Source: Kiloniellaceae bacterium
GTDB taxonomy: Bacteria > Pseudomonadota > Alphaproteobacteria > Kiloniellales > J153
NCBI GenBank assembly: GCA_021776135.1
Contig: JAJFGL010000013.1
Location: 1-40,263, forward strand
Direction: 5' to 3'
DNA length: 40,263 nucleotides
Of the stretch, positions 1 through 40,263 are shown in pieces. The notes under the pieces are model-generated. The model was not told where the DNA came from. It saw only the letters and a program-made list of their open reading frames with translations, and made no database searches. Position 1 is the first letter of the stretch. Each line of letters begins with the position of its first letter. The translations under genes and the position numbers were made by a program.

Positions 1-1
1 C

Positions 2-769
2 TCCGAAGACTTGGGGATCAAGCTGGAATCGGTGACCCTGGACATGCTGGGCCGGGCCAAGAAGGTGACGATCACCAAAGAAGAGACCACGGTGATCGAC
101 GGCGCCGGCAAGAAGAAGGATATCGAGGGCCGCTGCGCGCAAATCAAGGCGCAGGTCGAAGACACGACCTCCGACTACGACAAGGAGAAGCTGCAGGAGC
201 GCTTGGCCAAGTTGTCCGGCGGGGTCGCGGTGATCCGGGTCGGCGGCGCCACCGAGGTTGAGGTCAAGGAGCGCAAGGACCGGGTTGACGATGCCATGCA
301 TGCGACACGCGCCGCGGTTCAGGAAGGCGTTCTGCCTGGCGGCGGTTCGGCCCTGCTGTTCGCCGCCAAGGTTCTCGATACCTTGAAGCCCGCCAATGAC
401 GATCAGAAGGTCGGCATCGACATCGTGCGCCGCTCGCTCAGGGCGCCGACGCACCAGATCGCGCAAAACGCCGGCGTCGATGGCGCGGTCATCGTTGGCA
501 AGCTGCTTGAGCAGAAGAGCCACCAATGGGGTTACGACGCCCAGAGCGGTAAGTTCTGCGACATGGTCAAGGCGGGCATTATCGATCCGGCCAAGGTTGT
601 GCGTACCGCGCTGCAGGATGCCGCTTCGATCGCCGGTCTTTTGATCACCACCGAGGCCATGATCGCCGATCGGCCGGAGCCCAAGGATGCCGGCGGCGGC
701 CCCGGCCCCGACATGGGCGGTATGGGCGGCATGGGCGGTATGGGCGGTATGGGCGGCATGGGCTTCTAA
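2..769 (+). CDS. groEL: Chaperonin GroEL (Hsp60), C-terminal part
   Basis: The 5' end lies outside the window; the open frame enters at base 2 and gives 255 residues, roughly the last half of a ~545-residue GroEL. Visible family signatures are the apical-to-equatorial return with [20 protein letters not shown], the ATP-pocket stretch [14 protein letters not shown] and the equatorial tail ending in repeated GGM units and a final GF. GroEL forms a double heptameric ring that folds cytosolic proteins in an ATP- and GroES-dependent manner. One slight oddity is '[19 protein letters not shown]', with Cys and Ala where many homologues have other residues, but nothing suggests decay. A terminator follows. 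groES is presumably upstream, outside the window. The identification is very secure. Confidence 0.98.
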
Positions 770-794
770 CCCAGGCTACCCCGCTAAAACCGTT

Positions 795-826
795 AAAAGG
801 GCCGTGCGTTTCGCGCGGCCCTTTTT
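795..826 (+). terminator. Rho-independent terminator after groEL
   Basis: A GC-rich stem (GGGCCGTGCG against CGCGCGGCCC, short TTT loop) begins with an A-run and ends in CCCTTTTT. It lies 26 bases after the groEL stop and just before the end of the converging DMT gene, so it may work in both directions (A-run on one side, T-run on the other). Confidence 0.85.
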
Positions 827-834
827 CCTTGGGA

Positions 835-1743
835 CTATCTGAATATCAGCAGGCAGAGGATGCCGGCCACCGTCAGCAGGATGCCGGCGATCTCAAGGCC
901 CGTGGCGCGCTCGCGAAAAAAGACCGCCGAGGCGATAAAGGTAAAGATAAGCTCGACCTGGCCCAGGGCCCGGACATAAGCGGCGTTTTGTATGGTCATG
1001 GCCGTGAACCAGCACGCCGAGGCGGCGACGCCGCTGGCCCCGACCCAGGCGGCGACGCGCCAGTGGCGCAGGGTCTGGGTAATGACCCCGGGCTCGCGCA
1101 GGCGCATATAGGCGGCCATGGCCAGGGTCTGCATGACCGTCACCACCGCCAAGGTGAAGGCGGCTTGGATGAGAAAGCCCTCGCCGCCCAGGGACAGTGA
1201 CGCCGCGCGGTAGGAAACCGCCGCGATCCCGAAAAAACTGCCCGATGCGATGCCGATCAAGGCCGGCCTGCTGACCAGGGAGGCTAGAAACCCGCGCCCG
1301 CCTGCGGCGCTCTTGGCAACCGATATGGCCATGACGCCGACCAGGCTGATCATGATGCCAAGGACCGCCCCGGCGCTGAGACTCTCGCCCAGTATGATAA
1401 AACCGAAGAGCGCCGTCTGCACGGTCTCGGTCTTGGAATAGGTCGTGCCGACGGCGAAATTCCGGTGCGCGAACAAGGCGATCAGCAGGGCGGTCGCCAG
1501 AATTTGCGCCAGCCCCCCCACCGCCGCGTAGCCCAGAAAAGCGCCATGGGGCCGTGGCAGGGGCAGGCCGGCAAAAACGGCGAGGCCGGCCACATAAAGA
1601 ATGGCAAGCGGAAACCCATAGGAGAAGCGAACGAAGGTCGCGCCGCTAGTGGTCAGGCTGCCCGCCAGGTGTTTTTGCAGGGCCGAGCGGATGTTTTGCA
1701 GAAAGGCGGCGGCCAGGGTGACCGGAATCCAGAGCTCGATCAT
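835..1743 (-). CDS. DMT-superfamily (EamA-type) inner-membrane transporter
   Basis: A 302-residue protein with about ten hydrophobic segments arranged as two repeats of five, the size and layout of EamA/RhaT-like drug/metabolite transporters. The first repeat starts with MIELWIPVTLAAAFLQN, and the second carries a typical segment around ILGESLSAGAVLGIMISLVGV. I chose the ATG at 1743 because the longer frame (to 1917) has a basic, Pro-rich, non-membrane extension that runs inside the neighbouring TerB-like gene in another frame. The substrate cannot be told from sequence; the family exports amino acids, nucleotides or other small metabolites. It converges on groEL and lies 22 bases downstream of the TerB-like gene, so the two may be cotranscribed. 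Family call secure, substrate unknown. Confidence 0.85.
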   Translation of the reverse strand: MIELWIPVTLAAAFLQNIRSALQKHLAGSLTTSGATFVRFSYGFPLAILYVAGLAVFAGLPLPRPHGAFLGYAAVGGLAQILATALLIALFAHRNFAVGTTYSKTETVQTALFGFIILGESLSAGAVLGIMISLVGVMAISVAKSAAGGRGFLASLVSRPALIGIASGSFFGIAAVSYRAASLSLGGEGFLIQAAFTLAVVTVMQTLAMAAYMRLREPGVITQTLRHWRVAAWVGASGVAASACWFTAMTIQNAAYVRALGQVELIFTFIASAVFFRERATGLEIAGILLTVAGILCLLIFR

Positions 1744-1765
1744 GCCCCAGGGCCGCGGAAAACTG

Positions 1766-2170
1766 TCAGAGCGTGGCGTAGCGGGCGCGGGCGCCGCGTT
1801 CGATGGCGGCGGCGGGCAGGCGGCCGACCTCGAGCCGGTGGCGCAGGATTTCCAGCAGGCGCAGTTCTTCCTGGCTCGCCCGGCCGTCGGCCGCCGCGAC
1901 ATCGCAGGCCAGGGCATAGGCCGTCTCGCGCAGCCGCGGGTTCAGTCCCTTGACGATCAAGTCGATGATCTTATCGAAGCCTTCCGGATCGTTCAGCAGG
2001 CCCGCGCACTCCTGCGCCACCTTGGTCAGGTTCGCGGGGTCGAAATCCTGAAACACCGGCAAGTGTTTGACGATGTCGCCCATGGTTTGAAGCTCGGAAT
2101 CCGTCATTTCCCGGTCGGAAGCCGAAACCAGAACCATGGTGTAAATCAGGGCGGAATGGGCGTCGTTCAT
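1766..2170 (-). CDS. TerB-like (tellurite-resistance domain) helical protein
   Basis: A 134-residue all-helical acidic protein. The opening MNDAHSALIYTMVLVSASD followed by REMTDSELQTMGDIVKHLP, and the later ALACDVAAADGRASQEELRLLEILRHRL, match the pattern of TerB/DjlA-like domains, in which an acidic 'aaDG..s.eE...l' segment is typical and is thought to bind metal. The family includes tellurite resistance TerB, but most stand-alone members in alphaproteobacteria have no proven role. The ATG at 2170 is preferred to an upstream GTG at 2212 because conserved sequence starts there; neither has a clear ribosome binding site. It is upstream of, and on the same strand as, the DMT transporter. No other ter genes are present, so tellurite resistance should not be assumed. 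Confidence 0.7.
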   Translation of the reverse strand: MNDAHSALIYTMVLVSASDREMTDSELQTMGDIVKHLPVFQDFDPANLTKVAQECAGLLNDPEGFDKIIDLIVKGLNPRLRETAYALACDVAAADGRASQEELRLLEILRHRLEVGRLPAAAIERGARARYATL

Positions 2171-2323
2171 GTCAGGGGCAACTTCTGTAATGGGGGTAAT
2201 TGTGCGCCGCACACTAGGTCGGCGCGCGCCTCAGCGTCAAGGCCCAGGTGGCGAGGGTATCGGCCCTGTTCGTCGATCTCTAGGCCAGTTAGATTGCGGA
2301 TCGAAGGGGGCCTGGAGAAAATT

Positions 2324-3085
2324 ATGCCGGCCAAATCGCTTATCCTCGCGTTTGCGTCCCTGGCGTGGCTGGGGCAGCCAGCGATGGCCGCCGAATCTGT
2401 GCCCTACCCCGTCCGGTGGTCGCCTGAACTTGAACTGGAGAGCATCGAGAGCGTCGAGGAACGCTTGCAAGGCGATTTGTGGCCAGGAAGCGACAGTGGC
2501 TTCGACTTATACCCCGATGGCGACCCTAGTCTTGCGAAAGTAAAGGCACGAAGCTGCAACGCCCTCTTGAGGTATAGCGAGCAAGGGTATTGGGCGCTGG
2601 GCAGCATGAACGCTGTGCCGCAGCGCTACAATCTCGCGCTCTGCCAGGCGATTGCCTTGCTTGGACAGGCCAGGGCGGCGAAGACAAGTTACCTGCGCGA
2701 TTTCTCTCTCGATGCCGGGGCCGTGGATTTTCTGCCCGCCTTGGTCAACCTCTATCCGTCTTGCGAATTCATTTGTTACGCGGTGGCGGCGAACCGAGAT
2801 CGTGTCGCGCTTAGCAACTTCGATAAAGTGGAGCGCATCGAGGTGCTAAGGGACGATCTCATGGCTATCGTGACGGCAGGTTGGCGCGTTGAATTAAAGA
2901 TTCTCGCGCGCGGCGATTTTTCCGCCGACGGATTGGACGATCTCTTGTTGTTTGCGCATGGCGGCGCGACCGAGGGGAGTTACCGTGCGACCGATCTTTT
3001 CGTTCTAACGCGGAACGAACCGGATGGCATCTTACGAGTCATCAACGCGGAGCGGCGTTTGTGCCCAGATTACCGATGCAGTTAA
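2324..3085 (+). CDS. Exported protein of unknown function with FG-GAP-like segment
   Basis: A 253-residue protein starting at the ATG preceded by a GGAG ribosome binding site. Residues 1-23 form a signal peptide (MPAKSLILAFASLAWLGQPAMA, likely cut after AMA), so the mature protein should be periplasmic or secreted. The mature part has six Cys, with pairs near CEFIC and CPDYRC, compatible with disulphides. Near the C-terminus the stretch ARGDFSADGLDDLLLFAHGG resembles the Ca-binding 'GDfngDGldDlll' pattern of FG-GAP/integrin-like repeats, but only one copy is seen. It is isolated: the previous genes are on the other strand and the next gene converges. A short palindrome lies just after it. Codon use is somewhat less GC-rich than neighbours, which may hint at later acquisition. 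I do not recognise the family. Confidence 0.65.
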   Translation: MPAKSLILAFASLAWLGQPAMAAESVPYPVRWSPELELESIESVEERLQGDLWPGSDSGFDLYPDGDPSLAKVKARSCNALLRYSEQGYWALGSMNAVPQRYNLALCQAIALLGQARAAKTSYLRDFSLDAGAVDFLPALVNLYPSCEFICYAVAANRDRVALSNFDKVERIEVLRDDLMAIVTAGWRVELKILARGDFSADGLDDLLLFAHGGATEGSYRATDLFVLTRNEPDGILRVINAERRLCPDYRCS

Positions 3086-3095
3086 CGATGGCTTG

Positions 3096-3157
3096 CTAGG
3101 TCACATACCCATTAACGTCCGGGATGACGACTTTCCGTTAATGGGTATGTGACCTAG
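3096..3157. repeat. 62-bp palindrome with perfect 22-bp arms ending in CTAG
   Basis: The arms 3096-3117 and 3136-3157 are perfect reverse complements; the left arm begins CTAGGTCACATACCC and the loop is 18 bases. It sits between two converging genes. There is no T-run after either arm, so it is not a standard rho-independent terminator, although such a strong hairpin could still protect or end both transcripts. The CTAG at each outer edge resembles the edges of the larger palindromic element at 30570-30840. Confidence 0.85.
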
Positions 3158-3178
3158 AGGAAGGGTTGTGGAAGCCTC

Positions 3179-5956
3179 TCAGGCTTCGAGAAACGCCCCG
3201 GTCTCGCGCACCGCTTCGGCTAAACCGACACGGCGTATCTCGACCCCCGGAGGGAAGGCGCCGGCGAGGCGCGAGGGCAGGCGCGAATCGAGCATGACGA
3301 AAACGCCCCGGTCGCCGGCGCGGCGGATCAGGCGGCCGAAGGCCTGCTTCAGGCGCAGGCGGGCCAGGCTGTCGTCGTAGTCCCGGCCGCCGAACAGCTT
3401 GCGCCGGGCCCTATGGCGGATATCCGGGCGCGGCCAGGGCACCCGGTCGAAGACGATCAGGCGCAGGGAGCGCCCCGGCACATCGACGCCGTCGCGCACC
3501 GCATCGGTGCCCAGCAGGCAGGAATCTTCCTCGGCCCGGAAGATATCGACCAGGGTCGCGGTATCCATGGGATCGACGTGCTGGGCATACAAATCGAGCC
3601 CGGCCGCTTCCAGCTTGGCGCCGATCCGTCCGTGAACCGCGCGCAGGCGCGATATGGCGGTGAAAAGACCCAGCGCCCCACCGCGCGCGGCCAGGAAAAG
3701 CTCGCGGTAGCCATCCGCGACCCGGTCCATATCGGCCCTGCCCAGATCGGTAACCACATAGACCCGGGTTTGCCGGGCGTAATCGAAGGGCGAGGGGACG
3801 CGGGCGCGGACCGCCGGCTGGGCCAGGTGGGTGGCCCCGATGCGCGCCTCGGCCGCCGTCCAGTCGGCCTCGGCATCGCCGCTGCCGTCGGTCAGGGTCG
3901 CCGAGGTGATGACCGCGCCGTGGGCGGGCGCCAGGACCGTGGCGGCGAAAGGAATCGTCGGGTCGATCCAGTGCCGGAACAGGCCGACATCCATCTCCCG
4001 CCCATCGTTGCGCTCCAGCGCCAGCCAATCGACGAATTCGTCCGGGGTTTCGGTTTCCAGGGCCGTGAGCATGGCCCGCCAGGCGGTGAGTTGCGCGATG
4101 CCGCGCCGTTCGATGCCCCGGCAGGTCGCTTCGATCCGGCGCCGGGTGTCGCTGTCCAGGTTAGCGGCCTCGTCGCCCAGGCGCCGGGCCAGGCGGGCCT
4201 GGAAGCGGACCAGGGGTTCCTGCAAGCGGCGCAGACCCGCGCCGAGTTCCAGGGCCGCGTTCAAGACCTCGGGCGCCGCCGGGTGTGCGTCCACTTCCAG
4301 GCCGTAAGGGCTGTCGGGCGCCGCCGCACGGGCTAGAACTTGCGTGCGTACGGCGGTCAGGAAACTTTCCGCCGCGCCTTGCGGCAGACCTTCACGCAGG
4401 CGCTGGTGCCAGCCTTCGCCGGGCAAGACCCGGGCGGCGCGCTGAATCTCGGCGGCGATGCTTTCCAGTTCGCTGTCGCCCGCCACCAGATCCTCGGTGC
4501 GCCGGCGCAGGCCCCGGACCCGGCTGCCACCGGGCGTCCCCCCACGCCGCCCTTCCTCCGCGCCGGCCAGCCAGCGGCGCAGGGCCATGGCCTCCTGCCC
4601 CGATAGGTGCGCGGCGAAGGCGCTGTCGGCGGCGGCGAAAACGTGGTGGCCTTCGTCGAAGACGTAACGCAGCGGCAAGTCGCCCTCTTCGCCCGCGCCC
4701 AGGGCGGCCTGGATCATGACCAAGGCATGATTAGCCACCACGATGCGCGCATGGCGCGCGCGCCGGATACCGCGCTCGATGAAGCACTTGCCATAGTGCG
4801 CGCAGGCCGAATAGACGCATTCGCCGCGCCGGTCGGTCAGTCCCAAGCTGCGCCCCCGGCCAAGCAGATCGGCGAGCCAGCCGGGAAAATCCCCGCCCAC
4901 CATGTCGCCGTCGCGGGTTCGGGCGGCCCAGCGGGCCATGAGGCCGACGGCGACCGCATCCCCTGGGCGCAGGGGCAGGGCGCGCACCGCCTCTTCCAGG
5001 TTCAGCAGGCACAGATAGTTTTCGCGGCCCTTGCGGATGACCACATGCTCGGCCTTGTCGCCGGGCGTGGGGTAGAGACGGTCCAACTCGTCGTCGATCT
5101 GGTGTTGCAGGTTGCGGGTGAAGGTCGAAATCCAAACCGTGCCCTCGTTCTTCTCGGCCCAGATACTGGCCGGGGCGATATAGCCGGCGGTCTTGCCGAC
5201 CCCGGTCCCGGCCTCGGCCAGGACCACGTTGGGGGTCTCGGGCGCCGGCCGGGGCGCGAAGGCGGCGCTGGCGGCGGAGGCATAGTCGGCCTGCTGTGGC
5301 CGCTCCTCGGCCCCGGTTCCCAGCAGCGCCGCGAGACGCGCGCGGGCTTCGCCCGGTTCAACCGCTTGCTGCCCCGATGGCGGCGGCGGGGCCCGGTCGC
5401 TCCAGGCCGGCAGGCGGTCCCAAACGTTCAGGCCGGCCCGCGCGCCGGGGGTTTCCTCGGCTTCGCCCAGGGCATGAAGCACGCTGGCGGTCCAGGGCCA
5501 ATCCGCCCGCCCCATGACCCTGGCGGTGGCGGCGGCGTCGCGGTCGCGGGACCGGTCCGCCGCCGCCAGTTCCAGGAGCAATCTCACCGCCGCCTCGCGC
5601 AAGCTCGCGGCCGCGCTTTCCAGGTCCGGCGGCGGCGTCAGGCCCAGGGCCGCCGCCAGTCCGCGCGGCGTCGGCACGCAAAACCTCGCCGGGCGGACGA
5701 AGGCGAAGAGTTCCAGAATATCGAAGGCGGCGAAGCCGGGCAGGTCCAGGCGCCGGGCGGCCATGCGGGCGTGGCAAACCAGGGGCGCCTGGGCGCGCGC
5801 CCGGCGCGCCGCTGTCTTTAAATCAAGGATCTCGGTCTCACCGTCGGCGCTAATCCAGACCGCTTCGTGCAGGCCCGCGGCCAGGATCGGCGCCAAGGGC
5901 AGGCGGACCGATGCGGATGGCTTGGCTTTGGATGGGGAGGGAGCGGGGCCGGACAT
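3179..5956 (-). CDS. DinG/Rad3-type ATP-dependent DNA helicase with Fe-S cluster
   Basis: A 925-residue superfamily 2 helicase. After a ~240-residue N-terminal part, Walker A is at about residues 248-256 (EAGTGVGKT), motif II is DEGH at about 434-437, and motif VI (QAFGRLIRR) is near the C-terminus after DGVDVPGRSL. Four Cys between motifs I and II, at about 316, 380, 385 and 391 (YLC, then CVYSACAHYGKC), match the [4Fe-4S] cluster of XPD/DinG helicases, which unwind DNA 5' to 3' and act in repair and at R-loops or secondary structures. The N-terminal extension is longer than in E. coli DinG and resembles the alphaproteobacterial version; it shows no clear nuclease motif. The gene stands alone, converging on the exported-protein gene. 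Confident on family; exact role inferred. Confidence 0.9.
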   Translation of the reverse strand: MSGPAPSPSKAKPSASVRLPLAPILAAGLHEAVWISADGETEILDLKTAARRARAQAPLVCHARMAARRLDLPGFAAFDILELFAFVRPARFCVPTPRGLAAALGLTPPPDLESAAASLREAAVRLLLELAAADRSRDRDAAATARVMGRADWPWTASVLHALGEAEETPGARAGLNVWDRLPAWSDRAPPPPSGQQAVEPGEARARLAALLGTGAEERPQQADYASAASAAFAPRPAPETPNVVLAEAGTGVGKTAGYIAPASIWAEKNEGTVWISTFTRNLQHQIDDELDRLYPTPGDKAEHVVIRKGRENYLCLLNLEEAVRALPLRPGDAVAVGLMARWAARTRDGDMVGGDFPGWLADLLGRGRSLGLTDRRGECVYSACAHYGKCFIERGIRRARHARIVVANHALVMIQAALGAGEEGDLPLRYVFDEGHHVFAAADSAFAAHLSGQEAMALRRWLAGAEEGRRGGTPGGSRVRGLRRRTEDLVAGDSELESIAAEIQRAARVLPGEGWHQRLREGLPQGAAESFLTAVRTQVLARAAAPDSPYGLEVDAHPAAPEVLNAALELGAGLRRLQEPLVRFQARLARRLGDEAANLDSDTRRRIEATCRGIERRGIAQLTAWRAMLTALETETPDEFVDWLALERNDGREMDVGLFRHWIDPTIPFAATVLAPAHGAVITSATLTDGSGDAEADWTAAEARIGATHLAQPAVRARVPSPFDYARQTRVYVVTDLGRADMDRVADGYRELFLAARGGALGLFTAISRLRAVHGRIGAKLEAAGLDLYAQHVDPMDTATLVDIFRAEEDSCLLGTDAVRDGVDVPGRSLRLIVFDRVPWPRPDIRHRARRKLFGGRDYDDSLARLRLKQAFGRLIRRAGDRGVFVMLDSRLPSRLAGAFPPGVEIRRVGLAEAVRETGAFLEA

Positions 5957-5980
5957 GGCGCGACTATAGGCGGGCGGCGG

Positions 5981-6000
5981 GGCAGGGCAATCGCATATGG
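5981..6000. repeat. 20-bp flank shared with 7423-7442
   Basis: GGCAGGGCAATCG followed by CATATGG here, and the same sequence with one change (A for C) at 7423-7442. In both places it lies upstream of a paired palindrome (6041-6119 and 7462-7540). An inverted CTTGGATTAGCG/CGCTAATCCAAG pair also accompanies the two copies, so the repeated unit is larger than the palindrome itself. Confidence 0.7.
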
Positions 6001-6040
6001 AAATATCTTACCTGAAACACAGCTTGGATTAGCGTTGTTG

Positions 6041-6119
6041 CGTCCTTCGACAAGCTCAGGATGAGGACATTTCTTTATGCCACACACGATCTTCCTCATC
6101 CTGAGCCTGTCGAAGGACG
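6041..6119. repeat. Paired palindromic repeat, copy 1
   Basis: Two 27-base arms (6041-6067 and 6093-6119) pair with one mismatch; the left arm begins CGTCCTTCGACAAGCTCAGG. This motif is a familiar dispersed REP-like repeat in many proteobacterial genomes (from general knowledge). It lies in the 289-base gap between the divergent helicase and sigma-factor genes. The loop contains TTCTTTATGCCACACACGAT, whose complement appears in copy 2, so the two copies are in opposite orientation. Confidence 0.85.
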
Positions 6120-6245
6120 AAGGACGCACTGGTGGAGCCGCCACGCCATATACGACAGTCCCGAGCGGCGGGGGCGCGTCACTGGCGGCGCCCGCCGTCC
6201 CCGTGTATCACTGGGCGGTAATCACCGGGGGGGCTCTCTAGATTC

Positions 6246-6800
6246 GTGACCGCTAAAGACGACGATACGACCCAGCTGCTCGGGCTTCTGGTGGCGGGCG
6301 ACAAGGCGGCTTGGGACCGCTTCGTGGCCCGCACCACGGCGGTCGTTTACGCGGCGGCCCAGCGCCGCCTCGCCCCCTTCGGGCGCCAGGACGATGTCGA
6401 GGACGTGGTCCAGGACGTTTATGTGAAACTCTGCGCGCGCCAATTCCGGGTACTGAAAACCTACGATCCGGCGCGCGCCAAGCTCACGACCTGGCTGACC
6501 GTGGTGGCCAGCAGCACCGCGATCGACCACTTGCGGCGGCAAAAAACCGCCAATCGCCCGATCGATTCGGTGCCGGAGGCGGAGCTCTCGGTCGATCCGC
6601 CCGCCGATCCGGTTCAGGTCAAGATACCCGATGGCTTGCTCTCGCCGCGCCAAGCCTTGGTTCTGGAAATGCTCTACAAGCGCGAGATGGATGCCGCCGA
6701 GGCCGCCGAGGCCATGGGCGTTAACCCGCAAACGGTCCGCAGTATGCACCACAAGGCCTTAACCAAGCTGCGCGGCCATTTTCAGGCGCAAGAGGAATGA
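6246..6800 (+). CDS. ECF-family RNA polymerase sigma factor
   Basis: A 184-residue sigma-70-related factor with only regions 2 and 4. Region 2 spans about residues 15-100 (WDRFVARTTAVVYAAAQRRL, then DDVEDVVQDVYVKLCA, then LTTWLTVVASSTAIDHLRRQ, the -10 recognition helix). Region 4 covers about residues 130-178 (LSPRQALVLEMLYKREMDAA, then AMGVNPQTVRSMHHKALTKL, the -35 helix-turn-helix). It would direct core polymerase to a small regulon. The start is a GTG at 6246 and the ribosome binding site is weak. A gene for an anti-sigma-like protein starts 67 bases downstream and a periplasmic sensor gene follows, pointing to one signalling unit. The stress sensed is not given by the sequence. I could not find a convincing autoregulated ECF promoter in the upstream gap. 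Confidence 0.92.
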   Translation: MTAKDDDTTQLLGLLVAGDKAAWDRFVARTTAVVYAAAQRRLAPFGRQDDVEDVVQDVYVKLCARQFRVLKTYDPARAKLTTWLTVVASSTAIDHLRRQKTANRPIDSVPEAELSVDPPADPVQVKIPDGLLSPRQALVLEMLYKREMDAAEAAEAMGVNPQTVRSMHHKALTKLRGHFQAQEE

Positions 6801-6867
6801 ATATCCGAAGTTTGGGGATGTTTGGGCCTGGATTACGTAGAATACCTAAGCAGGAGTTGTAAGGACG

Positions 6868-7383
6868 ATGACTGGGAAAGGAACCGGCGCCGGCGATGGC
6901 GCCACTCTGTGGTATCGGGCGCGCCCCTCCTGGCGCCGGGCCGCCGGTGTGCCTGAGGCCCCGGACGATCTGACCCTGGCCGCCTATCTCGACGGCGCCT
7001 TGGATGAGGCCGCCGCCGAGGCGGTCGAGACCTGGATGGCCTTGGCGCCCGAGGGCTTGAACGACATCCAGGCAATCCGGACTATTATCGCGGCCCCGCC
7101 ACTCCATGCGCCGGGCCATGCGATCGCGCGCGCCCAGGACATTATTCGTGCCCGCCCGGTTCAGGAGCCAGCCCAAGACGGCTGGTTGAGCCGGATTTTC
7201 GCCGGACCCGCCGGGAATTTGAGACCCACGGTTTGGGCTGGGGCGGCGGCGGCCGTCCTCCTGGCCTCGATTTCGGGCTTCGAGCTTGGCCGTGTGGGGA
7301 TTGAGCACCTGGCGTCCCTGGACGCCACGGTGGCCGAGGATGTGCGCCTGGTCATGGGCCGCACCGGGCAGGATCTGCTCTAG
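6868..7383 (+). CDS. Probable membrane-bound anti-sigma factor
   Basis: A 171-residue protein with a good ribosome binding site (AAGGAC) before the ATG. Its cytosolic N-terminal part contains DDLTLAAYLDGALDEAAAEAVE at about residues 32-52, the helical pattern of anti-sigma domains, but without the zinc-binding H-x3-C-x2-C motif. One membrane segment follows at about residues 115-135 (TVWAGAAAAVLLASISGF), leaving a short periplasmic tail. Such proteins hold the ECF factor inactive at the membrane until an external signal arrives. The position directly after the sigma factor and before a periplasmic sensor supports this. The assignment rests on topology, the short pattern and context, not on a strong family signature. 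Confidence 0.75.
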   Translation: MTGKGTGAGDGATLWYRARPSWRRAAGVPEAPDDLTLAAYLDGALDEAAAEAVETWMALAPEGLNDIQAIRTIIAAPPLHAPGHAIARAQDIIRARPVQEPAQDGWLSRIFAGPAGNLRPTVWAGAAAAVLLASISGFELGRVGIEHLASLDATVAEDVRLVMGRTGQDLL

Positions 7384-7422
7384 TGATTTGTCCGAAACTA
7401 AAGAATCCCCTCCCCTCTCTAA

Positions 7423-7442
7423 GGCAGGGCAATCGAATATGG
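7423..7442. repeat. 20-bp flank shared with 5981-6000
   Basis: Second copy of the GGCAGGGCAATCG...ATATGG flank, one base different from 5981-6000, 40 bases after the anti-sigma stop and 19 bases before the second paired palindrome. Confidence 0.7.
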
Positions 7443-7461
7443 CTTGGCAGCCCCGCCGGTG

Positions 7462-7540
7462 CGTCCTTCGACAGGCTCAGGATGAGGAAGATCGTGCGTG
7501 GCATAAAGAAAAGTCCTCATCCTGAGCCTGTCGAAGGACG
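7462..7540. repeat. Paired palindromic repeat, copy 2
   Basis: Arms beginning CGTCCTTCGACAGGCTCAGG and ending in the reverse complement pair closely over about 27 bases. The loop holds ATCGTGCG and GGCATAAAGAAA, the complement of the copy 1 loop, so this copy is inverted relative to 6041-6119. It occupies most of the gap between the anti-sigma and sensor genes and ends 30 bases before the sensor start codon. A transcript here would form a strong hairpin that could change the ratio of the two proteins. Confidence 0.85.
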
Positions 7541-7570
7541 CAAAGCGCTAATCCAAGCCATGTGCCAACC

Positions 7571-8047
7571 ATGAAAAACCGCCTCGCCTGGTTTCTCTTC
7601 GCGGTCTCTCTGGCGGCCAATGTTTTCTTCGCCGCCGGCGTTGGCTATACGGTTTACCAGGACCGCCGGGCCGCCGAATCTGCCGAAGCGCGGGTCGATA
7701 TGGTGGCGGAACGGCTCGGCCTGAAAGATGCGCAGCACGAGGCGCTTGGCTTGCTGCGCGAACGCTCGGCCATGCGCCGTCCGGGCCTGCGCCAGGCCGA
7801 CAGGCCGGTTCGGGCGGCGATTCTAAAGCAATTGACCCAACCCAGCTTCGACCGCGGCCTTATCATGGGCATGTTGGTCGAACGCGACGAGGAACGCCGG
7901 CCCTATTTCGCGGAGTATGCCGAGGATCTTCACGGCTTCCTGATTACCTTGACCCCGGAACAGCGCGACAAGTTCCTGGGCATGGCCCAAGAGCCCGGCT
8001 TCCTGCGCCGCGTTTACGGCGCTAAGCGCAAACCCAGTCAGGAATAG
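7571..8047 (+). CDS. Periplasmic metal/envelope sensor, CpxP/CnrX-like (Metal_resist type)
   Basis: A 158-residue protein with an N-terminal membrane anchor or uncleaved signal (residues 5-27, LAWFLFAVSLAANVFFAAGV) and a helical periplasmic domain. The pattern MVAERLGLKDAQHEALGLLR ... MRRPGLRQADRPVRAAILKQ ... LTPEQRDKFLGMAQE is that of the heavy-metal-resistance/Spy-like family, including the LTPEQ turn. In Cupriavidus, CnrX of this fold senses Ni/Co in the periplasm and releases the sigma factor CnrH from the anti-sigma CnrY. The order here (sigma, anti-sigma, sensor) suggests an equivalent circuit, but I see no clear set of His/Met metal ligands, so the signal may be misfolded protein rather than metal. 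The ATG at 7571 is preferred to a GTG at 7562; neither has a good ribosome binding site, because repeat sequence reaches to within about 30 bases. Confidence 0.75.
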   Translation: MKNRLAWFLFAVSLAANVFFAAGVGYTVYQDRRAAESAEARVDMVAERLGLKDAQHEALGLLRERSAMRRPGLRQADRPVRAAILKQLTQPSFDRGLIMGMLVERDEERRPYFAEYAEDLHGFLITLTPEQRDKFLGMAQEPGFLRRVYGAKRKPSQE

Positions 8048-8122
8048 ACCACTAGGGCGCGTTGACGGCTCATGCCCGCATGACTAGTTTGCGGTTCCAT
8101 TTTCAAACACGGTCCAAAGACT

Positions 8123-9706
8123 ATGACGAGTGAGCGCGACCTGGCCCTGGCGGCGCGTGCCTGGCCTTTCGAGGAAGCGCGCGGCCTCTTGAAACGCCTC
8201 GGCGGGAAAACGCCGGATAAGGGCTATGTCCTGTTCGAGACCGGCTATGGCCCTTCGGGCCTGCCGCATATCGGCACCTTCGGCGAGGTCGTGCGCACCA
8301 GCATGGTCCGCCAGGCGTTCCAGCGCCTGAGCGGCTTGCCGACCCGGCTGTTTTGTTTTTCCGACGACATGGACGGCCTGCGCAAGGTGCCCGACAATAT
8401 TCCCAAGCGGGATATGGTCGCCAAGCATCTGGGCAAGCCCTTGACCCAAATCCCGGACCCTTTCGGCGAGTACGAAAGCTTCGGCCATCACAACAACGCC
8501 CGCCTGCGCGCCTTCCTGGATTCCTTCGGCTTCGACTACGAATTCAAGTCCTCGAGCGAGCTCTATGCTTCCGGGCGTTTCGACGATGCCTTGCGCCGGG
8601 TGCTTGAGCGTTACGATCAAGTCATGGCGGTCATGCTGCCGACCCTGGGGCCGGAACGGCGCGAGAGCTATAGCCCCTTCCTGCCGATCTGCCCCAAGAC
8701 CGGGCACGTTCTTCAGGTGCCTATTCTGGAGCGCGATGTCGAGGCCGGAACCGTGGTCTTCAAGGACGACGACGGCGATATGGTCGAGGTGCCGGTGACC
8801 GGCGGGCACTGCAAGCTGCAATGGAAACCGGACTGGGCCATGCGCTGGTACGCGCTGGATGTCGATTACGAGATGTCGGGCAAGGACCTGATAGACTCGG
8901 TCAAGGCCGCCGCGAAGATCGCACGCGCCCTGGGGGCCACGCCACCGGCCGGCTTCAACTACGAACTTTTCCTGGACGAGAACGCCCAGAAGATTTCCAA
9001 GTCGCGAGGCAACGGCCTGAGCGTCGAGGAATGGCTCGCCTACGCGCCGCCGGAAAGCCTATCGCTGTTCATGTATCATAAACCCCGCGCGGCCAAGCGG
9101 CTCTATTTCGATGTCATCCCGCGCGCGGTGGACGATTACTTCAGCTTCCTGACCCGCTACCGCACAGACGATGAGGCGGCGCGCCTGGGCAACCCGGCGT
9201 GGCACATTCACAATGGCCAACCGCCGCAAACCGAGATACCGCTGAGCTTCAACCTGCTGCTTAACTTGGCCGGCGTGTGCAATGCCGAGGATCCGGCGGC
9301 GCTCTGGGCTTTCATCTCGCGCACCGCGCCCGGTGTGACGCCGGAAAACGCGCCGACGCTGGATTCCCTGGTCGGTTACGCGATCCGCTACTACGCCGAT
9401 TTCGTGAAACCGGCCAAGCGTTACCGCAAGCCGGAGGCCATGGAGCAGACCGCGCTCGCCGATCTCTTGGCGCGCCTGGAGGCGCTGCCGGAAACCGCCG
9501 AAGCCGAAGCGATTCAAAGCGAGGTTTACGAAGTCGGCAAGGGCCACGGCTTCGCCGATCTGCGGGCCTGGTTCAAGGCCCTCTACGAAATCCTGCTTGG
9601 TCAGGAGCAGGGCCCGCGCATGGGCACGTTCTTCGCGATTTACGGCCTGGATGAAAGCAAGGCGCTGATCCGGCGCGCCCTGGCGGGCGAAGATCTAGCC
9701 CTTTAG
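8123..9706 (+). CDS. lysK: Lysyl-tRNA synthetase, class I
   Basis: A 527-residue enzyme of the archaeal-type class I family, which is also normal in many alphaproteobacteria in place of class II LysS. The Rossmann-fold signatures are HIGT at residues 49-52 ([14 protein letters not shown]) and KISKS at about residues 290-294 (KISKSRGNG), followed by the helical C-terminal domain ending in [20 protein letters not shown]. It charges tRNA-Lys with lysine using ATP in the cytosol. The length is typical. The start is an ATG at 8123 with a poor ribosome binding site. Its last 12 bases overlap the end of the converging aminotransferase gene. Confidence 0.96.
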
Positions 9707-10543
9707 AGCCCAGTCGAAATACATTTCGCGCGCCTGGGTGTAAATCGGGCCGGGCTGAAGATCGCGGTCCTCGACCCGGGTGATGGGCAGAACCTTGGCC
9801 AGATTGCCGGTCAAGAAAACCTCGTCCGCTTCCAAGACGTCGCTAAAGGTCATGCTGCGTTCGTGAACTTCGACCCCCGCGCCGGTCAAGAGCTTCGCGA
9901 CCCGGGCGCGGGTGATGCCGCTTAGGAAGGTTCCATTGGCGACCGGCGTGTGGGCGGCGCCGTCCTTGGCGATCCAGATGTTGGCGGTCGCCAGTTCCGC
10001 CACGTTGCCGTTGCTGTCCAGCATCACCGCGTTGTGGAAGCCCTTCTCGGCGGCTTCCGCCAGGGCGAGCCCCGAATTTGGATACAGGCACGACGCCTTG
10101 GCCACGGTCGGCGCCATGTTGGGCGCCGGTCGGCGCAGGCTCGACAGGCAGACCGTAAACGGCCCCGGTTTCGGCAAGGGCGTCTCGTGAACGGTCAGGC
10201 AGAAGCGGGTCGAGTCCGGGTCGGGGGCGACGAAAAACTTAGGGTCTCCGGATTCCGGCCAAAACATGGGCCGGATATAGAGTTCGGTTCCGGCGGGGAA
10301 GCGGGCGATTCCCTCGCGGGCGATTTCAATGATTTCGCCGGCCGAAACCATGGGTTTCATGCCTAGTGCGCAGGCCGACTTGATCACGCGCGCGCAGTGC
10401 AAATCCAAATCCGGCGCCACCCCGGCGAAGGCGCGGGCGCCGTCGAAAACGACGGAGGCCATCCAGGTGGCGTGTGTCATGGGCCCCAAGATGGGCGGGT
10501 TACCCTCCACCCATTCGCCCTCAAGATAGTGAATCGCCATCAT
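9695..10543 (-). CDS. ilvE: Branched-chain amino acid aminotransferase (fold-type IV PLP enzyme)
   Basis: A 282-residue class IV aminotransferase. Visible family features are VVFDGARAF near the N-terminus, [11 protein letters not shown], the PLP-lysine region [18 protein letters not shown] (Lys near residue 155), the cofactor phosphate region AELATANIW and [12 protein letters not shown], and the C-terminal [14 protein letters not shown]. The enzyme would move the amino group between Leu/Ile/Val and 2-oxoglutarate. Members of this subgroup can also act on other substrates (D-amino acids, aminodeoxychorismate), so the exact substrate is inferred. The ATG at 10543 has an AAGGAA ribosome binding site; a second in-frame ATG follows at once. 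The gene ends inside the 3' end of lysK. Confidence 0.88.
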
Positions 10544-10658
10544 GGCAAAAGTTCCTTCGCCTGAATGCCTCGCGCCGCGCCTCGTTGGGCCCGGCGATAA
10601 CTTCAGGCTAACATAGTTACCTATCTTGGCCAGACAAAAGCGGCTTTACCCAATGGGT

Positions 10659-11291
10659 TTATTGACTCGCCCAGACGATACGCGCGATCCAATCTATCTC
10701 TCCGGCTTCAAGCGAGCGCGCCGCTTGCGCGCCGTTTAGGGCGGCGAGTTCCACGCGCTGAACGCCCTGGCGCAAGAGCTGTTTGACCATGATTTCGCCG
10801 CCGCGGGTTTTAACGGCCACACGGTCGCCGCGCCTTAGGCCGGCCCCCGGCGAGACCACGACAATGTCCCCATCGCGGTACAGGGGCGCCAAATCGCCGC
10901 CGCTTATCTCCAAACCAAAGGCGTGGGGATCGTTTAGTCGCGGGAACAGAACCTGGTCCCAATTGTTGCCGCTTGGATGACCGTCGCCGTCGAAAAAACC
11001 CGCGCCGCCGGCCTGGGCGTAGCCGATTACGGGAATCTTTTGAACCGGGGCGGCGGCGTCTTCGCCGTCGAACAGCGCGGCGAAGTCAGCCAAGGACGCG
11101 CCGGTCGCGGCCAGCACCTTGGCCAGGGATTCGGTGTTGAGCCAGCGTTTCCTGCCTTCCTGGGTGACCCGCTTACTTTTGTTGAAGGTTGTCGGGTCCA
11201 GGCCCGCGCGGCGCGCCAGGCCCGAGGGCGACATCCCATGCTTCGCGGCCAGGCGATCGATGGCCCGCCAGATATCGCCATGTTGGAGCAT
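10659..11291 (-). CDS. LexA/phage-repressor-like regulator (HTH + S24 domain), catalytic Ser replaced
   Basis: A 210-residue protein with an N-terminal helix-turn-helix (residues ~5-45, IWRAIDRLAAKHGMSPSGLA then LDPTTFNKSK) and a C-terminal S24 domain (residues ~85-205). The fold is recognisable from PVIGYAQAGGAGFFD, with a possible Ala-Gly cleavage site at 94-95, the segment EISGGDLAPLYRDGDIVVVS, and VAVKTRGGEIMVKQL with the expected catalytic Lys at about 161. In homologues the middle segment reads ISGDSM.P, with Ser as nucleophile; here the Ser position is Asp133 (confirmed at base level). Self-cleavage is therefore unlikely, and the protein may be a constitutive or ligand-controlled repressor. 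A small possible gene with a strong ribosome binding site lies 12 bases upstream. Targets are unknown. Confidence 0.85.
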   Translation of the reverse strand: MLQHGDIWRAIDRLAAKHGMSPSGLARRAGLDPTTFNKSKRVTQEGRKRWLNTESLAKVLAATGASLADFAALFDGEDAAAPVQKIPVIGYAQAGGAGFFDGDGHPSGNNWDQVLFPRLNDPHAFGLEISGGDLAPLYRDGDIVVVSPGAGLRRGDRVAVKTRGGEIMVKQLLRQGVQRVELAALNGAQAARSLEAGEIDWIARIVWASQ

Positions 11292-11303
11292 GAGGGCATG
11301 GTC

Positions 11304-11483
11304 TCATAAAACCCGGCGCCGCGCATCTGGAACTTGAGGGTGGCTCCCGCGCGGTTTCCGCGGGCAATCCGCCGCCTTGGGGAGCCGGCACGCGGGCGCG
11401 CCGCTCATGCGTTCGACCGCCGCCAGAGCCGCCTTCAAGGCTTGGCTCTTGCCAGCCAGGGGGTCTTTTTCTGCTTCGCCCAT
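11304..11483 (-). CDS. Possible small protein upstream of the S24 regulator
   Basis: A 59-residue frame with a strong, well-placed ribosome binding site (GGAAGGACGTAAC then ATG). The first 28 residues (MGEAEKDPLAGKSQALKAAL, then AAVERMSG) would form an amphipathic helix; the rest is basic and Pro/Cys-containing without a recognisable fold. It ends 12 bases before the start of the regulator, so it could be a leader gene or small partner in the same operon. I do not recognise a family. The motif K-x-QAL-x-AAL-x-x-(V)ER resembles the RecA N-terminus, but no RecA core follows. The remainder could be noncoding. Confidence 0.4.
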   Translation of the reverse strand: MGEAEKDPLAGKSQALKAALAAVERMSGAPACRLPKAADCPRKPRGSHPQVPDARRRVL

Positions 11484-11528
11484 GTTACGTCCTTCCGCGG
11501 TCGTGACCGTTTCTAGCTTTCACGCAAG

Positions 11529-11552
11529 CGCCGTGCCAAGACCGGCACGGCG
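11529..11552. other. GC-rich hairpin in the regulator/DUF952 gap
   Basis: CGCCGTGCC (11529-11537) pairs perfectly with GGCACGGCG (11544-11552) across a 6-base loop. It lies in the 380-base interval 11292-11671, which otherwise holds only the small possible gene and the divergent start regions. There is no T-run, so termination is not supported; a symmetric operator site is possible. Confidence 0.4.
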
Positions 11553-11671
11553 TGCGCGGCTTAGGGTTAGGCCGGATACCCGTCATCGTGCGTTGCGTTT
11601 TGCCAGACCGGACGGGGTTAATTATGGCAATATGAATGGAACATGCTCTTGGCTTTGGGTAGGTTCGCGCC

Positions 11672-12025
11672 ATGACCGCGCAGTTGATCTTTCATATGTG
11701 CCGGCGGGCGGAATGGGACGCGGCGCTGGCGCGCGGCCGCTACGCTGGCTCGTCCCAGGACCGCGCCGACGGCTTCATCCATTTTTCCACCGCCGCCCAG
11801 GTCACGGCCAGCGCCGCCAAGCATCGCGCCGGACAAAAAGGCCTGGTCCTGCTCGCGGTCGAGGCGGCCACGCTCGGCGAGGACCTGCGCTGGGAGGCCT
11901 CGCGCGGCGGCGCCTTGTTCCCGCATCTTTACGGCGGCTTGCCGGTGGCGGCCGTGCGCCGGGTCCATGACTTACCCCTGGGCGGCGACGGCGCGCATAT
12001 CTTCCCGCCATTAGACGAGGTCTAG
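11672..12025 (+). CDS. DUF952-family protein
   Basis: A 117-residue protein with the family's marks: LIFHMCRRAEWDAAL at the start, the GFIHFSTAAQV motif at about residues 34-44, LVLLAVEAATLGEDLRWEAS, and LFPHLYGGLPVAAV near the end. The conserved His residues in FIHFS and FPHLYG suggest an active site, but no reaction is established for the family. Small, soluble and cytosolic. Its stop codon (12023-12025) is followed at once by the TTG start of pyrD, so the two are very probably cotranslated; this pairing is commonly seen in alphaproteobacteria. Family recognition is good, function unknown. Confidence 0.85.
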   Translation: MTAQLIFHMCRRAEWDAALARGRYAGSSQDRADGFIHFSTAAQVTASAAKHRAGQKGLVLLAVEAATLGEDLRWEASRGGALFPHLYGGLPVAAVRRVHDLPLGGDGAHIFPPLDEV

Positions 12026-13090
12026 TTGGACCCCTTTCGCCTGGCCGCGCCCCTGCTCGGCGCCCTCGATCCCGAAACCGCGCACGATGCGACTCTCTGG
12101 ACCCTGCGCCGGGGCTTGGGGCCGCGCGCGGCGGCGCCCGAGGATCCCATCCTGGCGAGCGTGCTCTGGGGCCGCGCCTTCGCCAACCCACTCGGGCTCG
12201 CGGCCGGCTTCGATAAGAACGCCGCCGTGATCGGGCCCATGCTGGGCTTGGGATTTGGTTTTGTCGAGGTCGGCAGCGTCACGCCGCGTCCGCAAGCGGG
12301 CAATCCGCGCCCGCGCGTGTTCCGCCTGAAGCGCGACCGGGCGGTCATCAACCGCATGGGCTTTCCCGGCGCGGGCTTGGCGGCGGTGGCGCGCAACCTC
12401 GCCGCCTGGCGTGAGGGCGGGCAGGGCGGCCTGGTGGGTGTTAATCTGGGTAAGAACAAGGATTCAAGCGATGCCGCCGCCGACTACGTGGAGGGCGTAC
12501 GCGCCCTGGCGCCCCTGGCCGGTTACCTGGCGATCAATGTGTCCTCGCCCAACACACCGGGTCTGCGCGCGCTTCAAGGCCGGGGCGTGCTGGAGGATCT
12601 GATCGTCCAAGTCCGTGGGGCGCGGGACCGGGCCTGCCCGCGCGACCCGCCGCCCCTGCTGGTCAAGATCGCCCCGGACCTGGAAGCGGCGGAGCGATCC
12701 GATATCGCCGAACTTGCCGTTGCGCTCAATCTCGATGGCCTGATCGTCAGCAACACCACCCTAGCGCGCCCGGACAGTTTGCAGGGACGCCATCGGGGTG
12801 AGGCGGGCGGCCTAAGCGGCGCGCCGCTGTTCGATTCCTCCACCGCCCTATTGTCGGATATGTACCGCCTGACCGGGGGCCGTGTGCCCTTGATCGGTGC
12901 CGGGGGTATCGGCGGGCCGGACCAGGCCTATGCCAAGATTCGCGCCGGCGCCTCCCTGGTGCAGCTATATACAGCACTGGTGTACGAGGGGCCGGGACTG
13001 ATCGCGCGGATCAAGACCGGCTTGGCCCAACGCCTGCGCGCCGACGGTTTTACGAGCGTGAGCGAGGCCGTGGGCGCCGGTCGCGGCTAG
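12026..13090 (+). CDS. pyrD: Dihydroorotate dehydrogenase (quinone), class 2
   Basis: A 354-residue FMN enzyme of pyrimidine synthesis, oxidising dihydroorotate to orotate with quinone at the inner membrane. The class 2 N-terminal helical extension is present (MDPFRLAAPLLGALDPETAH), followed by NPLGLAAGFDKNA, the VEVGSVTPRPQAGNPRPR motif, NRMGFPG, the catalytic-Ser region LAINVSSPNTPGLR, VKIAPDL, and the C-terminal phosphate-binding IGAGGIGG. The start is a TTG immediately after the DUF952 stop, with an upstream GAGG serving as ribosome binding site. Length is normal. The mercury cassette begins just after its 3' end on the other strand. Confidence 0.96.
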   Translation: MDPFRLAAPLLGALDPETAHDATLWTLRRGLGPRAAAPEDPILASVLWGRAFANPLGLAAGFDKNAAVIGPMLGLGFGFVEVGSVTPRPQAGNPRPRVFRLKRDRAVINRMGFPGAGLAAVARNLAAWREGGQGGLVGVNLGKNKDSSDAAADYVEGVRALAPLAGYLAINVSSPNTPGLRALQGRGVLEDLIVQVRGARDRACPRDPPPLLVKIAPDLEAAERSDIAELAVALNLDGLIVSNTTLARPDSLQGRHRGEAGGLSGAPLFDSSTALLSDMYRLTGGRVPLIGAGGIGGPDQAYAKIRAGASLVQLYTALVYEGPGLIARIKTGLAQRLRADGFTSVSEAVGAGRG

Positions 13091-13101
13091 AGTGCAAACT
13101 C

Positions 13102-13524
13102 TCAGTCCGCCCACAAGGCATCGATGACCGGGCACTCGGGAACCGCACCGCCGCTGCACTCGTTGGAAATCTGGGTAAGCGTCCGCTCAAGTCGTTTGAG
13201 ATCGGTGATTTTCCGCCGCACAGCCCCCAAATGAGCGGCCGTTAGATCGTAAATTTCACCGCAAGTCTGGGTCTTGGAATCGGCCAGGGTTAGCAGGCTG
13301 CGCAGTTCCTCAATGCCGAAACCCAGTTCACGGCCGCGCAGAATGAAGCGCAAGCGGCGCTGGTCGCCGATCTTGTAGATTCTGTGCCCGCCCGCCGTTC
13401 GGGCGGGAGGTGGAAGAAGCCCAATTTTTTCATAGTAGCGAACGGTTTCCAGATGACAGCCGGCGCGCTTGGCAAGCTCGCCACGCGCGATTGGGGTGCT
13501 GGTCGTCATGAAGGATATGGGCAA
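13102..13524 (-). CDS. merR: Mercury-responsive regulator MerR
   Basis: A 140-residue MerR-family activator/repressor. The winged helix is residues ~12-80 (RGELAKRAGCHLETVRYYEK, then GLLPPPARTAGGHRIY), followed by the dimer helix and the metal loop. Three Cys at 88, 123 and 131 match the Hg(II)-binding trio of Tn501 MerR (82, 117, 126) in spacing. Without Hg it represses and with Hg it untwists the overlong promoter spacer between it and merT. I chose the TTG at 13524 because AAGGAG sits 5 bases before it; the ATG at 13509 has no ribosome binding site. The two starts differ by five residues outside the DNA-binding domain. The gene diverges from the mer structural genes. Confidence 0.93.
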   Translation of the reverse strand: MPISFMTTSTPIARGELAKRAGCHLETVRYYEKIGLLPPPARTAGGHRIYKIGDQRRLRFILRGRELGFGIEELRSLLTLADSKTQTCGEIYDLTAAHLGAVRRKITDLKRLERTLTQISNECSGGAVPECPVIDALWAD

Positions 13525-13533
13525 AGAATCTCC

Positions 13534-13564
13534 TTGAACCTGTAGTTACTACAGACCCTATGTT
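13534..13564 (+). promoter_or_regulatory. MerR-controlled promoter/operator of the mer operon
   Basis: A -35 element TTGAAC (13534-13539) and a -10 element TATGTT (13559-13564) are 19 bases apart, the overlong spacer characteristic of MerR-family promoters. The spacer holds a perfect dyad CTGTAGT-T-ACTACAG (13540-13554). It lies between divergent merR and merT, as expected for control of both. Confidence 0.85.
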
Positions 13565-13596
13565 AGCATATAGAGAAACAATTGGAGCTATTTTTT

Positions 13597-13995
13597 TTGG
13601 CCCAAATCGATGAGCATACAGGATTTAGCCCGGCGCCTGACGGTGAAGGTCGTAAGGCATGGGTGGCCCTAGGCGGAGTTTTGGGCGCAATTGCCGCCTC
13701 GTCGTGCTGCATCCTGCCCCTTGCGCTGTTCAGCCTTGGTATCGGTGGCGCATGGATTGGCAACCTCACGGCTCTCGCGCCCTATCAGCCGATCTTTGTG
13801 GCCTTCACCATCGGCATTCTCGGTTATGGATATTGGCTCGTCTATCGCAAACACAAAGCGGCCTGCGCCGAGGGTGTTGTCTGCGCCCGGCCACTACCCA
13901 GCCGGTTAATGAAACTGTCCCTGTGGCTTGCAACCACACTCGTCGCGGCGGCGATTGCCTTCCCGTACGTCGCCCCGATTCTGCTCGGCACTTAA
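13597..13995 (+). CDS. merT: Mercuric ion transport protein MerT
   Basis: A 132-residue inner-membrane protein with three membrane helices. The first helix carries the vicinal Cys pair SSCCILPLALFSLGIGGAWI that takes Hg(II) from MerP, and a second Cys pair (AACAEGVVCARP) lies in the cytosolic loop after helix 2 and hands it on. Both are classic MerT features. I place the start at the TTG of 13597, 9 bases after GGAG (13584-13587); an upstream in-frame TTG at 13582 has no such site, and the nearby ATG at 13610 is out of frame. First gene of the mer operon; merP follows after 26 bases. Confidence 0.92.
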   Translation: MAQIDEHTGFSPAPDGEGRKAWVALGGVLGAIAASSCCILPLALFSLGIGGAWIGNLTALAPYQPIFVAFTIGILGYGYWLVYRKHKAACAEGVVCARPLPSRLMKLSLWLATTLVAAAIAFPYVAPILLGT

Positions 13996-14021
13996 AGACT
14001 TAGCGAAGGAGAACCATCAGC

Positions 14022-14306
14022 ATGAGGACTACCTTACTAGCAGTCATTTACGCTGGCAGCCTCCTGGCCGGCGCCCCGGCATTCGCCGGGGAGCAGACCG
14101 TGACCCTGGAGGTAAGCGGGATGACCTGTGCGTCCTGTCCGTACATCGTTAAGCAGACCTTGGCGGCTGTCGATGGCGTGGCGGAGGTCGAGGTTTCCTT
14201 CGCGGAAAAAACCGCCGTTGTCACATTTGACGATAACAAGACCGACGTGGCGGCACTCATCCTCGCGACTACCGATATGGGTTTCCCATCGAAAATGAAA
14301 GAGTAG
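14022..14306 (+). CDS. merP: Periplasmic mercury-binding protein MerP
   Basis: A 94-residue protein with a signal peptide (MRTTLLAVIYAGSLLAGAPA, cut after AFA) and one heavy-metal-associated domain carrying the GMTCASCPYIVKQTL motif, whose two Cys bind Hg(II) in the periplasm. Later conserved features are VEVSFAEKTAVVTFDD and ATTDMGFPSK. The ribosome binding site AAGGAG lies 9 bases upstream. It passes Hg(II) to MerT. The stop codon directly abuts the ATG of the next gene. Confidence 0.95.
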   Translation: MRTTLLAVIYAGSLLAGAPAFAGEQTVTLEVSGMTCASCPYIVKQTLAAVDGVAEVEVSFAEKTAVVTFDDNKTDVAALILATTDMGFPSKMKE

Positions 14307-14558
14307 ATGGCAATCAGTGAAAAACTCATCGCCGGGCTTGTCACCGCCGCCGTCATCGCGCCCGTTTGTGCGGTATGCGTTCTTGGACCGGCGGTGCTGG
14401 CCTCGATATTCGCAGGGATCGCGGGCTGGCTTGGCGGCTTTGATATGATCGTGACGGCAGGCCTCGTCCTTGTGTTGGGCATTACCGTTTACGGATTTAT
14501 CCGTAGGCGTGGGGCGGGCCGTACCGCAACACGGGAGACAGGAGAAGCGAGCCGATGA
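14307..14558 (+). CDS. Small two-helix membrane protein with CxxC, probable mercury transport accessory
   Basis: An 83-residue protein with two membrane helices (about residues 7-32 and 42-62) and a basic tail. The first helix contains PVCAVCVLGPAVLASIFAGI, a Cys pair placed as in the first helix of MerT/MerF/MerH but as CxxC rather than CC. The second half (FDMIVTAGLVLVLGITVYGF) resembles the second helix of MerF. It begins right after the merP stop and overlaps the MerF gene by ATGA, so it is translationally coupled in the cassette. I infer a role in Hg(II) uptake. It is not a standard MerC, MerE or MerF by eye, and no established name is given. Confidence 0.7.
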   Translation: MAISEKLIAGLVTAAVIAPVCAVCVLGPAVLASIFAGIAGWLGGFDMIVTAGLVLVLGITVYGFIRRRGAGRTATRETGEASR

Positions 14559-14953
14559 ACGACAAGAAACTGCTTCGCGCCGGCTCCATCGGCGCCGCCA
14601 TCGCCGCAATCTGTTGTTTCACACCGGCCCTGGTCGTTCTCGTCGGTTTTGCCGGGCTGTCGGCGATCGTCGGCTGGCTGGACTACGGCTTGTTCCCGAT
14701 CTTGTTCGCCTCCATGGGGCTGGTCGCCTATGCGCTCTACTTACGCTCCGGCCGCAAAGGCCCGTCGCCGACGGTGGTGATAGTAGCTGCCACTGTCGCG
14801 TTTTCTGCGATTCTCTTCTGGCTCGAGTTCCGTTACGCGTTGCGCATCTCCATCGCGGCGGCTGCCGCCGTTGTCGCTTATGCCTACTACCTGCGCGCCT
14901 GCGTGCGGCGGCAAAGCAGCCAATCGGCCGATACAAAGGAAACAATTTCATGA
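14555..14953 (+). CDS. merF: MerF-type mercury transporter with C-terminal extension
   Basis: A 132-residue membrane protein. Residues 1-65 match MerF closely in pattern: KKLLRAGSIGAAIAAICCFT with the vicinal Cys pair, PALVVLVGFAGLSAIVGWLD, and FASMGLVAYALYLR. Known MerF proteins are about 80 residues with two helices; this one continues with two more hydrophobic helices (about residues 72-115) and a polar tail, so it would have four. The reading frame is clean and overlaps the genes on both sides by four bases (ATGA), which argues against a sequencing artefact. It would move Hg(II) across the inner membrane to MerA. The role of the extra half is unknown. Confidence 0.85.
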   Translation: MNDKKLLRAGSIGAAIAAICCFTPALVVLVGFAGLSAIVGWLDYGLFPILFASMGLVAYALYLRSGRKGPSPTVVIVAATVAFSAILFWLEFRYALRISIAAAAAVVAYAYYLRACVRRQSSQSADTKETIS

Positions 14954-16380
14954 GTGAAACCTGCTGTTCGCCACCGAAACAAAACGGCCACTATGACCTC
15001 GCCGTCATTGGCGCGGGGTCGGCCGGTTTCTCCGCCGCGATCACGGCCGCCGATCAAGGCGCGCAGGTCGCCCTGATCGGCCACGGCACCATTGGTGGCA
15101 CCTGCGTCAATGTCGGTTGCGTGCCCTCCAAGGCACTGATCCGCGCCGCCGAGGCGGTTCACCATGCTAATACCGCATCCCGGTTCGCAGGGGTCTCGGC
15201 CGCAGGCCAGGTCAAGGACTGGAATGCGCTGCGGGCGCAAAAGGACGAGCTTGTGGCCTCGCTCCGGCAGGCTAAATACATCGATCTGCTGCCGGCCTAC
15301 AACGGCATTGCCTATCTGGAAGGACAGGCCCGTCTTGGAAATGGCGGCGTCGTGGTGGATGGAAAACACATAGATGCCGGCAAGATCATCGTCGCGACGG
15401 GAGCGCACGAGTTCGTGCCGCCCATCCCAGGCATTGAAGAAGTGCCCTATCTGACCAGCACTTCAGCTTTTGAAATGGAGAGCCTGCCCGACTCCATGAT
15501 CGTGATCGGCGGGGGCTACATCGGCTGCGAGTTGGCGCAAATGTTCGCCCGTGTTGGCGTCAAGGTTACGATCCTTTTCCGCAGCCTACTTCTGCCGGAA
15601 GGTGAGCCGGAGATCAGTCAGGCTCTAGCAGGCTATTTTGAAGCGGAAGGCATCGCCGTGCGGCGCGTCGGCGGATATGACGGCATCCGCGGGAGCGATA
15701 ACGGCATTACCCTGTCAACGACAATTGATGGCTCGGCCGAAACCTATGAAGCGCAACGCATATTGCTGAGCGCCGGCCGCAAGGCCAATACCGGAGGATT
15801 GGGCCTGGAAGAAGCCCGTGTGGCTCTACGGCCAAACGGCGGGATCGAGGTCGATGACCGGATGCGTACGAGCAAAGCCGGTGTCTACGCTGCTGGCGAT
15901 GTCACCGGACGCGATCAATTCGTTTACATGGCTGCTTACGGCGCCAAAATCGCAGCATTCAATGCCCTGAATGGAGATGGCCGAAGTTACGATAATCTGG
16001 CCATGCCGGCCGTCGTCTTTACCGATCCGCAGGTGGCTAGCGTCGGCCTCACCGAAGGCGCGGCCAAGGCGCGGGGTATCGTCGCGAGAACCTCTGTCTT
16101 ATCCCTGGACAATGTTCCGCGCGCACTTGCGGCCCGAGACACGCGCGGACTGATCAAGTTGGTTGCCGATGGCGCGACCGGCAAGTTGATCGGCGCCCAT
16201 ATCCTGGCCCCGGAGGGCGCTGATTCGATCCAAACTGCCGCCATAGCTATCCGGCAAGGTCTGACTTACGCGGAGCTTGGCGAAATGATCTTTCCCTATC
16301 TCACCACGGTCGAAGGCTTAAAACTGGCCGCCCAAACTTTCGATATGGATGTGTCCAAACTGTCCTGTTGCGCCGGCTAA
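14950..16380 (+). CDS. merA: Mercuric reductase MerA (core form, no NmerA domain)
   Basis: A 476-residue flavoprotein that reduces Hg(II) to volatile Hg(0) with NADPH in the cytosol. It has the FAD-binding GAGSAG near residue 21, the redox-active TCVNVGC (Cys52 and Cys57), the NADPH-binding VIGGGYIGCELAQ at about 178-190, YAAGDVTGRDQFVYMAAYGA, and the C-terminal Cys pair (473-474, LSCCAG) that delivers Hg to the active site of the partner subunit. The N-terminal MerP-like domain found in many MerA proteins is absent; instead there is a short lead with CC at residues 5-6. The ATG at 14950 overlaps the merF stop. Confidence 0.96.
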   Translation: MSETCCSPPKQNGHYDLAVIGAGSAGFSAAITAADQGAQVALIGHGTIGGTCVNVGCVPSKALIRAAEAVHHANTASRFAGVSAAGQVKDWNALRAQKDELVASLRQAKYIDLLPAYNGIAYLEGQARLGNGGVVVDGKHIDAGKIIVATGAHEFVPPIPGIEEVPYLTSTSAFEMESLPDSMIVIGGGYIGCELAQMFARVGVKVTILFRSLLLPEGEPEISQALAGYFEAEGIAVRRVGGYDGIRGSDNGITLSTTIDGSAETYEAQRILLSAGRKANTGGLGLEEARVALRPNGGIEVDDRMRTSKAGVYAAGDVTGRDQFVYMAAYGAKIAAFNALNGDGRSYDNLAMPAVVFTDPQVASVGLTEGAAKARGIVARTSVLSLDNVPRALAARDTRGLIKLVADGATGKLIGAHILAPEGADSIQTAAIAIRQGLTYAELGEMIFPYLTTVEGLKLAAQTFDMDVSKLSCCAG

Positions 16381-16385
16381 CTGTC

Positions 16386-16766
16386 ATGTCCGCAACGCCC
16401 CAACAGAGAGAAAAAGACTGGGCGGGTAATTTTCGCACCTATGCGCTCGTCTGGGGCGCGCCTTGGCTGGCCGTTCTCGCCGGTTCATTTGCCGACGGAT
16501 CGGTTCGCGCCGCGATCTGGGTAGCCGCACTAATCTGGATGGGGGCTGCTTGTCTTTTAAACGCCCGCCGCTGCGGCCGTGTCCATTGCCGCTTTACGGG
16601 ACCCTTCTACCTGGTTCTCATTATTCCGGTTCTATTGCACGGCTTTGAACTGTTTCCGCTCGGTGCCTACGCTTGGTGGGTTCTGGGTGCTGCTATTCTG
16701 TTCGGCGGACAGATTATCTGGTGGGGGACCGAGGCTGCATGGGGAAAGTTCTCAGTCCTCCGCTGA
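16386..16766 (+). CDS. mer-linked small membrane protein with CxxxHC motif
   Basis: A 126-residue protein with about four hydrophobic segments (roughly residues 19-36, 41-58, 73-88 and 96-113). Between the second and third lies NARRCGRVHCRFTGPFYLVL, with Cys63, His67 and Cys68 clustered at the membrane face plus Cys56 in the helix before; such a cluster could hold a soft metal. It begins 5 bases after merA, so it belongs to the same transcript. The ATG at 16386 is preferred to a TTG inside merA. I recall similar uncharacterised proteins beside mercury genes but cannot name a family. The link to mercury is inferred from position and Cys content. Confidence 0.7.
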   Translation: MSATPQQREKDWAGNFRTYALVWGAPWLAVLAGSFADGSVRAAIWVAALIWMGAACLLNARRCGRVHCRFTGPFYLVLIIPVLLHGFELFPLGAYAWWVLGAAILFGGQIIWWGTEAAWGKFSVLR

Positions 16767-16833
16767 CTACGGTGGGCAGGATCCCTTGCATCGCCGGCGC
16801 GGTCTTTTTTAATCGGGGAACCCGTCGGTCTTT

Positions 16834-17691
16834 TCAGCCGGGGAACCCGGCAAGGGCGCGGACCTCGGCCGGGGATTTTCCGGCTTGGCGCAGGGCGCGG
16901 ATCGCCAGGGCGTCGTTGCGCTTGGCCAGGCGTTGGCCGGTTTCGTCGCACAGCAGACCGTGGTGATGCCACTGGGGCACCGGCAAATCCAGAAGCGCCT
17001 GAAGCAAGCGGTGAATATCGGTCATGGGCAGCAAGTCTTCGCCGCGGGTGACCAGGGTCACGCCTTGCTTGGCGTCGTCCAGGGTCACCGCCAGGTGATA
17101 GCTGGTGGCGATATCCTTGCGCGCCAGCACCACGTCGCCGTGGGCCGGGGGCGCGGCTTGGATCTCGCCCTTGCCTAGGTCGGTCCAAGTGAGCGGGCCG
17201 GTCCGCGCCAGCGCCTTGGCGATATCGAGGCGCAGTCCGTAGGGCTTGCCCTCGTTCATGCGCGCGGCCCGCGCCGTTTCGCTCAAGTCCCGGCAGGTGC
17301 CCGGATAGACCGCGCCGCTGGGCCCATGGGGCGCCTGGCCGGACGCCGCGATCTCGGCGCGTATGCTGGAGCGGGTGCAAAAGCAGGGATAGAGGAGGCC
17401 CTTGTCCCGCAAATGATCCAAAGCGGCGGCATAGGCGTCCAGGCGTTCGGACTGGTGAAGCACCGGCGTTTCCCAGTCGAGGCCGAGCCAGCTTAGATCC
17501 TCCAGGATCGCGTCCATGAAGGCGGGATCGCTGCGCGGGTTGTCGATATCCTCGATCCGCAGCAGGAAGCGGCCCTTCGCCTCCCGCGCCGCGCGCCAGG
17601 CGAACAAGGCCGAATGGGCGTGGCCCAGATGCAGATAGCCGCTGGGCGAGGGCGCGAAGCGGGTAACGGTCTGGGGAATCTTAGACGGCAT
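16834..17691 (-). CDS. gluQ: Glutamyl-Q tRNA(Asp) synthetase
   Basis: A 285-residue truncated GluRS-like enzyme that attaches glutamate to queuosine in the anticodon of tRNA-Asp. The catalytic core is present: TRFAPSPSGYLHLGHAHSAL with the HIGH-like HLGH, RIEDIDNPR, the zinc-site pattern CFCTRS...YPGTC, GEDLLPMTDIHRLLQALL, and a KMSKS-like RLAKRNDA. The anticodon-binding domain of true GluRS is missing, as usual for this family. I chose the ATG at 17691 (MPSKIPQTVTRFAPSPSG) over longer frames that run inside the upstream oxidoreductase. It overlaps the end of that gene by 11 bases, so the two are probably cotranscribed. Confidence 0.93.
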   Translation of the reverse strand: MPSKIPQTVTRFAPSPSGYLHLGHAHSALFAWRAAREAKGRFLLRIEDIDNPRSDPAFMDAILEDLSWLGLDWETPVLHQSERLDAYAAALDHLRDKGLLYPCFCTRSSIRAEIAASGQAPHGPSGAVYPGTCRDLSETARAARMNEGKPYGLRLDIAKALARTGPLTWTDLGKGEIQAAPPAHGDVVLARKDIATSYHLAVTLDDAKQGVTLVTRGEDLLPMTDIHRLLQALLDLPVPQWHHHGLLCDETGQRLAKRNDALAIRALRQAGKSPAEVRALAGFPG

Positions 17692-18973
17692 CGCCGAGGG
17701 ATAGGGACTTGGCCTCGGCGAAGCGGGTGAAGCGGAAGGCCGAGAGATCGAGCGAAACGTGGGTATCGGCGATTTTCTCCGCCATGAGACGCCCGGCAAT
17801 CGGCCCCAGGCCGAAACCGTGGCCGCTGAATCCGGTGGCGGCATAGAGGCCTTGAACCCCCGGCACGGCGTCGAGGACCGGAATTTCGTCGGGCGTGGCC
17901 TCGATCATGCCGGCCCAGGAGGTTTCCACGCTTAAGTCCTTCATGGCCGGGAGCAGTTTTTTGAACTCGGCGAGGGCGCGCCCGGCCTTCTTGGCGTTGG
18001 GCGCGGGGTCGAGCACCCGGTGGCGCGTCATTTGCCGGGTCAGGGCTTTGGGGCCGCCCAGCATGACCCCCAGGCTGTCCCAGGTCTCGCGCCCGAGGAG
18101 AAGATTGATGTCGCCGCTTTGCGCCTTGAAGGCGGGCCAGAAGTCGCGCAAATAACGCAGACTATCTGGGGTCAGGTAAAGGTCGGAGCTGCGCCCCGGC
18201 GCGATGTTGAAGGAGCCGTCCCGGCGCTGGCGAAAGCCGATGTGATTGCACCAGATACCGATTTGGCTGTGCTCGGGCGCGCGGCTGGTGCGCAGGACCG
18301 TGGCCTTGACGTAAAGCTGCGGCAGTTCGATCCGCAGGCCGCGCAGGAAGCGGCTGGTCCAGGCCCCCGCCGCGACCAGGACCTTGGACGCGCGGATTTC
18401 ACCCTGCTCCGTGCGTAGGCCGGTGACCCTTCCGCCGCCGGTCAGAACTTCCTCGACAACGGCGCCGGTGACGATCTCGGCGCCGTGGCGCTTGGCGGCG
18501 GCGGCGAAGGCGCGGGTGGTCTTGACCGGATCGGCCTGACCGTCGCTGGGGGTGTGAAGGGCGCCCGCCCAAGACCCGGTAATCCCCGGCACCAGGGCGG
18601 CGGCTTGCGCCCCGCTCAGCAGGCGGCTGTCCAGTTGATAATCGCGGGCGTGCTCCAGCCATGCCTCGTAATCCGCGATCCGTTTTTCATTCTCGGCCAG
18701 GTAAATCAAACCGCCCTGGCGCCATTCCAGATCGGCTTCCAGTTCCTGCGATAGCCCGCGCCAGATGCGGGTGCACTCGATCATCAGGGGTATTTCGCGC
18801 GGGTCGCGGCCCTGCTGACGCACAAAGCCCCAGTTGCGGCCCGATTGCTCGCCGGCGATTTCGCCCTTCTCCAGCAGGATCACGCGCAAACCCCGGCGGG
18901 CCAGGTAATAGGCGCTGGCGCAACCGGCGATGCCGCCGCCGATCACGGCCACGTCGTAAGTCTTCGCCGCCAT
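17681..18973 (-). CDS. FAD-dependent oxidoreductase (DAO/glycine-oxidase-like)
   Basis: A 430-residue flavoenzyme of the D-amino-acid oxidase family. The N-terminal Rossmann motif is YDVAVIGGGIAGCASAYYLA followed by VILLEKGEIAGEQSGRNWGF; a conserved VLVAAGAWTSRFL lies mid-protein and the C-terminal FAD part is GLYAATGFSGHGFGLGPIAG. Such enzymes oxidise secondary or primary amines (sarcosine, glycine, D-amino acids, opines); the substrate cannot be fixed here. The ATG at 18973 has AAGGAG 10 bases upstream. A longer frame to 19090 has a low-complexity extension and is rejected. The gene diverges from the AlkA-like gene and lies directly before gluQ. Confidence 0.85.
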   Translation of the reverse strand: MAAKTYDVAVIGGGIAGCASAYYLARRGLRVILLEKGEIAGEQSGRNWGFVRQQGRDPREIPLMIECTRIWRGLSQELEADLEWRQGGLIYLAENEKRIADYEAWLEHARDYQLDSRLLSGAQAAALVPGITGSWAGALHTPSDGQADPVKTTRAFAAAAKRHGAEIVTGAVVEEVLTGGGRVTGLRTEQGEIRASKVLVAAGAWTSRFLRGLRIELPQLYVKATVLRTSRAPEHSQIGIWCNHIGFRQRRDGSFNIAPGRSSDLYLTPDSLRYLRDFWPAFKAQSGDINLLLGRETWDSLGVMLGGPKALTRQMTRHRVLDPAPNAKKAGRALAEFKKLLPAMKDLSVETSWAGMIEATPDEIPVLDAVPGVQGLYAATGFSGHGFGLGPIAGRLMAEKIADTHVSLDLSAFRFTRFAEAKSLSLGDAV

Positions 18974-19064
18974 GAAATCCGTACTCCTTGTTTCAAGTTG
19001 TAGCAGGGCGGCATGGCGCCGGGAAGGTGGCGCCGCGCGGCTTGGAACACTATGACTTGGCGCC

Positions 19065-19697
19065 ATGGCAAGACCCGCCCGCCCCGACACTTCCCTGCGC
19101 CCGGCCTTGGAGGCCCTGGCGGCGCGCGATGCGGATATCGCGCGCTGTTTCCCGGCTTGCGGCCTGCCGCCGGTGCGCCGTCACAAGACCGGCTTCGCGG
19201 GCCTGCTTCGCATTATCATGGCGCAGCAGGTCTCGACCGCTTCCGCCGCCGCGATCATTGGGCGCTTGGACGCGGCGGTAAAACCCCTCACACCCGCCGG
19301 CTTCCTGGCCCTGGACGAGGCCGCGCTCAAGGCCATCGGCCTCAGCCGGCAAAAGATGCGTTACGGTTATGCCCTGGCGGAGGATATCCTGGCGCGCCGG
19401 ATCGACCTGCGCGCCTTGGGGGCCATGGCCGACGAGGAGGCGATTGCTCATTTGATCCAAGCCAAGGGGATCGGGCGCTGGACCGCCGAAATATACCTTC
19501 TCTTCGCCTTGCGCCGCCCCGATGTTTGGCCGGCCGGCGACCTGGCGGTCCAGGCCGCCGCGCAGCGCCTGAAGAACTTGAAAGACCGCCCCCAGGGGGC
19601 GGCCATGGTTGCCCTGGGCGCGCCTTGGCGTCCCTATAGAAGTGCCGCCGCACGCTTTCTGTGGCACCTTTACCGCCATCCCGGCGTGCCGGATTGA
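19065..19697 (+). CDS. DNA-3-methyladenine glycosylase II (AlkA-like)
   Basis: A 210-residue HhH-GPD DNA glycosylase that removes alkylated purines in base excision repair. The family core is visible: LLRIIMAQQVSTASAAAIIG, ALKAIGLSRQKMRYGYALAE, the hairpin-helix-hairpin IQAKGIGRWTAEIYLLFALR and the catalytic-Asp segment PDVWPAGDLAVQAA. There are no C-terminal Cys for an iron-sulphur cluster, and no N-terminal AlkA extension, so it resembles the short bacterial Mag type. The start is an ATG at 19065, divergent from the oxidoreductase. The esterase gene begins 25 bases after its stop, and they may form an operon. Confidence 0.88.
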   Translation: MARPARPDTSLRPALEALAARDADIARCFPACGLPPVRRHKTGFAGLLRIIMAQQVSTASAAAIIGRLDAAVKPLTPAGFLALDEAALKAIGLSRQKMRYGYALAEDILARRIDLRALGAMADEEAIAHLIQAKGIGRWTAEIYLLFALRRPDVWPAGDLAVQAAAQRLKNLKDRPQGAAMVALGAPWRPYRSAAARFLWHLYRHPGVPD

Positions 19698-19722
19698 TTT
19701 TGGAAGCAAGGATACGACAGAC

Positions 19723-20379
19723 ATGACGAGTGCGATTGAGCTTGATGGCCCGAGGGCCGGACAAGCGGCCGGCGAGGCCCGGGAACTGGCGATCCTGCTG
19801 CACGGCCTGGGCGCCGACGGCAACGACCTGATCGGCTTGGCGCCGCATTTCACGCCGGTATTGCCCGGGGCCGCCTTCGTCTCCCCCCACGCGCCCTTTC
19901 CTTGCGACATGGCGCCCTTTGGGCGTCAGTGGTTCAGCCTGCAATCCCGCGCGCCCGAGGATATTCTGGCGGGGGTTCAAGCCGCGGCCGAACACCTGAA
20001 CGCCTTTATCGGCAAGGAACTCGAGGCTCACGGACTCGGCGACGACCGCCTGGCGCTGATCGGGTTTTCCCAAGGCACCATGATGGCCCTGCATGTCGCT
20101 TTCCGGCGGTCCCGCCCTGCCGCCGCGGTCATCGGCTTTTCCGGCATGCTGGCCGGGGGTGAGAGGCTCGCCGAGGAGATCGAAAGCCGTCCGCCGGTAC
20201 TCCTGGTTCACGGCGAGGCCGACGAGGTCGTCGGCTTCGGGGCCATGGCGGCGGCGCGAGAAACCTTGCAGGCCAATAATGTGAGCGTGCGCGCCCTGGC
20301 GCGCCCTGGGTTGGGCCATGGCATCGATCAAGAGGGCTTCGAGGCGGCCAAGGCCATGCTGGCCGAGCGCCTGGGCTGA
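19723..20379 (+). CDS. Phospholipase/carboxylesterase-family alpha/beta hydrolase
   Basis: A 218-residue alpha/beta hydrolase of the small carboxylesterase type (EstB/YpfH-like). The oxyanion region ILLHGLGADGNDLIGLA, the nucleophile elbow GFSQGTMMAL (Ser about residue 112), the acid in LVHGEADEVVGF and the catalytic His in GLGHGID form a complete triad. There is no signal peptide, so it is cytosolic. Substrates of this family are short acyl esters, and none is indicated here. The ATG at 19723 is preferred over longer frames that run inside the glycosylase gene; AAGGA is 12 bases upstream. Confidence 0.88.
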   Translation: MTSAIELDGPRAGQAAGEARELAILLHGLGADGNDLIGLAPHFTPVLPGAAFVSPHAPFPCDMAPFGRQWFSLQSRAPEDILAGVQAAAEHLNAFIGKELEAHGLGDDRLALIGFSQGTMMALHVAFRRSRPAAAVIGFSGMLAGGERLAEEIESRPPVLLVHGEADEVVGFGAMAAARETLQANNVSVRALARPGLGHGIDQEGFEAAKAMLAERLG

Positions 20380-20482
20380 TATTGTGCGGTTTCACAGATT
20401 CTTGGTATAAGAACCAACCGCTGACGACCGAAAGCGGCCGGCGGCGGCGTTCGTAACTTAACGACGCAAGGAAGTGCGACCC

Positions 20483-21043
20483 GTGTCCGCCATGGCCGCC
20501 AACTTTCCCGCCCTTGTGCTGAACGCCGACTTTCGGCCGCTCAGCTACTTCCCGCTGTCGCTTTGGTCGTGGCAGGATACGATCAAGGCGGTGTTTCTGG
20601 ACCGGGTTAATATCGTCTCCGAGTACGAGACCGTCGTGCATTCGCCGACCATCGCCATGCGCCTGCCCAGCGTCATCGCGCTCAAGGATTACATTCATCT
20701 CGACCGGCGCCCGGCCTTCACCCGCTTCAACGTGTTCCTGCGCGACCGTTTTAGCTGCCAGTATTGCGGGCTCGGGTATTATTCCGAAGACCTGACCTTC
20801 GATCACATCGTTCCGCGTTCGCGCGGCGGTCGCACGACCTGGGACAACGTCGTCACCGCGTGTCAAGACTGCAACCTGCGCAAGAGCAACCGCACCCCGC
20901 GCGAATGCCGCATGCACCCGCGCCATCCCGCCGAACAGCCGACCACGTTCCAATTGCAAGAAAACGGCCGCGGCTTTCCGCCCAACTTCCTGCACGAATC
21001 CTGGCGCGACTTCCTGTACTGGGATTCCGAACTGGAGTCTTAG
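20483..21043 (+). CDS. HNH-family endonuclease domain protein
   Basis: A 186-residue protein conserved in shape in alphaproteobacteria. The N-terminal half contains LVLNADFRPLSYFPLSLWSW and YIHLDRRPAFTRFNVFLRDR; the HNH module follows, with CQYCG and CQDCN as the two zinc-binding Cys pairs and DHIVPRSRGGRTTWDNVVTA as the catalytic stretch. HNH proteins cut DNA, but the biological role of this chromosomal family is not known to me; it is not beside a restriction or phage gene. The GTG at 20483 is preferred because AAGGA lies 10 bases upstream; a GTG at 20474 overlaps that site and an ATG follows at 20492. The 3' end overlaps coq7 by four bases. Confidence 0.85.
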   Translation: MSAMAANFPALVLNADFRPLSYFPLSLWSWQDTIKAVFLDRVNIVSEYETVVHSPTIAMRLPSVIALKDYIHLDRRPAFTRFNVFLRDRFSCQYCGLGYYSEDLTFDHIVPRSRGGRTTWDNVVTACQDCNLRKSNRTPRECRMHPRHPAEQPTTFQLQENGRGFPPNFLHESWRDFLYWDSELES

Positions 21044-21597
21044 ACTCTTTCCGACAACCAGATGGCCAGGCGCGAGCCGGTCTTGATGGCGGCGCTGAGG
21101 ATTTCGTAGCCCGGCGCCTGTTCCGCGCCTTGGGCGAGGGCGGTGTCGCGGTGTTCCAGTTCCTCCTGGCGGAATTCTTCGATCGTGGCTTTCAGGTCCG
21201 CTTCGTCTTCGCCCAGTTGTTCGGCCTGGCGGGCGTAGTGTTCGTCGATGACTTCCTCGACGGCGACCGTGCAGGCCATGGCGGCGCGCTCTCCCATCAG
21301 AGCGGTTCCCGCGCCCAGGGCGAAGCCGGCCATGTGCCACAAGGGTTGCAGGAGCGTCGGGCGGGCGCCGCGCGCCACCAACAAATCCTCGAAATGTTTC
21401 AGGTGGCGGAGTTCCTGTTCGTACATATGGCGAATCTTGGGCGCGCTTTCCGCGTCCTTCAAAACCGCCAACTGGCCTTCGTAAATGCGCCGCGCGCCGT
21501 ATTCGCCGGCATGATCGACCCGGATCATCCGCGCGGCCAAATACGCGGGCTCCGGATCGCCTGGCAAGCGGGTTTGGGGATCGTTTGTTGCTGTCAT
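21040..21597 (-). CDS. coq7: Demethoxyubiquinone hydroxylase Coq7
   Basis: A 185-residue di-iron protein of ubiquinone synthesis, which adds the last ring hydroxyl group. The ferritin-like iron ligands are seen in RVDHAGEYGARRIYEGQL, YEQELRHLKHFEDL, AVEEVIDEHYARQ and FRQEELEHRDTAL (E and ExxH pairs). A hydrophobic stretch around PLWHMAGFALGAGTALMGER would attach to the inner membrane. The start overlaps the dsbB stop by ATGA, so the genes are coupled. Length is typical. Confidence 0.95.
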   Translation of the reverse strand: MTATNDPQTRLPGDPEPAYLAARMIRVDHAGEYGARRIYEGQLAVLKDAESAPKIRHMYEQELRHLKHFEDLLVARGARPTLLQPLWHMAGFALGAGTALMGERAAMACTVAVEEVIDEHYARQAEQLGEDEADLKATIEEFRQEELEHRDTALAQGAEQAPGYEILSAAIKTGSRLAIWLSERV

Positions 21598-22118
21598 GCG
21601 AAGCGCCTTCTACCCATGCGCGCCGCCGCCCAGAAGCAGGCCAGCGCGAGACCGAGGGAGATAAGTAGATTATACCCGGCCATGGAAATACCGAAAAGAG
21701 ACCAGGGAATCTCGTCGCAAGGGATAAACTCCGTGCCCAGAAGCTGTTCGCGCATGTCTTCGATGGAGGCATTGATGTCGAAAACCGGGGCATGGCATTC
21801 CGCCGTGCCGCGCCACCAGTGCTGCTCGACCCCGACATGGAACCCGGCTATGGCCGCGCCGGTCAGGAAGGCAAGTCCGCCCAGGGCCACCAGCGCGCGC
21901 TGGGCCGCCGGATTGCCGCCCAGGGCCAGCCCCAGAAGCCCGAAAGCCATGGCCGCGCCGAAGGCGTAGCGCTGATAAATGCACAGTATGCAAGGTTGCA
22001 GGCCGCCCCAGACCTGGGAGGCATAGGCGATGGCCAGGGCGCTTAGGCTGACGCCGAAAATAAGCGCCGGAATCAGGCGGGGACGATCGATGGCATCTTG
22101 AATTGGCTGTATGTACAT
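21594..22118 (-). CDS. dsbB: Disulfide bond formation protein DsbB
   Basis: A 174-residue inner-membrane protein with four helices that reoxidises periplasmic DsbA using quinone. The first Cys pair is in GLQPCILCIYQRYAF (CxxC), the second pair in ECHAPVF and IPCDEIPW of the second periplasmic loop. Arg after CIYQR is the quinone-linked residue of the family. It starts at an ATG at 22118 and couples to coq7 by a four-base overlap. A yqaA/DedA gene is 14 bases upstream on the same strand, so the three may share a transcript. Confidence 0.93.
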   Translation of the reverse strand: MYIQPIQDAIDRPRLIPALIFGVSLSALAIAYASQVWGGLQPCILCIYQRYAFGAAMAFGLLGLALGGNPAAQRALVALGGLAFLTGAAIAGFHVGVEQHWWRGTAECHAPVFDINASIEDMREQLLGTEFIPCDEIPWSLFGISMAGYNLLISLGLALACFWAAARMGRRRFA

Positions 22119-22132
22119 TAGAATATGCTATT

Positions 22133-22714
22133 TTAAAATAAATACCGGATCACGATAAATCCGCCGAACAGCAGGACGAAGAACACAATCGTCAGGATCG
22201 GCAGGTTGCGTTCGATGAACACGCGGATGGGCGGTCCCAGCCACCAAAGCAGGCCGACCTCCAGGGCGAACCTGGCGCCGCGCGACAAGGCGGAGGCGGT
22301 GGTGAAGACGCCCAGGTCCAGACCCGTGACTCCGCTGGCGATGGTGATGACCTTGTAGGGGAAGGGCGTTAGTCCGGCCCCGGCCACGATCCAGGCGCCC
22401 CACTCGTTGTACTTATCCTGAAAGGCTTCGAAACGGCCGATCTGGCCGTAAAACTCCAATATGGGCCGCCCCAGGGAGTCGTAGAGACCGGCGCCGATGG
22501 CATAGCCCAGGAGACCGCCCAGAACCGAGGCCAGGGTCGCCACGGCGGCGATGCGCCAAGCCTGGCCGCGCGCCGCCAAAACCATGGGGATAATCAAGAT
22601 ATCGGGGGGAATCGGAAACACCGAAGACTCGGCGAAGGCGACAACGGCCAGAACCCACAAGGCATGGCGATGGCCGGCCAGGGCCATGGTTCGATCGTAA
22701 AGGCCTTGCAGCAC
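22133..22714 (-). CDS. DedA/YqaA-family membrane protein (VTT domain)
   Basis: A 193-residue protein of the SNARE-associated/DedA type. Features are AFAESSVFPIPPDILIIPMV near the N-terminus, the Gly-rich ASVLGGLLGYAIGAGLYDSL, the re-entrant AGAGLTPFPYKVITIASGVT and the conserved ALSRGARFALEVGLLWWLG before the last helices. DedA proteins act as lipid carriers or scramblases (undecaprenyl phosphate, phospholipids) in the inner membrane; which lipid is unknown here. The start is taken as the GTG at 22714; an ATG at 22687 is an alternative, and neither has a good ribosome binding site. dsbB follows. Confidence 0.85.
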   Translation of the reverse strand: MLQGLYDRTMALAGHRHALWVLAVVAFAESSVFPIPPDILIIPMVLAARGQAWRIAAVATLASVLGGLLGYAIGAGLYDSLGRPILEFYGQIGRFEAFQDKYNEWGAWIVAGAGLTPFPYKVITIASGVTGLDLGVFTTASALSRGARFALEVGLLWWLGPPIRVFIERNLPILTIVFFVLLFGGFIVIRYLF

Positions 22715-22762
22715 GATTTAAAATGTCTCGTGGCTTGGTGAAGAAGAGGGGCCGGTACCGGC

Positions 22763-22791
22763 GCGGCATCCTAAGTGTCCACAGACCCTAG
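22763..22791. repeat. Solitary end related to the 30570-30840 palindromic element
   Basis: The 29 bases ending CTAAGTGTCCACAGACCCTAG match the right arm of the element at 30811-30840 (GCGGCATCCTAAGTGTCAAC, then AGGCCCTAG) with only two or three changes. No partner arm is nearby. The CTAG at its edge supplies the stop codon of the cold-shock gene (TAG read on the minus strand at 22790-22788). Confidence 0.75.
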
Positions 22792-23300
22792 AGGATCTCG
22801 ATAGTTTCCGCCATGGGGCCTCTTTGGCTGCTGCGAGCCGCCATGCGCACCCGTTGTTCCGGCTCCAGGCCTTGCAAGCCGGCACGCTCCAATACCCGGG
22901 CGGAGATGAAGACATCCTTGCCGCCGCCGTCGGGAACCGCGAAGCCGAAGCCTTTTTCGCGGTTGTAAAACTTCACCGTGCCCTCGACCTGGGTTGCCGG
23001 GCCAAGATCGCCGCCATCCTTGCCCGCCGGCGGCTCATCGGCGGGGATGTCCGTTATCCGGTGAACCGAGGCGACTTGCGGCCCTTTGGGGCCGTCGCAG
23101 AGGTTGCAAATAATGGTGGCGCCCTGGGGCATGCGCTCAAAGCCCGATCTGGTGACCACCGAAATATGCAGGAAAGCGTCCGGCGAGCCGTCCTTGGGCT
23201 GTACGAAACCGAAGCCCTTGGTCGCGTTGAACCACTTGACGACGGCGGCGATCTCCCGATGGGTTAACTCCGCCCGATCGAATTCACCGCTATCCGTCAT
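22788..23300 (-). CDS. Double cold-shock-domain protein
   Basis: A 170-residue protein with two cold-shock domains: residues ~17-82 (AAVVKWFNATKGFGFVQPKD, AFLHISVV) and ~105-168 (VEGTVKFYNREKGFGFAVPD, DVFISARVLERAGL), joined by an acidic linker. The RNP1-like (KGFGF) and RNP2-like (FLHIS, VFIS) motifs bind single-stranded RNA or DNA. Two-domain CspA-like proteins of this size are common in alphaproteobacteria and act as RNA chaperones under cold or stationary conditions. The second domain has FIS where His is usual (F-x-H), which may weaken its binding. The stop codon is provided by the repeat end at 22763-22791. Confidence 0.92.
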   Translation of the reverse strand: MTDSGEFDRAELTHREIAAVVKWFNATKGFGFVQPKDGSPDAFLHISVVTRSGFERMPQGATIICNLCDGPKGPQVASVHRITDIPADEPPAGKDGGDLGPATQVEGTVKFYNREKGFGFAVPDGGGKDVFISARVLERAGLQGLEPEQRVRMAARSSQRGPMAETIEIL

Positions 23301-23519
23301 GCTTCACATGCTCCAACTTGCCATGCCAAGCGCATCGACGTTCCCTGGGCCGGGCGCCGCCAAATGCCCGATCCTCCAGAAATCAACCCCGCTTTTCTAG
23401 CGAATTCCGTTTCTCATAGCCATAGGAATCACCAAAAGCCCGCGAAAGTGGGCCAGAGGGCAGTATTTTCGGGAAATTTGAACGGATTTCGCCGGTTTTT
23501 CAAACCAGCGGGACTCCGC

Positions 23520-23547
23520 TTGCCAAGGCTGCGCCCATGCCTATCAT
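23520..23547 (+). promoter_or_regulatory. Probable promoter of tRNA-Leu
   Basis: TTGCCA (23520-23525) and TATCAT (23542-23547) are separated by 16 bases and end 14 bases before the tRNA. The rest of the 261-base gap between the cold-shock gene and the tRNA (23301-23561) holds nothing else I can identify. Confidence 0.5.
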
Positions 23548-23561
23548 GCGCAGCGCTTCAG

Positions 23562-23649
23562 TGCCCCTGTGGCGGAATTGGTAGACGCGACAGACTCAAA
23601 ATCTGTTGTTCGCAAGAACGTGCTGGTTCGAGTCCGGCCAGGGGTACCA
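23562..23649 (+). tRNA. tRNA-Leu (anticodon CAA)
   Basis: A complete class II tRNA. The acceptor GCCCCTG pairs with CAGGGGT (one G-U pair), the D-arm contains GGCGGAATTGGTAGACGC, the anticodon stem ACAGA/TCTGT encloses CTCAAAA with anticodon CAA, a long variable arm follows (TTGTTCGCAAGAACG), and the T-arm has GGTTCGAGTCC. ACCA is encoded at the 3' end. It reads UUG leucine codons. Confidence 0.95.
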
Positions 23650-23655
23650 AACTAA

Positions 23656-23693
23656 AACCCGGCGGCGTCCAGCGCTTGCCGGGTTGCGTTTTT
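23656..23693 (+). terminator. Terminator after tRNA-Leu
   Basis: AACCCGGC (23656-23663) pairs with GCCGGGTT (23678-23685), followed by GCGTTTTT. It starts seven bases after the tRNA end. The remainder of the gap to 23975 shows no gene; its last 100 bases are AT-rich and probably carry the promoter of the next gene. Confidence 0.7.
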
Positions 23694-23975
23694 GCTACGC
23701 CGCCAAAGGCAAAGCCGGTACGCCAAGTCTCAAAAGGGCTTACTTCAACTTTCCGTTACTACCGCGTGCATTGCGGCCGCTTCCCTCACCATTTGAAAGC
23801 GCGGAAGATAGAGGCTGTGCTGGCCCTGTCCCGGTTGCGGCGACGCCGCATCGGTCCGCAGGTACTGTAAGTGGTCAGGCAACATTCGTTTAATAGCATT
23901 TGTCGCTTGTATTCTAAATTCAAGCGCTGTTAAGTTTAATTAAATAAATCATTAAACCAACGGGGGAAATTATTT

Positions 23976-24728
23976 ATGGTAAGCCTTGACCGGGCTCAGT
24001 TCGGCCTGCTTCAACAAAGTATCGAGGTGCTTCAACAACAGATTGCCCGTCTTGGACTCAACCTGATAGTAGAGCGCGACTTCGATAAGCTCGTATCGGT
24101 GCTGACCCAAGGTGGCGTGAAGGTTCTTAATCCGACTTTCGACCCGAGCTGCAATCCAATCGGCAAAGACGACTTTTGGCTGAATGTAACGGATGAAGAC
24201 GGCTGCACCGCCGCATGCATCGCGGCGCGGATCTACGAGACCGACGATTTCAACGACCTGATCGCATTCGGGACGCTGTTCCATCCTCGGGGTATGAAGG
24301 CCTTTGTCGGGGACCGGGCGGTGGAGATCCTGCCGACCCAGCGCCACATCAGCGGTGTCGTCAACTATGCCGGCGGTCTGTGGGTCAATCCCGCGTGGCG
24401 GAAGTGTGGCTTGGCGCTGACCCTGCCGTATCTCAGCCGATCGCTCGCGGTGCGAAACCTCGGCGCGGATTTCTCTTGCGGTTACCACCTGCGCAGCCTG
24501 GCCCTATCGCCGCTCCCGGTGGAGGTTTACGGCTATGTCCATCAAGAGCTGTCGTACCGCGGCTTTTATCCGCCCGCCGGCGGTTATGAAGAGATGCACC
24601 TGGGTTACATCGACCTGGGCGAGAGCCTGGGGCGGATCGAGACCCTGCCGGATCATCCGCAGTATCCGATCTCGATGATACCCGATCCGCGCATCGTGGT
24701 CGCCGACCCCTTGCTGGATCAGGTTTGA
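23976..24728 (+). CDS. Hypothetical protein with GNAT-like segment
   Basis: A 250-residue soluble protein starting at an ATG after a GGGGGAAA ribosome binding site. The middle, VNYAGGLWVNPAWRKCGLAL followed by TLPYLSRSLAVRNL, resembles the acetyl-CoA-binding motif of GNAT acetyltransferases (V-x-P-x-x-R-x-x-G-L-x), preceded by a suitable beta region, and PVEVYGYVHQELSYRGFYPP later fits the end of such a fold. The N-terminal 60 residues are helical (LLQQSIEVLQQQIARL). I would not assign an activity. The gene follows tRNA-Leu and an AT-rich leader and converges with a PAS-protein gene 20 bases away. Similar proteins are known to me only as hypothetical. Confidence 0.6.
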   Translation: MVSLDRAQFGLLQQSIEVLQQQIARLGLNLIVERDFDKLVSVLTQGGVKVLNPTFDPSCNPIGKDDFWLNVTDEDGCTAACIAARIYETDDFNDLIAFGTLFHPRGMKAFVGDRAVEILPTQRHISGVVNYAGGLWVNPAWRKCGLALTLPYLSRSLAVRNLGADFSCGYHLRSLALSPLPVEVYGYVHQELSYRGFYPPAGGYEEMHLGYIDLGESLGRIETLPDHPQYPISMIPDPRIVVADPLLDQV

Positions 24729-24748
24729 CCCGGCCCGGCGCGGGTCGT

Positions 24749-25306
24749 TCAGACCGGTAGGTCGGGCAGGGCGCGATGGACGACGCAGCTCATCAGCGTA
24801 TCGACCGCGCGGCCATCGTCGGCAAAGGGCAGCATCACGCGGGAATACTGATACGCGACCCAATCGAGCCTGATCGCGATCTCGTGATACATAGGCGCGC
24901 CGGTAGCTTTCACCGTGCCATAGTCCTGAACCAGCATTTCCTTGTATTGCGGCCAAGGGCAGTCCGAAAGCGTGTCCCGGCCGCTGCCCCACTCCCAGCT
25001 TTGGGGAATGATCGAGCCGACCAACCTGAAGAACCAGTTGTCGGGGTCGGGATCGCGGACATCGATGAGGTGCGTGTGCTTAATCAAGCGGGTGATGTCT
25101 AGGATGTCGATGTTCCCGCGCGACGGCAGGAGCCCGCCGTCTCGTTTGGAATCCCAGTATTCATAGGCATTGTACAGGACCTCGTCCCGCTCGGGCATCT
25201 GGTCCAGCGGAAGTTGCCGCCGTTTGACGACGTTCTCCGCCTCGCCGGAGATCCACGAGGTCTCCTCGATATTCGCCGCTTGTATGTCGACATCCCAGAT
25301 TGGCAT
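24749..25306 (-). CDS. PAS-domain-containing protein (PAS_5-like)
   Basis: A 185-residue single-domain protein. The pattern LPSRGNIDILDITRLIKHTH, then LIDVRDPDPDNWFFRLVGSI, then a charged linker and WVAYQYSRVMLPFADDGRAV matches the small PAS-like family frequent in Rhodospirillales and rhizobia. Alignment with family members places the ligand pocket in the middle part. No kinase, cyclase or DNA-binding domain is attached, so it would need a partner to signal. Starts at an ATG at 25306. It converges with the GNAT-like gene and is divergent from the DMT transporter across an AT-rich 257-base gap. Function unknown. Confidence 0.75.
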   Translation of the reverse strand: MPIWDVDIQAANIEETSWISGEAENVVKRRQLPLDQMPERDEVLYNAYEYWDSKRDGGLLPSRGNIDILDITRLIKHTHLIDVRDPDPDNWFFRLVGSIIPQSWEWGSGRDTLSDCPWPQYKEMLVQDYGTVKATGAPMYHEIAIRLDWVAYQYSRVMLPFADDGRAVDTLMSCVVHRALPDLPV

Positions 25307-25563
25307 ATTGGTCAGCGTTGTCGTTGGACGCCCGCCGCGTATCGGGGTCCGCCAGAACGGCGCACCCTATGGGCGCAGATAAAGATAATAGGGTTTAGTA
25401 TGTTAATTTTGTTGAAACATTTCTGTCAGATGTAAAGATATGTGCCCTGGTTATGCGCTAAACTGCCTACAATGTTCTTTAATGGAATGTTAAAAGTGCT
25501 AAACTAATACTTGGGCAAACAATTTTAATATTTAAGCTAACAATCTCATAACATCGGTATCGC

Positions 25564-26469
25564 ATGATAACGACTGATCTTGCCATCAGTGCGGTCAGAT
25601 TGCAGACTCGGCGCGCGGTCGCGCTTGTCCTGCTGAGTGGCATACTCAATAGCTTCGGCGGCCTGATCCTCCGGCATATCGAGGGCGCCTCCGAATGGCA
25701 GATCGTGTTCTTTCGCACGGGGGCGCTAACGCTTGGCCTTCTGGTCTTCTTCTTCGTACGGAGCGGCCGGCGCGGTGCCGGGGAGTTCCTGCGGATCGGG
25801 GTCTGGGGTCTGGTCGGCGGCGCGTTTTTTTGCGTCATGCAGACCATGTTCATTTTTTCGCTCAGCAATACCACGGTGGCCAATACGGCCTTCATGTTGA
25901 GTTCGGGGCCGGTCCTGACGGCCTTACTGGCCCGCGCCGTGCTTGGCGAAAAAGTCAGACGCGGCACCTGGGCCGTGCTGCTGATAGCACTGTCCGGAAT
26001 CGGCGTGATGGTCGGCGACGGCCTGGTGACCGGAAATATTCTGGGCGATCTCGCGGCCCTCGCGGGGGCGTTCAGCTTCGCTTGTTTCGTCGTGGTTCTG
26101 CGCGCCCGGCACACCGTCGACATGATCCCGTCCGTCGTGATCGGCGGCTTGATGGCCACGTCGATCGCGTTTCTGGCCACGGGGATGGACCTTGCCGTTT
26201 CGCTACCCGACGCCGGGCTCATGGTTTTCTGGGGTGGCGGGCTGTCGGCCTTGGTTCTTGTGTTCTTCACGATCGCCTCGCGTCATCTCAGGGGCGCGGT
26301 ACTCACGATCCTTTTGATGGCCGAGTATTTCCTTGGGCCGTTCTGGGTCTGGCTGTTCATCGACGAGACGCCCTCGGCCCTTGCCCTCGTGGGCGGCGCG
26401 ATCGTTCTGTCCGGGGTTGCCGGGCAGGCTTATCTGTCGATGCGCGAGGCCGAGCGCGGAGCGCATTAG
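25564..26469 (+). CDS. DMT-superfamily (EamA-type) transporter
   Basis: A 301-residue membrane protein with ten hydrophobic segments in two EamA repeats: the first with VLLSGILNSFGGLILRHIEG and NTTVANTAFMLSSGPVLTAL, the second with ILGDLAALAGAFSFACFVVV and LTILLMAEYFLGPFWVWLFI. The first repeat's SSGPVLTALLARAVLGEKV is a typical family signature. It is a likely exporter of small metabolites; the substrate is unknown. The start is the ATG at 25564, preceded by an AT-rich region (25307-25563) that holds likely promoters for this gene and the divergent PAS gene but no recognisable gene. Its end overlaps the glpU stop by four bases. Confidence 0.85.
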   Translation: MITTDLAISAVRLQTRRAVALVLLSGILNSFGGLILRHIEGASEWQIVFFRTGALTLGLLVFFFVRSGRRGAGEFLRIGVWGLVGGAFFCVMQTMFIFSLSNTTVANTAFMLSSGPVLTALLARAVLGEKVRRGTWAVLLIALSGIGVMVGDGLVTGNILGDLAALAGAFSFACFVVVLRARHTVDMIPSVVIGGLMATSIAFLATGMDLAVSLPDAGLMVFWGGGLSALVLVFFTIASRHLRGAVLTILLMAEYFLGPFWVWLFIDETPSALALVGGAIVLSGVAGQAYLSMREAERGAH

Positions 26470-26747
26470 ACCCAGCGGAATACCGCGATCCCGAACAGAA
26501 TCGAAACCGCCAGGCCGCCCCACAGGGGCGTGCCGAAGATTCCGAGCCAAGCCAGATGGATAAAGGCGCTGCCCAGCAAGGCGATGAACAGGCGGTCGCC
26601 GCGCGTGGTGTCGAGCCTGAGGATACCCCTTCGCGGGTTGCCGCCAGGGCTGAAATGTTCCCACACCATCATGGTCGTCAGGGCGAACAGGATAAAGATA
26701 AAGAATCCGGCGGTCGGCCAAGTCCATGCCATCCAAGATAAATCCAT
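26466..26747 (-). CDS. glpU: Small membrane protein GlpU (DUF2160)
   Basis: A 93-residue protein with two to three hydrophobic stretches (MDLSWMAWTWPTAGFFIFIL, FIALLGSAFIHLAWLGIFGT, LAVSILFGIAVFRW) and the short loop HFSPGGNPRRGILRLDTTRGDR split across residues 31-52. This is the family found as the last or next-to-last gene of glycerol ABC transporter operons of rhizobia (glpU). Its role is not defined. It starts five bases after the glpQ stop and ends the gene block. Confidence 0.85.
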   Translation of the reverse strand: MDLSWMAWTWPTAGFFIFILFALTTMMVWEHFSPGGNPRRGILRLDTTRGDRLFIALLGSAFIHLAWLGIFGTPLWGGLAVSILFGIAVFRWV

Positions 26748-26752
26748 GCGCC

Positions 26753-28415
<1,663 letters not shown>

Positions 28416-28419
<4 letters not shown>

Positions 28420-29495
28420 AGCGCCGCCTCGCCGATTATCCAGCCATCGGCGTAGATCTGCGTGTGGCCCGGATCGAACTGGATATGGGCGGACCCGGTG
28501 GCCACGCTCATGCCTTCGGGAACCAGAAGTTGGATGCGGACATCGCCGTTGCGCGTATCGACGATGCGATAACGCCCGGCGTCTTTCACTTTCTCGATCT
28601 CGACCGGAATGCCGTGGTCGCTAAAGCTGACGAATTCCGGCCGCACGCCGATCTCCAGGCGTTTATACCCGGCCGCCGGCCGCGCCGCGCCGGCGGCCGC
28701 GATGGGGTGGCCGGCGAAGCAGGGGCCGCCGCCGCCGAAGTCGCACGGCAGGACATTCATTCCCGGCGAGCCGATGAAATGACCGACGAAGGTATGGTGC
28801 GGTTTCTCGAACAACTCGATCGGCGTGCCGACCTGCACCACCGTGCCTTCGTGCATGACCACGACCTGATCGGCGAAGGTCATGGCCTCGGTCTGATCGT
28901 GGGTCACATAGATCATGGTCGAACCGACCCGCCGGTGAATCTCCTTCAGCTTGGAGCGCAGAACCCATTTAAGGTGCGGGTCGATCACGGTCAGGGGCTC
29001 ATCGAAGAGGATGGCGTTGACCTCGGCGCGGATAAGGCCGCGTCCCAGGGAGATTTTCTGCTTGGCATCGGCGGTCAAGCCGGCGGCCTTGTCGTGAAGC
29101 GTGCCTTCCAGGTCCAGCATCCGCGCGATCTCGCCAACCCGCGGGCCGATGTCGCGGTCGGAAACGCCCCGGTTGCGTAAGGGAAAGGCAAGATTGTCAT
29201 AGACCGTCATGGTGTCGTAGACGACCGGAAACTGGAACACTTGGGCGATGTTGCGTTGCTCCGGCGGGATTTCGGTCACGTCCACATCGTCAAACTCTAT
29301 GCGTCCGCTGGAAGGAACCAGCAGGCCCGAGATAATGTTCAGCAAGGTCGTCTTACCGCACCCCGAGGGACCGAGCAGGGCATAGGCGCCGCCATCGGAC
29401 CATTCGATGTCCAGGCTCTTGAGCGCCCAATCCTCGTCGCCGGCGGGATTCTTGAGATAGCTGTGTTTGAGTTGGCGCAGGCTGATCTTGGACAT
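28416..29495 (-). CDS. glpT: ABC transporter ATPase GlpT (degenerate signature motif)
   Basis: A 359-residue MalK-type ATPase with C-terminal OB-like regulatory domain. Walker A is GPSGCGKT (42-49), Walker B AILFDEP (161-167) and the switch His is His199 in YVTHDQTEAM, all intact. The signature motif is not: aligned with the usual LSGGQ-x-QRVA-x-GRAL, the sequence reads LTADAKQKISLGRGL (140-154), so LSGGQ is replaced by LTADA. Its own ATP site would be completed by the intact LSGGQ of GlpS, but it cannot give a normal signature to the other site. Start at 29495 overlaps the glpS stop (TGATG). Confidence 0.92.
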
Positions 29496-30562
29496 CAGGC
29501 GGACACCAACTCGTTGCCGGCGCCAAAGTAAATGCAGTGCGATGTATCCAAAAAGAATTCCGCCTTGGTTCCGATCTCGAAGGGATGAATGCCTTGGGCT
29601 TGCGAGACCCAGGTCCGGTCCTCGATCTGGAAATGGACGATGCTTTCGGAACCGCTGAATTCCGTAATCAGAACCTCGCCCAGGATCGGCACCGCGCCCG
29701 CGCGCCCGGACGCCGGCGAAATATGATGCGGGCGAATCCCGACCGTATAGGCATGATCGCTCAAGCTCCGTTGGCTCTCCGCCACCGGCCAGGATATGCG
29801 CTCGTTAAGGATGAAAGTATCCCCCTGCTTGGTGACGGTTGCGGTGTTCATGGGCGGGTCCGCGAAAACCTGGGCGCTGCGTAAATCCTTGGGGCGGCGA
29901 TAGATTTTTTCGGTCTTGCCGAACTGCGTCACCCGGCCTTCGTGGAGGGTCGCCGTGTGCCCGCCGAGCAGTAGCGCCTCATTCGGTTCGCTGGTGGCAT
30001 AGACGACCGTGCAGCCGCGGTTTTCGAACATTTTCGGTAACTGATCGCGCAATTCCTCGCGCAGTTTGAAGTCGAGGTTGGCGAGCGGCTCGTCCAACAG
30101 CACCAGATCGGAATCCTTGACCAGGGCCCGGGCCAGGGCCGTGCGCTGCTGCTGGCCGCCGGAAAGCTCGTTGGGGCTGCGCTCAAGAAGCGGGGTGAGG
30201 TTGAGCAGCTCCGCGACCTCGCCTACGCGCCTGCCGATTTCCGCCGCCGGCGTGCGCTGGATGCGCAGGGGCGAGGCGATGTTCTCGAAGACGTTGAAAT
30301 TGGGATAGTTGATGAACTGCTGATGGACCATGGAGACATTGCGCGCCTGAACCGGCGCCCGGGTCACGTTCTTGCCGTTGAACCAGACCTCGCCGGAGGT
30401 CGGGCGGTCCAGGCCGGCCATCAAATGCAGCAGGGAGGTTTTACCGGACAGGGTGGTGCCCAGCAGGATGTTGAAGCCGCCGTCCTCGAGCTTGAGGTCG
30501 GTGGCGTAGATATGAGTTTCCGCGCCCACGCGTTTCTCAATCTGTTTGAATTCAAGACTCAT
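29495..30562 (-). CDS. glpS: ABC transporter ATPase GlpS (switch His missing)
   Basis: A 355-residue MalK-type ATPase. Walker A is GTTLSGKT (35-42), LSGGQ is intact (133-137) and Walker B is LVLLDEP (153-159), but the H-loop histidine is replaced: YATSEPNEAL puts Ser191 where the family has His. The C-terminal domain resembles that of GlpT. The start is the ATG at 30562 (MSLEFKQIEKRV); a longer frame to 30586 lies inside the palindromic element and adds non-conserved residues. Only seven bases separate the element from this start, and there is no clear ribosome binding site, so its translation may be weak or depend on upstream structure. It would pair with GlpT as an unequal dimer. Confidence 0.9.
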   Translation of the reverse strand: MSLEFKQIEKRVGAETHIYATDLKLEDGGFNILLGTTLSGKTSLLHLMAGLDRPTSGEVWFNGKNVTRAPVQARNVSMVHQQFINYPNFNVFENIASPLRIQRTPAAEIGRRVGEVAELLNLTPLLERSPNELSGGQQQRTALARALVKDSDLVLLDEPLANLDFKLREELRDQLPKMFENRGCTVVYATSEPNEALLLGGHTATLHEGRVTQFGKTEKIYRRPKDLRSAQVFADPPMNTATVTKQGDTFILNERISWPVAESQRSLSDHAYTVGIRPHHISPASGRAGAVPILGEVLITEFSGSESIVHFQIEDRTWVSQAQGIHPFEIGTKAEFFLDTSHCIYFGAGNELVSA

Positions 30563-30569
30563 GGGCGCC

Positions 30570-30840
30570 CTAGGGCCTGTTGACACTTAGGATGCCGCCG
30601 AGGCGGGATCGGATTATCCCACCCGTTAGGAGCGGATGGCGCCGTGTGGCAGGCCCCCCACAAGCCGTTCGCGACGCGGCGGGTGGGATAATACGACCCG
30701 TCCCAGCGGGATTGGGCCAAAATGACGCGAGGCCGCGTCGCTTGTCCTTGAATATGCGCCGCATGTCCTGCGTCCTCGCTCCTAACCTCGCGTCATTCTG
30801 GCCCAACCGCGGCGGCATCCTAAGTGTCAACAGGCCCTAG
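30570..30840. mobile_element. 271-bp palindromic MITE-like element with 30-bp perfect terminal inverted repeats
   Basis: The ends 30570-30599 and 30811-30840 are perfect 30-base reverse complements, beginning CTAGGGCCTGTTGACACT. Inside are further paired segments: GGATTATCCCACCCG with CGGGTGGGATAAT, and TTGGGCCAAAATGACGCGAG with CTCGCGTCATTCTGGCCCAA, so the whole transcript would fold on itself. There is no transposase; open frames on each strand are by-products of the symmetry. CTAG at both edges could be a target-site duplication or part of the ends; such short targets are known for the IS5/IS427 group, but I cannot confirm a parent. It separates glpV from glpS in the operon. Confidence 0.85.
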
Positions 30841-30864
30841 GAATGATCGATAATTAACGCTTGT

Positions 30865-30893
30865 CTCCCGGAGGGAAAAACACCCTCCGGGAG
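30865..30893. other. Stable hairpin after glpV
   Basis: CTCCCGGAGGG (30865-30875) pairs perfectly over 11 bases with CCCTCCGGGAG (30883-30893), loop AAAAACA. It follows the glpV stop on the minus strand. No T-run follows on the coding strand, so partial termination or protection of the glpV transcript from 3' decay is more likely, which would favour excess binding protein over membrane subunits. Confidence 0.75.
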
Positions 30894-30924
30894 TCCAAGC
30901 CGTCGTGCTAGGCGATTGCCGGAT

Positions 30925-32661
<1,737 letters not shown>

Positions 32662-32763
32662 TTCCGTGCCTCCTTGTCTGGTTCTTATCGTTAACTATCG
32701 GCCATCTAGTGATATTTATCAAACGGGCGCTGGCCAAGGGCGCCCGATTGCGGAGTTCATGCT

Positions 32764-34296
32764 TTACGAGGCGGCCAGCTTTTCCGGGTTCGACTCCTGG
32801 GTTGCGAACATCGCCTCGAGGCGCGCCCGGGTCCGCTCCGAAACGTGCAGGCCCAGCTTGGAGCGGCGCCAGAGCACGTCTTCGGCGCTTGCCGCCCATT
32901 CATGGGCGCGCAGATAGGCGATCTCCGCTTCATAAACGTCATCGCCCAGATCCTCGCCCAGATCCGCCAAAGCCTTGGCGCCGATCAAGAGGTCTTGTGT
33001 GCGGGTGCCATAGGCGCGCGCGTAACGCGACGCCAGACCGGCGGGCAGCCAGGGGTGTTTCCGGCGCAGGCCGGACACAAAGACCTCGACGTCGCCGTCC
33101 GGTATATCGCCGCCCGGCAGGATGGCGCCGCGTGTCCAGGCCGGTTCCGCGCGGTCCAGCGTGGGCAGAAGTTTCTCCATGGCGTGTTCGGCCAGCTTGC
33201 GGTAGGTCGTGATCTTGCCGCCGAAAATCGACAGTATCGGCGCTTCTTTGCCGTCGCGTCCCCGGTCGATGTCGAAAACGTAATCGCGGGTAACCGCGGA
33301 CACATTGGCGCTGGCGTCGTCGTAAAGCGGGCGCACACCGGCGTAGCTCCACACCACGTCGCCGGGCGCGACCGGCGTGTCGAGATAGCGGTTGACCGCC
33401 GCGCAGAGGTAGTCGGTCTCGCCGCCGGTAATCGCGACCTCCGCCGGATCGCCGTCGTAGGGAACGTCGGTGGTTCCGATCAAGGAAAAATCTTGTTCGT
33501 AAGGAATAATGAAAACGATCCGCCGGTCGTCGTTCTGCAGGATGTAGGCCTGATCGCCGTCGCCGATGCGCGGGACCACGATGTGACTGCCCTTGACCAG
33601 CCGCAGGCGGCTTTCCCGGTTGCCCCCGGCGACCGCGCTCAAGACCTCGGCGACCCAAGGGCCGGCGGCATTGACCGCCGCCCGGGCGCGCAGCTCAACC
33701 TCCTCGCCCTGGCGGGGCTGAAGTTTGGCCTGCCAGAGCCCGTTCGAGCGGCGCAAGGAGGTGCAGCGGGTGCGCGGTAAAATCCGGGCGCCGCGCTCGG
33801 CCGCATCCATGGCGTTCAGGACCACGAGCCGGGAATCCTGCACCCAGCAATCCGAATAGCAGAAGGCCTTGGTAAAAGATTTCTTCAAGGGCCGCCCCGC
33901 GGGGTCGTCGCGCAGGTTCAGTCCGTGGGAACCGGGAAGCTTCTTGCGGCCGCCCAGATGATCGTAGAGAAAAAGGCCGATCCGCACCATCCAGGCCGGG
34001 CGCAGGCCGTTATTGTGGGGCAGGACGAAACGCAAGGGCCAGATTATATGGGGCGCCGCGTTCAGCAGGACTTCGCGCTCAATCAAGGCCTCGCGCACCA
34101 GGCGGAACTCATAGGTTTCCAGATAGCGCAGACCGCCATGGATCAGCTTGGTGCTGGCCGAAGAGGTCGCGCCGCCCAGGTCGTCTTGTTCGCACAGCAC
34201 AACCGATAGGCCCCGGCCCGCGGCGTCGCGGGCGATTCCCGCGCCGTTGATGCCGCCGCCGATAACTAACAGGTCGACCGGGTCCGCTTCCGACAC
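32764..34296 (-). CDS. glpD: Aerobic glycerol-3-phosphate dehydrogenase GlpD
   Basis: A 510-residue membrane-associated flavoenzyme that oxidises glycerol-3-phosphate to dihydroxyacetone phosphate and passes electrons to quinone. Signatures are VDLLVIGGGINGAGIARDAA (FAD), GGATSSASTKLIHGGLRYLE, VNAAGPWVAEVL, FIIPYEQDFSLIGTTDVPYD and VWSYAGVRPLYDD, with the C-terminal cap region near LGLHVSERTRARLEAM. The start is a GTG at 34296 with AGAGGA six bases upstream. A palindromic GlpR-type operator lies in its upstream region. No glpK is in the window, so if glycerol is the imported compound the kinase must be elsewhere. Confidence 0.96.
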   Translation of the reverse strand: MSEADPVDLLVIGGGINGAGIARDAAGRGLSVVLCEQDDLGGATSSASTKLIHGGLRYLETYEFRLVREALIEREVLLNAAPHIIWPLRFVLPHNNGLRPAWMVRIGLFLYDHLGGRKKLPGSHGLNLRDDPAGRPLKKSFTKAFCYSDCWVQDSRLVVLNAMDAAERGARILPRTRCTSLRRSNGLWQAKLQPRQGEEVELRARAAVNAAGPWVAEVLSAVAGGNRESRLRLVKGSHIVVPRIGDGDQAYILQNDDRRIVFIIPYEQDFSLIGTTDVPYDGDPAEVAITGGETDYLCAAVNRYLDTPVAPGDVVWSYAGVRPLYDDASANVSAVTRDYVFDIDRGRDGKEAPILSIFGGKITTYRKLAEHAMEKLLPTLDRAEPAWTRGAILPGGDIPDGDVEVFVSGLRRKHPWLPAGLASRYARAYGTRTQDLLIGAKALADLGEDLGDDVYEAEIAYLRAHEWAASAEDVLWRRSKLGLHVSERTRARLEAMFATQESNPEKLAAS

Positions 34297-34381
34297 CGCA
34301 GATCCTCTTCCCTATGGTCCCTTTGAGCTTGGTGAGTTCCCGGCGCCGATGATCTAGCGCCCGCGCACCGGATTAGGTTTA

Positions 34382-34410
34382 ACCATAGGTAGCTGGATTT
34401 TTATTCACAA
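34382..34410 (-). promoter_or_regulatory. Possible glpD promoter
   Basis: On the minus strand TTGTGA (34410-34405) and TATGGT (34387-34382) are 17 bases apart, 86 bases before the GTG start. The match to consensus is moderate, and the GlpR-type palindrome lies just upstream of the -35 element. Confidence 0.35.
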
Positions 34411-34431
34411 GCGAAAATTAAAGGTTCATTT

Positions 34432-34447
34432 TGTTCGAATATGAACA
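34432..34447. promoter_or_regulatory. GlpR-type operator upstream of glpD
   Basis: TGTTCGAATATGAACA is a TGTTC-N6-GAACA palindrome, the same half-sites and spacing as the E. coli GlpR operator core. It lies in the 183-base glpR-glpD gap. Confidence 0.65.
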
Positions 34448-34479
34448 TAAATGGATTCCATAAGCCACCGGGACGAATA

Positions 34480-35271
34480 TCATAGCCGGAGCTGGGAAAC
34501 CGGGCTGTCTGGCGCCGCCACATGAATCTGTACTTGGGCCGCGGCCAGCACCGCCGCGATGGCGGCCGGGGGCGCGCGGTCCGTGAACAGGGCCTGGATT
34601 TGCGACATGTCGCCTAGGCGGACAAGGGCGCTACGGCCGAACTTGCTTCGATCCGCGGCCAGGAACACTTGGGCCGAGTTGGCGATAATGGCCTGAGCGG
34701 CCCGGACTTCCTGATAGTCGAAATCGAGCAGGGTGCCGTCTTGGCCGATACCGCTGATACCGATGATGCCGAAATCGGCCCTGAACTGCCCGATAAGATC
34801 GACGGCGGCCGGGCCCACGATGCCCCGGTCCCGGGCGCGCACCGTGCCGCCGGCCGCAATGACCTCGAAATCCGGATTGCCGCTCATGATACTGGCGACA
34901 TTGAGGTTATTGGTGATCACGCGCAAGCTGGCGTGATCCATCAAGGCCTTGGCGACTTCCTCCGTGGTGGTGCCGATATTGATGAACAGCGAGGCCCGGT
35001 CCGGGATATGCCGGGCCAGCAGCCGCGCGATGCGCTGTTTTTCCTCCAGGAACAAGACCTGCCGCGTGGGATAGGCAAGGTTTTCGACGCTGGAGGGCAG
35101 GCCGGCGCCGCCGTGATAGCGGCGCAGCAGGGCGCGCTTGCACAAGGCGTTGATATCGCGGCGGATGGTTTGGGCCGTGACCCCAAAGCGCTGGGCCAGA
35201 TCCTCGACCGAGACGAAACCATGCTGGCGGACAAGGTCCAGGATTTGGTCCTGGCGCGGGCTGTTGGCCAA
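34480..35271 (-). CDS. glpR: DeoR-family regulator, GlpR-like
   Basis: A 263-residue repressor with an N-terminal DeoR helix-turn-helix (residues ~5-55: [20 protein letters not shown], then [18 protein letters not shown]) and a C-terminal sugar-phosphate sensor domain with [41 protein letters not shown] and [20 protein letters not shown]. GlpR represses glycerol genes until glycerol-3-phosphate binds. The start is a TTG at 35271, justified by GGGAGG seven bases upstream. The two operators (before glpD and before its own start) and location at the head of the glp block support this role. Confidence 0.9.
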
Positions 35272-35307
35272 GATAATGCCTCCCTTCGCGGGCCATTATG
35301 GCGGTCA

Positions 35308-35323
35308 TGTTCGGAAATGAACA
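35308..35323. promoter_or_regulatory. GlpR-type operator upstream of glpR
   Basis: TGTTCGGAAATGAACA repeats the TGTTC-N6-GAACA arrangement found before glpD, 36 bases before the glpR start, which suggests autoregulation. It lies in the 243-base glpR-maoC divergent gap, which otherwise shows only a GC-rich hairpin (about 35471-35493) before the maoC ribosome binding site. Confidence 0.65.
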
Positions 35324-35514
35324 CCCACAATTCCATACTATATCGCATTGCGGCAACACGGTCTTAAAGGCTTTGCCGGATACTATCCTGGCCCAGGGGA
35401 AAGTCACCTTGCCGCCTGGGTTTGAGGGGATTAAGCTGCACTGCAGCAAAAATGCTGCGACGCAAACAAAGCCCAGCCCTTTCCGGGCCGGGCATTTGAA
35501 GGAGTGCGAAGGCC

Positions 35515-36027
35515 ATGGAAGAAAAACACGGATATTACCTCGATGATCTGAGCGTTGGCATGACCAGCATTTACGCCAAGACGGTCACCGACGCCGATAT
35601 CGTGATGTTCGCCGGCATCTCGGGCGATACAAATCCGGTTCACCTGGACGCCCACTTCGCCGATCAGACCGCCTTCAAGGGCCGGATCGCCCATGGCCTG
35701 CTCTCGGCCAGCTTCATCTCCACGGTCCTTGGCACCCGCCTGCCCGGACCGGGCTGTATCTATCTCAGCCAGTCCCTCAAATTCCGCGCCCCGGTCAAGT
35801 CCGGCGATACGGTCACGGCCCGCGTGACCATTCGCGATATCACCGATAAGGGACGGATCGCGGTCGATACGATTTGCACGGTCGGCGAACAGGTGGTTAT
35901 CGAAGGCGAGGCCACGCTCTTGGTCAGCCGGCGCGAGGAACAAAGAGCCCGCTCTGCCGAAGCCGCCGCCGAGGCCGCCGCCGCGGCTAGCGCGAACGGT
36001 ACGGCACCAGCAACTCTAGGCAGCTAG
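35515..36027 (+). CDS. MaoC-family (R)-specific enoyl-CoA hydratase
   Basis: A 170-residue hot-dog-fold protein. The hydratase motif FAGISGDTNPVHLD (about residues 37-50) provides the catalytic Asp and His, followed by FKGRIAHGLLSASFISTVLG, the overhanging segment of the family, and FRAPVKSGDTVTARVTI. It would hydrate trans-2-enoyl-CoA to (R)-3-hydroxyacyl-CoA, as in PhaJ, supplying polyhydroxyalkanoate or fatty-acid pathways. The last 30 residues are Ala/Glu-rich and disordered. ATG at 35515 with GGAG upstream. ribF follows 82 bases later on the same strand. Reaction inferred from motif. Confidence 0.88.
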   Translation: MEEKHGYYLDDLSVGMTSIYAKTVTDADIVMFAGISGDTNPVHLDAHFADQTAFKGRIAHGLLSASFISTVLGTRLPGPGCIYLSQSLKFRAPVKSGDTVTARVTIRDITDKGRIAVDTICTVGEQVVIEGEATLLVSRREEQRARSAEAAAEAAAAASANGTAPATLGS

Positions 36028-36109
36028 ACAGCTAGGCTCTATCCAAGACCCCGCCGCCGGAGTACCTTCGCGCCGGTTATCGTGGATTTCTGGGCGGCGG
36101 TTTTAACTC

Positions 36110-37117
36110 ATGGCGATTTTCCGGCACAGCTCCGACCTGCCGGCCTCGGCGCGCGGTGCGGTCGTGGCGATCGGCAACTTCGACGGCGTGCACCGTGGGC
36201 ACCAAGCGGTCATCGACCGGCTCAAGCGCCTCGCTCAGAACCTCGGCGCCCCCACGGCAATCCTGACCTTCGAGCCGCACCCGCGGCGCTTCTTCCGGCC
36301 GCAGGACCCCGCCTTTCTCTTGACCTCCTTCCGGCTCAAGGCCCGGCTTTTGGAAACCCTGGGGATCGATCACGTTTTCGTTCTGCCCTTCAACGCGGCG
36401 CTGTCGCACCAAAGCGCCGAAGACTTCGTGAAGGATACCTTGGTTCGCGATCTTGGCGCCGTTCATGTGGCGGTTGGCGACAATTTTCATTTCGGCCACA
36501 AGCGCCAGGGCAATGTCGATTTCCTGCGCGCCGCCAGCCAGAAACACGGCTTCGAGGTGAGCGTGCTGGATCGCGTCTTGAGCCCAGCGGGCGAAGCCTA
36601 TTCCTCAACCGCCGTTCGCGACTACCTCAAGGCCGGCGATCCGAACCGGGCCGCCTCCCTGCTCGGGCGCTATTGGGAGATCGAGGGCCGGGTTCAGGAA
36701 GGCGCCCGGCTGGGCCGTACACTCGGTTTTCCGACCGCCAACATACCCCTGGGGGAGAGCCTGGAGCCGGCCTACGGCATCTATGCGGTGAGTGCCGGTA
36801 TCGACCAGGGCGACCGCACCCTCTGGCGCCCCGGGGTCGCCAACCTGGGGGTCCGCCCGACACTAGACCACCGCGAAGACGAGCCCCCGGCGCCCCTCTT
36901 GGAGGTGTACCTGTTCGATTTCAACGGCGATCTCTATGGCCAGCACATGCGCGTCGCCCTGGTCGATTACCTGCGCCCGGAATGGAAGTTCGACGACCTG
37001 GCGGCACTCAAGGTGCAAATGCTTGAGGATGAGCGCCGGGCCCGGATCATTCTGGCCGGGGAGCGCTGGCAGGCCGGCTGGCCGGCCGGGCCGTTTCACC
37101 CGGCCCTGAGTCCTTGA
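36110..37117 (+). CDS. ribF: Riboflavin kinase/FMN adenylyltransferase RibF
   Basis: A 335-residue bifunctional enzyme making FMN and FAD from riboflavin. The N-terminal adenylyltransferase has AIGNFDGVHRGHQAVIDRLK (the G-N-F-D-G-V-H-R-G-H motif) and LTFEPHPRRFF; FHFGHKRQGNVDFL and YSSTAVRDYLKAGD follow. The C-terminal kinase domain has GRTLGFPTANI and LEVYLFDFNGDLYG. Length is normal. No riboswitch or strong ribosome binding site is visible before the ATG at 36110. The next gene is ileS; the ribF-ileS order is common in proteobacteria. Confidence 0.96.
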   Translation: MAIFRHSSDLPASARGAVVAIGNFDGVHRGHQAVIDRLKRLAQNLGAPTAILTFEPHPRRFFRPQDPAFLLTSFRLKARLLETLGIDHVFVLPFNAALSHQSAEDFVKDTLVRDLGAVHVAVGDNFHFGHKRQGNVDFLRAASQKHGFEVSVLDRVLSPAGEAYSSTAVRDYLKAGDPNRAASLLGRYWEIEGRVQEGARLGRTLGFPTANIPLGESLEPAYGIYAVSAGIDQGDRTLWRPGVANLGVRPTLDHREDEPPAPLLEVYLFDFNGDLYGQHMRVALVDYLRPEWKFDDLAALKVQMLEDERRARIILAGERWQAGWPAGPFHPALSP

Positions 37118-37208
37118 GTCGGGCGCGGGGCAAACATAAACTCCGCGCGCCCTGGCCGATCCGGCCAAACTACGCGCCGGTCCACCCTTCTCCACACATG
37201 AGCGATCC

Positions 37209-40052
37209 ATGACTCTCGACTATAAATCCACCGTATTCCTGCCGCGCACCGATTTCCCCATGCGCGCCGGTCTGCCCAAGCGCGAGCCGGAAATCCTGGC
37301 GCGCTGGCAGGCCATGGGCCTGTACAAGCGCCTGCGCGAAAGCGCCAAGGGGCGCGAGAAGTTCATCCTTCACGACGGCCCGCCCTATGCCAATGGGCAC
37401 CTGCATATGGGCCACGCCATGAACAAGATCCTCAAGGACGTGATCAACCGCTCTCAGCAGATGCTGGGCAAGGACGCGAACTACGTGCCCGGCTGGGACT
37501 GTCACGGCCTGCCGATCGAATGGAAGATCGAGGAAGGCTACCGCCAGCGCGGCCAGGACAAGGACGCGGTGCCCATGGTCGAATTCCGGCGCGAGTGCCG
37601 CGACTTCGCCGAGGAATGGGTCAAGATCCAGACCGAGGAATTCAAGCGCCTGGGGGTCGAGGGCGACTGGGACACCCCCTACACCACCATGGCTTATAAA
37701 TCCGAAGCGCAGATCGTACGCGAGATCGGCAAGTTTCTCTTGAACGGCGGCCTTTACCGCGGCTCCAAGCCGATACTCTGGTCGGTGCCCGAGCGCACCG
37801 CCCTGGCCGACGCCGAGGTCGAATACCACGATCACACCTCGACCACGATCTGGGTCCGTTTCCCGGTCATCGAGACACCTGTTCCCGCCTTGCAAGGCGC
37901 CGACATCGTCATCTGGACCACCACGCCCTGGACCATCCCCGGCAACCGGGCCATCGCCTACAAGGCTGAGCCTTCCTATGCCGTCATGGAGGTAACCTCG
38001 GTGGGCGAGGACAGCGCGGCGGCGGCCGGCGATGTTCTGGCGGTCGCCTGTCCGCTTCTGGAACAGGTCTGCGCCAAGGCGAAGATTGAGGGGCACAAGA
38101 TACTAGCCGAATTCACCGGGGCTGAGATGGCGGGCACCCTCTGCGCCCACCCCTTGCGCGGCCAGGGCTACGACTTCGACGTGCCCTTGTACGCCGCCGG
38201 CTATGTCGAGGTGGATGCCGGCACCGGCTTCGTCCACATTGCGCCCGGTCACGGCACCGACGATTACGAAATCGGACTCAAGCACGGCCTGGAAATGCCC
38301 CATACCGTGGGCGGCGACGGCCGTTTCATGGACCGCGTGCCCCTGTTCTCGGGCAAGGCCGTCATGACCTCCGAAGGCAAGACCGGGGACGCCAATGGGG
38401 CGGTGTGCGAGGCCCTGGCGGCGGCGGGCAAGCTCTTGGCGCGCGGGCGCCTGAAACACTCCTTTCCCCACTCCTGGCGCTCCAAATCGCCGCTCATTTT
38501 CCGCAACACGCCGCAGTGGTTCATCTCCATGGCGGCCAACGATCTGCGCAAGAAAGCCTTGAAGGCCATCGGCGAGACCCGCTTCGTGCCGGCCGCCGGC
38601 CAGGCCCGCCTGCGCGCCATGATCGAAACCCGGCCGGACTGGTGCGTCTCGCGCCAGCGGCTCTGGGGCGTGCCCCTGCCGATCTTCGTCGAGAAGGCGG
38701 GCGGCGAGCCCTTGCGCGATCCGGAGGTGATCGAGCGCATCGCCGCCATCTTCGCGAAGGAAGGCGCCGATTGCTGGTTCACGGACGACCCGCAGCGCTT
38801 CCTGGGCGATAAATACCGGGCGGCGGACTACGAGCAAATCCGCGATATCGTCGAGGTCTGGTTCGATTCCGGCTCGACCCATTCCTACGTGCTGGAGGCC
38901 CGGTCGGACCTGGCGTGGCCGGCCTCGTTGTATCTCGAAGGCTCCGACCAGCACCGGGGCTGGTTTCACTCCTCGCTGTTGGAATCTTGCGGCACCCGCG
39001 GCCGGGCGCCCTTCGAGGCGGTTCTGACCCACGGCTTCGCCCTCGACGAAAAGGGCCACAAGATGTCCAAGTCGCGCGGCGGCGGCACCGCGCCCAAGGA
39101 TGTTATCGCCAGAAGCGGCGCCGATATCCTGCGCCTCTGGGTCGTGGCCTCCAATTACAGCGAGGACATCAGGGTCGGCCAGGAAATCCTGGGCTATCAG
39201 GCCGATGCCTACCGGCGCTTGCGCAACACCCTGCGCTATCTCCTGGGCAACCTCGAGGGCTTTAGCGAGGCCGAGCGCATGGCGCCTGAAGACATGCCGG
39301 AACTCGAACGCTGGGTTCTGCATCGCTTGGTGGAGCTTGACGGGCTCGTGCGCCAGGGCTGCGCCGATTTCGATTTCCACGGCATTTATCAGGCCCTGCA
39401 TCATTTTTGCGCCATCGATTTGTCGGCCTTTTATTTCGATGTCCGCAAGGATGTCCTGTATTGCGACCGCGCCGACTCGCCCCGCCGCCGGGCCTGCCGG
39501 AGCGTACTCGACCGGGTCTTCGATTGCCTGACCGCCTGGCTCGCCCCGATCCTGTGTTTCACCGCCGAGGAGGCTTGGCTGATCCGCCATGGCGAGGCGG
39601 AGGGGAAAGAAGACAGCGTGCATCTGCGCCTCTTCCCGGACGTGCCGGGCGCCTGGCGCGACGATGCCCTGGCGGCGCGCTGGGCCAGGGTGCGCGAGGT
39701 GCGCCGGGCCGTGACCGGGGCGCTGGAAGTCGAGCGGGCGGAGAAACGCATCGGCTCCAGCCTGCTGGGCCATCCAAAAGTGTATATCGAACGCCCGGAG
39801 CTGCTGGCGGCGATCGAGGGTCTGGATATGGCCGAAATTTCCATCACATCGGACCTGACCGCCGTGCCCGGGGCGCCGCCCAAGGGCGCCTTCGCCATGG
39901 CCGAGGTGCCCGGCGTGGGGGTCACGGTGGGCGTGGCCGAGGGCGGGAAGTGCCAGCGCTGCTGGCGGGTTCTGCCCGCTGTCGGCGATCATGCCGAAGC
40001 GCCGGGGACTTGCGCGCGCTGCTGCGATGCCGTGGTTCACCGGGGCGCTTAG
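37209..40052 (+). CDS. ileS: Isoleucyl-tRNA synthetase
   Basis: A 947-residue class I synthetase. HIGH-type motif is HMGH in PPYANGHLHMGHAMNK near residue 60; the KMSKS motif lies at about 620 (KGHKMSKSRGGG); the editing domain includes VIWTTTPWTIPGNRAIAYKA and FVHIAPGHGTDDYEIGLKHG. The C-terminal zinc finger is visible as CQRCWRVLPAV and CARCCDAVVH. It charges tRNA-Ile and corrects misacylated valine. Start ATG at 37209; the upstream ATG at 37198 is out of frame. lspA often follows in this order, but here a repeat region begins instead. Confidence 0.97.
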   Translation: MTLDYKSTVFLPRTDFPMRAGLPKREPEILARWQAMGLYKRLRESAKGREKFILHDGPPYANGHLHMGHAMNKILKDVINRSQQMLGKDANYVPGWDCHGLPIEWKIEEGYRQRGQDKDAVPMVEFRRECRDFAEEWVKIQTEEFKRLGVEGDWDTPYTTMAYKSEAQIVREIGKFLLNGGLYRGSKPILWSVPERTALADAEVEYHDHTSTTIWVRFPVIETPVPALQGADIVIWTTTPWTIPGNRAIAYKAEPSYAVMEVTSVGEDSAAAAGDVLAVACPLLEQVCAKAKIEGHKILAEFTGAEMAGTLCAHPLRGQGYDFDVPLYAAGYVEVDAGTGFVHIAPGHGTDDYEIGLKHGLEMPHTVGGDGRFMDRVPLFSGKAVMTSEGKTGDANGAVCEALAAAGKLLARGRLKHSFPHSWRSKSPLIFRNTPQWFISMAANDLRKKALKAIGETRFVPAAGQARLRAMIETRPDWCVSRQRLWGVPLPIFVEKAGGEPLRDPEVIERIAAIFAKEGADCWFTDDPQRFLGDKYRAADYEQIRDIVEVWFDSGSTHSYVLEARSDLAWPASLYLEGSDQHRGWFHSSLLESCGTRGRAPFEAVLTHGFALDEKGHKMSKSRGGGTAPKDVIARSGADILRLWVVASNYSEDIRVGQEILGYQADAYRRLRNTLRYLLGNLEGFSEAERMAPEDMPELERWVLHRLVELDGLVRQGCADFDFHGIYQALHHFCAIDLSAFYFDVRKDVLYCDRADSPRRRACRSVLDRVFDCLTAWLAPILCFTAEEAWLIRHGEAEGKEDSVHLRLFPDVPGAWRDDALAARWARVREVRRAVTGALEVERAEKRIGSSLLGHPKVYIERPELLAAIEGLDMAEISITSDLTAVPGAPPKGAFAMAEVPGVGVTVGVAEGGKCQRCWRVLPAVGDHAEAPGTCARCCDAVVHRGA

Positions 40053-40100
40053 CCGCATGGCCGCCTTATACCAAGGAGCGATGATAATGACCCCTAGAGA

Positions 40101-40260
40101 CGGTTTACCAAGGTTTTCGGCCAGGAGCGTGCGGCGTGGCGATGCGGGGCATCGCGAGGCGTGCGCGACGCCGTCCGAAAGCCTTGGTAAGCCGCCGTTC
40201 CGGTCGCCTAGACGGCCCACCGGAGGGCGTCGGAAAGCCTTGACGATGCCCCGCATCGCC
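40101..40260. repeat. Nested inverted and direct repeats after ileS
   Basis: The 211-base tail (40053-40263) has no convincing gene. It shows CGGTTTACCAAGGTTTTCGG (40101-40120), whose reverse complement recurs at 40175-40194 with two changes; GGCGATGCGGGGCATCG (40138-40154), whose perfect reverse complement is at 40244-40260, each also a short hairpin by itself; and a direct repeat CGTCCGAAAGCCTTG (40172-40186) versus CGTCGGAAAGCCTTG (40229-40243). It may be part of a larger element that continues outside the window. Confidence 0.7.
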
Positions 40261-40263
40261 TGC

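Follow-up and report, generated by a model that had tools for sequence, protein, structure and literature searches.

A MITE-like palindrome with two conserved inverted arms upstream of a putative glpS gene in a Kiloniellaceae bacterium

Introduction

MITEs whose ends match those of insertion sequences (ISs) are known (PMC2718517, PMC2229807, PMC10969869). In two of these, RUP, Correia/NEMIS and the R0 and R2 elements of P. fluorescens SBW25 appear as short, multi-copy elements with terminal inverted repeats (TIRs) and IS-shared ends, and RUP and Correia carry TA at their termini (PMC2229807, PMC2718517). The nearest two-arm family that we met is CIR of Caulobacter and Brucella, described as having two arms and a linker with TA at the ends, but a length near 110 bp, no TIR and a GANTC site within a loop (PMC2229807).

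Here we analyze a palindromic element in a 40,263-nt stretch of DNA from a Kiloniellaceae bacterium (GenBank assembly GCA_021776135.1, contig JAJFGL010000013.1, positions 1 to 40,263; hereafter the window). It shares TIRs, small size, multiple copies, TA at its termini and IS-like ends with the elements above. Unlike RUP, Correia/NEMIS, R0 and R2, its family carries between the ends a module of two arms whose loops are conserved, and this module persists across lineages in which the ends differ. We could not find described such a large family of transposase-less mobile palindromes with two conserved hairpins and ends that vary by bacterial lineage; subscription journals were mostly outside the literature search, so an account of the two-arm family may exist. 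R200 (320 bp) and R26 (352 bp), judged by description, could be gammaproteobacterial members (PMC2718517).

Results

The window carries a 265-bp palindrome composed of TIRs and two inverted arms. A sequence-only reading of this DNA had described a palindrome with 30-bp repeated ends, and this description is accurate: the element proper ends in 30-bp terminal repeats and has TA on each side. Its parts are as follows, R1 being a covariance model of the arm.

30571..30839, no strand: whole element with the flanking TA on each side (putative TA duplication)
30573-30837: element proper, 265 bp, with TA at 30571-30572 and 30838-30839
30573..30603, plus strand: left TIR, GGGCCTGTTGACACTTAGGATGCCGCC...
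30807..30837, minus strand: right TIR
30605..30699, plus strand: arm A, consisting of stem, TTAGGAGCG, apical hairpin, GCGACGCGG and stem; model R1 match (G000:C5:30605-30699; arm included in the model)
30713..30806, minus strand: arm B, the arm A core on the opposite strand with apical AGGACATGC...GCATATTCAAGGACAA; model R1 match (G000:C5:30713-30806; arm included in the model)
30701..30711, no strand: centre separating the arms, small hairpin TCCC-AGC-GGGA, read from the sequence, with a similar centre in other copies
22757..22791, minus strand: isolated terminal repeat, probably left over from another copy

The outer inverted stretches (30569-30603 and 30807-30841) comprise 35 nt at 97% complementarity and are accompanied by two inner inverted repeats. 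The predicted DNA fold of the palindrome has an energy of -107.3 kcal/mol (z -12.1), equalled by none of 200 shuffles. As expected of a MITE, the element is short, bounded by TIRs and free of a transposase gene, with room for at most 88 codons; no parent transposase lies within the examined part of the window either, as the sequence-only reading had noted. A 23-mer from the element end occurs three times in the window at up to three mismatches (zero expected), namely at the two ends and at a lone end at 22766-22788, which is part of the lone terminal repeat of the same family that has neither partner nor arms. Frames of 86 aa that start at a TTG within the TIR stay open through the element on both strands, and among 47 elements with window-type ends the frame is open over nearly the whole length in 76 of 94 strands, G018-type elements excepted; these long frames may follow from GC content and palindromy. 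A scan for promoters and terminators gave a single promoter-like and a single terminator-like site on the plus strand and none on the operon strand.

The element is dispersed in many copies through its own genome. The host assembly (3.96 Mb in 70 contigs) contains 93 matches, in both orientations; among the best 30 of these, 17 have a length of 239 nt or more (85-100% identity) and 12 reach a contig end. These long matches, at least 17 in number, represent the dispersed copies typical of a MITE, and the other copies that the sequence-only reading had proposed to look for exist. In a genus-level blastn search, several copies were found in G002, one in G003 and none in G001, the counts being lower bounds with seven candidates scored per genome. 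The window element has no blastn match among plasmids. Several variants occur among the copies: four (L014, L017, L026 and L027) have a B arm with one or two extra 27-nt units, and three (L038-L040) are arm-less forms of about 60 bp.

Flanks and empty sites point to insertion at TA with duplication of the dinucleotide. In alignment A1 of the copies, YTA is found at 16 of 17 visible left flanks and TAR at 17 of 18 right flanks, the exceptions being L019 (CCA) and L012 (CAG); the outer bases Y and R vary independently. For an empty-site test, the two flanks of each of six elements were joined and looked for in G018, G048, G052 and G053, which belong to another genus, one with close species. Element L307 has TA on both sides and its sister site, TC-TA-AT, a single TA. 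L299, flanked by TA and TT, corresponds to a sister site GC-TA-G, again with a single TA, and L303, flanked by CA and TG, to AA-TA-GG (in G048 AA-TT-GG, i.e. AATTGG). L308 has TA on both sides and a sister site CTTTAACC (TTTAA). An end remnant remains in the sister site of L301, and the site of L305 is occupied in both genomes. Together with the flanks in A1, these sites are best read as a TA duplicated on insertion, the target-site duplication of a MITE, which among the six elements tried is intact in L307 and mutated in others (L299 and L303) and which would also apply to the window copy. Among 103 distinct ends of the window TIR type, TA occupies codon positions 1-2 of a frame that stays open upstream over 145 codons or more in 39 cases, and the other frames in 22 and 9, ends from one element or one genome not being independent in this count. 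Many copies seem to be placed on stop codons, TA plus G giving TAG; the window copy is an exception.

The window copy inserted into a spacer that already separated two genes. The junction has the following features, whose gene names are assumed from the operon order.

29495..30562, minus strand: glpS, ABC ATPase (PF00005), ATG at 30562
30925..32661, minus strand: solute-binding protein gene upstream of glpS, presumably glpV (PF01547)
30865..30893, minus strand: GC-rich hairpin after glpV, outside the element

The distance from the first TA to the glpS ATG is 8 nt. The orthologous glpV-glpS spacer measures 135 bp in G002, 141 bp in G001, 138 bp in G005 and 133 bp in G003 and is free of the element in all four relatives, while the window spacer minus the element measures about 95 bp. 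The comparison of glp operons that had been suggested therefore agrees with the mobility claimed for the element, which is multi-copy and absent from the orthologous spacers, and supports the conclusion that the window copy arrived after the split from these four relatives. The effects proposed for the insertion fared less well. It had been taken to interrupt a tightly overlapping operon, and the glpS/T, T/P and P/Q junctions do abut or overlap, but the relatives' glpV-glpS spacer is already 133-141 bp long. A loss of the glpS ribosome binding site had been suspected, but no clear Shine-Dalgarno sequence before glpS is visible by eye in the relatives either. Finally, a joint role with the hairpin at 30865-30893 had been considered, but a GC-rich hairpin folds in the spacers of all four relatives. 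In the four relatives (L052, L053, L054, L055) the hairpin occupies the same place behind the binding-protein gene with a different sequence. An in-frame GTG in the TIR (30586; TIR stretch 30573-30586) would lengthen glpS by 8 residues (MSTGPRAP).

A regulatory RNA structure belonging to the glp operon in cis is very improbable. Such a structure would accord with the strong folding of RNA from the operon strand (z -13.3, computed with the glpV hairpin included) and with the G.U excess on the motif strand described below. It was rejected because its position is not conserved: the element is missing from all four relatives with an orthologous spacer and many copies lie elsewhere, so it is not the single-copy, positionally conserved sequence that the sequence-only reading had named as the mark of a regulatory RNA. 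Moreover, the window element has no Rfam match at the gathering score, and a relaxed search gave only a chance match to mir-490 (E 0.73). In the transcript the glp copy would form a long hairpin and would be a mostly passive insertion, although this hairpin could be an RNase III target or a brake on downstream expression. We expect the effect on glp expression to be small, since the genes of the relatives are already separated by a hairpin-bearing spacer.

IS5-family elements with similar ends are candidate sources of the transposase. In relatives, IS5-family elements of about 840-856 bp have ends similar to the window TIR. One of these, in G013, is 856 bp long, lies at a TA and has the ends TAGGGCCTGTGGACATT (15/17 to the window TIR) and TGGGTCCCGTGGACATT (12/17); its 250-aa transposase matches NF033580 with 275 bits (cut-off 110). 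Elements of 853 bp in G009 (ends 14/17 and 13/17), 841 bp in G052 (13/17 and 14/17, with a DUF4096 match split over two frames) and 850 bp in G002 of the same genus (13/17 and 14/17, around a broken transposase) were also seen, and G004 has a single end (15/17) near a contig end. Since shuffled loci reach best single matches of 11-14 of 17 and the agreement between element and IS ends spans only about 17 nt, what carries the assignments in G009, G052 and G002 is the pair of ends at the distance expected of an IS. An IS sharing the element ends, which had been suggested as a check, was found in relatives over about 17 nt but not in the host assembly, whose four DUF4096 hits have other ends: TAGGTCACATACC (C1, C8, C59) and probably TAGGTTGAGAACC (C25). 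Two of the three own-genome copies of the TAGGTCACATACC-ended IS are cut off at contig ends. In G002 (C25, L295, at about 2259) an IS5-family IS with TAGGTCACATACC ends abuts an element end, with the TA in common. The window element resembles IS5 insertion sequences in ends such as TAGGGCCTGTGGACATT at a TA and differs from them in that they are about 850 bp long and encode a transposase. The arms were also considered as IS leftovers; the only arm match in 36 IS5-type loci (L263) lies in a separate element beside the IS, and this origin was rejected.

We consider it likely that the element is a MITE moved in trans by an IS5-family (DUF4096/DDE_Tnp_1) transposase that would recognize TAGGGCCTGTTGACA-like ends and insert at TA, with YTAR preferred. 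Between its ends it carries two inverted, imperfectly paired arms with conserved internal loops.

Membership in three other families of elements is improbable. A TA target with YTAR preference is typical of IS630/Tc1-mariner elements, and an IS630-type parent was tried on this ground. The host genome has no DDE_3 match, and 23 DDE_3 loci from 13 of 20 relatives contain neither paired matching ends nor an arm by R1; only single-ended look-alikes were seen (L130 and L143, and L139 for another TIR type), and a loose arm pattern gave scattered chance matches. With no IS630 bearing the element TIR among these loci, derivation from this family is improbable.

REP/BIME elements moved by a Y1 (RAYT) transposase also have paired inverted hairpins, and the arm core resembles Pseudomonas REP (GTAGGAGCG..CGCGA) in its letters. 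A single Y1 protein is present in the host genome, a RAYT-like transposase at G000:C11:32454-32747 (L247) in a 229-aa open frame without an arm nearby. Y1 matches occur in 22 of 40 genomes, yet ten genomes with arms have none (G003, G004, G013, G055, G138, G164, G242, G254, G305, G382), and none of 30 fetched Y1 loci has an arm at E 0.1. The element, unlike REP/BIME, has TIRs and a TA target with single-TA empty sites and shows no association with RAYT genes. We therefore rejected a RAYT parent and regard this origin as unlikely.

Membership in the CIR family would fit the two arms, the TA termini and the alphaproteobacterial host range described for CIRs (PMC2229807), and by eye two distant elements (L103, L112) show GANTC in their outer parts. 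GANTC is absent from all 17 elements of the window type, in loops as elsewhere, and the 265-bp element with its 30-bp TIR, compared by description, departs from CIR in length and ends, which makes membership quite improbable.

The arms keep their loops and their pairing while stem sequences change. Each of the two arms has a stem of about 20 bp whose sequence varies between lineages with pairing kept, around a kept internal loop TTAGGAGCG...GCGACGC. The layout is stem, TTAGGAGCG, apical part, GCGACGCGG and stem, the arms being mutually inverted around the small hairpin; the arms of the layout set, like the 155 arms below, were collected by motif, so that loop conservation there is partly built in. 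A blastn query with the whole element recovered members from other families of the order, in which most stem positions differ and the loops are kept. Apical type A (GGCGCCGTG...CACAAGCC) closes as a hairpin, and in type B (AGGACATGC...GCATATTC) alternating G.A pairs could arise between the flanks GCGAGGAC/GGACGAGC. Near a contig start lies one arm of a third kind (L006 32-128, G000:C2), whose apical hairpin is different (CTAGGAGCG..GCGACGCCG). Across 16 arms, 84.8% of stem cells are paired compared with 56.2% in shuffled controls, both-side changes are found in 86 cells compared with 28.5, and slid versions pair at 34-45%. Alignment A4 was fitted to the model, and a comparison using it leans towards the model.

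The distribution of mismatches suggests that the arms function in folded, single-stranded form, either as RNA or as ssDNA. On the motif strand, stem positions 1-17 of 155 arms (45 clusters at 80% identity, with each position and type counted once in a cluster; arms with fewer than 12 of 18 Watson-Crick pairs were dropped) contain 62 G.U and 24 A.C events, an excess that depends on omitting position 18, which was decided after the data were seen. Over the same positions the ratio is 43 to 15 for B arms and 21 to 10 for the others, 56 to 23 with 29 clusters, 73 to 27 with 73 clusters, and 94 to 33 in raw cells. Including position 18 gives 62 to 34 (45 clusters), 56 to 29 (29) and 73 to 54 (73), and an even 94 G.T to 99 A.C in raw cells (of 2790); 66 of these 99 A.C cells are at position 18, where 84 of 155 arms pair and A.C is fixed in many related arms. 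An excess of G.U suggests folding of the motif strand alone, since a double-stranded cruciform would treat both types alike, G.T on one strand being A.C on the other.

The arms may accordingly be a functional RNA or ssDNA element that is selected as such and merely travels in the MITE, a reading that concerns the arms only and is compatible with an IS5-driven MITE; we find it plausible but lean slightly against it. It is favored by loops that are kept while stems covary, by the G.U excess in both arm types and by the persistence of arms under different ends. It is weakened by the arm-less short forms and by Rfam, which gave no match in the arms of 20 loci; the five matches elsewhere in these loci are tRNAs, suhB and a cobalamin riboswitch.

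Arms are widespread and their ends turn over. Of 61 genomes searched in the order, 34 have matches to model R1; the class search gave 29 of 385 genomes and the phylum search 52 of 398, with 41 of these 52 outside the class. The three genome sets overlap, and copy counts are lower bounds with at most 69 candidates scored in the order search and at most 10 in the class and phylum searches. Eight out-of-class loci were fetched (L325-L332), three of which have a second inverted arm at E<=0.01 and two (L328, L331) full ends TAGGGCCTGTTCACAT... on both sides. An exact B-arm pattern occurs in 84 stretches of GTDB genomes; the 80 listed include Kiloniellaceae, Pelagibius, Roseospira, Oleispirillum, Erythrobacter longus and Mesorhizobium sp. 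Root157. Four plasmid records, two from Azotobacter chroococcum and one each from Halomonas and Pseudomonas aeruginosa, match element L329 at 74-78%, and no feature is listed at these matches in gene tables that are incomplete, the Halomonas record having one feature in total. Lineage-specific ends include TAGGGCCTGTTGA, TACCAA..TGATA, TAGGAGCCTGTCTGAG, TAGTACCCCCTATGAGG, TAGAGCGGGTCAGGATTG and others, most of which start with TA. Two apparently one-arm elements, L097 and L078, have different ends again (TAGAGCGTTTTCAGGG... and TAAGGGGCTGCTCAGG...).

Discussion

The palindrome upstream of glpS is a mobile insertion, and such palindromes should be interpreted with caution: they are not to be read as local regulatory structures. 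Elements of this kind may also explain some assembly breaks in the genomes that carry them.

In a MITE the ends are expected to be kept while the middle drifts. In this family the loops and the pairing in the middle are retained from one lineage to another, and it is the stems and ends that change; this implies that the arms have a function under selection. The arms would be kept because some factor, on this proposal a protein, reads them as folded single strands of RNA or ssDNA. We tentatively propose, with some doubt, that the arms are an ancient structured module of alpha- and gammaproteobacteria. This module would act in folded form as RNA or ssDNA, would be read by a predicted widespread factor and would have repeatedly changed its transposon ends. 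If this is true, the conserved part of the family is the hairpin loop and not the ends, and the inverted layout gives one sense arm on either strand. With the covariance model and the many natural variants that the arm family supplies, the arm reader could be sought.
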